Positions 1 to 54,972 of a stretch of 54,972 nt of DNA are shown here, in pieces. Numbering within the stretch: the first letter of the stretch is position 1; the number at the start of each line of letters is the position of its first letter. The notes under the pieces are model-generated. The model ran no database searches. It saw only the letters and a program-made list of their open reading frames with translations, and had not been told where the DNA came from. A program made the position numbers and the translations under genes. Origin of the DNA: Reyranella sp. (GTDB taxonomy: Bacteria > Pseudomonadota > Alphaproteobacteria > Reyranellales > Reyranellaceae); NCBI GenBank assembly GCA_029946105.1, contig JAQSDW010000060.1:1-54972 (forward strand). The letters are read 5' to 3'.

Positions 1-382
1 GCGGATTGAACTGCGGCGCATACATGTTGAAGTGGTTCGCCTGCCCCGCCATCGGCCCCAGGCCGCCCATCTGCCAGTTGACCCACTGCAGCACCTCGTA
101 CTTGCCGCGCAAGTCCTTGGGCAGAAACTTTCCGGCCTTCTCCGCGAGGTACTGCAGGATCGCACCGGACTCGAAGACCGCAACCGGCTTGCCTCCACCC
201 GGCGGCTCGTGATCGACGATGGCGGGCATGCGGTTGTTGGGGCTGATCGCCAGGAACTCGGGCTTGAACTGCTCGCCCGTGCCGATGTTCACCGGCACCA
301 GTCTGTACGGCAGGCCGCACTCCTCGAGCATGATGGAAATCTTCCAGCCATTCGGCGTCGGCCAATAGTGCAGGTCGATCAT
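1..382 (-). CDS. Glutathione S-transferase, YfcG/YghU type (3' end outside window)
   Basis: Only the first 127 residues are visible; the gene runs off the left edge. The N-terminal thioredoxin fold carries the PNGWKISIMLEE helix (residues 9-20), and the ESGAILQYLAEK stretch (71-82) is the usual glutathione-binding segment. It is followed by VNWQMGGLGPMAGQ (101-114), which is characteristic of the YfcG/YghU (Nu-class) disulfide-bond reductases rather than classical transferases. These act on glutathione disulfide bonds in the cytosol. The ATG at 382 is preceded by AGGAGA at good spacing. It is divergent from the DUF1993 gene. The family call is firm; the substrate is unknown. Confidence 0.85.
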   Translation of the reverse strand, partial: MIDLHYWPTPNGWKISIMLEECGLPYRLVPVNIGTGEQFKPEFLAISPNNRMPAIVDHEPPGGGKPVAVFESGAILQYLAEKAGKFLPKDLRGKYEVLQWVNWQMGGLGPMAGQANHFNMYAPQFNP

Positions 383-532
383 GAAGTGTCTCCTGGAGGG
401 GATGTGAATTGGCGCCGAGACTAGACCATCCAGCGCAGCGCGCGAAGCGAGGAAGCGCTAATGCCCTCATGAGGAAATGGTTGCTCGGCAACGGTCGCCA
501 GTGGGAATATTCGCCAAGGAGGATCTTCTACT

Positions 533-1054
533 ATGGCCATTTCACTCTACGATCTCATCGTGCCCAACTACCTGCAGACGCTGGGCGGCATGGAAGCCTT
601 TCTCGCCAAGGGCCTCGCGCACTTCCAGGAGAACAAGATCGATCCTGGCGAGGTCATCGAAACACGCCTGCATGCCGACATGCTGCCACTTAAGTTCCAG
701 ATCCATTCTGTCGTGCATCACTCGCTGGGCGCGATTCGCGGCGTGCAAGCTGGCACGTTCAAGCCGCCCGCCCCGGTGCCGGCGCTCGACTATGCCGGTT
801 TCCAGAAGACCGTGACTGAGGCGCGCGAATCCTTACAGAAGATCAAACCTGAGGAGGTCAACCCGCTTGAGGGCAAGGACGTCGTCTTCGAGATTGGCGA
901 TCGCAAGCTGCCCTTCACCGCCGAGGGTTTCCTCCAGTCGTTCTCGCTGCCCAACTTCTTCTTCCACACCACCACCGCCTACGACATCCTGCGTCAAAAA
1001 GGTGTGCCTCTCGGCAAGCGCGACTTCCTGGGCAGGATGCGCCTGAAGACATGA
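533..1054 (+). CDS. DUF1993 family protein
   Basis: A 173-residue cytosolic protein of the DUF1993 family, a helical DinB-like group without an assigned reaction. Family-like segments are an N-terminal SLYDLIVPNYLQTL, a central RLHADMLPLKFQ and a C-terminal FFHTTTAYDILRQKG followed by GKRDFLG. The conserved histidines in the last two could bind a metal, but this is not shown. The start follows AAGGAGG by about ten bases. The stop overlaps the start of the racemase-like gene by four bases (ATGA), so the two are almost certainly co-translated. The function of the pair is unknown. Confidence 0.85.
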   Translation: MAISLYDLIVPNYLQTLGGMEAFLAKGLAHFQENKIDPGEVIETRLHADMLPLKFQIHSVVHHSLGAIRGVQAGTFKPPAPVPALDYAGFQKTVTEARESLQKIKPEEVNPLEGKDVVFEIGDRKLPFTAEGFLQSFSLPNFFFHTTTAYDILRQKGVPLGKRDFLGRMRLKT

Positions 1055-1767
1055 TGGCCTCGCCAAGCAAGCCGAGGCATATCGGTATCGTCGCCTGCTC
1101 CGCGGAGGGCGCGGCCCTCTGCTACAGGACGATTTGCGTCGAGGGCGCCGGGCTACTTGGCCCCCACGCGCATCCCGAAGTCTCGATGCACACGCCGTCG
1201 TTGGCCGATCACATGGCTCATATCTATCACGGCGATTGGCAGGGCGTGGCCGAGTTGATGCTGGCCTCGGCCGACAAGCTCGCCAAGGCGGGCGCCGACT
1301 TCCTGATCTGTCCCGACAACACCATCCACCAGGCCCTGCCCCATGTCTTGCCGCGCTCGCCGCTGCCCTGGCTCCACATCGCCGAGGTCGCGGCCCAACA
1401 CGCCGTCGAGCGTGGCTTCCACACCGTCGGCATCACCGGAACGCGTTGGCTGGTCGACAGCGAGGTTTATCCGGAGAAGCTTGGCGCCCATGGGCTGAAA
1501 TACGTCCGTCCAAGCGCCGTCGAACGCGACGAGTGCAACCGCATCATCATGGACGAACTGGTCTGCAGCAGCTTCAGGCCTGAGTCGATCGCCTACTTCC
1601 AGCGGGTGATCGCGCGAATGAAGGATCAGGGCTGCGACGCGGTCGTGCTGGGCTGTACCGAGATCCCACTGATCCTGAGCGACGCGAATTCGCCCCTGCC
1701 GACGCTCGATTCCACTCGGCTGCTGGCGCGGGCGGCGCTGAAGCGCGCCGTCGAAACCGTCAGTTGA
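1051..1767 (+). CDS. Aspartate/glutamate racemase family protein with altered first catalytic site
   Basis: A 238-residue protein with the two-lobed Asp/Glu racemase fold: N-terminal HIGIVACSAEGAALCY, then a CPDNTIH segment (87-93), GITGTRW in the second lobe, and VLGCTEIPLIL with Cys202. Racemases of this family use two cysteines (or Thr plus Cys in YgeA-like enzymes). Here the second Cys is kept, but the position of the first appears to be Asp89. It may therefore be a lyase, isomerase or racemase on another substrate. It overlaps DUF1993 by four bases and converges on the serine hydrolase, overlapping its 3' end by eight bases. Confidence 0.85.
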   Translation: MMASPSKPRHIGIVACSAEGAALCYRTICVEGAGLLGPHAHPEVSMHTPSLADHMAHIYHGDWQGVAELMLASADKLAKAGADFLICPDNTIHQALPHVLPRSPLPWLHIAEVAAQHAVERGFHTVGITGTRWLVDSEVYPEKLGAHGLKYVRPSAVERDECNRIIMDELVCSSFRPESIAYFQRVIARMKDQGCDAVVLGCTEIPLILSDANSPLPTLDSTRLLARAALKRAVETVS

Positions 1768-3049
1768 CCATCGCCTGATAGACGAGATCGCGCATCAGGT
1801 AGCGATAGCGCAGGTGGGCAGCCGGCGACTGCATCATGAACACGACGTAGAGGTGCTCCTTCGGGTCGTGCCAGAAGTAGGTGCCGTAGGCGCCGCCCCA
1901 GTAGTAGTCGCCGGGCGTTCCCGGCAGCGGGTTGCGGCCGACGTCGGTGCGGATGGCAAAGCCCAGGCCGAAGCCCTGGCCCATGCGTCCGCTGGGTTCG
2001 AGCGCCTCGAAACGGAACATGTCGGCGCCCATCTTGACGTCGGGCGGCAAGGCATCCGCTGTCATCAGGTCGATGGTCTTGCGCGAGATCAGCCGCACGC
2101 CGTCGAGCTGGCCGCCGTTGGCGAACATCTGGAGGAAGCGCGCGTAGTCGGCCGCGGTCGACACCATGCCGCCGCCGCCCGACCTCCAGGTGAACTTCTC
2201 CGTGACGTCTGGAATGGACGGCAGCTCGTTCTTGGGGCCTTCCTTCATCGGCTTGGCGCCGCGCGCCTTCTTGTCGGCCGAGACCTCGAAGGCGGTGTCG
2301 CCCATCTTGAGCGGCTTGGTGATGCGTTCCTCAATGAACTTGTCGAGCGGCATGCCCGAGGCGACCTCGACGACGCGTCCCAGCACATCGGTCGACATGG
2401 AATATTCCCACGTCGTGCCCGGCTGGTAGAGCAAGCCGAGCTTGGCGAGTTTGTCCGCCATCTCGGCGTTGGTCTGGCCGCGCTCGGCCACCTTCATGTC
2501 GACGTAGGACTGCTTGATCGGGTTGGCGCCGATCGCGGCGTAGGTCAGGCCCGAGGTGTGGCGCATCAGATCCTGCACCGTCATCGGCCGCGCCTGCGGC
2601 TCAGGGACGTATTCGACCGTGCCGTCGTCCTTGTTCTTCGGCGTCACCACCTTGGTGTCGGCGAAGGCCGGAATGTAGCGCGAGACCGGATCAGCCAGGG
2701 TGATCTTGCCGTCCTCCATCAGGATCATCGCGGCCACCGTGACGATCGGCTTGGTCATGGAGGCGATGCGGAAGATCGTGTCGTTGGTCATCGCCACCTT
2801 GGCTTCCTTATCGCGGAAGCCGAAGGAGTCGAACATGACGATCTTGCCGTTGCGCACGATCAGCACGACCGCGCCTGGCAGTTCGTTGTTCTTGACGCCC
2901 TCGTTGATACGGTCGCCGATGTTCTTGAGGCGCGTCGACAGAAAGCCCACTTCCTCGGGTGTCTGGACCTTGGGAATGCCCTGTGCAGCGGCAGGCAATA
3001 CCATGCCGAAGACGAGCGCCGACGCGGCAGCCATACGGAACAACGACAT
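1760..3049 (-). CDS. Serine hydrolase, beta-lactamase/EstB family (exported)
   Basis: A 429-residue class C beta-lactamase-like hydrolase. A signal peptide ends near AAAQ (residue 23). The catalytic SxxK is SMTK (97-100) and the second motif is Y216-S-M-S in place of the classical YxN. This favours the EstB/penicillin-binding-protein-like esterase branch over a true beta-lactamase. RHTSGLTYA and a C-terminal GYYWGGAYGTYFW-like region are typical of the family. The ATG at 3049 was chosen because AGGAGGAAAG lies directly upstream; an in-frame extension would disrupt the signal peptide. It probably hydrolyses a periplasmic ester or amide; the substrate is not predictable. Confidence 0.88.
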   Translation of the reverse strand: MSLFRMAAASALVFGMVLPAAAQGIPKVQTPEEVGFLSTRLKNIGDRINEGVKNNELPGAVVLIVRNGKIVMFDSFGFRDKEAKVAMTNDTIFRIASMTKPIVTVAAMILMEDGKITLADPVSRYIPAFADTKVVTPKNKDDGTVEYVPEPQARPMTVQDLMRHTSGLTYAAIGANPIKQSYVDMKVAERGQTNAEMADKLAKLGLLYQPGTTWEYSMSTDVLGRVVEVASGMPLDKFIEERITKPLKMGDTAFEVSADKKARGAKPMKEGPKNELPSIPDVTEKFTWRSGGGGMVSTAADYARFLQMFANGGQLDGVRLISRKTIDLMTADALPPDVKMGADMFRFEALEPSGRMGQGFGLGFAIRTDVGRNPLPGTPGDYYWGGAYGTYFWHDPKEHLYVVFMMQSPAAHLRYRYLMRDLVYQAMVN

Positions 3050-3086
3050 TAGACTTTCCTCCTGACTTCTTGTCTCCATCAAAGCA

Positions 3087-3114
3087 AAACGCCCCCGCTT
3101 GCGCGAGGGCGTTT
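3087..3114 (-). terminator. Hairpin terminator between cyclase and serine hydrolase genes
   Basis: Inverted repeat AAACGCCC / GGGCGTTT with an inner CGC-TT-GCG stem. Read on the minus strand, it ends in GCGTTTTGCTTT. It lies just after the cyclase stop and before the ribosome site of the next gene, so it probably ends cyclase transcription. Confidence 0.65.
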
Positions 3115-3136
3115 CGACGCACGAGCCGCCGTGCGG

Positions 3137-4219
3137 TCAGGTTACCGCGATGGGGCCGCCGTTCGATCCCGTGGCACCCCGGATCGGCGCCGGCGAGAAG
3201 ACATAGGCGAACTGGTATTTGCGATCGGCAATCAAGGCCGTGAAGTCAAGATTTTCATGATTGAAAATGCCGTTCTTGCAGATCAGTTCGCCGTGCACAA
3301 CGAAGGCCAGGTTCTTGTCCGGATTAGGCACGACCTCGGTGGCCCACTGGTCGGCGCCGGTCAGGCAGACGCCCTTGTCGACGCACCATTTGGCGATCTC
3401 GAGGCCGATACCGGGCTCGCCACCGTTGAACTTGTCGTTGTTCTTCATCCAGAGCTTGCCCCAGCCCGTGTTGAAGAAGACGGCATCGCCTTCCTTCACG
3501 TCGGCCTCGTTCATGCCCTGCTTCTGCATCGCGGCGCGGATGTCGGCGAGCGTGATCTCCTCGCCGGCCTCCATCATGCGGCCCTTGATGGCTTCGACGT
3601 CGAACAGATGACCGCGCGTAAAGAATGGTTTCACATGCTCGACGCCAAGTTTTGTCAGGCCGTAGGCCGTGGCCATCTCCTGCTCGGTCACACCATTGTA
3701 GTAGCGCATCTCGTTCTTGTCGCCGTCCTTGCCCATCTGGATGCCGATGTGGCCCAGGCCGTCGAACTGTGTGCCGGTCTGGCCGATTTCGGTGGCAAGG
3801 AATTCATCATGATAGACGAGCTTGTTGGAGCCGAACGGGCCGCCCGTCGGCGATCCCGGGATGCGCATGGTGAAAGCACGCTCGCCAAACTTGGGCATTC
3901 CGGATTCGTAGATGCGGCCGATGCGATAGACCTTGCCATCCTTGATCCACTTCACCGTGTCGAGAACCTTGGCCGGCGTCATCAGGTTCGACGCGCCCGC
4001 CATATCGTCCTTGCCCCACTTGGGATGCGGCCACCAAACTTTGTCGCTGAGCGCCGGCGCTTGCGCCACCTGTTGGGCATGCGCTGCACCGGCGACAAGC
4101 GCACCGGCCGCGACTGCGCCGCCCACCAGACCGGCGGTCAGGAAGGAACGACGATCCTCGTCGACGCCCTGCGCCGACGACTTGAGCTCATCCTTGTCTT
4201 GCAGATATCTCGAGTCCAT
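3137..4219 (-). CDS. Cyclase family protein (kynurenine-formamidase-like), Tat-exported
   Basis: A 360-residue protein of the cyclase/kynurenine formamidase family (PF04199). A twin-arginine signal, RRSFLTAG at 23-30 followed by an Ala/Gly-rich hydrophobic stretch ending AHAQQ, predicts Tat export of a folded metalloenzyme. The metal-site motif is TGTQFDGLGHIGI (148-160); the GTQ-D---H version is common in this long subfamily. Members hydrolyse or dehydrate small amide, lactone or polyketide substrates. The ATG at 4219 follows GGAGGAGCGTCC; a longer upstream reading would bury the Tat signal. It is divergent from the CobW-like gene. Confidence 0.87.
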   Translation of the reverse strand: MDSRYLQDKDELKSSAQGVDEDRRSFLTAGLVGGAVAAGALVAGAAHAQQVAQAPALSDKVWWPHPKWGKDDMAGASNLMTPAKVLDTVKWIKDGKVYRIGRIYESGMPKFGERAFTMRIPGSPTGGPFGSNKLVYHDEFLATEIGQTGTQFDGLGHIGIQMGKDGDKNEMRYYNGVTEQEMATAYGLTKLGVEHVKPFFTRGHLFDVEAIKGRMMEAGEEITLADIRAAMQKQGMNEADVKEGDAVFFNTGWGKLWMKNNDKFNGGEPGIGLEIAKWCVDKGVCLTGADQWATEVVPNPDKNLAFVVHGELICKNGIFNHENLDFTALIADRKYQFAYVFSPAPIRGATGSNGGPIAVT

Positions 4220-4302
4220 GGACGCTCCTCCTTCATTCTGGTTAGTCTGAAAAGCGTCTCGCCGTGGCGATTGAGCGTCAAGCCAAAGCGGCAAGGTTAC
4301 TT

Positions 4303-4317
4303 TGTTACATATGCAAA
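4303..4317 (+). promoter_or_regulatory. Possible Zur-like site upstream of the CobW-family gene
   Basis: The 15 bases TGTTACATATGCAAA resemble one half of a Zur operator (TGTTATA...), with GTTAC repeated just upstream at 4296-4300. Many CobW-family metallochaperones are zinc-regulated. The second half-site is poor, so this is only a suggestion. Confidence 0.2.
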
Positions 4318-4335
4318 AATGAGAGGCTTGCCGGC

Positions 4336-5358
4336 ATGAGCCTGTTCGATCGCGACAAGTCGGCCGAACGCCTGCCGGTCACCCTGATCACCGGCTTTCT
4401 CGGCAGCGGCAAGACCACCCTGCTCAACCGCGTGCTGAGCGATCCGCGCATGGCGCGCAGCCTCGTGTTGGTGAACGAGTTCGGCGAAGTAGGGCTCGAT
4501 CACCTGTTCATGGAACAGGTCGGCGGCGACATGGTGCTGCTGCAGTCGGGATGCGTCTGCTGCACCATCCAGGGGGATCTCGACCGCACCCTGCGTGACA
4601 TCACCAAGCGTCGAGCGGCCGGCACGGCGCCACCGTTCGACCGGGTACTGCTCGAAACGACCGGCCTCGCCGATCCCGCGCCGATCCTGCAGCTCCTGCT
4701 CAACCATCCCATGATCAGCCACGACTATCGCGTCGACGGCGTGGTCGTGACCGTCGATGCGGTCAATGGAGCGCGGCAACTCGACGAACATCCCGAGGCG
4801 GTGAAGCAGGCAGCCGTTGCCGACCGCCTGTTGATCAGCAAAACCGATCTTGCTGACATCGACACCAACGCCCACCTGCGCGCGCGCCTGGAGGATCTCA
4901 ACCCTGCCGCGGCGCTCTACGAGATCGTGCTGGGTGAGATCGACCCCGCGTTGCTTTTCGATTCCGGGCCGTTCGATCCTGCCGGCAAGAGTGACAAGGT
5001 TCGCGCCTGGCTTGGCGCCGAGGCGCATCACCACCACCATCACGTAGACCGCTCGCGCCACGACGCGCATATCGGATCGTTCTGTCTCACCTTCGACGAG
5101 CCGCTGGACTGGGACCGCTTCAATCCCTGGCTGATGGCGGTTCGCGCCTCATGGGGCGACCGGCTGCTGCGCGTGAAAGGCATTCTGAATGTCGTGGGCG
5201 AGGCGCAGCCGCTGGTGATCCATGGCGTTCACCGCACCTTCCATCCGCCCACCCTGCTCGCCCGTTGGCCAGATGCCGACCGGCGCTCGCGGCTGGTGTT
5301 CATTACCCGCGACCTCGACCGCGCCGAGGTCGAGGCGAGCTGGGCCGAGATGGCCTAG
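4336..5358 (+). CDS. CobW/COG0523 family GTP-binding metallochaperone
   Basis: A 340-residue G3E GTPase. The Walker A is GFLGSGKT (20-27), the metal-binding CxCC is CVCC (73-76), the guanine-specificity motif is SKTD (168-171), and a six-histidine run (231-236) precedes the CobW_C domain. Such proteins load zinc or another divalent metal onto client enzymes; the His run is typical of zinc-linked members. The ATG at 4336 gives the family N-terminus (LPVTLITGFLGSGKT). The upstream gap has a weak Zur-like sequence. The stop overlaps the convergent ASCH gene in a shared CTAG. Confidence 0.9.
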   Translation: MSLFDRDKSAERLPVTLITGFLGSGKTTLLNRVLSDPRMARSLVLVNEFGEVGLDHLFMEQVGGDMVLLQSGCVCCTIQGDLDRTLRDITKRRAAGTAPPFDRVLLETTGLADPAPILQLLLNHPMISHDYRVDGVVVTVDAVNGARQLDEHPEAVKQAAVADRLLISKTDLADIDTNAHLRARLEDLNPAAALYEIVLGEIDPALLFDSGPFDPAGKSDKVRAWLGAEAHHHHHHVDRSRHDAHIGSFCLTFDEPLDWDRFNPWLMAVRASWGDRLLRVKGILNVVGEAQPLVIHGVHRTFHPPTLLARWPDADRRSRLVFITRDLDRAEVEASWAEMA

Positions 5359-5723
5359 CTACTTTCGGTATCCGCGTATTCCGGCGGCCAGACCAGGGTG
5401 AACCGCTCGAAGACGGCCGGCATCGAAGCGTCGAATGTAAACCCTTCGGCTCGTGCGCGTCGTTCGAAATACATCGTGTGCTGCGCCAGCCAGTCCTCGC
5501 GCGTCCGTTCTCCTTCGCCTTCGTCCCAGCCAAAGGCTTCGTCAACCCCGTCGAGCGGCTTCACCTCGACGGTCTTCGTCCGCCAGATCGCCCGCGGTTG
5601 GCCGTCGGCCAAGGCCGCATCATCACCCATCCGGCAGACGTCATACGCCTGTTCGGGCACGCCGCGTGCACGACGGAAATCCTCCCAGAAGGCAACCACG
5701 GCGGGAGATCTGGGTTTATCCAT
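5355..5723 (-). CDS. ASCH-domain protein with apparent internal deletion
   Basis: A 122-residue reading frame. Residues 1-40 match the start of ASCH-domain proteins (PRSPAVVAFWEDFR). Residues 41-112 match their second half: IWRTKTVEVKPLDGVDEAF, GWDEGEGERTREDW and MPAVFERFTLVWPPE. From memory of the family, about 45-50 residues normally lie between these halves, including the Gly-x-Lys-x-Ala-Thr core of the RNA-binding-like pocket. Here LAD (38-40) runs straight into GQPRAIWRT in frame. The product may be non-functional or a minimal variant. The ATG at 5723 has only a weak ribosome site. Confidence 0.7.
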   Translation of the reverse strand: MDKPRSPAVVAFWEDFRRARGVPEQAYDVCRMGDDAALADGQPRAIWRTKTVEVKPLDGVDEAFGWDEGEGERTREDWLAQHTMYFERRARAEGFTFDASMPAVFERFTLVWPPEYADTESS

Positions 5724-5803
5724 GTATCGACCGCGTCCGAAAACCGCCAGACCGCCATCGGCCGGCTGGCCTAGATGGCCCACCCAATCGAGGAGTGCAA
5801 CCG

Positions 5804-6196
5804 ATGGCAACATTACGCCGAGAAATTTCCCTCAACGCTCCCTTGGAGAAGGTTTGGCCGGCGATCCGCGATTTCGATCATGTCCATGTCCGCGTGGCGC
5901 CAGGATTCCTGACCGCGGGCAAGATGGACAAGGGCGACCGTATTCTCACGTTCTTCAATGGCATGGTGGCGCGTGAACGGTTGGTGACGGCCGACGACGA
6001 GACGCATCGGCTAGTCTATTCCGTCGTCGAAGGACAGGCGAGCCACTACAACGCCGCCGTCCAGATCCTTGCCGAGGGGAAAGACAAAAGCCGACTCGTC
6101 TTGACGATCGACCTCTTGCCGAACGAACTGGCACCAGCGATCGGCGGGATGATGGATCAGGCGGTCGGCATCATGCAGAAGACGCTGTCCGCCTGA
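5804..6196 (+). CDS. SRPBCC family protein (START/Bet v 1-like)
   Basis: A 130-residue small ligand-binding protein. The N-terminus REISLNAPLEKVWPAIRDF is the classic SRPBCC/polyketide-cyclase-2 entry strand and helix, followed by an alternating beta region (RILTFFNG, RLVYSVVEG) and a long C-terminal helix (MMDQAVGIMQKTL). These proteins form a hydrophobic cavity for lipids or small aromatics; no catalytic residue can be assigned. The ATG at 5804 is preceded by GAGGAG; the longer open frame upstream is a shadow of the ASCH gene. It stands alone between convergent and divergent neighbours. Confidence 0.85.
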   Translation: MATLRREISLNAPLEKVWPAIRDFDHVHVRVAPGFLTAGKMDKGDRILTFFNGMVARERLVTADDETHRLVYSVVEGQASHYNAAVQILAEGKDKSRLVLTIDLLPNELAPAIGGMMDQAVGIMQKTLSA

Positions 6197-6208
6197 TCCA
6201 CCAGTCGC

Positions 6209-6835
6209 TCAGGCCGCGTCCTGCTGTGGCAGCAGGTCGGCATACTTCTTGAAGCCCGGCAGCTTCTCGACCCGGCCCATCCAGGCCTTCACGTTGGCGT
6301 AGGGCGCAAGATCGATGGCGCCCTCCTCTGCATAGGCCACGTCGCCATAGACGGCGACGTCGGCGATGGTCGCTTCGTCACCGACCAGGAAAGCCGACTT
6401 GCCAAGCGAGGCGTCCAGCACCTTCAGCGCGTCGTTGGCGAGGCCGGTGTAGAGCTGCAGGACGTTGTCGTCGGCCTTCATGAAGCCCTTCTTGATGGCG
6501 CGTGGGCGATAGACGTTGGGCGCCAGGCGATCGAATTCCCAGAAGAGCCACTCGCGGACGCGGGCCTTCTCTTCGGCGGTCTTGCCGCCCATCTTGCCGA
6601 ACTTGTCGGCGAGATAGAGCAGGATCGAGCCCGACTGGCAGAGCTTCAGATCGCCGTCGACCAGTGCCGGCACCTGGCCGTAACGGTTGACCGCGAGATA
6701 GTCCGGCTGCTTGTGGGCACCGGCGCGCAGATCGACGTGCTTGTAGGCAAAAGCCTGGCCCATCAGCGACATGGCGAGACCCGCCTTGTAGGTCGGGCCG
6801 CTCAGCCAAATTCCGTAAAGCGTCATTTTGGACAT
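6209..6835 (-). CDS. Glutathione S-transferase family protein
   Basis: A 208-residue two-domain GST. The N-terminal thioredoxin fold begins TLYGIWLSGPTYKAGLAM, with a cis-proline loop at QVPALVDGD and a glutathione-contact QSGSILLYLAD. The C-terminal helical domain includes ADVAVYGDVAY, the usual N-capping box and hydrophobic staple region. The Ser in LSGP could be the thiol-stabilising residue. The ATG at 6835 follows TGGAGGAAAAC. It converges with the SRPBCC gene and is divergent from a VOC gene. The substrate is unknown. Confidence 0.87.
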   Translation of the reverse strand: MSKMTLYGIWLSGPTYKAGLAMSLMGQAFAYKHVDLRAGAHKQPDYLAVNRYGQVPALVDGDLKLCQSGSILLYLADKFGKMGGKTAEEKARVREWLFWEFDRLAPNVYRPRAIKKGFMKADDNVLQLYTGLANDALKVLDASLGKSAFLVGDEATIADVAVYGDVAYAEEGAIDLAPYANVKAWMGRVEKLPGFKKYADLLPQQDAA

Positions 6836-6935
6836 GTTTTCCTCCAGTTGAACGATGAATGGCGCGGCATTAGCACGCCGCCTGCGGACAAGCATCCCAC
6901 TTGAGCGTGAGGCCGTTAAGCCTGTATGACCGGGC

Positions 6936-7688
6936 ATGAAAATTTCGGCCCGCGACATCGATCATCTTTCGGTCAGCCACACTGACTTCGAAGGTACCGC
7001 CACCAAGCTGGAGCAACTCGGCTTCAAGCTGACGCCGGAAGGGGTGGAGCCGCGCTGCATCTGCTTCCAGCCCGACCGCGACGACGTCCCCAACTACATC
7101 GAGCTGCTACCGGGCGACGTCACCCGCATTGCACTTGCACTGAACGTCGAGGAACTCGAGGGCGAGGAACGCACGCACGCCTGGGAAACCGAGGACGGCT
7201 TCGAGGTCGATGCCGGCGTGGTAGTCGGCGAGACGAGCGGACCGCTGCCGTGGTTCGCCGTCAAGCACGAGACGCCCGACGCGTTCATGGAACCGGAATG
7301 GATCGTCCATCCCAACGGCGCCCTTGGAATGATGGCGATCCATGCCGTGGCGGAGAACCCGCGGGAGACCGCGAAGGCGCTGAAGGCTTCCTGGGGCGGC
7401 CAGATCGAGGAAATCTTCGACGGCTGCATGATGGTCAAGGCGGGTTCGGTCGAACTCCTGATCTGGTCGCCGCTTGCCTACCAGCTAGAATACAAGGCGC
7501 TCGAAGTCATGACACCACAGGAACTACCGACCATCGTCGGCGCCGCCATCGCCGTCGAACGCTCGCGGCCGCTGCAGGCGTTGCTGCGCGCCAACAACAT
7601 CGCCTTCCAGCTTACCGAGGGCGACCGCGTCCTGGTGGCGCCGGAACAGTCGGGCGGCCTGATGCTGGAGTTCATGCCGCAGACCTGA
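6936..7688 (+). CDS. VOC family protein (glyoxalase-like domain)
   Basis: A 250-residue protein resembling the Glyoxalase_3-type VOC group. It begins RDIDHLSVSHTDFEGTATKLEQLGF, the first beta-alpha-beta module. A second paired module starts near residue 135 (GMMAIHAVAENPRETAKAL), and the tail ends GGLMLEFMPQT. Metal ligands can be placed at His10 and in the GMMAIHAV strand. The reaction is not predictable; related proteins include dioxygenases and isomerases. It converges with the AraC-type regulator, with 12 bases between the stops. Confidence 0.8.
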   Translation: MKISARDIDHLSVSHTDFEGTATKLEQLGFKLTPEGVEPRCICFQPDRDDVPNYIELLPGDVTRIALALNVEELEGEERTHAWETEDGFEVDAGVVVGETSGPLPWFAVKHETPDAFMEPEWIVHPNGALGMMAIHAVAENPRETAKALKASWGGQIEEIFDGCMMVKAGSVELLIWSPLAYQLEYKALEVMTPQELPTIVGAAIAVERSRPLQALLRANNIAFQLTEGDRVLVAPEQSGGLMLEFMPQT

Positions 7689-7700
7689 TGAGGCCTGCTG

Positions 7701-8771
7701 CTACGCCGGTCCCGTCACGACCGGCTTCTTGAACTGCAGCGGCATTAGGTCGGGGTTGTCGCCGCCCCCTTCCCGCCAGCGCCCCGGAGTCATGCCGGTG
7801 AGGCGCTTGAAAGCTCGACTGAAGGCCGCCTCCGACTCGTAGCCGATGTCGGCAGCCGCCCGCGCGATGCTGTCTTTACCATGCCGCAATCGATCGGCGG
7901 CCATCTGGATTCGCCATCCGACCAGATACTCGATCGGCGGCCGCCCCAGCAGGGCGTTGAAGCGCTCGCCCAGGACGGTCCGTGAGGATCCGGCTTCACG
8001 GGCAAGGGTTTCGGCCGACCAGCGCCGCGCGGGGTCGGCATGAATGAGCTGCAACGCGCGGCCGACGATCGGGTCGTCGAGTGCGGCCAGCACGCCCCGA
8101 CTGCCCATCGGCATCCGGCTGGCGTGGCGCCTCAGGACTTCGACGAACAGCAGCTCCATCATCCGGCCGAGGATCGCCTGCGTGCCCGGCGTCGCGGCAT
8201 CGACCAGGGCAAGCATGTCATGCACGGTCGAGGCGAGCTGCGCGCCCAGCTTGCCGTCGCCGGCATGCTCGACGAGCAACTCGGGGAGGGTCCGGAACAT
8301 CGGAACGGACATCATCTCGGCCGACTCGATGAAACCGCAGACGAGCCGCGTCTCGGCCCCGCCGCCACCGTGACTGACGGTCCAGATTCCCTCGGTGGGT
8401 CCGCGCGGAAACAGCTTCGGATCGAAGACCATGTCTGGCGCCGTCCCCTTGCGCAGAGTGTGCCGGTCGGCGAAGGGCAGAAGAAGAAGATCGCCCGCGA
8501 CAAGCTGCCGTTGTGTGCCGCTCGCGGTCTCGACCAGGCAGTCGCCCTCCGCGATCAGGTGAAACACGCTGACGTGGCGCAGATGCGCCATCGGCATGTG
8601 TTGGTCATAGCGCTTGGGCGAGACCAACCCGAACGGCGCCGTGAGGCGGGCGCTGAGGAAAATCCCGCCGGTCACGCGCACCGCGCGCAGCATCTCCGAA
8701 AGGATGTCCGCATCCGGCGGCGCAAGAACGCGCTCCGGTGTCTCGGCAAAGGACGACGGTGTCCTGATCAT
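7701..8771 (-). CDS. AraC family transcriptional regulator with N-terminal cupin
   Basis: A 356-residue regulator. An N-terminal cupin-like sensor (residues about 20-200, with HVSVFHLIAEGDCLVE and a strand DLLLLPFADRHTL) precedes a helical linker and a two-HTH AraC domain near 250-350. The second HTH shows the signature IARAAADIGYESEAAFSRAFKRLTGMTPGRWR. The ATG at 8771 was preferred over an in-frame GTG at 8804; an AGGAG lies about 13 bases before the ATG, slightly far. The inverted repeat at 8796-8821 is placed for autoregulation or control of the divergent GFA gene. Confidence 0.9.
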   Translation of the reverse strand: MIRTPSSFAETPERVLAPPDADILSEMLRAVRVTGGIFLSARLTAPFGLVSPKRYDQHMPMAHLRHVSVFHLIAEGDCLVETASGTQRQLVAGDLLLLPFADRHTLRKGTAPDMVFDPKLFPRGPTEGIWTVSHGGGGAETRLVCGFIESAEMMSVPMFRTLPELLVEHAGDGKLGAQLASTVHDMLALVDAATPGTQAILGRMMELLFVEVLRRHASRMPMGSRGVLAALDDPIVGRALQLIHADPARRWSAETLAREAGSSRTVLGERFNALLGRPPIEYLVGWRIQMAADRLRHGKDSIARAAADIGYESEAAFSRAFKRLTGMTPGRWREGGGDNPDLMPLQFKKPVVTGPA

Positions 8772-8795
8772 TGTCGAAAATCCACTCCTAGACGA

Positions 8796-8821
8796 TATGT
8801 CCACTGCACATCGAGGACATA
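8796..8821. promoter_or_regulatory. Inverted repeat, candidate operator of the AraC regulator
   Basis: Perfect 7-base arms TATGTCC (8796-8802) and GGACATA (8815-8821) with a 12-base spacer, in the 193-base gap between the AraC-type gene and the divergent GFA gene. Position and spacing suit a dimeric regulator, but no binding is shown. Confidence 0.4.
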
Positions 8822-8887
8822 CCGCTTCCGAGTGACGCGGCAGTAAAGGAGTTCAGCCCAGCCGTCTACATCGTCTGCATCACGATT

Positions 8888-8940
8888 GTTTGAGTCCGGC
8901 GTTTGAGCCCGGTGTTTTGAGTCCAGCGTTTGAGTCCGGC
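8888..8940. repeat. Four tandem copies of a 13-base unit upstream of the GFA gene
   Basis: The unit GTTTGAGTCCGGC occurs at 8888-8900 and 8928-8940. Two variant copies lie between them, GTTTGAGCCCGGT at 8901-8913 and a 14-base GTTTTGAGTCCAGC at 8914-8927. The array ends about 10 bases before the ribosome site of the next gene, so it lies in its leader or promoter. Confidence 0.85.
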
Positions 8941-8964
8941 AGTCGCCGGCAAAGGAGAGACGAC

Positions 8965-9393
8965 ATGAGCAACAAGCACAGCGGCACGTGCTTCTGCGGA
9001 GCCGTGCAGGTCGAAGTCACGGGCGCCCCCGAAGCAATGGGATATTGTCATTGCAGTTCCTGCCGCTCCTGGTCGGCCGGGCCAGTGAATGCCTTCACCC
9101 TGTGGAAGCCCGCCAATGTGGCGATCACCAAGGGCGCGGAGTTCGTCGGCCACTTCAAGAAGACCGATCTGAGCGATCGCCAGTTCTGCACCAAGTGCGG
9201 CGGCCACATCATGACCGACCACCCGCCGATCGGCCTGACCGACGTCTATGCGGCGACCATCCCGAGCGTCACCTTCACGCCCGGCGTCCATGTCAATTAT
9301 TCGGAAACGGTGCTGCGGATGAAGGACGGGCTGCCGAAGCTGAGGGACTTCCCGGCCGAACTCGGCGGATCCGGGCAGGCCGTACCCGAGTAA
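8965..9393 (+). CDS. GFA family protein (zinc-binding, Gfa/CENP-V-like)
   Basis: A 142-residue protein of the glutathione-dependent formaldehyde-activating enzyme (Gfa)/CENP-V fold. Zinc ligands are visible as C9-x-C11, C28-x-C30--C33 (GYCHCSSC) and C75--C78 (FCTKCGGH). These are the two zinc sites of the family. Most relatives are not proven Gfa enzymes, so formaldehyde chemistry should not be assumed. The ATG at 8965 follows AAAGGAGAGACGAC. A short tandem repeat lies directly upstream, and the regulator gene is divergent. Confidence 0.9.
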   Translation: MSNKHSGTCFCGAVQVEVTGAPEAMGYCHCSSCRSWSAGPVNAFTLWKPANVAITKGAEFVGHFKKTDLSDRQFCTKCGGHIMTDHPPIGLTDVYAATIPSVTFTPGVHVNYSETVLRMKDGLPKLRDFPAELGGSGQAVPE

Positions 9394-9408
9394 TGCCGAC
9401 GGCGTGCC

Positions 9409-10176
9409 CTAGAACGCCGACACAGGCGCCTGGGGCACGTCTTTCCAGAAATCGGGGTCGTGGCCGAAGAACAGCTTGGCCCCGCCGCGCTCGAGCGCTT
9501 CGAGGCGATCGAGCGAGGCCAACATCTGCTCGCGGTCGTAAACGAAGCGTGGTAACCGGCGTTCACGCAAGGTACGGCAGAAATAACAGGCATCGCCGGT
9601 GAGCACGATTTCACCGGCCTCGGTACGGACTTTCAACGACTGGTGGCCCGGCGTATGGCCGTAGGTCGGAATGCAGACCACGCTGCCGTCGCCGAACAGG
9701 TCGTGCTCGCCTTCGACCTGCTTCACCGGATGGCCGTGGTCGAAGTCGGCCTTGAAGAAGCCGACCTTGGCTGCCGTCTCGGGATCCTGCGCCGCCTGCC
9801 ATTCACGCTTCTGCACCACCATGGTGGCGTTGGGTACCAGCTCGTTGCCGCCGGCATGATCGAAGTGCAGGTGCGAGTTCACGATGTAGTCGACCTTGCC
9901 GGGATCGCGGTCGATCGCTTCCAGCCGCGACTTCACGTCGTCCTGGGCGCCGTACTGCTCGAAGCCGAAAATGCGCGCCACGCGTTCGCCCAGACGGCCA
10001 GCGGCGTCGGTGCGGCATTGCGGATGCATGCCGGTGTCGAACAGGGCGTGGCCCTTGGGGTGCTCGATCAGGTAGGACGGGATCGGCAGCGCCACCGGGC
10101 CGTCTTCGCCCTCGATCATGTCTTTCAGTCGGCCTACCAGCCGGCCGCAGGTCATGGCATAGAGCTTGACGACCAT
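9409..10176 (-). CDS. N-acyl homoserine lactonase family metallo-beta-lactamase-fold hydrolase
   Basis: A 255-residue MBL-fold protein close to AttM/AiiA-type lactonases. The dinuclear zinc site is complete: H102-x-H104-x-D106-H107 (SHLHFDHAGG), H174 and H178 in YGHTPGH, D195 in LTGDACY and H239 in FFGHDPDFW. The N-terminal IPSYLIEHPKGHALFDTGM is typical of the lactonase group. The likely reaction is hydrolysis of acyl-homoserine or other lactones in the cytosol. The ATG at 10176 follows TGAGGAC and lies 10 bases after the gatB stop, so it is probably co-transcribed with gatB. No luxI or luxR homologue is in the window. Confidence 0.87.
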   Translation of the reverse strand: MVVKLYAMTCGRLVGRLKDMIEGEDGPVALPIPSYLIEHPKGHALFDTGMHPQCRTDAAGRLGERVARIFGFEQYGAQDDVKSRLEAIDRDPGKVDYIVNSHLHFDHAGGNELVPNATMVVQKREWQAAQDPETAAKVGFFKADFDHGHPVKQVEGEHDLFGDGSVVCIPTYGHTPGHQSLKVRTEAGEIVLTGDACYFCRTLRERRLPRFVYDREQMLASLDRLEALERGGAKLFFGHDPDFWKDVPQAPVSAF

Positions 10177-10186
10177 CGCAGTGTCC

Positions 10187-11635
10187 TCAGGCGTCGAGCG
10201 CCTTCTTCAAGAGCTCGTTCACGATCTTGGGGTTGGCCTTGCCGCCGGTCGACTTCATGACCTGCCCCACGAACCAGCCCATCAGGGTGGGCTTGGCCTT
10301 GTAGGCCGTGACCTGTCCCGGGTTGGCCTCGATCACCGCCTTGATCGCGGCCTCGATGGCGCCGGTATCGGTGACCTGCCGGAGGCCACGTTCCTCAACC
10401 AGGACGGCCGGGTCCTTGCCCGTCTCTTCCATGGCGACGAACAGGTCCTTGGCGATGCGGCCCGAGATCGTGCTGTCGGCCTGCAGGTCGAGCAGTTTGC
10501 CGAGATGCTCCGCCTTGATCGGCGACTCCGCGATCGTGGCGCCGCGGCGGTTCAGCATCGCGAAGAAATCGCCCGTGACGAGCTTCACGGCTTCCTTCGC
10601 ATCGCGTCCCTTGGCCACGGTATCGAAGAATGCCGCCGTTTCCTTCTCCAGGACCAGCACGCCCGCATCGTAGGGCGTCAGGCCGTATTCCTTGATGAAG
10701 CGCGCCTTTCGCGCATCGGGCAGCTCCGGGAGGCTGGCGCGGATCTTGTCGACATATTCCTGGGTGAAGATCAGGGGCAGCAGATCGGGATCGGGGAAGT
10801 AGCGGTAGTCGTGCGCATCCTCCTTGGCTCGCATTGATTGCGTCTCACCGCGGCCGGGATCGAACCGTCGCGTTTCCTGCACAATCTTGCCGCCGCCTTC
10901 GATGATCTCGACCTGGCGACGCGCCTCGTACTCGATCGCCTGCCTCACGTAGCGGATCGAGTTCACGTTCTTGATCTCGCAGCGCGTGCCCAGTTCGCCG
11001 CCCGGCTTGCGCACCGAGACGTTGACGTCGCAGCGCATGGAGCCCTCGTCCATGTTGCCGTCGCATGTGCCGAGGTAGCGCACGATCGAGCGCAGCTTGG
11101 TGAGATAGGCCGCCGCCTCGTCGGCACTGCGCATGTCGGGCCGGCTGACGATCTCCATCAGCGCCACGCCCGAGCGGTTGAGGTCGACATAGGTCTGGCT
11201 CGGGTGCTGGTCGTGTAGGCTCTTGCCGGCATCCTGCTCGAGGTGCAGCCTCTCGATGCCGATCTTCTTGGTGACACCGCCTTCGAGATCAATCTCGACC
11301 ACGCCCTCGCCCACGATCGGGTCCTTGAACTGCGAGATCTGATAGCCCTGCGGCAGGTCGGGGAAAAAGTAGTTCTTGCGGTCGAACACCGAGCGCAGGT
11401 TGATCTTGGCGTTGAGGCCAAGACCGGTCCGTACCGCCTGCTCGACGCAGCGCTCGTTGATGACGGGCAGCATGCCGGGCATGCCGGCGTCGACCAGCGA
11501 GACCTGGGTGTTGGGATCGGCACCGAACATGGTCGGGGCACCGGAGAAGAGCTTGGCGTCGGAAATGACCTGGGCATGAACTTCCAGCCCGAGGACGATT
11601 TCCCAATCGCCTGTTTCGCCTTTGATGAGTGACAT
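10187..11635 (-). CDS. gatB: Asp-tRNA(Asn)/Glu-tRNA(Gln) amidotransferase subunit B
   Basis: A 482-residue GatB of normal length. It opens with [22 protein letters not shown], has the kinase-like GatB_N core ([27 protein letters not shown]) and ends in the helical YqeY-like tail that holds tRNA ([21 protein letters not shown]). Together with GatA and GatC it converts misacylated Glu-tRNA(Gln) and Asp-tRNA(Asn) using glutamine-derived ammonia. Unusually, gatC and gatA lie about 6 kb away on the same strand (17920-19713), with opposite-strand genes between. The lactonase gene follows after 10 bases. Confidence 0.97.
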
Positions 11636-11716
11636 GCCCGGTAAATAGGGAATTTGGCCCGACTTGGCAAAAAAAACGTTTCATGCCCTGCTGGAAGCCC
11701 ATTCGGAGGCAATTCC

Positions 11717-12055
11717 ATGACCCTTTCCCTGCGACGGATCATTCTTTTTACCAAAAACATGCCCGGCATGGTCGCCTTCTATCGCGACGTCCTCGGGCTG
11801 AAGCTGCGCAAGGACGAACCGGGCTGGAAGGAATTCGACGCCAACGGCAGCGTGATCGCCCTTCACAACGGCACATCGGCGATCGGCAAGCGGCCGCCCA
11901 AGCTCGGGTTTTGGGCAACTGACATCGCTGCCGCCCGCGACGAGTTGGTGAAGCGCGGCGCCAAGATGTCCAAGTTGATGTCGGGCGGTGGCCTCGTGCG
12001 CTGCGAAGGCAAGGATCCGGACGGCAACCCCTTCTCGATCTCCGACAGAAGATGA
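11717..12055 (+). CDS. VOC family protein (glyoxalase/bleomycin-resistance fold)
   Basis: A 112-residue single-domain VOC protein: RRIILFTKNMPGMVAFYRDVLGL (two pairing elements), then WKEFDANGSVIALH, GFWATDIAAARDELVKRGAKM and CEGKDPDGNPFSISDR. It would work as a dimer with a shared metal site; His38-like and Glu residues are candidates. The reaction is unknown. The ATG at 11717 follows CGGAGGC. It is divergent from gatB and stands alone before the Bug receptor operon. Confidence 0.85.
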   Translation: MTLSLRRIILFTKNMPGMVAFYRDVLGLKLRKDEPGWKEFDANGSVIALHNGTSAIGKRPPKLGFWATDIAAARDELVKRGAKMSKLMSGGGLVRCEGKDPDGNPFSISDRR

Positions 12056-12183
12056 CGCTGGAGGGCTGCGGCGCCACAATTTCGGCACAAGAAATGGTCA
12101 AATCGCAGAACTAAGACCTTGCGCAACAGGCGACCGTGCTTAGGCTTGCCGATAACAAGACATAGAGTTCTGGGAGGATTTTC

Positions 12184-13161
12184 ATGACGACGTTCAATCG
12201 CCGCACGCTGCTCGTCGGCGGTACTGCCGCCGTTCTCGGTGGACCGGCCATCGCGTGGGCGCAGGCGGAATGGCCCAAGGGGCCGATCAAGATCATCGTT
12301 CCCTTCCCACCCGGCGGCTCGACCGATCCGGTGGCCCGCATCATCCAGGCCAAGATGATCGAGAACACGGGCTGGAACATCATTGTCGACAACAAGCCGG
12401 GCGGTACCGGTGCCGTCGGCTCGGCCGTTGCCGCCAAGTCGCCGCCCGATGGCCAGACCTGGATGCTTACCTTCGACAGCCACATCCTCAATCCCGCCTT
12501 CGCAACCGGGCTGCCGTACAAGGATTCGGAACTCTTCAACGTCATGCTGATCGGCCGCACACCGCAGGCGATCTGCGCGCATCCCGACCGCCCGTACAAG
12601 ACGTTCGCTGAGGTGATCACCGATGCGAAGGCGCGGCCCGGCAAGGTCAGCATCGGCGTTCTGGGCGCCAGCCAAGCCTTGGTGCTGATGACCCTGATCA
12701 AGAAAGAGAACGACGTCGACCTCAACCTGATCCCCTACAAGGGTGGCGGGCCGCTCAACCAGGACATCCTGGCCGGGGTCACAGATGTCGCCATCGGCAG
12801 CCTGACGTCGTTCAGTCCCCACATCCGGGCGAACAAGGTGAGGGCGATCGCCGTGACCGGCGACAAGCGCACGCCGGCGCTGCCCGATACGCCCACTCTC
12901 ATCGAGCAGGGCGTCAAGAGCTTCCCGTCCTACTCCTGGTGGGGGGTCTATGCGCCGACCGGCACGCCGCGTCCGATCATCGATCGCATGCATGCCGAAC
13001 TCGCCAAGGCCGTGCACGCACCCGACGTGACGCAGAAGTTCATCGAACAGTTCAACATGGAGATCCTGACCACGTCGCCCGAGGACTTCGCGGCCTACCA
13101 GAAGAGCGAACAGGAACGCTGGTTCAAGGTCATCAAGGACAACGACATCAAGGGCGATTGA
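12184..13161 (+). CDS. Bug-family tripartite tricarboxylate transporter substrate-binding protein, copy 1
   Basis: A 325-residue periplasmic receptor. The N-terminus has a twin-arginine-like NRRTLLVGG and a signal ending AWAQA. The mature part begins WPKGPIKIIVPFPPGGSTDPVAR, the hallmark Bug beta-strand and ligand loop, with a later GGGPLNQDILAGVTDVAIG motif. Bug proteins bind carboxylates or other small polar molecules for TctAB-type transporters or for sensing. No tctA or tctB is nearby, so it is an orphan receptor. A near-duplicate follows after two bases. The ATG has GGGAGGATTTTC upstream. Confidence 0.92.
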   Translation: MTTFNRRTLLVGGTAAVLGGPAIAWAQAEWPKGPIKIIVPFPPGGSTDPVARIIQAKMIENTGWNIIVDNKPGGTGAVGSAVAAKSPPDGQTWMLTFDSHILNPAFATGLPYKDSELFNVMLIGRTPQAICAHPDRPYKTFAEVITDAKARPGKVSIGVLGASQALVLMTLIKKENDVDLNLIPYKGGGPLNQDILAGVTDVAIGSLTSFSPHIRANKVRAIAVTGDKRTPALPDTPTLIEQGVKSFPSYSWWGVYAPTGTPRPIIDRMHAELAKAVHAPDVTQKFIEQFNMEILTTSPEDFAAYQKSEQERWFKVIKDNDIKGD

Positions 13162-13163
13162 AC

Positions 13164-14153
13164 ATGCACCGTCGAACCTTCTTCGCCGGGTCTGTGGCCG
13201 CCTCGGTCGCGCCGATCCTGGCCGCCCCGACCATCGTTAGCGCCCAAGACAAAGCGGGCGAATGGCCGAAGGGTTCGATCCGTGTCGTCGTGCCCTTCCC
13301 GCCCGGCGGCACCACCGACCCGGTGGCCCGCCTCCTTGCCGCCAAGGTGAGCGACAACACCGGCTGGGCAACGGTGATCGACAACAAGCCCGGCGCCGCC
13401 GGCGCGATCGGCGCCGCCATCGCAGCCAAGGCGCCGCCCGACGGCCAGACCTGGATGATCACTTTCGACAGCCACATCCTGAGCCCTGCCTTCACGCCCA
13501 ACCTGCCCTACACCGACTCCGAGCTGTTCGGCGTCATGCTGGTCGGCCGTGCGCCACTCGCGGTCGCCTGCCATCCCAACCGTCCCTACCGCACGATGGG
13601 CGACGTCGTGGCCGATGCAAAGGCACGGCCCGGCAAGGTCAGCGTCGGCCTGCTTTCGGCCAGCGGTGCGCTGCTGCTGACCGCCTACCTGCAAAAGGCG
13701 AACGGCTTCGAACTCAACCAGATCTACTACAAGGGCGGCGGGCCCACCGTGCAGGACGTGCTGGCCGGCGTCACGGACTTCACGGTCACCACGCTGGGCG
13801 CGCTGCAGCCGCACTTCCGCAGCGGCAAGCTCAGGCCGCTGGCGACCACCGGGGACAAGCGCCCGCTGGGCTTGCCGGATGTTCCCACCCTGGCCGAGCA
13901 GGGCCTCACGACCTATCCGACCTACTCATGGTGGGGCGTCTATGTCCCGGCCGGAACGCCAAGACCGATCGTCGATCGCATGAGCGTCGAACTCACCAAA
14001 GCGGCACGCTCTCCCGACGTCGCGCAGAAGTTCGGCGAGCTGATCGACATGGAGATCCTGGCCAGCTCGCCCGAGGCGTTCGCTGCGTTCCAGAAGAGCG
14101 AACAGGAACGCTGGTTCAAGGTGATCAAGGACAACAACATCAAGAGCGACTAG
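13164..14153 (+). CDS. Bug-family tripartite tricarboxylate transporter substrate-binding protein, copy 2
   Basis: A 329-residue paralogue of the preceding gene, with the same WPKGSIRVVVPFPPGGTTDPVAR entry, the same PPDGQTWMITFDSHIL segment and an almost identical C-terminus (EQERWFKVIKDNNIK). It has its own Tat-like start (MHRRTFFAGS) and signal ending SAQDK. The ATG lies two bases after the first copy's stop, so the two are translationally linked and arose by tandem duplication. Residues differ in the middle (for example VGRAPLAVACHPN against IGRTPQAICAHPD), which may change ligand choice. Confidence 0.92.
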   Translation: MHRRTFFAGSVAASVAPILAAPTIVSAQDKAGEWPKGSIRVVVPFPPGGTTDPVARLLAAKVSDNTGWATVIDNKPGAAGAIGAAIAAKAPPDGQTWMITFDSHILSPAFTPNLPYTDSELFGVMLVGRAPLAVACHPNRPYRTMGDVVADAKARPGKVSVGLLSASGALLLTAYLQKANGFELNQIYYKGGGPTVQDVLAGVTDFTVTTLGALQPHFRSGKLRPLATTGDKRPLGLPDVPTLAEQGLTTYPTYSWWGVYVPAGTPRPIVDRMSVELTKAARSPDVAQKFGELIDMEILASSPEAFAAFQKSEQERWFKVIKDNNIKSD

Positions 14154-14205
14154 ACGGCGTGCCGTCGCGTAAACTTCCGCGCGGATAGATTTTTCGGAGG
14201 TCCAA

Positions 14206-15693
14206 ATGTCCGGCAATGTAATCGTTCTCATTTCCGGGGCAGGCCCCGTCGGCATGACGTTGGCCAATGAACTGACACGCTACGGCATCTCGGTCCGCAT
14301 CGTCGATAAGGCCGCCGAAAGAACGGACAAGTCGAAGGCGCTGGTGTTGTGGAGCCGCACCCTGGAACTGTTCGACCATGCCGGTTACGTCGACGATTTC
14401 ATGTCGGCCGGAATGCAGGCGCATGGCGCAAACATCTCCAACGGCAAGGAGGTCATGGCGCGGATCGACTTCGACGACATCGACAGCGTCTATCGCTACG
14501 CCTTGATGATCCCCCAGAGCGAAACCGAACGCATCCTGGAAGAGCATCTCGCGAAGCGCGGCGTCACGGTCGAGCGCAACGTCGCGCTGGAGAGCTTCGT
14601 CGATCAGGGCGCACAAGTGCAGGCCGTGCTGCGCAAGACCACCGGCGAGGCCGAGACACTCACCGCGGACTGGCTGATCGGCTGCGACGGCGCACATTCG
14701 GCCGTGCGGCACGGGCTGGGCTTCACTTTTGACGGCACGACGCAGCCCAGCGACTGGCTGCTGGCCGATGGCCACTTCACCGGGCTCGATCCTCAGGATC
14801 GCCTGCACATCTTCTGGCACAAGGACGGCATCCTTGCCTTCTTCCCGATCACCGAGGGACGGTGGCGCGTCGTGGCTGACCTCGGCGTGGCCGAGGGCAG
14901 CAGCCATCGCGCCGACCCTTCGCTGGAAGAGATCCAGTCTGTGCTGACGGAGCGCGGCTCCGGAAAGATCGTCATCAAGGATGCCTATTGGCTGGCAGCC
15001 TTCCGCATCAACGAACGCAAGGTTTCCCAGTACAATCGCGGCCGGGCCTTTCTGGCCGGCGATGCCGCCCATATTCACAGCCCGGCCGGCGGCCAGGGCA
15101 TGAACACCGGCATGCAGGATGCGTTCAACCTCGCCTGGAAGCTCAGCCTTGTGATCGGCGGCGTGTGCAAGCCGTCGCTTCTCGACAGCTACTCCGTCGA
15201 GCGCAGCGCCGTCGGCGACGAAGTGCTGCGCAATGCCGGCCGGATGACGGAGGTCGCCATCCTGCGCAATCCGATCGCCCAGGGCCTGCGCAATGCCGCG
15301 GTGAAATTCGCCTTCGGCTTTCCCCAACTGAGCCACGCGGCGGCCAAGACCCTGTCCGAACTCGACATTGGCTATCCCGACAGCCCCCTGTCGGTGAAGG
15401 GCGCGCATCACCCGACCGGGATAAAGGGCGACAAGACGAAGCCCGGCAAGCGATGGCCGGATCGGCTTCCGGCCGACACCAGCCGGGCGCGCTTCACCGC
15501 CATCGGCCCTGCCGATGGCGTGACGGGCCTTGCGGCAAAATTTCCCAAGCTGGTCCAGGCGGCGCCCACCACTGGCAAGGTCGACGGCCAGAACCTCATC
15601 CTCGTTCGTCCCGACGGTTATGTCGGCTTCGCCGGCACGGCGGTCGACGGAGCCGGCGCGGAGGCCTATCTCGCGACCCTGGCGGCGCGCTAG
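14206..15693 (+). CDS. FAD-dependent aromatic-ring monooxygenase (PheA/TfdB-like)
   Basis: A 495-residue group A flavoprotein monooxygenase. The dinucleotide fold SGAGPVGM lies at 10-17, the DG motif GCDGAHSAVR at 159-168, and the GD motif GDAAHIHSPAGGQGMN at 285-300. A C-terminal thioredoxin-like tail ends at VRPDGYVGFAGTAV, as in phenol hydroxylase relatives. It would hydroxylate an aromatic or polyketide-like compound using NAD(P)H and O2. It lies 52 bases after the receptor pair, with TCGGAGG before the ATG, and 33 bases before a small unknown protein. This suggests one operon for uptake and oxidation of an unknown compound. Confidence 0.92.
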   Translation: MSGNVIVLISGAGPVGMTLANELTRYGISVRIVDKAAERTDKSKALVLWSRTLELFDHAGYVDDFMSAGMQAHGANISNGKEVMARIDFDDIDSVYRYALMIPQSETERILEEHLAKRGVTVERNVALESFVDQGAQVQAVLRKTTGEAETLTADWLIGCDGAHSAVRHGLGFTFDGTTQPSDWLLADGHFTGLDPQDRLHIFWHKDGILAFFPITEGRWRVVADLGVAEGSSHRADPSLEEIQSVLTERGSGKIVIKDAYWLAAFRINERKVSQYNRGRAFLAGDAAHIHSPAGGQGMNTGMQDAFNLAWKLSLVIGGVCKPSLLDSYSVERSAVGDEVLRNAGRMTEVAILRNPIAQGLRNAAVKFAFGFPQLSHAAAKTLSELDIGYPDSPLSVKGAHHPTGIKGDKTKPGKRWPDRLPADTSRARFTAIGPADGVTGLAAKFPKLVQAAPTTGKVDGQNLILVRPDGYVGFAGTAVDGAGAEAYLATLAAR

Positions 15694-15726
15694 GGGTCTT
15701 CTTTCAACACAAGAAAAGGAAACACC

Positions 15727-16035
15727 ATGGCGAAGTTCGAAGGCCGGCTGGCCTGCGTCATTGCCGCCGACGGCTCGATCGCCCGCGGCTTCATGATCGA
15801 CGAGTGCGAGCTAGTCGGTGCCAACGAGTATGTCATCACGTGGAAGGTACCGCTGCAGAACGAAGCCAAGACCAACTTCTCCTGCGTGATCGGCAGTGCG
15901 GCACAGGAAGCGGTGGAGCCCGGGTTTTGCACCGTCGGGCTCATGGCCGACCCCATGAAGATGCACGTCCATACCTACGACGTCGCCGGCAAACCGGCCA
16001 AGCGGCCCTTCCACCTGGCCGTCTTTCGCGACTAG
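15727..16035 (+). CDS. Unknown 102-residue protein downstream of the monooxygenase
   Basis: No family recognised. It is a small, soluble, probably beta-rich protein with four cysteines (Cys10, Cys27, and one each in NFSCVIG and GFCTVGL), no signal peptide and no membrane segment. It starts at an ATG after AAGGAAACACC, 33 bases behind the monooxygenase, and ends 65 bases before a convergent gene. Codon use matches its neighbours, and the good ribosome site supports a real gene. Its place suggests a role tied to the flavin enzyme or its product, but nothing in the sequence says which. Confidence 0.7.
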   Translation: MAKFEGRLACVIAADGSIARGFMIDECELVGANEYVITWKVPLQNEAKTNFSCVIGSAAQEAVEPGFCTVGLMADPMKMHVHTYDVAGKPAKRPFHLAVFRD

Positions 16036-16100
16036 CAGGCGTCAGCATTGGGCCAGCTTCTGCAGTTCGCCGACGGCGCCGAAAAAACTGTCAGCCGGCG

Positions 16101-17819
16101 TCACGCCGCTTGCGGCCCCCTGACAAGCCGGCCCGGCAGCGCGCCGGTCGCTTCACCGTCGCGATAGGTGACGGTGCCAGAAACGATAGTCGCACGATAG
16201 CCGCGCGCCCTCTGCAGCAGGCGCTTGCCACCGGCCGGCAGGTCCCACTTCATTACCGGCGCTTCGACCCGCAGCTTGTCGAAATCAATGACGTTGAGAT
16301 CGGCCTTGGCGCCGGGCGCCACACGGCCGCGGTCGTTGAGGCCGACGGCCCGGGCGCTGTCGAGCGTCTGGCGCTTCACCAGCCAGCTCACGTCGAGCCG
16401 GCCCGAGGCGCGATCGCGGCCCCAATGCGACAGGAGATAGGTTGGGAACGAGCCGTCCGAAATCAGGCCGACATGCGCACCGCCGTCACCCAGGCCGATC
16501 AGCGTGTGCGGGCTCTGCATCATCTCGCTGCAGCAGTCGAGGTTGAAGGCGGCATAATTGGCGAAGGGCGCGAAGATGAAGTTCTTGCCCTCGCCTTCGA
16601 TCAGATAGTCGTAGACGACCTCGCGCGGGTCGCGGTTCTCGCGGCGCGCCTGAGCGCCCAGCGAGTTCTCCTGCGGCGGCTCGTAGTCCGGCGGATCGCC
16701 GAGCGGGAACATGCGGTCGAAATCGGTGAGACGCGCCGCCATCTCCGAGCGCAGCGGCTCGTGGCTCTCCTTCAATATCTGGGCACGGAATTCGGTATCG
16801 CGCATGATCGCGAGACGCTCGGCCACCGTCTTGTGCTGGATCGCCTTGTAGGCGGCGCACATCGAGAACGGGATACGGCTCGCCTGCAGGCCCTGCAGCA
16901 CACCGATAGGCCGCGGCGCCACCTGCGCCTTGGCGCTGTGGCCCTTGGCGGCCAGCCCTTCGATCAGGCCGAGCAGGCGGCGCCAGCCGTCGGGGCGCGA
17001 GTGGCGCTGCGCCAGCGACACCGAGAACGGCCGACCCGATGCCGTGAGCAGCCGGTCGAGCATCTCGAATTCGCTCTCCGGGTTCGGCGTGTTGAAGTCG
17101 GAGATGAATTCGATCACGCCGCAGCCCGCGTCCTTCATGCCGAGCACGATGCCCAAAAGCTCCTCCTCCGAGGCGCGCAGCGACGGCGTCGGGTCGCCCT
17201 TCACCGTGCGGTGATTGAGCGTGCGCGAGGTCGAGAAGCCGAGCGCCCCGTCGCGCATCGCCTCGGCCGTGAGTTTGCGCATCTGGGCCACTTCGGCCGT
17301 CGTCGCCTCCTCCAGCCTGGCGGCCCGCTCGCCCATGACGAACACACGCAAGGCGCCGTGCGGCAGCTGCGCGCCGAGATCCATGTCGCGCGGCCTGGCC
17401 GCCAGAGCGTCGAGATACTGGCCGAACGATTCCCACGACCAGCTCAGCCCCTCGTCGAGTGCTGCACCGGGGATGTCTTCCACGCCTTCCATCAATTCAA
17501 TCAGGCGCTGGCGATCCTCGATCTTCACCGGCGCGAAGCCGACACCGCAATTGCCCATCACCGCTGTGGTGACGCCGTGCCAGCTCGACGGCTGCAGATG
17601 CGAATCCCAAGTCGCCTGGCCGTCGTAATGCGTGTGGATGTCGACGAAGCCCGGCGTGACCAGCAGGCCCTTGGCGTCGATCTCTTCGGCGCCCTTGCCG
17701 CTCACCTTGCCGACGGCCGCGATCTTGCCGTCCTTCACCGCGACATCGGCTTCGTGGAGTGCGGCACCTGTGCCGTCGGCCAGATTGCCGCCGCGTACGA
17801 CCAGATCGAATTCGGCCAT
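16101..17819 (-). CDS. N-acyl-D-amino-acid deacylase family amidohydrolase
   Basis: A 572-residue metal-dependent amidohydrolase of the D-aminoacylase group. Near the N-terminus, LVTPGFVDIHTHYDGQ gives the HxH metal motif, followed by the family's GVTTAVMGNCGVGFAPV. Later come GDGGAHVGLISDG and the C-terminal closing strand GRVAPGAKADLNVIDFDKL. Enzymes of the group cleave N-acyl-D-amino acids or related cyclic amides in the cytosol. A perfect hairpin in the leader contains the ribosome-binding GGGAG (see the separate entry). It lies downstream of gatA on the same strand, about 100 bases away. Confidence 0.88.
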   Translation of the reverse strand: MAEFDLVVRGGNLADGTGAALHEADVAVKDGKIAAVGKVSGKGAEEIDAKGLLVTPGFVDIHTHYDGQATWDSHLQPSSWHGVTTAVMGNCGVGFAPVKIEDRQRLIELMEGVEDIPGAALDEGLSWSWESFGQYLDALAARPRDMDLGAQLPHGALRVFVMGERAARLEEATTAEVAQMRKLTAEAMRDGALGFSTSRTLNHRTVKGDPTPSLRASEEELLGIVLGMKDAGCGVIEFISDFNTPNPESEFEMLDRLLTASGRPFSVSLAQRHSRPDGWRRLLGLIEGLAAKGHSAKAQVAPRPIGVLQGLQASRIPFSMCAAYKAIQHKTVAERLAIMRDTEFRAQILKESHEPLRSEMAARLTDFDRMFPLGDPPDYEPPQENSLGAQARRENRDPREVVYDYLIEGEGKNFIFAPFANYAAFNLDCCSEMMQSPHTLIGLGDGGAHVGLISDGSFPTYLLSHWGRDRASGRLDVSWLVKRQTLDSARAVGLNDRGRVAPGAKADLNVIDFDKLRVEAPVMKWDLPAGGKRLLQRARGYRATIVSGTVTYRDGEATGALPGRLVRGPQAA

Positions 17820-17827
17820 GTTCGTTT

Positions 17828-17845
17828 CTCCCGGGTTGCCGGGAG
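17828..17845 (-). promoter_or_regulatory. Leader hairpin covering the ribosome site of the deacylase gene
   Basis: Perfect 7-base arms CTCCCGG and CCGGGAG with a 4-base loop, 8 bases upstream of the ATG at 17819. The right arm on the transcript contains GGGAG, the only plausible ribosome site. Folding would therefore hide it. No long U run follows, so it is not a clear terminator. Confidence 0.5.
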
Positions 17846-17896
17846 TTTAGCGCAAAACCTTCAGACTGACCGCATTGCAGACCGAAATGACATAGT

Positions 17897-17918
17897 CCTC
17901 CCCATATAAATGGGGAGG
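17897..17918 (-). terminator. Hairpin just after the gatA stop codon
   Basis: Perfect 9-base arms CCTCCCCAT and ATGGGGAGG with an ATAA-class 4-base loop, one base past the gatA stop. The sequence after it on the minus strand (ACTATGTC) lacks a U run. It could be a weak terminator or an mRNA 3'-end protector, or a dispersed intergenic palindrome. Confidence 0.5.
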
Positions 17919-17919
17919 C

Positions 17920-19392
17920 CTAGTAACCTGCGGGCCGTGACGTGAAAGCAGCCGCCTTCTCCAGCGCCGCTGCCGCACGCAGCATCGTTTCCTCGTCGAA
18001 GGCGCGACCGATCAACTGAAGGCCGAGCGGCAGACCATCCCTGTCGAGACCGGCCGGCACCGAAATGCCGGGCAGGCCCGCCATCGAGGCCGGGATGGTG
18101 AACATGTCGTTGAGGTACATCGTCACCGGATCGTCCATCTTGTCGCCGGCGGCGAAGGCGGCGGTGGGCGCGGTCGGCGTCAGCAGCACGTCGCACTTCT
18201 CGAAGGCCTGGTTGAAGTCGCGGGCGATCAGCGAGCGGATCTGCTGCGCCTTCTTGTAGTAGGCGTCGTAGTAGCCGGCCGACAGCACGTAGGTGCCGAT
18301 CATGATGCGCCGGCGCACTTCCTTGCCGAAGCCTGCGCCGCGCGTGTTCTGGTACATCTCGCCCAGGTCCTTGCCCGGCACGCGTAACCCGAAGCGTACG
18401 CCGTCATAGCGCGCCAGGTTGGACGAACACTCCGCCGGCGCCACGATGTAGTAGGCCGGCAGCGCATACTTGGTGTGCGGCAGCAAGATCTCGACCGGCA
18501 CGGCGCCAGCAGCCTTCAGCATCTCCTTGCCGCGCGTCCACAGCGCCTCGATCTCGGGCGACGTGCCCTCGACGTGGTACTCCCTGGGAATACCGACCTT
18601 GAGGCCCTTGATATCCGGGTTGCGCGCCGCGGCGGCGAAGTCCGGCACGGCGAGTGGCGCGGAAGTGGAATCCCTGGGATCGTGGCCGGCCATCGCCTGC
18701 AGCAGCAGTGCCGAGTCCTCGACGGTGCGGGCGAACGGGCCGGGCTGATCCAGCGAGCTGGCGAAGGCCACGACGCCCCAGCGCGAGCAGCGGCCATAGG
18801 TCGGCTTCAGGCCAACGATGCCGCAGAACGACGCTGGCTGGCGGATCGATCCGCCCGTGTCGGTGCCGGTGCTGCCCGGCACCATGTAGGCCGCGACCGC
18901 CGCCGCCGAGCCGCCAGACGATCCGCCCGGCACCAGCTTGCGGTTGTCACCCTTGCGCTTCCACGGATTTTCGACGCCGCCGAAGTGGCTGGTCATGTTG
19001 GACGAGCCCATGGCGAACTCGTCGAGGTTGGTCTTGCCGACCATCACCGCGCCCGACTTCCACAGGTTGGTCGTCACCGTGCTCTCATACTGCGGCACGA
19101 AGCCTTCGAGGATGTGCGAGGCGGCCGTGGTCTGCACGCCCTCGGTGCAGAACAGATCCTTTATGGCGAGCGGAATGCCTTCGAGCAGGCCCGCTTCGCC
19201 CTTGGCGCGACGCGCGTCGGAGGCCGCGGCCATGGCGCGCGCCTTCTCCGGCGTCTCGGTGATGAAGGCGTTGAGCGCGCGGTGCTCATCGAGTTTCGCG
19301 AGATGGGCATCGGCCACCTCGACGGCGCTCGCCTCTTTCTTTGCGAGGGTGGCGGCGAGCTGGGCAACGGTGAGATCGGTGAGAGAAGTCAT
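17920..19392 (-). CDS. gatA: Asp-tRNA(Asn)/Glu-tRNA(Gln) amidotransferase subunit A
   Basis: A 490-residue amidase-signature protein. The catalytic Lys is in [12 protein letters not shown], and the Ser-cisSer-Lys triad region is in [14 protein letters not shown] and [24 protein letters not shown]. The C-terminal [18 protein letters not shown] and [22 protein letters not shown] are standard GatA. It releases ammonia from glutamine for the GatB site. The start lies 3 bases after the gatC stop, so gatC and gatA form an operon. gatB is not adjacent. Confidence 0.97.
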
Positions 19393-19395
19393 GGC

Positions 19396-19713
19396 CTACT
19401 CCACCACCTTGGGAACGGTAAAGAAGCCGCCGGCATTCTTGTCGGACGAGTCGATATAGACGGCGCCACCCGGGGCATTGGCCAGCACCTTGGCGGCGAT
19501 GCCACCGTCGGTCACCTTGTCGGCGCGCATCGGCAGGGTGACGTCAGACACGCTCGACAGCGGCTCGATGTTGCGGGTGTCGACCTCGTTCAACTGCTCG
19601 ATCCAGGCGAAAATGCCCGACAACTCGCCGGCCAGGGTGCCGAGTTCCTCGTCCGGCACCTTCAGACGGGCAAGCCGCGCGATGCGTGCCACAGTGTCCT
19701 TGTCGAGCGCCAT
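19396..19713 (-). CDS. gatC: Asp-tRNA(Asn)/Glu-tRNA(Gln) amidotransferase subunit C
   Basis: A 105-residue GatC of usual size: DTVARIARLARLKVPDEEL, then FAWIEQLNEVDTRNIEPLSSV and a C-terminal DKNAGGFFTVPKVVE, the conserved end that wraps around GatA. It stabilises the GatA-GatB interface. The ATG at 19713 follows TTGGAGACG; a longer open frame upstream would add an unlikely tail. It is translationally close to gatA and lies 93 bases from the antiporter gene on the same strand. Confidence 0.96.
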   Translation of the reverse strand: MALDKDTVARIARLARLKVPDEELGTLAGELSGIFAWIEQLNEVDTRNIEPLSSVSDVTLPMRADKVTDGGIAAKVLANAPGGAVYIDSSDKNAGGFFTVPKVVE

Positions 19714-19806
19714 TTCATCGTCTCCAAAGCCCGTATTGGGCGCGGTTGGTAGCCGTTTTGCCCTGCCCCGGCAACCGATCAGGGACAACACCTGATCAGG
19801 CAGTGC

Positions 19807-22326
19807 CTAGGAAGCGACCTTGCTTTGGTTGTCGGCGACCCGGCGCGCGGCGACGGCCTCGATCTCGGCACGGACCTCGGGCCGGCCCGCCAGCAGCCGG
19901 TCGAAGTCCTTCTTGTGCAGCGTCAGCAAGTGGCAATAGCCGTCGGCGACGACGTCGGCACTGCGCGGCTGGGAACTCAGCAGGCCCATCTCGCCGAAGA
20001 AGTCCCCTTCCTTCAGCGGGATCGGGTGGCCAGGGATCCGGACCGTGACACTGCCGGCGGCGATGAAGTACATGGCATCGGGCCGTCCACCCTTGGTCAC
20101 GATCTTCTCGCCCGGCAACACGACCTGGGCTCGCAGGCGCTTGCCGACGTCGGTGACGGCCTTGTGGTCCAGCGACACGAAAATCGGCACGCGAGCGATC
20201 ATGCCGGCCAGTTCCAGGCCGAGATCGAGCGGCGGGCGCCGCGTCAGAATATTGCGGCGCATGCCAAGGTCGAGGCGCAGGTTGTTGTAGACCTCGCGAT
20301 TGATGATGCCCTCGCGCAGCCGCCGCGCGTACTCCATCGCCTCGAACCGGATGCCGGCACGCTCGATCTGGCGACCCTGAACCGATTCGGCGTAACCCGG
20401 ATACTGCAAGGAGAGCGCCTTGAGCGCGCTGTCGACCGCCGTCTGGCGCTTGGCGATCACGCCCGCCAGCCGCGTCTCGGCGTCGGCGCCGAGCAGGTCG
20501 GCGACCGAACTGATGTTGAAGGCCGCCAATTCAGCGAGCACGCTTTGCGAGACCATCAGGATCTCGAATCGGTCTGCGAGCTGCTCGGTCAACGGGCCTT
20601 CGATTTCAAACCGGCGGTGCAGCCAAAGCGCTAACCGGAAGGCGAGGTCGGGACGCTGGATGTTCTCGAGCCATTGCTCGTAACCCGCCTCACCATGATC
20701 ACGCACGGCATCGATCAGTCGATCGGCCCTGGCCGCCAGCAGAGCCACCATGCGCCGCGACAGGATCTGCTGCTCGAAGAGGTCGAGGTAGAGTTCCCTT
20801 TCGCGCGTCGACAGTGTCACCAGGCCGATCGTCAACCGTTCGCCGATGTCGAGCGCCAGTTCCTCAGGGACCGCTTCGAGGTCGTCTCCGCCCGCCGAGG
20901 CCGGATCTGCATCTATGCCGCCGACCCGCGCGTTGTGCGTGCGCATGATCTGCTGGAGGTGGCGGGCGACATTGACCCGCGACAGGGCCAGCACGCGATC
21001 GCGTAGCGCGACCTCCAGTCGGCTGAGCTTGTCGAGTCCGAGCAGGTGCATCAGCACGCCGAGCGTCGTCGCATTCACGAACAAGGTAAACAGCACGAAC
21101 AGCGTGGCTGAGATGGCGATGAAGTCGCGGACGTCCTCGGGCAAGCGCTGGTCGCCGGCTGCCACCATAGCGAGCACGATCGTCACCGCGCCACGCAGGC
21201 CACCCCAGACGAGGATGGCCTTGTAACGAATGTTGACGGGCTGGACCAAGCGCGTCGCCTCGAGGATCGGGAACATGCCGAACACGACCAGGGCGCGCGC
21301 CGAGAACGCTCCGAGGGCCACCGCCACGACGCCCCAGACGTAAAGCCAGCTCATGCGCAGCAGCACGTCGGCCGCCAGCATCGACGCCAGCACGAAGATG
21401 AGGCAGTTCGCCCAGAACTCGAGCTGCGCCCACAGTTGGCGCAAGGCCGCCCACTGCCGGGGATGGAGGTGGGTCGGGCCGTAGGCCGCCACGGTGAGCG
21501 CCGCCATCACCACCGACACGACGCCCGAGATGTGAAGGTAGCGATCGGCCAGAATGAAACTCAGGTAAGTGAGGCTCACGGTGACCGACGCAATCGCTGC
21601 GTCCGATTCGCCCAGCCTCGGCAGGATCACCATCGCGCCGCGCGCCATCGCGAATCCGAACAGCAGGCCGCCGATGAATTCACGCAGGAACACGCCGACG
21701 GCGCCGGTCGGATCGGCGACGATCTCGACCGACAGGGGATCGGCAACCGACCTCGAGGCCAGGATCCCCATGAACAGGCCGAAGGCTGCGATGGCGACGG
21801 CGTCGTTCAGCAGCGATTCGCCTTCTGCCAGGATCGACAGCCGCTTCGGCGCGCCGACATCGCGGAAGATGCCGATGACCGCCGCCGGATCAGTGGTCGA
21901 CACGACGGCGCCGAGCAGTAGGCAGACGGTGAGGTCGATGCCGGTCGCCAGGTGCACGACGCCGGCCACGGCGCCGATGCACACCAGGACGGCCACGATG
22001 GCCAGCAGCAGCACCGCCGAAATCTCGTCGAACAGGCGACGGACGTCGATCGTCAGTCCCGCCGTGAACAGCAGAGGCGGCAAAAACAGCGGCAGAAAGA
22101 CATCGGTACCGACCTCGAGCTTGTCGAGGCCGATGAAGGCATCGCCCAGCACCCCGAACTTGAAGTCGCCGGAGATGATCCATGAGCCCAGGAAGCCCAT
22201 GGTCATGCCGGCGATGGCCAGCAGCACCGTGTGCGGCAGACGGAACCGCTCGGCCACCGGCACCAGCACGCTGACCACGGTCAGCACCATCGCAATCGCC
22301 AGCAATGCATAGATGGTGTCAGTCAC
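19807..22326 (-). CDS. CPA1 Na+/H+ antiporter with C-terminal cyclic-nucleotide-binding domain
   Basis: An 839-residue inner-membrane protein. About 12 membrane segments fill residues 1-420, with the CPA1 signatures FLPLFLPPLLFTAGL and TTDPAAVIGIFRDVG...AEGESLLNDAVAI (the ion-binding Asp pair region). A long cytosolic helical part follows. It ends in a CAP-type effector domain at about 700-830: VVLPGEKIVTKGG, AMYFIAAGSVTVRI and GDFFGEMGLLSSQPRSADVVA. The last segment matches the phosphate-binding cassette, so cAMP or cGMP control of ion exchange is likely. It is divergent from ruvX. Confidence 0.92.
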   Translation of the reverse strand: MTDTIYALLAIAMVLTVVSVLVPVAERFRLPHTVLLAIAGMTMGFLGSWIISGDFKFGVLGDAFIGLDKLEVGTDVFLPLFLPPLLFTAGLTIDVRRLFDEISAVLLLAIVAVLVCIGAVAGVVHLATGIDLTVCLLLGAVVSTTDPAAVIGIFRDVGAPKRLSILAEGESLLNDAVAIAAFGLFMGILASRSVADPLSVEIVADPTGAVGVFLREFIGGLLFGFAMARGAMVILPRLGESDAAIASVTVSLTYLSFILADRYLHISGVVSVVMAALTVAAYGPTHLHPRQWAALRQLWAQLEFWANCLIFVLASMLAADVLLRMSWLYVWGVVAVALGAFSARALVVFGMFPILEATRLVQPVNIRYKAILVWGGLRGAVTIVLAMVAAGDQRLPEDVRDFIAISATLFVLFTLFVNATTLGVLMHLLGLDKLSRLEVALRDRVLALSRVNVARHLQQIMRTHNARVGGIDADPASAGGDDLEAVPEELALDIGERLTIGLVTLSTRERELYLDLFEQQILSRRMVALLAARADRLIDAVRDHGEAGYEQWLENIQRPDLAFRLALWLHRRFEIEGPLTEQLADRFEILMVSQSVLAELAAFNISSVADLLGADAETRLAGVIAKRQTAVDSALKALSLQYPGYAESVQGRQIERAGIRFEAMEYARRLREGIINREVYNNLRLDLGMRRNILTRRPPLDLGLELAGMIARVPIFVSLDHKAVTDVGKRLRAQVVLPGEKIVTKGGRPDAMYFIAAGSVTVRIPGHPIPLKEGDFFGEMGLLSSQPRSADVVADGYCHLLTLHKKDFDRLLAGRPEVRAEIEAVAARRVADNQSKVAS

Positions 22327-22479
22327 TTGACGAAGTTACTCCTGACGGGGCCGTGTCGACCCGTGCCTGATCACGCCTTATAACCTCGACAATGGCCGGC
22401 ATGGCAGTCTTCATTCACTAAATGTGCAATACCTCCGACGTCAGGCAGAACTGTGGCGTGTGGATGCCACGACGGAATT

Positions 22480-22974
22480 ATGACAATGCCCGTCATTGAA
22501 TTCCCCGACCTGAAAACCCTGCTGGTGCGCGACGGGCGGCTGATGGCGCTCGACCTCGGCAGCAAGTCCATCGGTATCGCCACCTCAGACGCGCTCCGCA
22601 TGCTGGCAACGCCGCTTACTACGATACGGCGTGGCAAGCTCGCGGTCGATCTCGCGGCTCTCGCCGACCTCGTGAAGAAGCATGAGATCAAGGCCCTGGC
22701 GATCGGCCTGCCGCTCAACATGGACGGCACCGAAGGGCCGCGTTGCCAGTCGGTCCGCCAGTTCGCCGCCAACATCGCCGCCCACGGACCGCCGGCGTTG
22801 GCCGCACTGCCGATCGTGATGCAGGACGAGCGGCTCAGCACCGCCGCGGTGACGCGTGGCATGATCGACGACTACGATATGAGCCGCGCCAAGCGTGCCG
22901 AACGGGTCGACGCGGCCGCAGCGGCCTGGATCCTCGAATCGGCGCTCGCGAGGCTGCGCCCCGGACCAGCCTAG
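22480..22974 (+). CDS. ruvX: Putative pre-16S rRNA nuclease / Holliday-junction resolvase YqgF (RuvX)
   Basis: A 164-residue RNase H-fold protein. Active-site segments are MALDLGSKSIGIATSD (first Asp), AIGLPLNMDGTEGPR (Glu region), QDERLSTAAV (DER) and VDAAAAAWILES (last Asp). The family matures the 5' end of 16S rRNA in E. coli. The ATG at 22480 was chosen; another ATG lies two codons later, and the ribosome site is weak for both. It is divergent from the antiporter and gatCA. Its stop overlaps that of the di-heme protein in a shared CTAG. Confidence 0.92.
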   Translation: MTMPVIEFPDLKTLLVRDGRLMALDLGSKSIGIATSDALRMLATPLTTIRRGKLAVDLAALADLVKKHEIKALAIGLPLNMDGTEGPRCQSVRQFAANIAAHGPPALAALPIVMQDERLSTAAVTRGMIDDYDMSRAKRAERVDAAAAAWILESALARLRPGPA

Positions 22975-24158
22975 GGACAGAGCGGCGGCGGCGCGGGATG
23001 CGGCGGCGGATCGGCGTCGAGCGACCGCAGGAAAGCCACCAGATCGGTGCTCTGCCCGGCCGACAGGCCGAGCGAGCGAACCAGGGGCACACCGTCGCTG
23101 TGCAGGCGATCCGGGCTCACCTCGGAATAGTGCCGCACGACATCCTCCAGCGTGGCGAGGCCACCGTTGTGCATGTAGGCGACCGACCGGCCGACTTGGC
23201 GCAGGCCGGGAACGCGGAACTCGCCGAAATTACTGTGCAGCCGCCGCACATGTTGCGTGCGCAGCGCGCTGCTGCCCGAGGCATCGTCGTTGTAGCGACC
23301 CAGCAGGTTGAATGGGCTGGCCGCGAGCGCCGCAAGTCCGCCCAGCCGCCCGCTGTCGACTTCGCCCGGACGCACGAAGAAAGCGATGCCGATATCGCCG
23401 AACTCGCCGTTGGTGAAACGCGGTCCGAGATGGCAGGCGTTGCAGTTGCCCGCACCGATGAATAGTTGCAGGCCGCGTTGCTCAGCCAATCCATACCGGG
23501 ACGCGGCTTCGCGGTCTCCGGCCACGAGCGCATCGCGGAAATCGTCGAACCGCGTGCGCGGGCTCACCAAGGTCGCCTGGAAGGCGGCCAGGGCTTTCGC
23601 CGCATCGACCAGCAGCCGCTCGTCGTCTCCATCGGGCTTGGCGCCGAAGGCGCGCTCGTAGCCGCAGGCGAGTTGCTTGTCCTCGCGCAGCAGGCGGGAC
23701 GCGCGTTCGCGGCTGCCCCCCATTTCCCGCGGATCGAGGATCGGCCGGATGCTCTGCGACCACAGCGAATCGCCCGCACCGTTCCAGCCGAACCAGTGGG
23801 AATAGCCGACATTCCACAGCGACGGTGTGCGCCGGTCGAGGTCGGCGCGCGCCTTGCCCAAGGCACGGCCGTCGCTCCAGTCCCGCCCGGCCTGATGGCA
23901 GGTGGCGCAGCTCATGAGCTCGTCGCCGGACAGGCGTACATCGTTGAAGAGATGTTCGCCCAGCGCAATTCCGGCCGGCGTGCCCGATATGCGGTTCGAG
24001 GGATCGCGTGCCGGCGGCGGCGGCCATGGCCCATGCCGGCCGACGAGCCGAATCTCGGCTTCCGACCAGTCAGGCGGTGCCTGCGCCGCTGCCGGTGCGA
24101 CAATTGCCGCCACGAGCACCGACGCCAGCAACGCCGCCGTCAGAGGCCTCCGCCTCAC
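22971..24158 (-). CDS. Di-heme cytochrome c peroxidase / MauG-like protein
   Basis: A 395-residue exported protein with a signal ending AAAQA. It has two c-type heme sites, CATCH (84-88) and CNACH (239-243), as in bacterial di-heme peroxidases and MauG relatives. The later VAYMHNGGLATLEDVVRHY matches the peroxidase segment before the C-terminus. A Pro-rich end (PPPHPAPPP) is unusual. It could reduce H2O2 in the periplasm or oxidise a protein partner. It is the last gene of a three-gene overlapping operon with a YtkA-like protein and an amidohydrolase. Confidence 0.9.
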   Translation of the reverse strand: MRRRPLTAALLASVLVAAIVAPAAAQAPPDWSEAEIRLVGRHGPWPPPPARDPSNRISGTPAGIALGEHLFNDVRLSGDELMSCATCHQAGRDWSDGRALGKARADLDRRTPSLWNVGYSHWFGWNGAGDSLWSQSIRPILDPREMGGSRERASRLLREDKQLACGYERAFGAKPDGDDERLLVDAAKALAAFQATLVSPRTRFDDFRDALVAGDREAASRYGLAEQRGLQLFIGAGNCNACHLGPRFTNGEFGDIGIAFFVRPGEVDSGRLGGLAALAASPFNLLGRYNDDASGSSALRTQHVRRLHSNFGEFRVPGLRQVGRSVAYMHNGGLATLEDVVRHYSEVSPDRLHSDGVPLVRSLGLSAGQSTDLVAFLRSLDADPPPHPAPPPLCP

Positions 24159-24568
24159 TTGATGTAGTAGTCGTGCGTCAGGCGCTCTATTTCCTCGCCG
24201 GCGCGCACGTCGATGGAGATCTCCCAGTGCCCGGCCATGTGAAAGACCAGGCCCTCGGCGCGGAACCGCCCGTCCCCCTTCGACACGATGCTGGGACGGT
24301 AATTCATGGTGTGCTTGTGCTCGGGCATCACCGCGTCGACCACGACGAGCTCGCCCGCACTGCCCGACTTGGTGCAGACATTGAAGACCAGCGCGAACGG
24401 CTCCCCGACCTCGATGCGCAGAGGGTCAGGACGAAAAGCGATCATGTAGTGATCCGAGAAGATCACCAGCCCGGTCCCACGGCCGAGGTCGAGCGGACAA
24501 TCCGCCCGTGCTGGGTTCCAGGCGGCATTCGCGAAGAGAAGCGCAAACAGGACCGCCAGCAGTTTCAT
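24155..24568 (-). CDS. YtkA-like periplasmic protein
   Basis: A 137-residue exported protein with a signal peptide ending near PARAD (22). Its body is an immunoglobulin-like beta sandwich of the YtkA type: GEPFALVFNVC, VVVDAVMPEHKHTMNYRPSIV and GLVFHMAGHWEISIDV. The Met and His residues in MPEHKHTMNY and FHMAGHWE resemble copper-binding sites in related FixH/YtkA domains, an inference only. Starts and stops overlap on both sides by four bases (ATGA type). It is therefore co-made with the amidohydrolase before it and the di-heme protein after it. Confidence 0.8.
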   Translation of the reverse strand: MKLLAVLFALLFANAAWNPARADCPLDLGRGTGLVIFSDHYMIAFRPDPLRIEVGEPFALVFNVCTKSGSAGELVVVDAVMPEHKHTMNYRPSIVSKGDGRFRAEGLVFHMAGHWEISIDVRAGEEIERLTHDYYIK

Positions 24569-25389
24569 TGGGCGCCGCCAAACAGGCGGTCACCGTTCTC
24601 GTAAGCGATCTTGCGCGCGACATCCGGCGGCAGGTCGGACAGCCACTGCCGCGACCAGCGGGCATGCTCGATCACATAGTGCCAGCGCTCGGGCGTGAAG
24701 GTATCGGTGCCGACCACGAACCGATCGGGAAATTCGAGGAACGCCTCGCGCCAGCCCGGAGCGACCTTGCCGTTCGACGCATGCGAGGTGAGGAACGCCA
24801 GGTCGCAATAGAGCGTAGGATACTTGCGCAGCATCTCACGCACCTTCTCGGGCCGCTCGAAACCGGAATGAGCCCACAACACCCTGGCGTTCGGGTCCTG
24901 CTGGAAATGGCGCGCGACGGCATCGGAATCCGAATGCGAATGCAGGAACAACCCGTACTTCTTGGCGAGCTGGACGACGCCGCGCATGTTGGGAAGGTCG
25001 GCATCGGCGCCGTAGATGTGGAACTCGCCGATGGCGACGTACTTGCGCTTGGCGAGCAGATCCTCGAGGAACGGCAGGACCGTCGGATCCTTGGCCCAGG
25101 TCGAGAGCTCACCGCGCGAGCGATAGGGCCGCAGTTCCGGCACGATCACGCCCGGCGCCACGTCCTGCAGCATCTTGGTGCCCTCGTTGTTCGAACTCGA
25201 CACCATGGCGCGCTTCACGCCGGCTTTCTTCAGGATCTCAACGACCTCCTTAGGTGGCACGACCGTCCAGGCGTCGTGGCTGTAATGCATATGCGCGTCG
25301 AAGATCGGCAGTTCCTGGTCGGCATGGGCCAGCCTGGTCGTGGCGACCAGTGAAGCGACCAACGAAAGGAAGACAAGCCCATGGCGCAT
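24565..25389 (-). CDS. Exported TIM-barrel amidohydrolase (amidohydrolase_2 type)
   Basis: A 274-residue protein. A signal peptide ends at AHADQ, followed at once by the first barrel strand with DAHMHYS (31-37). Further family features are IGEFHIYG, FLHSHSDSDA, VLWAHSGF and the C-terminal VVGTDTF, which supplies the conserved Asp. Export of an amidohydrolase_2 enzyme is uncommon; most are cytosolic. It is the first gene of the three-gene unit with the YtkA-like and di-heme proteins. The substrate is unknown. Confidence 0.85.
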   Translation of the reverse strand: MRHGLVFLSLVASLVATTRLAHADQELPIFDAHMHYSHDAWTVVPPKEVVEILKKAGVKRAMVSSSNNEGTKMLQDVAPGVIVPELRPYRSRGELSTWAKDPTVLPFLEDLLAKRKYVAIGEFHIYGADADLPNMRGVVQLAKKYGLFLHSHSDSDAVARHFQQDPNARVLWAHSGFERPEKVREMLRKYPTLYCDLAFLTSHASNGKVAPGWREAFLEFPDRFVVGTDTFTPERWHYVIEHARWSRQWLSDLPPDVARKIAYENGDRLFGGAQ

Positions 25390-25400
25390 GCGATGTTCCT

Positions 25401-26048
25401 TCAGCGACGGGTCTCTCGAATCCCCGCCTTGGGGGTCCAGGCGTAGTTGAAGCTAATCGAGATACGTTCGCCGGAGAAGCGCGCCGGCGGCACCTCGTGC
25501 CGTAGCCAGCTCTCGAACAATACCACGTCGCCGGGCTTCGCCGGCACGCCGACGAACGAGCGGAAACGGTCGGGAGCGTCGGCGCGCCGGGGCGGCGCCG
25601 CCATCTGGTGCGACAGCCGGGGGTCCTCGAACTTCAGCGCGCCGGCGCCTTTCGGCACCGCTGCATAATAGGTGCCGCTGATGAACGACGTCGGGTGCAG
25701 ATGCATCGAATGCACCACGCCTGCCGGCATCACGTTCGCCCAACAATCGGTCATCGCCAGCACGCGCCCCCGGAGATCGTAATGCAGGCTGCCGGCAAAG
25801 CGCTTTACATAGGGGTCGATGCGACGACGCAGGCGGTCGAACAGCGACGACAGGAGATGCAGCCGGTCGAGCGAGCCGTAGGACGTGTAACCGCCCAGAT
25901 AGTGCCGCTGGGACCAGCGCCGACCCGCCGCATCCGAGAGCGCGAGGGAACCGCATTCGTCGGCCAGGCTCTGGTTGAAGCCAAGCCAGCCCGGCCGGAC
26001 CAGGGACTCGTGGAGGATCAGGGTCGGAAAAAGGGCTCGGATCGCCAT
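25401..26048 (-). CDS. Putative 2-oxoglutarate/Fe(II) oxygenase (TIGR02466-like)
   Basis: A 215-residue protein resembling the TIGR02466 group of predicted 2OG-Fe(II) oxygenases. Residues expected to bind iron are in VHSMHLHPTSFISGTYYA and in the distal GDVVLFESWLRHEVPP, with Arg in RISISFNYAW for 2-oxoglutarate. The ATG at 26048 was chosen over an in-frame TTG six codons earlier; no strong ribosome site is seen. It is 44 bases from a divergent phytanoyl-CoA-type dioxygenase, so two oxygenases of the same cofactor class share one promoter region. Confidence 0.82.
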   Translation of the reverse strand: MAIRALFPTLILHESLVRPGWLGFNQSLADECGSLALSDAAGRRWSQRHYLGGYTSYGSLDRLHLLSSLFDRLRRRIDPYVKRFAGSLHYDLRGRVLAMTDCWANVMPAGVVHSMHLHPTSFISGTYYAAVPKGAGALKFEDPRLSHQMAAPPRRADAPDRFRSFVGVPAKPGDVVLFESWLRHEVPPARFSGERISISFNYAWTPKAGIRETRR

Positions 26049-26092
26049 ACCGTGATTATCTGCCAAGCTGGCGGATCGTGCTATTGTTTCGC

Positions 26093-26983
26093 ATGCTCAC
26101 CGACACGCAAATCGAGACCTATCACCGCGACGGCTATCTGGTGATCCCCCGGTTGATCGAGGGTGCACAGCTCGCCGAACTGCGCGCGCAAACCGATCGC
26201 ATCGTCGCGGAAGCCCGCGGCGTCGCGGCAAACGACGAACTCTATGACCTCGAGCCCAGCCACACGGCGGCTTTGCCTCGTGTACGGCGGCTGAAGCCCG
26301 CGATCTTCAAGCGCCACAGATTCTTCCACGATCTCGTGCGCGCGCCCAAGATCACGGCCATCCTTCGCCAGTTGATCGGCCCTGATATCCGCCACTACGG
26401 CGGTAAGCTCAACATGAAGTCCGCAGGCTACGGCTCACCGGTGGAATGGCACCAGGACTGGGCCTTCTACCCTCATACCAACGACGACGTGCTGGCCACC
26501 GGCATCTATCTTGACGATTGCGATCTCGGCAACGGGCCGCTGATGGTGCTGCCCGGCACTCATCTCGGCCCGACGTACGACCATCATGCCAACGGCCGCT
26601 TCTGCGGCGCCATGGATCCCGCGGCCTGCGACCTCGACTTCGGCAAGGCGGTGCCACTCATGGGCCCGGCGGGCTCGATGACCATCCACCACGCCCGCCT
26701 GGTGCACGGCTCGGCGCTCAATACCTCCAACCAGCAGCGCCGCCTGCTGCTGCACGAGTATACGGCGGCGGACGCCTGGCCGCTGATGGGCGTGGCCGAC
26801 TTCGACGATTTCAACGCCCGCATGGTGGTCGGCGAACCCAACGTCGAGCCGCGCGTCCGGGCCGCACCGGTTCGCATGCCGCTGCCGCCGGCCGACCATC
26901 AGGGGTCTATCTACGAGAACCAGCGCGGGGCGGGCCGGCACTTCTTCGAGACCCACGAGGAGCGCGCCGGCGTTGCCAATTGA
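26093..26983 (+). CDS. Phytanoyl-CoA dioxygenase (PhyH) family protein
   Basis: A 296-residue 2OG-Fe(II) oxygenase. The iron site is H120-x-D122 (EWHQDWAFY) plus H205 in HHARLVHGS, and Arg216 suits 2-oxoglutarate. The N-terminal LTDTQIETYHRDGYLVIPRLI is the standard PhyH opening. It hydroxylates an unknown small molecule. A GTG five codons upstream is possible, but the ATG at 26093 gives the usual N-terminus. The cytochrome b561 operon follows after 25 bases on the same strand. Confidence 0.9.
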   Translation: MLTDTQIETYHRDGYLVIPRLIEGAQLAELRAQTDRIVAEARGVAANDELYDLEPSHTAALPRVRRLKPAIFKRHRFFHDLVRAPKITAILRQLIGPDIRHYGGKLNMKSAGYGSPVEWHQDWAFYPHTNDDVLATGIYLDDCDLGNGPLMVLPGTHLGPTYDHHANGRFCGAMDPAACDLDFGKAVPLMGPAGSMTIHHARLVHGSALNTSNQQRRLLLHEYTAADAWPLMGVADFDDFNARMVVGEPNVEPRVRAAPVRMPLPPADHQGSIYENQRGAGRHFFETHEERAGVAN

Positions 26984-27008
26984 ACGCACATGGCGCTGAG
27001 GACGGGCC

Positions 27009-27548
27009 GTGTTCGCCCCGACCTACCATGCCGTCGCCAAGACGCTGCACTGGCTCACCGCCGCGGCGGTTCTAGCCCTGCTGGGGGTTGGCCTCTGGAT
27101 GACGGGCCTCCCGATCAGTCTGCTGAAACTGCAGGTTTACAACTGGCACAAATGGATCGGCCTCGCAGTCTTGGCGCTGACGGTGCTCCGCTTGCTGTGG
27201 CGCTGGTGGCATCCGCCGCCGGCGCTGCCGGACACGGTGACCCGATGGGAGCGCGCCCTGGCTCCGATCGGCCATTGGGCTCTGCTGTTGCTCCTGCTCG
27301 CCATGCCGCTGAGTGGCTGGCTGATGAGTTCGGCGGCAGGTGTCAGCGTCGCGTGGTTCGGCGTGCTGCCTCTGCCCGACCTGATCCCACGCAATGAAGA
27401 TCTTTTCGAAGCCCTGCGCACGGCGCATTTCGTGCTGTCGCGGGCCCTGATCGTGGTCGTGGCGCTGCACGTTGCCGCCGTTCTGTATCACGACGTCCTG
27501 CGACGTGACGGCATTTTCCGCCGCATGTGGCCTTCTGGGAGAACATGA
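27009..27548 (+). CDS. Cytochrome b561 family protein
   Basis: A 179-residue four-helix inner-membrane di-heme b protein. Likely heme ligands are His14 (KTLHWLTAA), His47 (NWHKWIG), and histidines in the last helices (LHVAAVLYHD). Family members pass electrons from quinol, often to periplasmic acceptors. The start is a GTG at 27009 after GAGGACGGGCC. The stop overlaps the YceI start (ATGA), and the b561-YceI pairing is common in proteobacteria. It forms a three-gene operon with YceI and an unknown exported protein. Confidence 0.9.
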   Translation: MFAPTYHAVAKTLHWLTAAAVLALLGVGLWMTGLPISLLKLQVYNWHKWIGLAVLALTVLRLLWRWWHPPPALPDTVTRWERALAPIGHWALLLLLLAMPLSGWLMSSAAGVSVAWFGVLPLPDLIPRNEDLFEALRTAHFVLSRALIVVVALHVAAVLYHDVLRRDGIFRRMWPSGRT

Positions 27549-28129
27549 TGCGCCGTCTGCTGATCATCGCTGTCCTCTTGCTCGCCAAGCCCGCGCTGGC
27601 CGCTCCCCAGGATGTCTGGACGATCGACCCGCGCAACAGTTCGCTCGCCTTTACCGCCACGCAGGTCGGCGCCTTCGTGAACGGAAAGTTTCCGGCCTGG
27701 AACGGCGAGATCGTGCTCGATCCGGTGGCGCTGGCCGTGGCACGGATCGATATTCGTATCCAGACGCCGGCTGCAACGACCAACAACTACGATGTCGACT
27801 CCCTGCTGAGGGGCCCCAACTTCCTAGACGTCAAGAAATTCCCCGAAGCCCGCTTCGTCGCCACTTCCATCGTCGCCTCGGGCGGCGACCGTTATGAAGC
27901 GCGCGGCAAGCTCACGATCCGCGACGTCACGCGCGATGTCGTGCTGCCTTTCACCCTCGCCATCGCCGATGACCCGGCGCGGCCCGGCAGCTTGCGCGGC
28001 ACCGCTCGCGGCAAATTGCAGATCAAGCGCCTCGACTTCGGCGTCGGACTGGACGAGTGGGCCGGTACCGGCCAGGTCGCCAACGACGTCACGATCGACC
28101 TCAATGTCGTGGCGAGCCGTCCGAAATGA
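27545..28129 (+). CDS. YceI family periplasmic lipid-binding protein
   Basis: A 194-residue protein with a signal ending PALAAP and the YceI lipocalin-like barrel: WTIDPRNSSLAFTATQVGAFVNGKF, DVDSLLRGPNFLDVKKFPEARF and KLTIRDVTRDVVLPF. The barrel binds an isoprenoid or quinone-like chain. Two adjacent ATGs overlap the previous stop; the first was used. The C-terminal stop overlaps the next gene by four bases. A redox role with the b561 protein is likely. Confidence 0.93.
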   Translation: MMRRLLIIAVLLLAKPALAAPQDVWTIDPRNSSLAFTATQVGAFVNGKFPAWNGEIVLDPVALAVARIDIRIQTPAATTNNYDVDSLLRGPNFLDVKKFPEARFVATSIVASGGDRYEARGKLTIRDVTRDVVLPFTLAIADDPARPGSLRGTARGKLQIKRLDFGVGLDEWAGTGQVANDVTIDLNVVASRPK

Positions 28130-28725
28130 TCGGTCGCCGGCGCGCCGTGGGTGCCGCCGGTACGTCGTTGATGCTGCTCGCGCCCGCCGCGCAATCCCAG
28201 GTCCGGGCCCAGGTGCTGGCCCCGGACAGCCTGCGCAGCGACGTCCTACGTAGTGATCGTCTCGGCACTTATGTCGGTGCTGTGGGCTTCTATCGCTCGA
28301 TCCCCCTCATGGACATCTTTCCCCCGCCCAAGAATCCGCCAGCCGATCTCGATGACCGGACGCCAATCAGCGTGCAGTTCGCGATCCGGTCGACGAATGG
28401 CTTCGGCACCATCTGGCTGCGCATCGACGGCGGCCCGATGCTGACCTCCGATCGAGGTGAAACCTTGCGCTTCGGCGCCCTGGTCGATGGCGTGGCACAG
28501 CTCGCTTCGGTCGACGCCAATCCGGCACCCCGCGCTGCCACCCTCACCGTGCAATCCGACTCCGTCGGTACCGAGGTCCTCTTCGGCCATGCCGACGGCA
28601 GTTTCTGGCGCCGCCACTTCACTGTCCGCTTCTCGCCGGACAGGATCGATCTCATCGTGTGGGTGTTCGACGCCGCGGGCACACGCGCCCGGACATGGCG
28701 CGGGGCCGCGGTGCGATGGGATTGA
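28126..28725 (+). CDS. Unknown exported protein in the b561/YceI operon
   Basis: A 199-residue protein with no recognised family. The N-terminus IGRRRAVGAAGTSLMLLAPAAQSQ is a signal peptide with a twin-arginine-like RRR. The body is beta-rich (ISVQFAIRS, IWLRIDGGPML, RHFTVRFSPDRIDLIVWVF), compatible with an immunoglobulin or lipocalin-like fold. It contains no cysteine, so no covalent heme. The start overlaps the YceI stop (ATGA), which is good evidence for translation and partnership. The 71 bases after it hold no gene. Confidence 0.7.
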   Translation: MIGRRRAVGAAGTSLMLLAPAAQSQVRAQVLAPDSLRSDVLRSDRLGTYVGAVGFYRSIPLMDIFPPPKNPPADLDDRTPISVQFAIRSTNGFGTIWLRIDGGPMLTSDRGETLRFGALVDGVAQLASVDANPAPRAATLTVQSDSVGTEVLFGHADGSFWRRHFTVRFSPDRIDLIVWVFDAAGTRARTWRGAAVRWD

Positions 28726-28796
28726 ATGGCCGGTCACAATCACCTGATCGTTCATTCTCTCCACCGAATTCTTCGAAAATTAAGCCTAAGCCGTAC

Positions 28797-29882
28797 CTAG
28801 CCATCTCTTGGGCCGACGTAGTTCGACTGCGGGCGGATGATGCGGCCGCCCTTCTCCTGCTCGAAGATATGGGCGCACCATCCCGCCACACGGCCCACCG
28901 AGAACAACGCGGTGAAGGCGCTGCGCGGCACCTCGAGCGCCTCCAGCAGAAGCGCCGTGTAGTATTCGACATTGGTGTCGAGCCGCCGGCCAGGCTTGTG
29001 CCTGCGCAGCGCGGCAATGGCGCTCTTCTCGACCTCGACGGCAAAGGCGAGCCGCCCCGCGGTTTGCGGCAGGGTCGCGACAGTGTTCTTCAACACGTCG
29101 GCACGCGGATCGCGCACCTTGTAGATGCGATGGCCGAAACCCATCAAGGTCGTGCCCTTGGAAAAGGCATCATCGAACCAGGCGCCAGCCCGTTCGAGTG
29201 AGCCGATTTCGTCGAACATGTCGAGCACCGGACCGGGTGCACCGCCATGGAGCGGACCTTTCAGGGCGCACAGCCCCGCCAACACCGCGGAGATGAGGCC
29301 GGCATGCGTCGAAGCAACGACGCGCGCCGTGAAGGTCGAGGCATTGAATCCGTGGTCGGTGACGGTCGCAAGATAGGTATCGAGTCCCTTCTCGAAGACA
29401 TCGTGCGCGCGCTTGCCGCGGATCATACGCAGCAGGTCCTGCGCCGTCGTGAGCGCGGGATCCGGCGCCAGCGCCGGTTTGCCTTCCGAGGCCCGCAGGA
29501 GGGCGGCGAGGAATACCGGCAGCGCGCCGCAGACGAGATAGTGGTGCGGCATCAGTTCGGAATCGGCCAGCATGCCGAGACCGACGCGCAGCCCTTCGAC
29601 CGGGGTCAGGCCCTTGGCGGCCTGCAGCAGCTTCGGCACTTCGGCAAAGGTCCGCACCCGCGCCGAGGCGAAGCCTTCGCGGACGGCACGTTCGTCGCCG
29701 CCACCTTGCACAAACCCGTCCCACAGCAGCGCTGCCACTCCTTCGAAGCCGCGCATGGCGACGAGATCCTCGATCGACTGGCCGCGCACGATCAGCCGAC
29801 CTGCCTCGCCATCGACCTCGCTCATCACCGTATCGGCCACGATCACCCCGTCGAGGCCGCTGTCCACCCGTGTCTGCAACAT
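28797..29882 (-). CDS. Citrate synthase / methylcitrate synthase family protein
   Basis: A 361-residue short-form citrate synthase. Catalytic His212 is in KGPLHGGAP and His251 in MGFGHRIYKVRDPRA. The position of the usual Asp is Glu306 in LDTNVEYYTA, a variant I recall from CitA-type citrate synthase 2 proteins. It condenses acetyl-CoA or propionyl-CoA with oxaloacetate; which one cannot be told. The ATG at 29882 follows AAGGGATTTCCG. It is divergent from the HTH-citrate synthase fusion across an AT-rich, palindrome-bearing gap of 85 bases. Confidence 0.9.
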   Translation of the reverse strand: MLQTRVDSGLDGVIVADTVMSEVDGEAGRLIVRGQSIEDLVAMRGFEGVAALLWDGFVQGGGDERAVREGFASARVRTFAEVPKLLQAAKGLTPVEGLRVGLGMLADSELMPHHYLVCGALPVFLAALLRASEGKPALAPDPALTTAQDLLRMIRGKRAHDVFEKGLDTYLATVTDHGFNASTFTARVVASTHAGLISAVLAGLCALKGPLHGGAPGPVLDMFDEIGSLERAGAWFDDAFSKGTTLMGFGHRIYKVRDPRADVLKNTVATLPQTAGRLAFAVEVEKSAIAALRRHKPGRRLDTNVEYYTALLLEALEVPRSAFTALFSVGRVAGWCAHIFEQEKGGRIIRPQSNYVGPRDG

Positions 29883-29935
29883 CGGAAATCCCTTCGCTTG
29901 TTCGCGAGGAGGATTCGAGCCAGATATATATATTG

Positions 29936-29959
29936 TCAATATTGATTGAATTGATCAAT
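29936..29959. promoter_or_regulatory. Two AT-rich perfect palindromes between the divergent citrate synthase genes
   Basis: TCAATATTGA (29936-29945) and ATTGATCAAT (29950-29959) are each perfect 10-base palindromes, with centres 14 bases apart. They share TTGA half-sites and lie in an AT-rich stretch (TATATATATTG just before) that stands out from the G+C-rich surroundings. They are well placed to control both divergent genes, plausibly through the HTH domain of the downstream product. Confidence 0.6.
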
Positions 29960-29967
29960 AATAAGAG

Positions 29968-31173
29968 ATGGCGACGGAATGGCTGAGTTCGAAGGAAGCG
30001 GCACGTCGGCTGGGGGTCTCGGCCGCCACGCTCTATGCCTATGTGAGCCGCGGCCTGCTGCGCTCCGAAGGCAGCTTGGGGCAACGTGAACGGCGCTACC
30101 GTGCCGGAGACGTCTCGCAGCTCAAGCGGCGGCGCGAGGTCGGACGCAAGGCGGAGTCCATTGCCGCCAACGCCCTCGACTTCGGCACACCCGTCCTCGA
30201 ATCGTCGCTGACGCTGATCGAGAACGGCCGTCTCTTCTATTGCGGTCATGACGCCAGCCGCCTCGCGCGCAACGCCTCGCTGGAGCAGGTGGCGCAACTC
30301 CTCTGGGACTGCGACGACCGGCCGTTCGGGCCGAGGAACCTGCCGCCGATGTCGGCCGCCCTGCGCGGCGCCTGGCTGGCCGCGGCTTCGCTCCCGCCGG
30401 TCGACAGTTGCCTCGTCCTGCTGCCCGCCGCGGCGCGCTGGGACCACCCGAGCTGGGTCGAGGACCGCACCGCCATGCTCGAAACCGGCGCGCGCATCCT
30501 GCGACTCCTGACCGCCGCCGTGACCGGCGAGCCCCTCTCCGACAAGCCCGTGCACGAGCAGGTGGCCGCGGCCTGGCGCGTGCCGGCCGACCGTGCGCCG
30601 TTGATCCGCGCCGCCCTGGTCCTGTCGGCGGACCATGAATTCAACGCCTCGACCTTCGCCGCCCGCGTCGTGGCGTCGACCGGCGCCAACCTCTACGCCT
30701 CGACGATAGCCGGCCTCGTGGCGATCAACGGCCCGCGCCACGGCGGGCTCACCCGGCGTGTGGCGAGCCTGTTCGACCAGCTCGAGGACGCCTCCGACCT
30801 CGACGGCGAACTCGTGCGCCGTGTGCGCGACCACGTCTATATTCCGGGCTTCGGTCACCAACTCTATCCGGACGGAGATATCCGGGCGGCGACGCTGTTC
30901 ACCATGCTGCGCGAGATCGTGCCCCAATCGTCCGAGCTCGCCTTTGCCGACCGCCTGGCGGCCGCTGCCGAGCGCGTGATCGACCGCAAGCCCAACGTCG
31001 ATTTCGCAACCGTCACCATCGAGCGCGTCCTCGGTCTGCCCAAGAATTCGGCGCTGGCGCTCTTCTTGCTGGGCCGCACAGTCGGCTGGATCGCGCACGC
31101 GCTCGAGCAGGCCGCGCACGGAGCGTTGATCCGGCCACGCGCGCGTTATACAGGTCCGCGACCCGGAAGCTGA
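29968..31173 (+). CDS. Citrate synthase family protein fused to an N-terminal MerR-like HTH
   Basis: A 401-residue fusion. Residues 1-55 form a MerR/excisionase-type winged helix (SSKEAARRLGVSAATLYAYVSRGLL, then RRYRAGDV). Residues 70-400 are a citrate synthase domain with NASTFAARVVAST, His258 (NGPRHGG), His297 (PGFGHQLY) and Asp345 (PNVDFA) all present. The Arg next to His297 in normal enzymes is Gln298, and the following KVRDPRA is PDGDIRA, so substrate binding may differ. It could be a metabolite-sensing repressor, an active enzyme, or both. It is divergent from a normal citrate synthase and followed closely by an isochorismatase-type gene. Confidence 0.9.
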   Translation: MATEWLSSKEAARRLGVSAATLYAYVSRGLLRSEGSLGQRERRYRAGDVSQLKRRREVGRKAESIAANALDFGTPVLESSLTLIENGRLFYCGHDASRLARNASLEQVAQLLWDCDDRPFGPRNLPPMSAALRGAWLAAASLPPVDSCLVLLPAAARWDHPSWVEDRTAMLETGARILRLLTAAVTGEPLSDKPVHEQVAAAWRVPADRAPLIRAALVLSADHEFNASTFAARVVASTGANLYASTIAGLVAINGPRHGGLTRRVASLFDQLEDASDLDGELVRRVRDHVYIPGFGHQLYPDGDIRAATLFTMLREIVPQSSELAFADRLAAAAERVIDRKPNVDFATVTIERVLGLPKNSALALFLLGRTVGWIAHALEQAAHGALIRPRARYTGPRPGS

Positions 31174-31186
31174 GGCCACCTCCCCT

Positions 31187-31759
31187 ATGACCGATGCCCT
31201 GATCATCATCGACATGCAGCAGGGCGCGTTTGTCCACACGACGCCAAAGTACGACGCGGCGGGGCTGATCGGACGCCTCAACCAGCTCGCCGACGCGGTG
31301 CGCGCCCACGGCGGTGCGGTTGTCTTCATCCAGCACGACGGGCCGCCTGGCGACCCATTCCATCCCGACCAGCCGGGCTGGAAACTGCTCGACGACTTCT
31401 CGCCGCGCCCCGCCGACACCGTCATCCGCAAAAAGTCCTGTGATGCTTTTCTCGAAACCTCTCTCGACGATTTCCTGCGTGCGCGCGCCATCGACCGGCT
31501 AATCATCACCGGCTGGGCGACCGACTACTGCGTCGACACGACGGTGCGCAGCGCGCTGGCGCGCGGCTATCCCACGGTCGTGCCCTCGGACGGTCACACC
31601 GCGGCGAACCGGCCCCATCTGCCGGCCGAGAAGATCATCGAGCATCACAATGCCATCTGGGCGGACTTCATTGCGCCCCGCGGTCCGGCGGTAGTCTGTT
31701 CCGTCGCCGACGTTATCCACCAAAACGCAGCCTTGCCCGACCGGCATGCGCGTGCTTAA
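31187..31759 (+). CDS. Cysteine hydrolase family protein (isochorismatase fold)
   Basis: A 190-residue hydrolase with a complete triad: Asp9 (LIIIDMQQG), Lys82 or Lys83 (VIRKKSCDAF) and Cys115 (GWATDYCVDTTV). The DYCVDTT motif is nicotinamidase-like, although the metal-binding histidines of nicotinamidase are not obvious. It would cleave a small amide or related bond in the cytosol. It starts 13 bases after the HTH-citrate synthase gene, so it may be co-transcribed. pyrB follows 12 bases later. The reaction is unassigned. Confidence 0.88.
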   Translation: MTDALIIIDMQQGAFVHTTPKYDAAGLIGRLNQLADAVRAHGGAVVFIQHDGPPGDPFHPDQPGWKLLDDFSPRPADTVIRKKSCDAFLETSLDDFLRARAIDRLIITGWATDYCVDTTVRSALARGYPTVVPSDGHTAANRPHLPAEKIIEHHNAIWADFIAPRGPAVVCSVADVIHQNAALPDRHARA

Positions 31760-31771
31760 CGTCGCGCTTTA

Positions 31772-32740
31772 GTGACAAAGAAACGCATGGGCCTGCCGAG
31801 GTTGCCCCACCTTCTCGGCATCGAGGGTCTGTCGCCTGAAACGATTTCGGGCCTGCTCGACCTTTCCGAAAATTACATCGACCAGAACAGATCGATCGAT
31901 AAACGGCGCGACATGCTTGCGGGCCGCACCGTCATCAATCTGTTCTTCGAGAATTCGACGCGAACACGCACCAGCTTCGAGGTCGCGGCCAAGCGACTGG
32001 GCTCCGACGTCATCAACATGGATGTCGCCACCTCCTCGGTGCGCAAGGGCGAAACGCTGCTGGACACGGCCATGACGCTGAACGCCATGCGGCCCGACGC
32101 CATAGTCGTGCGCCACCACGAGTCCGGCGCGGTCAACCTCTTGTCGCAGAAGGTCAACTGCGCCGTCATCAATGCCGGCGATGGCCAGCACGAGCACCCG
32201 ACGCAGGCGCTGCTCGACGCGCTCACCATCCGACGACGACGCGGCAGCCTCGAGGGGCTGCTGGTGGCGATCTGCGGCGACATCATGCACAGCCGCGTGG
32301 CGCGCTCGAACATCCATCTGCTGCAGATTATGGGCGCGCGGGTGCGCGTGGTCGGCCCGCCGACCCTGATGCCGACCGACATCGACAAGATGGGGGTCGA
32401 GGTCCACTACAACATGAAATCAGGCCTCAAGGACGTCGATATCGTGATGATGCTGCGCCTGCAGACCGAGCGCATGCAGGGCACGTTCGTGCCGTCGATC
32501 AGCGAATACTTCCATTTCTTCGGCCTCGACCACGCCAAGCTGGAATATGCCAAGCCCGACGCGCTGATCATGCATCCCGGCCCGATGAACCGCGGCGTGG
32601 AGATCGACTCGGAGGTCGCCGACGACCTCGACCGCAGCGTCATCCACGAGCAGGTCGAGATGGGCGTGGCCGTGCGCATGGCCTGCCTCGAGGCGCTGAT
32701 CGGTGGCCGGCGCAACGCTCTGGTCGGAGCCGTGGCATGA
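31772..32740 (+). CDS. pyrB: Aspartate carbamoyltransferase catalytic chain
   Basis: A 322-residue ATCase. It has the carbamoyl-phosphate loop [10 protein letters not shown] (61-70), [10 protein letters not shown] and [12 protein letters not shown], and the C-terminal aspartate-domain end [14 protein letters not shown]. It makes carbamoyl-aspartate, the first committed pyrimidine step. The start is a GTG at 31772 with no clear ribosome site; an ATG at 31787 ([12 protein letters not shown]) is a possible alternative. The stop overlaps pyrC by four bases. The partner pyrC looks degenerate, so a PyrB-PyrC' complex of the pseudomonad type is likely. Confidence 0.96.
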
Positions 32741-34086
32741 GCGGCAACACCTACAAGACGGCGGCGCCGCACACTGGTTCAACCGCCTACATCAACGCCC
32801 GCATCATCGATCCCGCGGGCGACAGCGAGTATCGCGGCGCCGTGCTGATCAGCGACGGCAAGATCGCCGACTACGGCCCCAACCTGTTCGCCTCGGGCGC
32901 GCCCTACGGCATCGAGTCGGTCGATTGCCGCGGCCTCGTTCTCGCCCCGGGCGTGGTCGACACCCGTGTGCACACCGGTGAACCCGGCGAGGAGCACAAG
33001 GAGACGCTGGAGAGCGCCGGCGCCGCGGCCGCGGCGGGCGGCATCACCTCGCTGGTGCTACTGCCCGACAACGAGCCGCCGTTCGACGATGCCTCGCTGA
33101 TCGAGTTCGTGGCCCGCCGCGCCCGACTGATCAAGCTGGTGAACATGTACGCCTACGGCGCGCTGACCGTGGGCCTCGAGGGCAAGGAACTGGCGGAGAT
33201 CGGCCTGCTCGCCGAGGCCGGCGCCGTGGCCTTCACCGATGCCGACCATGCCGTGGGTAATGCCCAAGTGATGCGGCGCGCGCTTTATTACTGCAAGGCG
33301 TTCGACGCGCTGATCGTCCACCTGCCGCAGGAGCCGACCCTCTCGGGCGGCCACATGACCAGCGGTGAGATGGCAACGCGGCTCGGCCTGTCGGGCAATC
33401 CGCCGCTCGCCGAGGTGATGATGGTCGAGCGCGACATCCGCCTGGTCGAGATGACCGGCGGGAAGATGCACCTGGCCAAGATCTCGACCGCCGAATCGGT
33501 TGCAGCCATCGCCGCGGCCAAGGCGCGCGGCCTCAAGATCACCTGCGACACTGCCGCACCCTACTTCGCGCTGAACGATCTGGCCGTCGGCGACTACCGC
33601 ACGTTCGGCAAGCTGGTGCCGCCCCTGCGCGCCGAGAAGGATCGCGCGGCGATCGTCGAAGGCCTGAAGAGCGGTGTGATCGACGCCATCGTCTCCGACC
33701 ACCGGCCGCAGGACCAGGACAGCAAGCGCGTGCCCTTCGCCCAGGCGCTGCCGGGCGGCATCGGGCTCGAAACGCTGCTGCCGATCTCGCTCGAACTGGT
33801 GCACAACGGCCATCTCACCTTGCCGCAGCTCTTCCAGCGCCTGTCGAGCCGGCCGGCCAGCCTGTTCGGCCTGCCTGGCGGTCGCCTCGCCAAGGGCGCA
33901 CCGGCCGATCTCGTGGTGTTCGATGCCGACTATGCCTGGCAGATCGATCGCACCGACCTGTGGAGCAAGACCAAGAACACGCCGTTCGACGAGCGCCCAG
34001 TCCAGGGGCGCGTCATGGCCACCATCGTCGGCGGGCGAACGATCTACCGCGACGACAGCTTCGTGACTGCCGCCGCAATGGCTTAA
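32737..34086 (+). CDS. pyrC: Dihydroorotase-like protein, probably non-catalytic (PyrC' type)
   Basis: A 449-residue member of the class I dihydroorotase family. Metal ligands are partly missing: the usual DxHxH is DTRVH (75-79) with Arg77 for the first His; the usual HxST histidine is Lys248 (HLAKISTAE); and the TPHH segment is APYF. His195 and Asp321 are kept. In pseudomonads an inactive PyrC' of this kind is needed structurally by PyrB, while another gene supplies activity. The overlap with pyrB (ATGA) fits such a subunit. The family call is certain; loss of catalysis is inferred. Confidence 0.88.
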
Positions 34087-34154
34087 TTGCCGCCTCGAAA
34101 CCGCCACTTCGTCTGGTATTGTCGCGGCGTTCTTACAAATCAGGGCAATCGACG

Positions 34155-34994
34155 ATGCTTCGAAAGACAGTAATCCTAGGAGCGGCGATGGCGGTAGTCG
34201 CCAGCGCGGGTCACGCCCAGACGCGCGGCCAGTCACGCGAGGACCTCCTCGACGCGCTCACGCGCCATATCCAGATCTGCGGTGAGATCATGGAGCAGCA
34301 GGCCAAGCTTGCCTGCTACGACCGGCTGCAGACCCAGGTCGGCGGCGTGACGGCTCCGGCCGCCACGACACCTGCGCCCACGCCGACACCGCTCCAAGCC
34401 AACACGCCGCCCGCCTCGACAATGCCGCCCACCACACCGGCCTTCGGCGCGACGACCGGCTCGTCGATCAACTCCGCGCCCCTCACGCCGCAACCGCTGG
34501 GCATACCCGGCGGTGGCGTGGCGACCCTGGGCGGCAACACGTCGGCGCAGCCGACCCTGGGCGGCAACACGTCGGCGCAGCCGACCCCGCTCAGCCAGCC
34601 GCAGGATCCCAACGCCGCTTTCGATCCGCGCAGCGCCACCCAGGTGCGCCCGCCCGAAGGGCTGCAGCCCAAGCCACGGCCGCCCGTCCGGCGCACCGGC
34701 GCGCGTCCCATTCCCTATTCGGCGACGCCATTGCCGCTGGTGGTGCTGGGCGCTTCCAACCTCACCTACGGCGATTCGCGCTACTGGCAGGTCTCGGTCA
34801 CGCTTACCTCGAACACGCCGCGCCCGATCGAGACCCAGGCCCAGTGCACCTTCATGAATGCCGGCCGCCCGGTCGAGGAAGTGTACTTCGGGCCAGTGAC
34901 GATCCAGCCCGGCGAGCAGATCAGCACCGATCTGGTCGGCCCGCCGACCACCGCCTATATCGACTCCACCAACTGCCGGGTCGTGAGCCCGTAA
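34155..34994 (+). CDS. Unknown exported Pro/Thr-rich protein between pyrC and plsY
   Basis: A 279-residue protein with a signal ending GHAQT (23). Residues 42-58 carry a C-x(11)-CYD element (ICGEIM...LACYDRL), which I recall from several exported or envelope proteins of unknown role. A low-complexity Pro/Thr/Ala linker follows at about 65-190, holding a tandem 30-base duplication (LGGNTSAQPT twice). The C-terminal domain is beta-rich (LVVLGASNLTYGDSRYWQVSVTLTSNT) with two cysteines. No function can be named. It is 68 bases after pyrC and 7 bases before plsY. Confidence 0.75.
   Translation: MLRKTVILGAAMAVVASAGHAQTRGQSREDLLDALTRHIQICGEIMEQQAKLACYDRLQTQVGGVTAPAATTPAPTPTPLQANTPPASTMPPTTPAFGATTGSSINSAPLTPQPLGIPGGGVATLGGNTSAQPTLGGNTSAQPTPLSQPQDPNAAFDPRSATQVRPPEGLQPKPRPPVRRTGARPIPYSATPLPLVVLGASNLTYGDSRYWQVSVTLTSNTPRPIETQAQCTFMNAGRPVEEVYFGPVTIQPGEQISTDLVGPPTTAYIDSTNCRVVSP
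34523..34582 (+). repeat. 30-base tandem duplication inside the Pro/Thr-rich protein gene
   Basis: Two consecutive, essentially identical 30-base units (34523-34552 and 34553-34582), each encoding LGGNTSAQPT in frame. This is a recent slippage-type duplication in the disordered linker. Confidence 0.85.
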
Positions 34995-35001
34995 CAGCCG
35001 C

Positions 35002-35598
35002 ATGGCCTCGACGCTGCTGCTCCTCTTCGCGCCGTTCCTGTTGGGCTACCTGTTGGGATCTATCCCGTTCGGACTGCTCCTAACCCGCTCGGCTGGCCTC
35101 GGCGACATCCGCAAGGTGGGCTCGGGCAATATCGGCGCCACCAACGTGTTGCGAACCGGCCGCAAGGGACTGGCCGCAGCCACGCTGTTGCTCGATGCGC
35201 TCAAAGGCGTCGTGGCCGTGCTGATCGCCGATCAGGTCGGCCAGCTCGCCGCCGTCGGTGCCGCGGCGGGCGCGGTGCTGGGCCACATGTTTCCGGTCTG
35301 GCTGTCATTCAAGGGCGGCAAGGGCGTGGCAACGACGCTCGGCATCATGTGGGGCCTGTCGTGGCCGGTCGGTGCGATCGCCTGCGCGGCGTGGCTGCTG
35401 TTCGCGGCGATCTTCCGGTACTCCTCGCTGGCCGCCCTGCTCAGCGTTGTGGTCGCGGCGGGTGCAGCATGGCTGTTGACCGATCCCAAGGCAGCGACGC
35501 TGCTCACGCTCCTGGTGCCGCTGGTGTGGGCGCGCCACCACGAGAACATCCGCCGCCTACTCGCCGGCACCGAGCCCAAGATCGGGCAAAAGAAGTAG
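35002..35598 (+). CDS. plsY: Glycerol-3-phosphate acyltransferase PlsY
   Basis: A 198-residue polytopic inner-membrane acyltransferase. It has the three PlsY motifs: GSGNIGATNVLRTGRKG, GHMFPVWLSFKGGKGVAT and, near the end, WARHHENIRRLLAGTEPKIG. It transfers the acyl group from acyl-phosphate to glycerol-3-phosphate to start phospholipid synthesis. The ATG at 35002 follows the previous stop by seven bases. In related genomes plsY is usually next to dprA; here nearly 6 kb of transport genes lie between. Confidence 0.96.
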   Translation: MASTLLLLFAPFLLGYLLGSIPFGLLLTRSAGLGDIRKVGSGNIGATNVLRTGRKGLAAATLLLDALKGVVAVLIADQVGQLAAVGAAAGAVLGHMFPVWLSFKGGKGVATTLGIMWGLSWPVGAIACAAWLLFAAIFRYSSLAALLSVVVAAGAAWLLTDPKAATLLTLLVPLVWARHHENIRRLLAGTEPKIGQKK

Positions 35599-35632
35599 AT
35601 CTCTCGCTTCGCTCGGGATGACCGCTGCGCGG

Positions 35633-36652
35633 TCAGTTCTTCTTCGCCGCCTTGCCGTCGTAGCGACGTGCCCACTCTTCCAGGATGCGCGTGCGGTTGG
35701 CCGAGGCCCAGGCGAAGTCGTTCTTGATCATCGAGTCGGCAACACCGGCGGGATAATTCGGGATGTTGCTGGCGATGCCCGCCACGGCGACCTGGCTCAC
35801 GAAAGTGGCATAGAGCTCGTTGGCCTTGCGGCTCGCGGCGAAGTCCATCAGGCGGCGCGCCGCGTCGGGCTTCTTGGTACCGCGCAGGATGGCGGCGGCG
35901 TCCATGTCCCAGCCGCCGCCCTCCTTCATGAGCAGGCCCTCGATCGGCGCGCCCTTCTGGCGTGCGCTGGCGGCTGCAAGCTCGTAGGAAATGCCCAGCG
36001 GGAATTCGCCGGCGGCCGCCTGCCGACAGGGCCGCGTGCCCGAATGTTCGTAAACCGCGATATTGTCGTGCAGCCGGTCCATGAATTCCCACGCCTTGGC
36101 CTCGCCGAAAATCTGGATCCAGGCCGAGACGTGGAAATAGCCAGTCCCCGACGAGGCCGGATGCGGCATGGTGATCTTGCCTTTTAGACGCGGGTCGGTG
36201 AGGTCGAACCAGGATGTGGGCTTGGCGAGACCGAGCTTGGCCACCTCGATTGTGTTGAAGCAGATTGCGGCGACCCAGGCTTCCATGCCGACCCAGGCCG
36301 GCGGATTGGCGGGATCGCGGAACGCCGGCTTGATGGCGGCGAGGTTCTTCGGCGCGTAGGGTTCGAGCAGGCCGCGCTTGTCGAGCAGCAGCATCGACGT
36401 GACCGCAAGCCCCCAGATGGCATCGGCGCGCTGCACGCTCTGCTCGGCCAGGATCCGGGCCGTGAGGACGCCGGTCGAATCGCGGTTCCACAGGATCTCG
36501 ATGCCGGGGTTTTCGGCCTCGAACGATTTCTTGAAGTCGTTCAGGTTCTCGATCTCGAGGGTCGAGTAGACTTCCAGCCTGACGCGGTCCTGCGTCGACG
36601 CCGACGCCGCGGCCAGAATCATCGCCGCGCCCATAATCCACTGCTTCATCAT
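35633..36652 (-). CDS. 2-aminoethylphosphonate-type ABC substrate-binding protein (orphan)
   Basis: A 339-residue periplasmic binding protein. After a short signal (ending near SASTQ), the mature sequence matches the PhnS-like group: VYSTLEIENLNDFKKSFE, ILWNRDSTGVLTARILAEQ, NPPAWVGMEAWVAAICFNT, MPHPASSGTGYFHVSAW, YEHSGTRPCR and C-terminal KNDFAWASANRTRILEEWA. This points to 2-aminoethylphosphonate or a similar phosphonate, by recalled family resemblance. No permease or ATPase gene lies next to it on this strand. It is divergent from a dipeptide-type receptor. Confidence 0.85.
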   Translation of the reverse strand: MMKQWIMGAAMILAAASASTQDRVRLEVYSTLEIENLNDFKKSFEAENPGIEILWNRDSTGVLTARILAEQSVQRADAIWGLAVTSMLLLDKRGLLEPYAPKNLAAIKPAFRDPANPPAWVGMEAWVAAICFNTIEVAKLGLAKPTSWFDLTDPRLKGKITMPHPASSGTGYFHVSAWIQIFGEAKAWEFMDRLHDNIAVYEHSGTRPCRQAAAGEFPLGISYELAAASARQKGAPIEGLLMKEGGGWDMDAAAILRGTKKPDAARRLMDFAASRKANELYATFVSQVAVAGIASNIPNYPAGVADSMIKNDFAWASANRTRILEEWARRYDGKAAKKN

Positions 36653-36748
36653 CTGCTCTCGGTGTCCCTCTCATAGCTCGTCGCGCCATTGATCGGTCGG
36701 GAACCGGCCGCTAGGGTCGATGCATAACAACTGCAGGAGGTAATGGCC

Positions 36749-38329
36749 ATGTTCGTTGCTCGATTGGCCGCTCTTACCGCGGCCGCCCTATGCGTCATCT
36801 CCGTTGCCGATGCCAAGACGCTGCGCTGGGCGAGCCAGGGCGATGCCCTCACCCTTGATCCCTATTCGCAGAACGAGGGGCCGACCACGGCCATGAACAC
36901 GCACTTCTACGATGCGCTGATCTCGCGCAATCCGAAGCTGGTGAAGGTGCCGGGCCTGGCGCTGTCGTGGAAGCCGATCTCGCCGGAGGTCTGGGAATTC
37001 AAGCTCCGGCCCGACGTCAAGTTCAGCGACGGCACCCCGTTCACCGCCGACGACGTGGTCTTCAGCTACAACCGCGCGCTCGCCCCCTCCTCCGACTTCC
37101 GCGCCTATATCTCCAGCATCAAGGAGGTAAAGGCGATCGATCCGCTAACCGTGCACATCGTCACCAACGGACCGAACCCCATCCTGCCCGACTACACCAC
37201 CAGCATCCTGATCATGTCGAAGGCGTGGTCGGAGAAGCACAACGTCACCAAGCCGCAGAACTTCAAGGACAAGGAAGAGACCTACGCCGTGCGCAACGCC
37301 ATGGGCACCGGCCCCTACATGGTGAAGCAGCGCGACCCCGACGTGCGCACGGTGATGGTCAAGAACCCGACCTACTGGGGCGCCAAGGAATTCCCGAACT
37401 ATCCCGACGAGCTGGTTTACACCCCGATCAAGGAGCCGGCGACCCGCGTGGCCGCGCTGATCTCGGGCCAGGTCGACTTCGTGCTCGACGCGCCGCTGCA
37501 GGACATCGCCCGCATCAAGCAGACCGCCGGCCTCAAGACCGAGGAGACCGCGCAGGTCCGCTCGATCTTCCTCGGCCTCGACATGGGCTCGGCAGAGCTC
37601 AAGTACTCCGACGTCAAGGGCAAGAACCCGTTCGCCGACAAGCGCGTGCGCCAGGCCATGTACCAGGCGATCGACATCAACGCGATCAAGGCCAAGGTGA
37701 TGCGCAACTTCGCGGCACCCGCCGGCCTCGTCACCTCGCCCGGCGTGCACGGCTATACGCCGGCGCTCGACCAGCGCCAGAAGTACGACGTGGCGGCGGC
37801 CAAGAAACTGATGGCCGAGGCGGGCTATCCCAACGGCTTCAGCGTCGCGCTCGACTGCCCCAACGACCGTTACAACAACGATGAACAGATCTGCCAGGCC
37901 GTCACCGGCATGCTGGCGCAGATCGGCATCAAGGTCGACCTGCAGGTGCGCTCGAAGACGCTGCACTTCCCCAAGATCCAGAAGAAGGATTCGAGTTTCT
38001 ACCTGCTCGGCTGGGGCGTGCCGACGCTCGATTCGCACTACGTCTTCACCTTCCTCTACCAGACCAACGACGCAGCCAAGAAGGTGGGCGGCTGGAACTA
38101 CACCAACTACAGCAACGCCAAGCTCGACGAGCTCACCGACGCCATGCTGAGGGAGGTCGACCAGGCCAAGCGCGACAAGATGATCGCCGACGCCTGGGCG
38201 CTGGCGATCGCCGACATGCCGTACCTGCCGCTGCATCACCAGCTGATCGTGTGGTCGATGAGCGACAAGGTGACGATCCCGATCTTCGCCAACGATTCGC
38301 CCAACTTCAAATACTCGACGATCAAGTGA
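36749..38329 (+). CDS. ABC transporter substrate-binding protein, peptide/nickel (family 5) type
   Basis: A 526-residue periplasmic receptor. A signal ends VADAK; the mature start is TLRWASQGDALTLDPYSQNE, followed by the family 5 signature VWEFKLRPDVKFSDGTPFTADDVVFSYNR. The fold binds oligopeptides, glutathione, nickel chelates or opines. The ATG at 36749 was chosen over 36743 because AGGAGG then lies eight bases upstream. It is the first gene of an operon with DppB-like and DppC-like permeases and an MFS protein between them. Confidence 0.92.
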   Translation: MFVARLAALTAAALCVISVADAKTLRWASQGDALTLDPYSQNEGPTTAMNTHFYDALISRNPKLVKVPGLALSWKPISPEVWEFKLRPDVKFSDGTPFTADDVVFSYNRALAPSSDFRAYISSIKEVKAIDPLTVHIVTNGPNPILPDYTTSILIMSKAWSEKHNVTKPQNFKDKEETYAVRNAMGTGPYMVKQRDPDVRTVMVKNPTYWGAKEFPNYPDELVYTPIKEPATRVAALISGQVDFVLDAPLQDIARIKQTAGLKTEETAQVRSIFLGLDMGSAELKYSDVKGKNPFADKRVRQAMYQAIDINAIKAKVMRNFAAPAGLVTSPGVHGYTPALDQRQKYDVAAAKKLMAEAGYPNGFSVALDCPNDRYNNDEQICQAVTGMLAQIGIKVDLQVRSKTLHFPKIQKKDSSFYLLGWGVPTLDSHYVFTFLYQTNDAAKKVGGWNYTNYSNAKLDELTDAMLREVDQAKRDKMIADAWALAIADMPYLPLHHQLIVWSMSDKVTIPIFANDSPNFKYSTIK

Positions 38330-38361
38330 GGCCGGGCTTGGCCTAGACGAAAGCCGGCGTC

Positions 38362-39390
38362 GTGCTGGCTTTCATCGTATCGCGTCTCCTGCAGTCGCTG
38401 GCGGTCATGCTGGCGGTCTCGTTCGTGTGCTTCACGCTTTTCAACTTCGTGGGCGATCCGGTGAACAACATGGTCGGCCAGGAAGCGGGACCAGCCGAGC
38501 GTGAGGAGATGCGGCGCGAACTCGGCCTCGAGGACTCCGTGGCGGTGCAGTTCGCACGCTTCCTCGGCAATGCCGTGACCGGCAATTTCGGCAAGAGCTA
38601 CCGTCTTGCCCGTCCCGTGTCCGACCTGATCGTCGAACGCATGCCGGCTACTCTGGAGCTGGTGGCGGTGGCGGCCCTGCTGGCGCTGGCCATGGGCATC
38701 CCGCTCGGCGTGCTGACGGCGTTGCGGCGCAACAGCGTCGACAGCGGCGCGATCATGACCTTCTCGCTCGCGGGCGTGGCCATGCCGACCTTCGTCATCG
38801 GCATCCTGCTGATCTATGTCTTCTCGGTGGAATGCAAAACCTGGGCGCCTGGCATCGGGCTGCCGTCGGATTGGTGCTTCCCGTCCTTTGGGCGCGGCGA
38901 GACAGTAAAGATCGGCTGGTGGAACACGGGACTGCTCACCGAATCGGGCCTCAAGGCGATCGTCCTGCCGGCCTTCACCCTGTCGCTGTTCCAGATGACG
39001 CTGGTGCTGCGCCTGGTGCGCTCGCAGATGCTCGAGGTGCTGCGCACCGACTACATCAAGTTCGCGCGCGCGCGCGGCCTCACCAATCGCGCCGTGCATT
39101 TCCGCCACGCGCTCAAGAACACGCTGCTGCCGGTGATCACGGTGATCGGCATCCAGGTCGGCGGACTGATCGCCTTCTCGATCATCACCGAGACGGTGTT
39201 CCAGTGGCCAGGCATGGGCCAGCTCTTCATCCAGTCGGTGCAGTTCGCCGACATTCCGGTGATGGCGGCCTATCTCGTCATGGTTTCGTTCATCTTCGTG
39301 GCGATCAATTTCTTCGTCGACCTGCTCTATGCCGCGATCGATCCGCGGCTGAGGCTCGACCGCGCCCAGCTCGGCACGGCCGGCGGATGA
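38362..39390 (+). CDS. ABC transporter permease, DppB type
   Basis: A 342-residue inner-membrane permease with six predicted segments. It opens LAFIVSRLLQSLAVMLAVSFVCF, has the GNFGKSYRLARPVSDLIVERMPATLEL region, and an EAA-loop equivalent (KFARARGLTNRAVHFRHALKNTLLPV) that would dock an ATPase. The start is a GTG at 38362, 32 bases after the receptor stop. The stop overlaps the MFS start by four bases (ATGA). The partner permease follows beyond the MFS gene. Confidence 0.93.
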   Translation: MLAFIVSRLLQSLAVMLAVSFVCFTLFNFVGDPVNNMVGQEAGPAEREEMRRELGLEDSVAVQFARFLGNAVTGNFGKSYRLARPVSDLIVERMPATLELVAVAALLALAMGIPLGVLTALRRNSVDSGAIMTFSLAGVAMPTFVIGILLIYVFSVECKTWAPGIGLPSDWCFPSFGRGETVKIGWWNTGLLTESGLKAIVLPAFTLSLFQMTLVLRLVRSQMLEVLRTDYIKFARARGLTNRAVHFRHALKNTLLPVITVIGIQVGGLIAFSIITETVFQWPGMGQLFIQSVQFADIPVMAAYLVMVSFIFVAINFFVDLLYAAIDPRLRLDRAQLGTAGG

Positions 39391-40562
39391 GCGTGACCGC
39401 CTCGCGCACCCTGCCGTGGGCCCTCATCGGCGCCGCCTGCCTCGGCTCGTTCGCCACGACCTCGAGCGGCACCACGCGCGCGCCCTTCCTGCTCGACATG
39501 GCGCGCGACCTCGATGTCTCCATGCCGATGGTCGCCAACCTGGTGTCGTTGACGTCGGTTTCGTGGGGCGTCGCCTCGGCCTTTGGCGGCTGGCTGTCCG
39601 ATCGCATCGGCCGTCGCGCCCTGCTGGTCGCCGCACCATTTGCGCTGGCCCTCTGCCTTGTCGCCCAGGCGCTGTCCGGGTCTTTCTTTTGGGTGGGAAC
39701 GTGGGCAACAGTCAGCGGCGCCTGCTGCGGCGCCTTCACCGGCGTGGCGTTCGCCGAGGTCTCTGGCCGCGTCACCGATGGCCAGCGCGGTCGCGCGCTG
39801 GGCTGGGTGATGAGCGGTCAATCGCTCACCTTGTTGATCGGCGTGCCGATGGCGGCAGCGGTGGGCTCGCTGATCGGCTGGCGCGGCTGGCTGATCTGCC
39901 TGGGCGGCCTTTCCCTCGTCGCCTGCCTCAGCCTGTTTGCTACGGTAGGTCGCGGCACCGCTGGCCACACGCGGCCGACGACGCGGCCCTCATTCCGGGC
40001 CGCGCTCTCGCCCCGTGTGCTGGGTCTCCTCTCCAGCGGCATCGCGGAGCGCATCTGCTACGGACTTGCCGCGGTCTATTTTGCCACCTTCTTGCAGGCA
40101 ACCTATCACCTGTCGTTGATCGAGGTCGCCCTCCCGCTCGCGGTGTTTGCGATCGGCAACGTCGCCGGCACGATCCTGGGCGGACAGCTCGCCGACCGAC
40201 TGCGCGACCGGCTGATGGTCTTCGCCGTCGCCATGGCGCTGTCGTCGGTGGCCGCCCTCGTTCTCTTCCTGTGGTATCCTAGCCTTGAGGTTTCGATTGC
40301 GCTGGGCTTCGTCTATGTGCTGCTGAACGCGCTCGGCCGGCCCTCCTACATGGCAGCCCTTGCCTCCGTGCCGGAAGACGTGCGCGGCACGGTGCTGGGG
40401 TTGAACGGCACCACGGCAAGCATCGGCTGGGTCGGCGCAGCGGCGCTTGGTGCGGCGATCATCGGCCGGGTCGGCTTCGACGGCTTCGGACCGCTCGCCG
40501 CCGGATTGGGCCTGCTGGGAGCGCTGGGCGCACTCCTCTGCCGGCGGATGACGACATCGTGA
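39387..40562 (+). CDS. MFS transporter embedded between two ABC permease genes
   Basis: A 391-residue major facilitator with 12 predicted membrane segments. The loop 2-3 signature is GGWLSDRIGRRALL and a second-half counterpart is GGQLADRLRDRLM. It resembles drug or sugar exporters, but no substrate can be named. Its start overlaps the DppB-like stop (ATGA) and its stop overlaps the DppC-like start (GTGA). It is thus translationally coupled on both sides, which argues against a random insertion. It may export the imported compound's product or share its substrate. Confidence 0.92.
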   Translation: MSVTASRTLPWALIGAACLGSFATTSSGTTRAPFLLDMARDLDVSMPMVANLVSLTSVSWGVASAFGGWLSDRIGRRALLVAAPFALALCLVAQALSGSFFWVGTWATVSGACCGAFTGVAFAEVSGRVTDGQRGRALGWVMSGQSLTLLIGVPMAAAVGSLIGWRGWLICLGGLSLVACLSLFATVGRGTAGHTRPTTRPSFRAALSPRVLGLLSSGIAERICYGLAAVYFATFLQATYHLSLIEVALPLAVFAIGNVAGTILGGQLADRLRDRLMVFAVAMALSSVAALVLFLWYPSLEVSIALGFVYVLLNALGRPSYMAALASVPEDVRGTVLGLNGTTASIGWVGAAALGAAIIGRVGFDGFGPLAAGLGLLGALGALLCRRMTTS

Positions 40563-41482
40563 GCGACAACGGCTCTACCCTCGCCCGCTTCCGCGACAGC
40601 GACATGTGGTGGAGTTTCCGCCGCTCGCCGCTCACCGTGACCGCGGCCCTGATCACGCTGGTCTATTTCGTGGCCGCCGCCTTTGCCCCCTGGGTGGCGC
40701 CATTCGATCCCTTCGACGTGAAGTCGCTCAACCTGATGGATGCCTTCATGCCGCCCGCCTGGAACGAGGGCGGCACGGCCAAGCATCCGCTGGGCACCGA
40801 CAACCAGGGCCGCGACATGCTGTCGGCCATTCTCTACGGCAGCCGCGTGTCGCTGATGATCGGGCTGGCGGCGATCGTGCTGTCGGTGACGACCGGCGTG
40901 CTGCTGGGATTGCTCGCCGGCTTCCGCGGCGGCTGGGTCGAGGCGTTGATCATGCGGCTGGCCGACATCCAGCTCACCGTGCCCGCCATCCTGATCGCGC
41001 TCACGCTCGACGGCGTAGCTCGCGTCGTGCTGCCCAAGGGCGTGCACGACAGCGTCGCCATCTGGGTGCTGGTGCTGTCGATCGGCTTTGCCTACTGGCC
41101 GCAGTTCGCGCGCGTCACGCGGGCGACGACGCTGGCCGAGAAGAACAAGGATTACGTCAACGCCGCGCGCATCATCGGCGTGCCGGGCGCACGCATCGCC
41201 CTCGCCCATGTGCTGCCTAACGCCTGGGGGCCGGTGCTGGTGATCGCCACCATCGAGCTGGCGCTGGCCGTGATCGCCGAGGCGTCGCTCTCCTACCTCG
41301 GCGTCGGCATGCCGGCGACCCAGCCGTCGCTCGGCACCCTGATCCGCATCGGCAACGCCTTCCTGTTCTCGGGCGAATGGTGGATCGTGATCTTTCCGGC
41401 CCTGGCGCTGGTAGTCCTCTCGCTCTCGGTCAATCTGCTGGGCGACTGGCTGCGCGACGCTCTCAATCCCCGGCTGCGCTGA
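40559..41482 (+). CDS. ABC transporter permease, DppC type
   Basis: A 307-residue inner-membrane permease. It has the N-terminal OppC-like segment WWSFRRSPLTVTAALITL, then HPLGTDNQGRDMLSAILYGSR, which is diagnostic of DppC/OppC, and the ATPase-docking loop NAARIIGVPGARIALAHVLPN. The start is GTG, overlapping the MFS stop. No DppD or DppF ATPase gene follows; the next gene is dprA. The transporter must borrow ATPases encoded elsewhere or be incomplete. Confidence 0.93.
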   Translation: MSDNGSTLARFRDSDMWWSFRRSPLTVTAALITLVYFVAAAFAPWVAPFDPFDVKSLNLMDAFMPPAWNEGGTAKHPLGTDNQGRDMLSAILYGSRVSLMIGLAAIVLSVTTGVLLGLLAGFRGGWVEALIMRLADIQLTVPAILIALTLDGVARVVLPKGVHDSVAIWVLVLSIGFAYWPQFARVTRATTLAEKNKDYVNAARIIGVPGARIALAHVLPNAWGPVLVIATIELALAVIAEASLSYLGVGMPATQPSLGTLIRIGNAFLFSGEWWIVIFPALALVVLSLSVNLLGDWLRDALNPRLR

Positions 41483-41534
41483 ATTCTACTTTAGGTTGTT
41501 TTACTAAATTAAAATTCTCTCATACTGTCTGGGC
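41483..41534 (+). promoter_or_regulatory. AT-rich gap upstream of dprA, probable promoter region
   Basis: These 52 bases are clearly AT-rich against the surrounding sequence, with TTGTTT at 41496-41501 and CATACT at 41521-41526 (19-base spacing, long). They separate the transport operon from dprA and are the likely start of the dprA transcript. The exact boxes are uncertain. Confidence 0.35.
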
Positions 41535-42590
41535 ATGTTCGACGGCCCGTATACTCTTGAGCTGGATCCTCTGGAACGGCGCGCCCGCGTAAAGCTGGCG
41601 CGCGGCCATCGCATCGGCCCCGTCACCTTCCACGAAGCACTTGCGCATTTCGGCTCGGCCCGCGCCGCTTGCGCCAGGCTCGCCGCCTGCGCCGATGCCG
41701 ACGTCGACCGCGAGGAAGCGCGCCTCGCCCAGGCCGGCGGGCGTTTCCTGGTGGTGGGCGATGCCGCCTATCCCGCCGCCCTGGCGGCCGTGCCCGGCGC
41801 GCCACCGGTGATGTCGGCGATTGGCGATCTGGCACTCCTCGCCCGGCCGACCCTGGCGCTGGTCGGAGCCCGGGATGCCTCGCTGGCCGGCCGGCGCTTC
41901 GCTGCCGAACTGGCGGCCGCCTTGGGAGCCGCCGGCTTCGCCATCGCCTCGGGGCTGGCACGCGGCATCGATGCGGCGGCGCATGAGGCCTCCCTCGCCA
42001 CCGGCACCGTGGCCGTCCTCGCCGGCGGCATCGACCAAATCTACCCGCCGCAGAATGCAGCACTTCACCGGGCGATCGCGGCGCAGGGCCTGATTCTGAG
42101 CGAATCGCCGGTGGGCACGCCGCCCGTAGCCCGCGCTTTCCCGCGCCGCAACCGCATTGTCAGCGGCCTCTCGACGGGCGTGATCGTGATCGAGGCGGCG
42201 GCCCGATCGGGCTCCCTGATCACCGCCCAACGCGCCGCCGAACAGGGACGCGAGGTCTTCGTCGTCCCGGGCTCGCCAATGGACCCGCGCTACGCCGGGT
42301 CCAATAGCCTTATCCGGGATGGGGCCATATTGGTCCGCGACGCCAACGATATTCTGGATGTTTTGGGCAGGCCGTCAGCCCCCACCCAACCCCTTGAGCG
42401 GAAAGGCCAAAATCGGCCCGGCGGGGACATGGGCAAGGTGCTCGAAGCCCTGGGAGCGGTACCCACCGCGGTTGACGAATTGGTGCGCCGGTGCCAAGTG
42501 TCCGCCGCCTCCGTGGCGGAGGTCCTCCTGGCCCTTGAGCTGGAGGGCCGCCTGGAGAGGCACCGGGGTAACCGCGTATCTCTGATGTAA
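41535..42590 (+). CDS. dprA: DNA-processing protein DprA
   Basis: A 351-residue DprA/Smf. An N-terminal helical domain precedes the Rossmann core: ALVGARDASLAGRRFAAELA, ASGLARGIDAAAHEASL, GGIDQIYPPQN and FPRRNRIVSGLSTGVIVIEA. A C-terminal winged helix (about 295-350: VLEALGAVPTAVDELVRRC) follows. DprA protects incoming single-stranded DNA and loads RecA during transformation; many non-competent bacteria also keep it. It lies 51 bases before topA, a common alphaproteobacterial arrangement. Confidence 0.95.
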   Translation: MFDGPYTLELDPLERRARVKLARGHRIGPVTFHEALAHFGSARAACARLAACADADVDREEARLAQAGGRFLVVGDAAYPAALAAVPGAPPVMSAIGDLALLARPTLALVGARDASLAGRRFAAELAAALGAAGFAIASGLARGIDAAAHEASLATGTVAVLAGGIDQIYPPQNAALHRAIAAQGLILSESPVGTPPVARAFPRRNRIVSGLSTGVIVIEAAARSGSLITAQRAAEQGREVFVVPGSPMDPRYAGSNSLIRDGAILVRDANDILDVLGRPSAPTQPLERKGQNRPGGDMGKVLEALGAVPTAVDELVRRCQVSAASVAEVLLALELEGRLERHRGNRVSLM

Positions 42591-42641
42591 ATCAGCGATT
42601 TAGCTCCGGATCCTGATTTTTTACTGGAGCATGTTTCGCCG

Positions 42642-45368
42642 ATGGACGTGCTGGTCGTCGAGTCCCCGGCCAAGGCTAAGACCATTGGGAAGTACCTCGG
42701 CCCCGGTTACACCGTGCTGGCTTCCTACGGTCATGTCCGCGATCTGCCATCCAAGGATGGCTCGGTCCGTCCGGACGAGGATTTCGCCATGGACTGGGAA
42801 ATCGACCCCCAGTCGCAGAAGCGCCTCGACGCCATCGCCCAGGCGATTACCAAAGGCGGGAAGCTCTATCTCGCGACCGATCCGGATCGCGAGGGCGAGG
42901 CGATCTCCTGGCATGTCAGGGAGATCCTCGGCCGCAAGAAGGCGCTCGACGGCGTCGACGTCAAACGGGTCACCTTCAATTCCATCACCAAGCAGTCGGT
43001 GTTGGACGCCGTCGCCCATCCGCGCGAACTCGACCAGCCGCTGATCGACGCCTACATGGCGCGACGCGCGCTCGACTATCTCGTGGGCTTCACCCTGTCG
43101 CCGGTGCTGTGGCGCAAACTGCCGGGCAGCCGCTCGGCCGGCCGCGTGCAATCGGTGGCGCTGCGCCTGATCTGCGAGCGCGAGGCCGAGATCGAGGTCT
43201 TCAAGAGCCGCGAATACTGGACGGTCGATGCCGTCTTCGGCACCGCCAAGAAGCAGGCGCTGAAGGCCCGCCTCACCCACCTCGACGGCCGCAAGCTCGA
43301 CAAGTTCGACCTCGACAACGAGGAGCGCGCGCAATCGGCCAAGCGCGAGATCGAGCGCCGCGCCTTTTCCGTGGCATCGATCGACCGGCGCCAGGTCCGG
43401 CGCAATCCGCCGCCGCCCTTCATCACCTCGACGCTGCAGCAGGAAGCCTCGCGCAAGCTGGGCGTCGGCGCCGCCACCGCGATGCGCATCGCCCAGCGCC
43501 TGTATGAAGGTGTCGACATCGGCGGCGAGACCGTCGGCCTCATCACCTACATGCGCACCGACGGCGTGCAGCTCGCCCCCGAGGCGATCGGCCAGACGCG
43601 CCGACTGATCGAGACCAAGTACGGCCAGAGCTACGTGCCGGCGAGCCCGCGCGACTATACGTCGAAGGCCAAGAACGCCCAGGAGGCGCACGAGGCGATC
43701 CGCCCGACCGACCTCTTCCGCACACCGCAGGACGTCGCGGCGCATTTGGACAAGGACCAGCTCGGCCTCTACGAGCTGATCTGGAAGCGCACCGTGGCGA
43801 GCCAGATGGAAAGCGCCGTGCTCGACCAGGTCACGGTCGATATCGCCAGCGGCGACAAGAACGTGCAGCTGCGCGCCACCGGCTCGGTCATCAAGTTCAA
43901 CGGCTTCCTGACGCTCTACGACGAGGGCCAGGACGAGAAGAACGAGGACGAGGACGGCAACTCGATCCTCCCCGACGTAACCGAGGCCGAGGCCTTGGAG
44001 CGCCGAGACGTCGCGCCGGAGCAGCACTTCACCGAACCGCCGCCGCGCTACTCCGAGGCGAGCCTGGTCAAGAAGCTCGAGGAACTCGGCATCGGCCGCC
44101 CCTCGACCTACGCCAGCATCATCGAGGTCCTGCAGCGCCGCAATTACGTGCGCATCGACCGCAAGCGCTTCGTGCCCGAGGACCGCGGCCGCATCGTCAC
44201 GGCATTCCTGCAGAGCTACTTTCCGCGCTACGTCGAATACGATTTCACCGCCCATCTCGAGGAAGAGCTCGACGACATCTCGGGCGGCAAGATCGACTGG
44301 CGCCAGGTGCTGCGCGAATTCTGGAAGCCCTTCTCTTCCGCCGTGGGCGAGACCAAGGAACTGCGCGTCCGCGAAGTGCTCGACAAGATCGACTCGGATC
44401 TCGGGCCGCACTTCTTCCCCGAGGGCAAGGACGGCAAGAACCCGCGTGACTGCCCCTCCTGCGCCAACGGCCGGATCGGGCTGAAGCTCGGCAAGTTCGG
44501 CGCCTTCATCGGCTGCTCGAACTATCCGGAGTGCCGCTTCACGCGCAAGCTGGGCATCGTCGATGCCGAGGCCGATGCGGCGTCGGGCGTCAATCTCGAC
44601 GGCCCCAAGATCCTCGGCGACGATCCCGTCACCGGCAAGCAGGTGACGCTGCGCAAGGGGCCCTACGGCCTCTATGTCCAGCTCGGCGAACCCGAGGGCA
44701 AGGACAAGCCCAAGCGGCAGTCGCTGCTGAAGGACATGGTCCCCGACGACGTGACTCTGGACAAGGCGCTGGCGCTGCTGGCACTGCCGCGCGAACTGGG
44801 GCCGCACCCCGAAGACGGCGAGACGATCTTGGCCGGCGTCGGCCGTTTCGGCCCCTACGTGAAGCATGGCCCCAAGTACAAATCGATTCCCGCCGACGAG
44901 AGCGTGCTCGAGATCGGCATGAACCGCGCCGTGGCGCTGCTCGCCGAGGCGCGCGTGCCGGGCCGCGGCCGCGCCGCCATCAAGCCGTTACGGGTCGTCG
45001 GCAATCATCCCAACGACGAAGCGCCGATCGAACTCTACGACGGCCGCTACGGCCACTACGTGAAGCACGGCGGCATCAACGCCACCGTGCCGAAGGACAT
45101 CAAGCCGGAGGAGCTGACGCTCGATCACGCCGTGTCGCTGCTGGCCGAGCGCGCCGCCAAGGGTGGCGGCAAGAAGCCGGCACGGGCCAAGAAGGCGGCC
45201 GCCCCCAAGGCGAAGCCGAAGGCCAAGGCGAAGGCCGCGAACGGCGCAGCCGACGTTGCGGCGCCGGCCAACGACGCGGCACCCGCCAAGCCGGCCGCCA
45301 AGAAGAAGGCAGCGCCCAAGCGCAAGGCCAAGGCCGAGCCACCGCCCCGCACCGGAACCGATGGCTAA
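42642..45368 (+). CDS. topA: DNA topoisomerase I
   Basis: A 908-residue type IA topoisomerase. The Toprim start is LVVESPAKAKTIGKYLG with DPDREGEAISWH. The catalytic Tyr303 is in LITYMRTDG. One four-cysteine zinc element begins at C604 (CPSC, then GCSNYPEC), followed by Topo_C repeats (for example KYKSIPADESVLEIGMNRAVALLA). It ends in a long Lys/Ala/Pro tail from about residue 845 typical of alphaproteobacterial TopA. It relaxes negative supercoils. The stop overlaps the rnr start by eight bases. Confidence 0.97.
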   Translation: MDVLVVESPAKAKTIGKYLGPGYTVLASYGHVRDLPSKDGSVRPDEDFAMDWEIDPQSQKRLDAIAQAITKGGKLYLATDPDREGEAISWHVREILGRKKALDGVDVKRVTFNSITKQSVLDAVAHPRELDQPLIDAYMARRALDYLVGFTLSPVLWRKLPGSRSAGRVQSVALRLICEREAEIEVFKSREYWTVDAVFGTAKKQALKARLTHLDGRKLDKFDLDNEERAQSAKREIERRAFSVASIDRRQVRRNPPPPFITSTLQQEASRKLGVGAATAMRIAQRLYEGVDIGGETVGLITYMRTDGVQLAPEAIGQTRRLIETKYGQSYVPASPRDYTSKAKNAQEAHEAIRPTDLFRTPQDVAAHLDKDQLGLYELIWKRTVASQMESAVLDQVTVDIASGDKNVQLRATGSVIKFNGFLTLYDEGQDEKNEDEDGNSILPDVTEAEALERRDVAPEQHFTEPPPRYSEASLVKKLEELGIGRPSTYASIIEVLQRRNYVRIDRKRFVPEDRGRIVTAFLQSYFPRYVEYDFTAHLEEELDDISGGKIDWRQVLREFWKPFSSAVGETKELRVREVLDKIDSDLGPHFFPEGKDGKNPRDCPSCANGRIGLKLGKFGAFIGCSNYPECRFTRKLGIVDAEADAASGVNLDGPKILGDDPVTGKQVTLRKGPYGLYVQLGEPEGKDKPKRQSLLKDMVPDDVTLDKALALLALPRELGPHPEDGETILAGVGRFGPYVKHGPKYKSIPADESVLEIGMNRAVALLAEARVPGRGRAAIKPLRVVGNHPNDEAPIELYDGRYGHYVKHGGINATVPKDIKPEELTLDHAVSLLAERAAKGGGKKPARAKKAAAPKAKPKAKAKAANGAADVAAPANDAAPAKPAAKKKAAPKRKAKAEPPPRTGTDG

Positions 45369-47640
45369 GGGCACGGTTCCGACCCGCGACGAACTGCTGG
45401 CCTTCATCCGCGAGAGCGCCACGCCGGTCGGCAAGCGCGAGATTGCCCGCGCCTACAGCCTCAAGGGCGACCAGCGCATCGAATTGAAGGAATTGCTGCG
45501 CGACCTGCGCGATGCGGGTGAGATCACGCCCGACCGCGCCAAGACCTTCCGCGATCCCGCGGCGCTGACCGATATCACGGTCCTGGAAATCGTCCGCGTC
45601 GACAACGACGGCCACCTGATCGCCGTGCCGCGCCGCCACGACGACGACAAGGACGGCCCGCCGCCGCACATCGAGATCGCCCCGCAAACCGCGCCGCGCA
45701 GCGGCCCGGCGCCGGCCGTCGGCGACCGCGTGCTGGCCAGCCTCAAGCGCCGCGGCAAGACCGCCTACGAGGCCAAGATCATCCGCCGGCTGGGCAGCGG
45801 TCCGAAGAAGATCCTGGGCCTCTACGAGGAAGCGCCCGGGCGCAACGGCCTCGGCCTCGTGACACCGACCGACCGCAAGCAACGCATGAGCTTCGACGTC
45901 CGGCCGGCCGACAAGAACGGCGCCCTGCCGGGCGACATCGTCTGGATCGAGGCCACCGGCGGCGCGCTCGCCCGCCGGGCGCGCGTGCTCGAGCGCATCG
46001 GACCGATGAGCGATCCGCGCACCGTCAGCCTGATCTCGATCGCCGCCAACGACATTCCGGTCGAGTTTCCGCCGGCCGCACTCGAGGAGGCCGAGCGCGC
46101 CAAGGCCGCCCCGCTCGGCGACCGGCTCGACCTGCGCCAGACGCCCCTGGTCACCATCGACGGCGAGGATGCGCGCGATTTCGACGACGCCGTGTTCGCC
46201 GAGCCCGACCCCGATCATCCCGGCGGCTGGCGTCTCCTGGTCGCCATCGCCGACGTCGCCTGGTACGTGCGCCACGACAAGCCGCTCGACCGCGCCGCCT
46301 ATCGCCGCGGCACCTCGGTCTATTTCCCCGACCGCGTCGTGCCGATGCTGCCGGAGGCGCTCAGCAACCATTGGTGCTCGCTGGTGCCGCACGAGGATCG
46401 TCCGGTCCTGGTGGCCGAGATGCGGATCGACGCCCAGGGCCACCTGAAAAGCCATCGCTTCCACCGCGCCATGATGCGTTCGGCTGCCCGCCTCACCTAC
46501 AACCGAGTGCAGCGTGCCATGGACGGCGCGCCCGACGAGGAAATCGCGCCGCTGATGGACGGCGTCGTGCGTCCGCTCTACCGCGCCTACCGCGTGCTGC
46601 TGGCGGCGCGCGAGGCCCGCGGCGCCCTCGATCTCGACCTGCCGGAGCGGCAGGTGACGCTGGGCAAGGATGGCCGGATCGCCGAGATCGGCGTCCGCGA
46701 GCGCCTCGACAGCCACAAGCTGATCGAGGAGTTCATGGTGCTGGCCAACGTGGCGGCGGCCCAGGCGCTGGAACAGCGCCGTGCCGCCTGCCTATATCGT
46801 GTCCATGACCAGCCCGATCTCGCCAAGCTGGAGTCGCTGCGCGAATTCCTGGGCACGCTGGGCATCTCGGTGCCGACCGGGCAGCGGCTGCGGCCGGCCG
46901 ACCTCAACCGCGTGCTGCACGAGGTGGCCGACAAGCCGGTCTCGCAGCTCGTCAGCCAGACGGTTCTGCGCAGCCAGAGCCAGGCCGTCTACAGTCCCGA
47001 CAATCTCGGCCACTTTGGCCTCGCCCTCGCGCGCTACGCCCACTTCACCTCGCCGATCCGCCGCTACCCCGACCTGATCGTCCACCGTGCCCTGATCGCG
47101 GCATTTGGCCTGGGCGACGGCGGCCTGGCCGAGGCCGACCGCGGCCGCTTCGTCGAATTCGGCGAGCACCTGTCGATGTGCGAGCGCCGCGCGGTTGCGG
47201 CCGAGCGTGGCGCCATGGACCGCTACGTCGTGGCCTTCATGGCCGAGCATGTCGGCGCGACCTTCGCCGGCCGTATCACCAGCGTCACCCGCTTCGGCCT
47301 GTTCGCCGCCCTCGACGGCACCGGGGCGGACGGGCTGATCCCCATCCGCTCGCTGGGCCAGGAATTCTTCCGCCACGACGAAGGCCGCCAGCTCCTGATC
47401 GGCGAGCGCACGGGCGAAACCTTCGGCCTGGGCGACCGGGTGACGCTGAAACTGGTCGAGGCCGACGCCGCGACGGCAGGACTGCTGTTCGAGATCACCG
47501 ACGTGATCGAGCGCGTCGAGCGCCATGTCCTGCCGCGCGGCCACGGCGGCGGGCCGGCTGATTCCCGGCGCGGTCCGCCGCGGCGTCCGGTCGCGCATCG
47601 TGGCCCCCCTCGGGACAAACGGTCGCGCGGACGAAAGTGA
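45361..47640 (+). CDS. rnr: Ribonuclease R
   Basis: A 759-residue RNase II/RNB exonuclease. An N-terminal winged-helix region (PVGKREIARAYSLKG) and cold-shock domains precede the catalytic RNB core. The RNB core has the Asp-rich metal motif TIDGEDARDFDDAVFAE from D267, plus YFPDRVVPMLPEALSN and TSPIRRYPDLIVHR. A C-terminal S1 domain (GRITSVTRFGLFAALDGTGADGLIP) and a basic tail follow. It degrades structured RNA 3' to 5'. The ATG at 45361 lies inside the last codons of topA, so the two genes are coupled. DUF983 follows after 22 bases. Confidence 0.96.
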   Translation: MAKGTVPTRDELLAFIRESATPVGKREIARAYSLKGDQRIELKELLRDLRDAGEITPDRAKTFRDPAALTDITVLEIVRVDNDGHLIAVPRRHDDDKDGPPPHIEIAPQTAPRSGPAPAVGDRVLASLKRRGKTAYEAKIIRRLGSGPKKILGLYEEAPGRNGLGLVTPTDRKQRMSFDVRPADKNGALPGDIVWIEATGGALARRARVLERIGPMSDPRTVSLISIAANDIPVEFPPAALEEAERAKAAPLGDRLDLRQTPLVTIDGEDARDFDDAVFAEPDPDHPGGWRLLVAIADVAWYVRHDKPLDRAAYRRGTSVYFPDRVVPMLPEALSNHWCSLVPHEDRPVLVAEMRIDAQGHLKSHRFHRAMMRSAARLTYNRVQRAMDGAPDEEIAPLMDGVVRPLYRAYRVLLAAREARGALDLDLPERQVTLGKDGRIAEIGVRERLDSHKLIEEFMVLANVAAAQALEQRRAACLYRVHDQPDLAKLESLREFLGTLGISVPTGQRLRPADLNRVLHEVADKPVSQLVSQTVLRSQSQAVYSPDNLGHFGLALARYAHFTSPIRRYPDLIVHRALIAAFGLGDGGLAEADRGRFVEFGEHLSMCERRAVAAERGAMDRYVVAFMAEHVGATFAGRITSVTRFGLFAALDGTGADGLIPIRSLGQEFFRHDEGRQLLIGERTGETFGLGDRVTLKLVEADAATAGLLFEITDVIERVERHVLPRGHGGGPADSRRGPPRRPVAHRGPPRDKRSRGRK

Positions 47641-47662
47641 GCGGAGCGCCCATCTTCTACCG

Positions 47663-48073
47663 ATGAGCGACGACGATCACGCCCCCGTGGACTTCTGGAC
47701 CGCGCTGTTCCGCGGCTGGTCCGGGCGGTGCCCGCGTTGTGGGCAGGGTGCCTTGTTCGCCCGGTTCCTGAAGATGCAAAGTCATTGTCCGGCCTGCAAT
47801 CAGGCGCTCGAGCCCTACCGGGCCGACGATGCACCGGCCTATTTCACGATCTTCACCGTCGGTCACATTGTCGTGCCCCTGGTCCTGATCGTGGAGCGCT
47901 GGGGCCAGGAGCCGCCCCTGTGGTTTCACGCCTTATTGTGGCTTCCGTTGTCGGTGATATTGGCGCTCTACCTGCTTCCCCACATCAAGGGAGCCGTCAT
48001 TGCCCTGTTGTGGACCCACCGGATCGCCGCGCCGACATCCTCGCCCGGAGGCCTCGACAGCAACTCTCCTTGA
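47663..48073 (+). CDS. DUF983 family membrane protein
   Basis: A 136-residue protein of the DUF983 family. An N-terminal rubredoxin-like zinc site is formed by two CxxC pairs (GRCPRCGQG and SHCPACNQ). Two membrane helices follow (TIFTVGHIVVPLVLIV and LWLPLSVILALYLLP). The role is unknown, though it is a regular neighbour of rnr in alphaproteobacteria. The ATG at 47663 gives the usual N-terminus (VDFWTALFRGWSGRCPRC); a longer open frame upstream overlaps rnr and is unlikely. Confidence 0.92.
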   Translation: MSDDDHAPVDFWTALFRGWSGRCPRCGQGALFARFLKMQSHCPACNQALEPYRADDAPAYFTIFTVGHIVVPLVLIVERWGQEPPLWFHALLWLPLSVILALYLLPHIKGAVIALLWTHRIAAPTSSPGGLDSNSP

Positions 48074-48121
48074 GCCGTGGCCTGCCGATGGCGGCTTGTG
48101 CTACTGTGACGCCCGTTGGGT

Positions 48122-49708
48122 ATGACCGTCCTGTTGACCTCCCTTTTCCGCTTGGCGTCGGCACGTGCCGTTGCCAGTTTGCTCGTCGGTGCACTGGTCG
48201 TCTCCTGCGTGACCTCGACCGACACGCCCCAGACGCAGGGTCGTGGCCCGTCGGTTGCCTCCGACGTCAATATCGAACGGGTTGTGCTGCAGGCCTACCG
48301 GGCGATCAGCGATCGCCATCTGTACGAGCCCAACTTCCGTACCCTGTCGGCCGAAACCTACCGCGGCTTCGCCAGCTCCGACCCGGCGCTCAGCCTGGAA
48401 ACGTCGGGCACGAGCTTCACCGTCAAGCGCGACGGCCGCGAAGTGATGACCAGGCCCACGCCCTCCGACACGTCCGACGGCCGGGCCTGGGGCGGCATGC
48501 TGGCCGAATTGCTCGCCGGCTCGATCGACTCCTCGACAGCCCTCCAGGAAAGTGACCGCCAAGCGCTCATCCGCAAGGCGATGGCCGCCACCACCAAGCA
48601 GCTCGACCGCAACAGCCGCTACGCCGACCCCGAGGAGGCCCGCGACAACCGCTTCCAGCGCGACGGCGGCGGCGGCATCGGCATCACCGTAGAGCGTACC
48701 GAAGACAAGAAGATCATGATCCGCGCGCTCCAGGACGGCTCCCCCGCGAGCAAGGCGGGCCTCCAGGTCGGCGACCAGATCCTGGCCATCGACGGCAAGC
48801 CCATGGTCGACAGCCCGCTCGCCGACATCGTGCTCAACCTGCGCGGCACCGTGGGTACTCCCGTGCTGCTGACCGTCCTGCGCCCGTCGCAGGGCCGCGA
48901 ACTCACGGTCGGCATGAAGCGCGGCCGGATCATCCCGACCACCGTCGTCTACGAGCGCCGCGGCGACCTTGCCCTGATCGTGCTGAGCGGCTTCAACACG
49001 GCCACGACGGACAACCTGCGTACCGCCATCGACAAGGCGCGCGCCGAGATCGGCCCCGCCCTGGCCGGCCTCATCATCGACATGCGCGGCAACCGCGGCG
49101 GCCTGCTCGACCAGGCGCAGGCGGTGTCCGAGCTGTTCATCGGCGACGGCACCATCTTTTCGACCCAGGGACGACATCCCGACAGCCGCCGGACCTACAG
49201 AAGCGCCACCGCACGGAAGGTCGCCGACCTGCCGGTGGTGGTGCTGATGAACGGCGGCTCGGCGTCGGCCGCCGAAATCGTGGCGGCGGCGCTGCAGGAT
49301 CGTGGCCGTGCGGTCGTCGTGGGAACGACGAGCTACGGCAAGGGCACCGTCCAGACCGTCGTGCGCCTGGCCAACGAGGGTGAGCTCATCCTGACCTGGT
49401 CGCGCCTGCAGGCGCCGTCCGGCTACACCTGGAACGAATTGGGCGTGCTGCCCAGCGTCTGCACGGCCAAGACCGGCAGCGTGAGCCAGATCGGCACGTC
49501 GGTCGATGCCAGCCAGAGCTCGCTGATGCGCTGGCATGCGCTGCGCAACCCGACCCACGAGGAAGTCACCGACCTGCGCAAGATCTGCCCACCCGGCGAC
49601 ACGTCGCCCGAGCGCGATATCGAGGTCGCCAGCGAGATCCTGCACGACCGCAGCCTCTATGCGCATGCCGTGCAGATGGGGACTTACCAGGCCGCGGCGC
49701 GCCCCTAG
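48122..49708 (+). CDS. S41 family C-terminal-processing-type protease, probable lipoprotein
   Basis: A 528-residue exported protease. The N-terminus has a hydrophobic stretch ending ALVVSC, a fair lipobox, so it may be lipid-anchored. A PDZ domain (about 180-260: GIGITVERTEDKKIMIRALQDGSPASKAGLQVGDQILAIDG) precedes the S41 catalytic core, with the serine in MNGGSASAAEIVAAAL and the lysine in TTSYGKGTVQTV. It cuts periplasmic proteins near their C-termini. The ATG at 48122 was used. It lies between DUF983 and rpmG, a recurring order. Confidence 0.9.
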   Translation: MTVLLTSLFRLASARAVASLLVGALVVSCVTSTDTPQTQGRGPSVASDVNIERVVLQAYRAISDRHLYEPNFRTLSAETYRGFASSDPALSLETSGTSFTVKRDGREVMTRPTPSDTSDGRAWGGMLAELLAGSIDSSTALQESDRQALIRKAMAATTKQLDRNSRYADPEEARDNRFQRDGGGGIGITVERTEDKKIMIRALQDGSPASKAGLQVGDQILAIDGKPMVDSPLADIVLNLRGTVGTPVLLTVLRPSQGRELTVGMKRGRIIPTTVVYERRGDLALIVLSGFNTATTDNLRTAIDKARAEIGPALAGLIIDMRGNRGGLLDQAQAVSELFIGDGTIFSTQGRHPDSRRTYRSATARKVADLPVVVLMNGGSASAAEIVAAALQDRGRAVVVGTTSYGKGTVQTVVRLANEGELILTWSRLQAPSGYTWNELGVLPSVCTAKTGSVSQIGTSVDASQSSLMRWHALRNPTHEEVTDLRKICPPGDTSPERDIEVASEILHDRSLYAHAVQMGTYQAAARP

Positions 49709-49738
49709 GCGGCCCCATGGGCAACCCCATCGCGACGC

Positions 49739-49766
49739 TTGACACCGCGCCCGCCGCGACTAATTT
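49739..49766 (+). promoter_or_regulatory. Probable sigma-70 promoter of rpmG
   Basis: A perfect TTGACA (49739-49744) is followed after 16 bases by TAATTT (49761-49766), a weak -10. It lies 45 bases upstream of the L33 start codon. The -35 is persuasive; the -10 is only approximate. Confidence 0.5.
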
Positions 49767-49811
49767 GCCGCCTCTCGACGAATTCGCCCTTCTGGGCATA
49801 AGGACAAGACC

Positions 49812-49979
49812 ATGGCCAAGCCGACCTCGATCCTGATCAAGATGATTTCCAGCGCCGACACCGGCTTCTTCTACGTCACCAAGAAGAACCCGCGCACCAA
49901 GACCGAGAAGCTCGAGCTCAAGAAGTACGACCCGGTCGCGCGCAAGCACGTCGTCTTCAAGGAATCCAAGATCAAGTAG
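49812..49979 (+). CDS. rpmG: 50S ribosomal protein L33
   Basis: A 55-residue protein: [20 protein letters not shown], then [20 protein letters not shown] and a lysine-rich end (FKESKIK). This is the cysteine-free, zinc-independent form of L33, normal for alphaproteobacteria. It binds 23S rRNA near the E site. It has its own likely promoter, with TTGACA at 49739, and a strong terminator directly downstream, so it is probably transcribed alone. AGGACAAGACC before the ATG gives a weak to fair ribosome site. Confidence 0.97.
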
Positions 49980-50006
49980 CCTGCCGCACCGCAGACTGAC
50001 GCCAAG

Positions 50007-50029
50007 GCCGCCCTTTCGGGCGGCTTTTT
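50007..50029 (+). terminator. Intrinsic terminator of rpmG
   Basis: Perfect 7-base stem GCCGCCC / GGGCGGC with a TTTC loop, followed by five T residues. It lies 27 bases after the rpmG stop. Confidence 0.92.
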
Positions 50030-50083
50030 CGTGGGTCGTTTTGCGGCTAGGCTCCGCCGCCTAAAGCAACCGGAGGAAATGAA

Positions 50084-51583
50084 ATGAGCGCCCAGATCTC
50101 GCGCGACGACTGGAAGACCCGCGTCGGAGCGCTCGCCTACCGCAACCAAGCCTTCATCGGCGGCAAGTTCGCCGCCGCGGTCTCGGGCAAGACCTTCGAC
50201 TGCGTCAATCCCGCCACCGGCCAGGTCCTGACCAAGGTCTCGGCCTGCGACACCGCCGACGTCGACGCCGCCGTGAAGGCCGCCCGCGCCGCCTTCGAGA
50301 AGGGCACCTGGGCCAACATGCCGCCGGCCCAGCGCAAGCGCATCATGCTGAAGCTCGCCGAGCTGATGATGAAGAACCGCGAGGAGCTGGCGCTGCTCGA
50401 GACGCTCGACATGGGCAAGCCGATCGCCTTCTCGACCACGGTCGACATTCCGGGCTCGGCCAACACCGTGCAGTGGTTCGCCGAGGCCATCGACAAGCTC
50501 TACGACGAGGTCGCGCCGACGCCGGGCAACGTCGTCGCCATGATCACCCGCGAGCCCTCCGGCGTCGTGGCCTGCGTCGTGCCGTGGAACTTCCCGCTGC
50601 TGATGGCCTGCTGGAAAATCTCGCCGGCGCTGGCCGCCGGCAACTCGGTGATCCTGAAGCCCGCCGAACAGTCGCCTCTTACCGCCATCCGCCTGGCCGA
50701 GCTCGCGGCCGAAGCCGGCATCCCCGAAGGCGTGTTCAACGTGCTGCCGGGCTTCGGCGAGACCGCGGGACAGGCGCTCGGCCGCCACATGGACGTCGAC
50801 GTCATCGCCTTTACCGGCTCGACCGAGGTCGGCAAGTACTTCCTGCGCTACTCCGGCGAATCCAACATGAAGCAGGTCTGGCTCGAGTGCGGCGGCAAGT
50901 CGCCCAACATCGTGCTGGCCGACGCGCCCAACCTCGACATCGCCGCGCGCCGCACCGCCTTCGGCATCTGGTTCAACCAGGGCGAGGTCTGCACCGCGGG
51001 CTCGCGCCTGATCATCGAGGACTCGATCAAGGACACCTTCCTCGCCAAGGTGATGGCGATCGGCCAGAAGATGATGCCGGGCGATCCGCTCGACCCCAAG
51101 ACGCAGATGGGCGCCATGGTCGACGAGACCCAGACCAAGCGCGTCATGGGCTACATCGACGCCGGCCAGAAGGAAGGCGCCAAGCTCGCCATGGGCGGCA
51201 AGCAGGTCCACATCGACAACGCCGGCTCCTTCATCGAGCCGACCGTGTTCGACAACGTCGACAACAAGATGAAGATCGCCCAGGAGGAGATCTTCGGGCC
51301 GGTGCTGTCAGTCATCCCGGTCAAGGACGCCGAGCAGGCGCTCGCGGTCGCCAACGACACGATCTACGGCCTCGCCTCGGCGATCTTCACCTCGGACATC
51401 AACAAGGCGTTCAAGTTCGCCAAGGGCCTGCGCACCGGTTCGGTGTGGGTCAACACCTACGATGGTGGCGACATCACCACGCCGTTCGGCGGTTACAAGC
51501 AGTCTGGCAACGGCCGGGACAAGTCGCTGCACGCCTTCGACAAGTTCACCCAGATCAAGACGACCTGGATCCAGTTGGGCTGA
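50084..51583 (+). CDS. Aldehyde dehydrogenase, PuuC-like (gamma-glutamyl-aminobutyraldehyde type)
   Basis: A 499-residue NAD(P)-dependent aldehyde dehydrogenase. The oxyanion Asn is in VVPWNFPLLM, the general base is Glu268 (VWLECGGKSPN), and the nucleophile is Cys303 (NQGEVCTAGSR). A C-terminal GGYKQSGNGRDKSLHAFDKF completes the fold. The overall pattern resembles PuuC and related polyamine-pathway enzymes acting on amino-aldehydes, but closely similar enzymes use other aldehydes. CGGAGGAAATGAA precedes the ATG. It is a single-gene unit flanked by terminators. Confidence 0.92.
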   Translation: MSAQISRDDWKTRVGALAYRNQAFIGGKFAAAVSGKTFDCVNPATGQVLTKVSACDTADVDAAVKAARAAFEKGTWANMPPAQRKRIMLKLAELMMKNREELALLETLDMGKPIAFSTTVDIPGSANTVQWFAEAIDKLYDEVAPTPGNVVAMITREPSGVVACVVPWNFPLLMACWKISPALAAGNSVILKPAEQSPLTAIRLAELAAEAGIPEGVFNVLPGFGETAGQALGRHMDVDVIAFTGSTEVGKYFLRYSGESNMKQVWLECGGKSPNIVLADAPNLDIAARRTAFGIWFNQGEVCTAGSRLIIEDSIKDTFLAKVMAIGQKMMPGDPLDPKTQMGAMVDETQTKRVMGYIDAGQKEGAKLAMGGKQVHIDNAGSFIEPTVFDNVDNKMKIAQEEIFGPVLSVIPVKDAEQALAVANDTIYGLASAIFTSDINKAFKFAKGLRTGSVWVNTYDGGDITTPFGGYKQSGNGRDKSLHAFDKFTQIKTTWIQLG

Positions 51584-51594
51584 GGCCAACGAAC

Positions 51595-51631
51595 CGCCAG
51601 GAATCCTCCTCGGGATCCCTGGGCGTTTTTT
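51595..51631 (+). terminator. Intrinsic terminator after the aldehyde dehydrogenase gene
   Basis: An imperfect stem, CGCCAGGAATCC against GGGATCCCTGGGCG with a small bulge, is followed by six T residues. It starts 12 bases after the stop codon. Confidence 0.8.
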
Positions 51632-52074
51632 CGGCTTCCCGCACGCCGGAAAGCCAATAACGGCGGGCTTTTCGCCCGCTATTTGTGGACACCTGAATGT
51701 AACGCGTGTTGTCCAGAATGGTGTCCGCGACTGGCGGATAAGCCTTGTTCCACGGGCTTTTGTCGACTTCCGCGACTTCTTCGTTTGCACGAACCCCGGC
51801 GCACCTGTTTCCCAGGCGCCGTTAAGTGTCTGTTCCCACGTCGTTATTCGGCGTGTGGTTGGGACGGGATTGTTCTTGGGACTGTCCGCGGGTCAGGACC
51901 CGCGGCGGCTGCACCAGGCCAAAAGGCGAACCCACGGGCGTGCCGCGGGCAGGTCGTGCCGGAATGAAAAGGCCGGCGCACTCCAAGCACCAACCTGTCG
52001 CAATTCATATCATATTCCTGTTGAACCTGCAGTTCATATCAGCGTGAACAGATGCTGGCACTGCTTGCACGTCG
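51632..52074. other. 443-base gap without a recognised gene, rich in inverted repeats
   Basis: No convincing coding region was found on either strand. Perfect or near-perfect hairpins are present: GCGGGC / GCCCGC around 51664-51679, GGACACC (51687-51693) with GGTGTCC (51720-51726), and CCGCGGGTC / GACCCGCGG at 51886-51905. A TTCATATCA direct repeat sits at 52004-52012 and 52033-52041. It could be a structured RNA or decayed sequence. No tmRNA, RNase P, SRP or 6S RNA signature was recognised. Confidence 0.5.
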
Positions 52075-52400
52075 CTACTGCGGGATCCCCTCCACGGCGT
52101 AGATGCGGAACGTCGCGACCTTGTCGCCCGCTGCCTTGGCCGCCCTGTAGGCTTCCGAATTGAAGGTCGCTTCGGCTTTTTCCAGGCTCTCGAAAACCAT
52201 GATGGCGATGCGTTTGGGCGGCTCGCCGTAGAACGCGACGCTCCTGCCGCCGCCCACGATATATTTGCCGCCCCCGTCGCGACCTTCTTGGACGCCGTCG
52301 GCAGATATTCCTTGGCGAAGACTTCGGCATCGCGGACATCGATCTCGCCCACGACATAGGCGGGCGGTTTTGCCTGGGCGTGGAGCGCCTGGACGCCGGC
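52075..52400 (-). pseudogene. Frameshifted, probably 5'-truncated DUF1330 gene
   Basis: Two frames together give a DUF1330 protein. The upstream frame reads VQALHAQAKPPAYVVGEIDV, then AEVFAKEYLPTASKKVAT; the downstream frame continues GGKYIVGGGRSVAFYGEPPKR and ends FRIYAVEGIPQ. The switch falls in a run of five G residues near 52265; one more G would restore the frame. The start of the signal peptide is also not recognisable (no Met or Lys-rich opening before VQALHAQ). The downstream half alone lacks a start. Either a real pseudogene or a sequencing error in the G run. It is close behind the isochorismatase-like gene. Confidence 0.7.
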
Positions 52401-52453
52401 GGCGCCGAGGCCGCGACACAGGTGGTGCTCGCCCTCAACGTGCCGGGCTGAAG

Positions 52454-52999
52454 CTACCCTGCCAAAATCTCATCGACCGACGTGATGGCGGCGTAATCGC
52501 CACTCAACAATGCCAGCGTGAGCTGGTGCACGTCCTCGTCCGGCCACAGCCGGCCGGTGAGATCGCGCTTGTCGCACGACCAGCAGGCATCGGCCGGCAG
52601 ACGGATCGAAAAGCCCAAATTGGCGCCGACCCGCACTGTCGCCTCGACCGAGTTGGCCAGCAGCACGCCGCAAATCACCAGCTTCGGCCGTCCCATCGCT
52701 TCGAGGCGCTGGGTCAGGTCGGTGCCGATGAAGGCGCTGTGCACCTTCTTGGCGATCACGGTTTCGCCAGCCACCGGCGCGGTGAGCGGCAGGAAGTCGT
52801 TACCGGACTGGCCGGGCCAGAAGGGCGATTCGGGAAAGGTCGAATCGTGCTTCACATGGATGATCGGCCCACGCCGGCTGCGCCAGGCCGCCAGCAGCCG
52901 GGCGATATTGTTTTCGGCGTCAGGGTTGTTACGCGGTCCCCATTTAGGGTGCTCCATTGCCTTCTGCTGGTCGATGAGAATCAGAACGTCGTCAGCCAC
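52454..52999 (-). CDS. Isochorismatase-fold protein lacking the catalytic cysteine
   Basis: A 181-residue protein of the cysteine hydrolase/isochorismatase fold. Asp10 (LILIDQQKA) and Lys84 or Lys85 (VIAKKVHSAF) are in place. The position normally held by the nucleophilic Cys is Ser117 (GVLLANSVEATVR). True isochorismatases also lack this cysteine, but the sequence resembles the amidase-like branch. The start is GTG at 52999 after AAAGGAC; longer frames upstream lack a ribosome site. It may be catalytically altered or inactive. It is divergent from the transglutaminase-like pair. Confidence 0.82.
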   Translation of the reverse strand: MADDVLILIDQQKAMEHPKWGPRNNPDAENNIARLLAAWRSRRGPIIHVKHDSTFPESPFWPGQSGNDFLPLTAPVAGETVIAKKVHSAFIGTDLTQRLEAMGRPKLVICGVLLANSVEATVRVGANLGFSIRLPADACWSCDKRDLTGRLWPDEDVHQLTLALLSGDYAAITSVDEILAG

Positions 53000-53164
53000 G
53001 TGTCGTCGTCCTTTCTTTTGGCGGCAGCCAGCGGCTTGGATGACAAACAACACAAAGTCCACGCCGGAAACCGAGCGCGCCAACCAACTCCAGGCCGGCC
53101 GCCCCCTTCGATTTGCGATATCTCCCTGGCTCGAAACGTGCTTGTTGACCGCGAGGGAGATGTC

Positions 53165-54046
53165 ATGCCGTCACTCACTATCCGGCACGTGACGACCTAT
53201 CGATACCGGCACCCGGTCGCCTTCGGCGAACACCGCATGATGCTGCGGCCACACGACTCGCACGATCAACGCGTTATCGAGGCCATCCTCAAGATCAGCC
53301 CGCAACCGTCCAGTCTGCGCCACGTGCGCGACGCCTTCGGCAACCACGTGGCAATCGCACAGTTCGACGGTCTCGCGGACGAACTCAGTTTCGACAGCAC
53401 CGTCAGCCTCGAACACTCTCCCGCCGACGCCGACCATCTCGAGCTCGAGGAGGCAGCCCGCAACTTTCCCCCCGGCTACGACGCCGAAGAGATGCCGGAC
53501 CTTGCCCACTGCATCCATCGCCAGACCGGCCCCGACGACGAGGTCGGAAGCTGGGCTCGTCGATTCCTGCCCGAAGACGGGCAGATTAGCACGCTGGAAC
53601 TGCTCATTCGCCTCTCCCAGGGCATCCACAACGGCTTTCTCTACCGGCGCCGCGAAGCCAGGGGCATCCAACCCCCGGTCGAGACGCTGAGGCTTGGCCA
53701 CGGCAGTTGCCGCGATTTCGCCCTGCTGATGATCGACGCCGCGCGCTCGCTCGGACTCGCCGCCCGCTTCGCCTCGGGCTACCTCGCCTCGACCGCCGAA
53801 TCCGGCTTCTCCGCCGGACATGGGGAGACCCACGCCTGGGCGCAGGTCTACCTTCCCGGCGCCGGGTGGGTCGACTTCGATCCGACGAGCGGCAGTATGG
53901 GCAAGGCCGGCCTGGTGACGGTGGCAGTGGTCCGCGATCCCGACCATGCGACACCGCTGCACGGCACCTTCATCGGCTCCCGAGCGGATCCTCTCGGCAT
54001 GGACGTGCGCGTCAGCGTCACCGCGAGCGTACCTGTGGCAACCTGA
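53165..54046 (+). CDS. Transglutaminase-like protein 1
   Basis: A 293-residue protein with an N-terminal beta domain (PSLTIRHVTTYRYRHPVAFGEHRM) and a transglutaminase-like core. The triad is intact: Cys182 (GHGSCRDFALL), His223 (ETHAWAQVYLPG) and Asp239 (VDFDPTSG). Bacterial relatives are predicted cysteine proteases or amide-forming enzymes and have no signal peptide here. The ATG at 53165 follows GAGGGAGATGTC. A second, divergent relative starts 43 bases downstream. In other genomes such genes accompany alpha-E and ATP-grasp proteins, which could lie beyond the window. Confidence 0.9.
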   Translation: MPSLTIRHVTTYRYRHPVAFGEHRMMLRPHDSHDQRVIEAILKISPQPSSLRHVRDAFGNHVAIAQFDGLADELSFDSTVSLEHSPADADHLELEEAARNFPPGYDAEEMPDLAHCIHRQTGPDDEVGSWARRFLPEDGQISTLELLIRLSQGIHNGFLYRRREARGIQPPVETLRLGHGSCRDFALLMIDAARSLGLAARFASGYLASTAESGFSAGHGETHAWAQVYLPGAGWVDFDPTSGSMGKAGLVTVAVVRDPDHATPLHGTFIGSRADPLGMDVRVSVTASVPVAT

Positions 54047-54089
54047 ACGACTGCCCTTCGTTGGCGTGCATGGCTCAGGGAACACTGCG

Positions 54090-54896
54090 ATGAAGATCCA
54101 GGTCGGTTACGAGTTGATCTACGACTTCCCGCAGCCCACGCCGATGATCCTCGTGCTCGGTACGCATCTCACGCGGGCGTCCGACGTCATCGTCCCGGAC
54201 TACCTCGTCACCGAACCGGCCGTCACGATCTCGCCCTACCGGGACACCTACGGCAACTGGTGCAGCCGCCTGATCGCGCCGGCCGGACGCATGCGCCTGT
54301 CAGGCAGTGGCATCGTGCGCGATTCGGGCTTGCCCGACGTGGTCGCCCCCTCGGCGCCGCAGCACCCCGTCGAGGACCTGCCGGCCGACACGATCGTCTA
54401 TCTGCTCGGCAGTCGCTACTGCGAGACCGATCGCCTGTCCGACATCGCGTGGAATCTCTTCGCCACGACACCGCCAGGCTGGGCACGGGTCCAGGCGATC
54501 TGCGACTACGTCCACAACCACATCACCTTCGGCTACGAGCATGCGCGCGCCACCAAATCGGCGTGGGAGGCATTCAACGAGCGCAACGGTGTGTGCCGTG
54601 ACTACGCTCACCTCGCTATTGCCTTCTGCCGCTGCATGAACATCCCGGCGCGTTACTGTACCGGCTATCTGGGCGACATCGGCATGCCGCCGCCCTACGG
54701 GCCGATGGACTTCGCCGGCTGGTTCGAGGCCTACCTCGGCGGCCGCTGGTACACGTTCGACCCGCGCAACAACATGCCCCGCATCGGCCGGGTCCTGATC
54801 GGCCAGGGCCGCGACGCCGCCGACGTGCCGATCACGCACACCTTCGGCCCGAACACGCTGGTGAGCTTCAAGGTCTGGACCGACGAAGTCTTCTAG
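54090..54896 (+). CDS. Transglutaminase-like protein 2, altered active site
   Basis: A 268-residue protein of the same superfamily as its neighbour but a different subgroup. Cys169 (NGVCRDYAHLA) is present, and the later WFEAYLGGRWYTFDPRNN holds the Asp. The residue aligned with the catalytic His is Ala209 (MDFAGWFEAY). As I recall, this subgroup often lacks the His, so either chemistry differs or another residue serves. The ATG at 54090 has only a weak AGGGAAC upstream. It probably shares a transcript with the first transglutaminase-like gene. Confidence 0.87.
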   Translation: MKIQVGYELIYDFPQPTPMILVLGTHLTRASDVIVPDYLVTEPAVTISPYRDTYGNWCSRLIAPAGRMRLSGSGIVRDSGLPDVVAPSAPQHPVEDLPADTIVYLLGSRYCETDRLSDIAWNLFATTPPGWARVQAICDYVHNHITFGYEHARATKSAWEAFNERNGVCRDYAHLAIAFCRCMNIPARYCTGYLGDIGMPPPYGPMDFAGWFEAYLGGRWYTFDPRNNMPRIGRVLIGQGRDAADVPITHTFGPNTLVSFKVWTDEVF

Positions 54897-54943
54897 CGCG
54901 CGATGACACCAAGTCGAATCGGCTGAGCATCTGTCGGAGGAGC

Positions 54944-54961
54944 GCGCCACTCCAGTGGCGC
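54944..54961. terminator. Hairpin after the transglutaminase pair
   Basis: Perfect 8-base arms GCGCCACT and AGTGGCGC with two bases between, 48 bases after the last stop. No T run follows within the window, so it is a possible terminator or intergenic palindrome. Confidence 0.4.
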
Positions 54962-54972
54962 TCATGATCATG

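Follow-up and report, generated by a model that had tools for sequence, protein, structure and literature searches.

Layout of the divergent locus

The window, a 54,972-nucleotide stretch of Reyranella sp. DNA, contains a gene for a helix-turn-helix-citrate synthase fusion protein (HTH-CS) that diverges from a gene for a second, short citrate synthase (partner CS). The coordinates (Table 1) confirm an earlier preliminary description of two genes diverging across 85 bases, and base composition agrees with its account of AT-rich palindromes in an otherwise G+C-rich region: the GC content of the operator region is 0.33 to 0.35 (two 60-base segments) versus 0.65 to 0.72 in most surrounding segments. 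There are three "citrate synthases" in the genome from which the window comes.

Table 1. Features of the HTH-CS/partner CS locus, in window coordinates
Feature	Position	Strand	Remarks
Partner CS gene	28797..29882	-	ATG start; 361 aa; glutamate-type citrate synthase, NF009005/PRK12350
Partner CS Q352 codon	28827-28829	-	Gln replaces active-site Arg
Partner CS E306 codon	28965-28967	-	Glu replaces catalytic Asp
Gap between the two genes	29883-29967		85 bp; holds both palindromes first noticed
Candidate sigma-70-like promoter for HTH-CS, TTGTCA-18-AATAAT	29933..29962	+	consensus match only; operator overlaps
Putative conserved operator, TCAATATTGATTGAATTGATCAAT	29936..29959	+	half-sites TCAA 29936-29939, TTGA 29942-29945, TCAA 29955-29958; contains both palindromes
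HTH-CS gene	29968..31173	+	401 aa; proposed local regulator; Pfam HTH_17, MerR_1, Citrate_synt
Winged HTH domain	29980..30135	+	residues 5-56; Pfam matches, alignment, predicted fold
Citrate synthase domain of HTH-CS	30184..31140	+	residues 73-391; Citrate_synt (PF00285)
HTH-CS H258 codon	30739-30741	+	active site
HTH-CS H297 codon	30856-30858	+	active site
HTH-CS R306 codon	30883-30885	+	active site
HTH-CS D345 codon	31000-31002	+	active site
HTH-CS R370 codon	31075-31077	+	active site
HTH-CS R391 codon	31138-31140	+	active site

The promoter candidate matches 10 of 12 consensus positions and is the one such match in 3 kb, against 0.1 expected in the pattern scan. As predicted, it would leave little or no leader ahead of the ATG at 29968. 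A TTG start for the partner CS, with a frame reaching 29939, is unlikely because this longer frame would run into the operator.

Two perfect 10-base palindromes had been reported in the gap, and both are present, TCAATATTGA at 29936-29945 and ATTGATCAAT at 29950-29959. A third perfect 10-mer, ATATATATAT at 29924, is a plain AT run. When the gap was shuffled 5000 times with dinucleotides preserved, at least two perfect 10-mers arose in 83 cases (1.7%) and three in 7, so that the palindromes by themselves are just mildly unusual.

Domains and active sites of the fusion and its partner

The MerR-like N-terminal domain of the preliminary description is recovered by Pfam, with matches above the cut-off for HTH_17 (residues 5-56, 35.6 bits, cut-off 27) and MerR_1 (residues 7-54, 27.1 bits, cut-off 21.6), while PF00376 scored 26.6, under its cut-off of 28.2. 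The Citrate_synt match covers residues 73-391 (209.6 bits, cut-off 27). In the AlphaFold2 model (mean pLDDT 90.3), a long helix is predicted for residues 46-70 and residues 61-75 are of low confidence. The whole model aligned best with methylcitrate and citrate synthases (VIA-align; 3hwk, Z 35.0, rmsd 2.8, 330 aligned residues). Since the HTH was hardly covered in this comparison, among the matches listed, a separate model of residues 1-70 was made and compared with solved structures. Its predicted fold is nearest to DNA-bound BldC, SoxR, RacA, and HiNmlR, with E values of about 2e-3 for BldC and SoxR and no match reaching 1e-3.

HTH-CS matches at an E value of 1e-100 or better occur in 60 of the 65 genomes of the genus, the genome of the window included. 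In 40 aligned homologues, HTH_17 was found in 39 and Citrate_synt in all, and the sequence LYAYVSRG (residues 22-29) is invariant. This invariance argues against the HTH being a remnant or a protein-protein interaction module beside an AT-rich gap that is a mere promoter. That the candidate site overlaps a sigma-70-like promoter, and that AT richness is usual for promoters, would suit such an explanation. Also against it are the three-half-site layout of the operator, in which 10 columns reach 2.0 bits across the 76 loci, unlike a -35/-10 pattern, and the cluster type in which 2.9 kb separate the operator from HTH-CS. We consider this explanation extremely improbable. A search with one recognition motif returned at least 599 stretches in species-level genomes, and 591 of the matches listed are relatives of the N-terminal part. 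No relative was found in the viral contigs searched. The fusion frame of one genome (G033) contains an in-frame stop.

The fusion was said to retain both histidines and the aspartate of citrate synthases, and H258, H297, and D345 are indeed present. A complete active site was found in 137 of 139 distinct homologues, a set in which many members come from one genus and from which five fragments below 350 aa (L094, L127, L155, L033, and L070) were left out. H258 is kept in 139, H297 in 137, D345 in 138, and R306, R370, and R391 in 139 each; across the 40 diverse rows these residues are invariant, H297 nearly so. Together with the structural alignment to methylcitrate and citrate synthases and the location of one member (G458) at a prp operon, this retention would be in line with a trigger enzyme in the sense of PutA: the fusion would function as a citrate or 2-methylcitrate synthase and at the same time as repressor of its own gene and of the divergent one, turnover being part of the switch. 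Residue conservation is no proof of turnover, however, because the conserved residues also bind ligands. Moreover, catalytic residues have been lost from L181 and L182, which belong to a set of 10 further plasmid members; both keep R306, R370, and R391 and are still divergent from transport or catabolic genes. We entertain the trigger enzyme as a tentative possibility.

The preliminary description took the partner for a normal citrate synthase, which does not hold: it scores 395.7 bits against NF009005 (cut-off 332), and the residue alignments of both proteins place the altered active-site letters, E306 and Q352, in the partner and not in the fusion. Glutamate occupies the catalytic position in 74 of 74 partner rows, a count that enters the window's own partner twice (as WIN_cs and L078) and leaves out two fusion rows (L058 and L048). 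The divergent neighbor of B. subtilis citA is citR, which codes for a LysR-type repressor, an arrangement for which the literature searched gave no confirmation; here the divergent gene encodes HTH-CS. The partner resembles B. subtilis CitA and M. tuberculosis CitA (2c6x and 8gmf) in being of the glutamate type, with NVE at the catalytic position.

The partner is 29.7% identical to the main citrate synthase of the genome, and the fusion 32.1% over residues 203-396. These figures resemble those published for the additional citrate synthases CitB and CitC of Caulobacter crescentus (30% and 32% identity to the main enzyme), whose genes, CCNA_03757 and CCNA_03758, are neighbors by locus tag (PMC7083601). 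As far as its main text goes, that paper does not contain "HTH," "helix-turn-helix," or "DNA-binding domain." It reports that E. coli GltA could be replaced by CitB and not by CitC (PMC7083601), which, if CitC is an HTH-CS protein, may argue against ordinary, GltA-like activity of the fusion and hence against the trigger enzyme.

A conserved operator linked to HTH-CS genes

Conservation is stronger evidence for an operator than the palindromes are. Of the 84 named loci, 76 have an element with no more than 3 mismatches in 19 positions that lies upstream of the HTH-CS start at a distance of up to 180 bp. In 45 loci the match is perfect; the element had been defined on the same loci in which it was first counted. 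All 76 sites lie on the strand of the fusion. Shuffled sequences gave 0.06 sites per 84, and none of 2742 other 190-bp segments of the same loci had a site with 4 mismatches or fewer. Six of the remaining eight loci carry a version one base shorter, with a 4-bp spacer and 0 to 3 of 18 mismatches (control segments, 0 of 2742), and in two (L127 and L156) no operator was recognizable upstream of the fusion. The protein of L156, which has LYAYVSRG, is also without intact catalytic residues. In two genomes in which the genes are 763 to 764 bp apart (G033 and G054), a perfect site lies 52 bp from the citrate synthase gene, and a remnant with 6 mismatches is left at the fusion end.

The two palindromes are one register of a larger candidate operator, TCAATMTTGATT-N5-RATCAAY, with TCAA-N2-TTGA-N9-TCAA as the conserved unit. 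Many relatives have TCAATCTTGA in place of the first palindrome, and outside the family the AATCAA type prevails at the second. Hence, of the shared palindromic operator first proposed, a conserved site in the gap stands, while the exact palindromes are specific to the window.

Searching 299 Pseudomonadota genomes for the perfect element gave 13 sites in 12 genomes, and the backward control gave none; the set is partly redundant, because a single genus (g221) contributes 8 of the 13 sites and another site, G515, is at a Delftia locus already used. Twelve sites are directly upstream of an HTH-CS gene. The other lies in the divergent promoter of a cluster whose HTH-CS gene is 2.9 kb further on, a layout found with the same site on two Burkholderia plasmids. 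The preliminary description had staked its proposal on palindrome conservation in orthologous gaps, and the proposal survives because the element is conserved there and beyond and the site search leads back to HTH-CS loci.

When up to 2 mismatches are allowed, 38 of 43 genomes of the genus contain a site, and each of the 38 has one at the HTH-CS/CS locus; it is the only such match in 27 genomes, and 29936..29959 is the only one in the genome of the window. Thirteen extra sites in 11 genomes mostly represent one recurring motif, which on inspection of three genomes differs from the HTH-CS operator; in one (L176) it lies just upstream of a frame that appears DinB-like by eye. At this threshold the pattern is unspecific, with 18 matches in nine genomes lacking HTH-CS (backward control, 1).

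The glutamate-type citrate synthase is the divergent neighbor in 48 of the 84 loci, a class III CoA-transferase in 30, and an HMGL-like gene in 2. Elsewhere, the divergent position is taken by a prp operon (in G458, prpB, a prpC-like frame, an aconitase-like frame, and prpF), 2-hydroxyacid dehydrogenases, or transporters. Partner type changes 5 times on a 90-row quick tree, compared with a shuffled mean of 26.8. HTH-CS and its putative operator stay while the divergent neighbor changes, so the control of a paralogue envisaged at first would be one case among several, the divergent gene often being a CoA-transferase or another organic-acid gene. The same evidence bears on the alternative that HTH-CS does no more than add a second metabolic enzyme and that the operator belongs to another, unlinked regulator of organic-acid genes. 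Such a regulator would be compatible with an operator deduced from conservation, but it leaves the linkage of operator and HTH-CS unexplained: the perfect site occurs only at HTH-CS loci in the 299-genome search and is kept across swapped neighbors, and the fusion has a predicted MerR/BldC-type DNA-binding domain of its own. We regard this explanation as very unlikely.

A citrate synthase fold as a putative sensor

Taken at the level of sequence, HTH-CS is very probably a local one-component transcription regulator with a citrate synthase-fold sensor, controlling its own and the divergent gene through the conserved operator. We propose that a MerR/BldC-type winged HTH is connected, through a linker that is probably flexible, with a complete citrate synthase; the synthase would provide the dimer and the effector pocket. 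HTH-CS would bind TCAA-N2-TTGA-N9-TCAA, which overlies its own candidate promoter and lies in the short stretch between the two divergent genes, and would thereby control itself and a neighboring organic-acid or acyl-CoA gene, here the glutamate-type citrate synthase. Citrate synthase ligands (oxaloacetate or a citrate-like acid, with or without acyl-CoA) may open or close the dimer and change its affinity for DNA; in the simplest direction, repression would be relieved when the pathway metabolite is present. The idea of an enzyme turned regulator is thus retained in part: conservation and the site search favor an enzyme-derived regulatory protein with its operator.

Several known systems offer precedents. 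MocR, GabR, and PdxR carry a winged HTH fused to a fold-type I aminotransferase; HTH-CS would share with them an HTH on a complete metabolic enzyme fold serving as dimer and effector pocket, a local, often divergent target, and partial or lost catalysis in some members. It differs in its MerR/BldC-like HTH, in the citrate synthase, and in keeping the catalytic residues in 137 of 139 homologues. PutA is a trigger enzyme with a ribbon-helix-helix domain on a flavoenzyme that switches to the membrane. HTH-CS resembles it in combining an enzyme fold with its own predicted DNA-binding domain, a divergent target gene, and a shared intergenic operator, but has a winged HTH and a citrate synthase of putative activity. 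In common with trigger enzymes and enzyme-fused one-component regulators generally, a DNA-binding domain is joined to a complete enzyme domain, with an apparently dedicated operator at its own and the neighboring promoter. The N-terminal winged HTH is shared with the MerR superfamily (BldC, SoxR, and HiNmlR), whereas a citrate synthase replaces the MerR-type sensor domain and the operator is TCAA-N2-TTGA-N9-TCAA. MerR activators typically untwist promoters with a spacer of 19 to 20 bp; the spacer of the candidate HTH-CS promoter is 18, from one consensus match. A full-text literature search, covering few subscription journals, found no published description of an HTH-citrate synthase regulator.

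The same control site beside HTH-CS genes in many bacteria suggests that an old metabolic enzyme became a widespread gene regulator reading organic-acid metabolism. We give an even chance to the broader view that citrate synthase is the sensor of a whole family of one-component regulators, each of which would switch acyl-CoA and organic-acid genes locally. Since the active site is intact in most members, these would sense the signal through binding, or through turnover, of oxaloacetate and an acyl-CoA; some lineages would have given up catalysis and retained the active-site arginines. In the window, the canonical-looking synthase would be the regulator, and the altered one the enzyme under its control.

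If so, the fold of a central metabolic enzyme would serve as effector domain in a widespread family of regulators that plasmid annotations list just as citrate synthase. It would give a direct transcriptional readout of oxaloacetate, citrate, and acyl-CoA status and help to explain three "citrate synthases" in genomes such as this one. The family would offer a defined operator with ready targets, the methylcitrate operon among them, a possible citrate-type biosensor module, and, in members that range from the intact enzyme to the dead sensor, a natural series for studying enzyme-to-regulator change. No operator site was found at L181 and L182. Annotations of plasmid members call them merely "citrate synthase family protein" or similar.

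The divergent gene pair and its active sites

HTH-CS, a fusion of an N-terminal winged helix-turn-helix (HTH) with a citrate synthase (CS) domain, is encoded divergently from a glutamate-type CS, its partner, across a gap of 85 bp. The two 10-base palindromes that the preliminary description placed in this gap are present exactly as it had them, and the sigma-70-like promoter that overlaps them is the sole match in 3 kb (0.1 expected). The source genome (5.62 Mb, 242 contigs) encodes one additional citrate synthase, located on another contig. An isochorismatase-family hydrolase gene (31187-31759) follows HTH-CS after 13 bp, and the two are possibly cotranscribed; the next gene, at 31772, resembles aspartate carbamoyltransferase by eye.

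Features of the divergent CS/HTH-CS locus (window coordinates, or residues of the fusion)
Feature	Position	Strand	Remarks
Partner CS, 361 aa	29882-28797	minus	PRK12350/NF009005 type, 395.7 bits versus a cutoff of 332
HTH-CS fusion, 401 aa	29968-31173	plus	winged HTH and citrate synthase domain
HTH of the fusion	residues 5-56 (HTH_17); 7-54 (MerR_1)	plus	each exceeds Pfam's cutoff
Citrate synthase domain of the fusion	residues 73-391	plus	profile match
Sigma-70-like promoter, TTGTCA-18-AATAAT	29933-29962		consensus match; overlaps both palindromes
Putative operator	29936-29959		three half-sites

Among 139 distinct fusions (57 from relatives that mostly belong to the genus, 81 from the 84-locus set used below, and that of the window), the residues equivalent to E. 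coli citrate synthase H264, H305, D362, R314, R387, and R407 are kept in 139, 137, 138, 139, 139, and 139, respectively, which bears out the earlier observation that the fusion keeps both histidines and the aspartate. The partner had been called a normal short citrate synthase, but its active site is atypical, with Glu replacing the catalytic Asp in 74 of 74 rows and the last Arg replaced in 73 (the rows include the window's own partner twice). Since its NVE motif also occurs in CitA of B. subtilis and CitA of M. tuberculosis, which are known enzymes, the partner need not, by analogy, be inactive.

Conservation of the gap and a putative three-half-site operator

Across 121 genomes examined, the fusion was detected (E ≤ 1e-100) in 60 of 65 Reyranella genomes and in 7 of the 8 genomes from elsewhere in the family; a wider draw at E ≤ 1e-50 gave 39 of 290 alphaproteobacterial genomes and 28 of 212 genera. 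The divergent CS partner is present in 68 of the 72 loci cut out (L031 is cut off by the end of its contig; a different neighbor is present in L072, L074, and L075), and the gap measures 81 to 89 bp in 63 of these 68. In 56 gaps from the genus, the outer part is variable and the part adjoining the fusion is almost constant, with identities of 86 to 96% in 22 of the 30 columns between -8 and -37. The exact palindromes are not the conserved unit, because the first, TCAATATTGA, reads TCAATCTTGA in many relatives.

We scored the 19-position pattern TCAATMTTGATT-N5-RATCAAY in the 180 bp that precede the fusion start in 84 loci (80 from the genome collection and 4 plasmid records, some of them near-copies). 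It occurs without mismatch in 45 and with at most 3 mismatches in 76, always on the fusion's strand; dinucleotide shuffles gave 0.06 per 84, and none of 2,742 further 190-bp windows taken from these loci matched at ≤4 mismatches. A logo of the 76 sites, with ten columns at 2.0 bits, gives the consensus TCAA-N2-TTGA-N9-TCAA, whose three half-sites alternate in orientation. Six of the remaining eight loci have a variant whose spacer is shorter by one base (mismatches of 18: L080, L123, and L137, 0; L144 and L161, 1; L148, 3), found in 0 of 2,742 control windows at ≤3 mismatches. Neither form was found in L127, a fragment that adjoins a simple repeat, or in L156, whose H297 and D345 are changed as well. 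H297 is also changed in L137, yet the operator with the 4-bp spacer is present there. Further plasmid members (L177 to L186) keep all six residues in 8 of 10 cases; L181 (H258S, H297R, D345V) and L182 (H258Q, D345F, and also H223N) retain R306, R370, and R391, and the operator is absent from each 8-kb locus.

Because the pattern was derived from the same loci in which it was counted, a reverse search for the perfect form was also run, in the direction from site to gene only. It yielded 13 sites in 12 of 299 evenly drawn Pseudomonadota genomes (8 from one genus and 1 at the previously used Delftia locus), versus none for a backward control pattern. Of these sites, 12 immediately precede an HTH-CS gene and are correctly oriented. 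The remaining one separates a divergent 2-hydroxyacid dehydrogenase gene from an SDR/MFS cluster, with HTH-CS 2.9 kb beyond; two Burkholderia plasmids have the same cluster, with one perfect and one one-mismatch site at the equivalent promoter and none near HTH-CS itself.

At ≤2 mismatches, a site is present in 38 of 43 Reyranella genomes, each time including one at the HTH-CS/CS locus; 27 have no other, and the other 11 carry 13 extra sites between them, mostly one recurring other motif. Three of the five genomes lacking a site (G015, G017, and G035) carry the fusion with a more altered operator. Against specificity, 18 matches occur in 9 genomes without HTH-CS at this threshold; the backward control gave 1 match in 71 genomes. 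Of 10 other genomes or records that encode HTH-CS, 9 have exactly one site at ≤1 mismatch. The single such site of Telmatospirillum belongs to a second HTH-CS copy (L165:1525-2682, LYSYVSRG), divergent from a 2-hydroxyacid dehydrogenase gene, with its own operator at 1 mismatch. A recurring element of several Reyranella genomes, TTCAAGATTGATTG and, after it, GTTCAA or similar, was set aside as a motif different from the HTH-CS operator; it lies at about positions 1000 in L172, 1014 in L173, and 960 in L176, in the last just upstream of a frame that is DinB-like by eye.

Changing neighbors of HTH-CS

The divergent gene encodes a CS in 48 of the 84 loci, a class III CoA-transferase in 30 (Pfam CoA_transf_3 matched all 10 that were tested), an HMGL-like acyltransferase in 2, and none of these in 4. 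On a tree of 90 fusions, partner type requires 5 changes versus a shuffled mean of 26.8, although this tree is quick and has several long branches, and the starred branches alone force 3 changes for the CS label. Other divergent neighbors include DUF2332, methyltransferases, a porin with an MFS transporter, a Rieske dioxygenase operon, and 2-hydroxyacid dehydrogenase with or without transporters. PrpR is the regulator often found at the prp operon in other bacteria; in genome G458, HTH-CS is divergent from prpB (NF008455, 519.6 bits versus a cutoff of 353), accompanied by prpF (TIGR02334, 725.8 bits versus 440.55), a citrate-synthase-family frame in the prpC position, and a long frame that is aconitase-like by eye. 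Since the protein and its putative operator stay constant while the organic-acid neighbor is swapped, the arrangement is, at the sequence level, the one typical of a family of local regulators. In the class III CoA-transferases adjacent to HTH-CS (L110:1930-3426 and similar), about 200 to 240 residues precede the best Pfam match.

Enzyme-HTH fusions such as MocR/GabR and PutA are a known kind, which HTH-CS resembles; full-text literature searches yielded no account of a member based on citrate synthase. The nearest published experiment found is from Caulobacter, in which E. coli GltA can be replaced by CitB but not by CitC, which is encoded at the adjacent locus tag (PMC7083601); CitC is only a candidate HTH-CS.

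Predicted structure, proposed mechanism, and natural variants

The AlphaFold2 model of HTH-CS (alignment of 40; mean pLDDT 90.3, pTM 0.79) comprises a winged HTH and a CS fold; a long helix spans residues 46-70, and the stretch 61-75 is modeled poorly. VIA-align superposed residues 69-401 on methylcitrate synthase 3hwk (Z 35.0, rmsd 2.8, 330 aligned). With residues 1-70 alone, Foldseek returned BldC on DNA, SoxR, RacA, and HiNmlR at E values between about 2e-3 and 1e-2, with no match better than 1e-3; in a PDB sequence search, the top stretch lay in the CS part (residues 203-400) for the best 60 of 66 matches.

Citrate synthase is dimeric and closes when oxaloacetate binds. A dimer carrying two HTH heads could use them to bind the TTGA and TCAA half-sites, and ligand-driven closure of the CS domain could alter the spacing of the heads. 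Because the operator overlaps the fusion's own predicted promoter, the most economical interpretation would be autorepression, with joint control of the divergent gene. G046 retains the two genes only in truncated form, as fragments (L077:1245-1700), and no operator was found in 3 kb, as if gene pair and operator had been lost together. In G047, whose gap is 154 bp, the distance between a perfect site and the CS gene is 54 bp; just before the fusion, only the first two half-sites, TCAATATTGATT, recur. The genes of G033 and G054 are 763 to 764 bp apart; 52 bp separate a perfect site from the CS gene, and the fusion end keeps only a remnant with 6 mismatches. These three variants, in which a perfect site persists at the CS end, agree with an operator that may also serve the divergent neighbor. 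About 680 bp are inserted between the genes of G033 and G054 (L033:736-1501), with the perfect operator at the CS end, and the fusion frame of G033 contains an in-frame stop.
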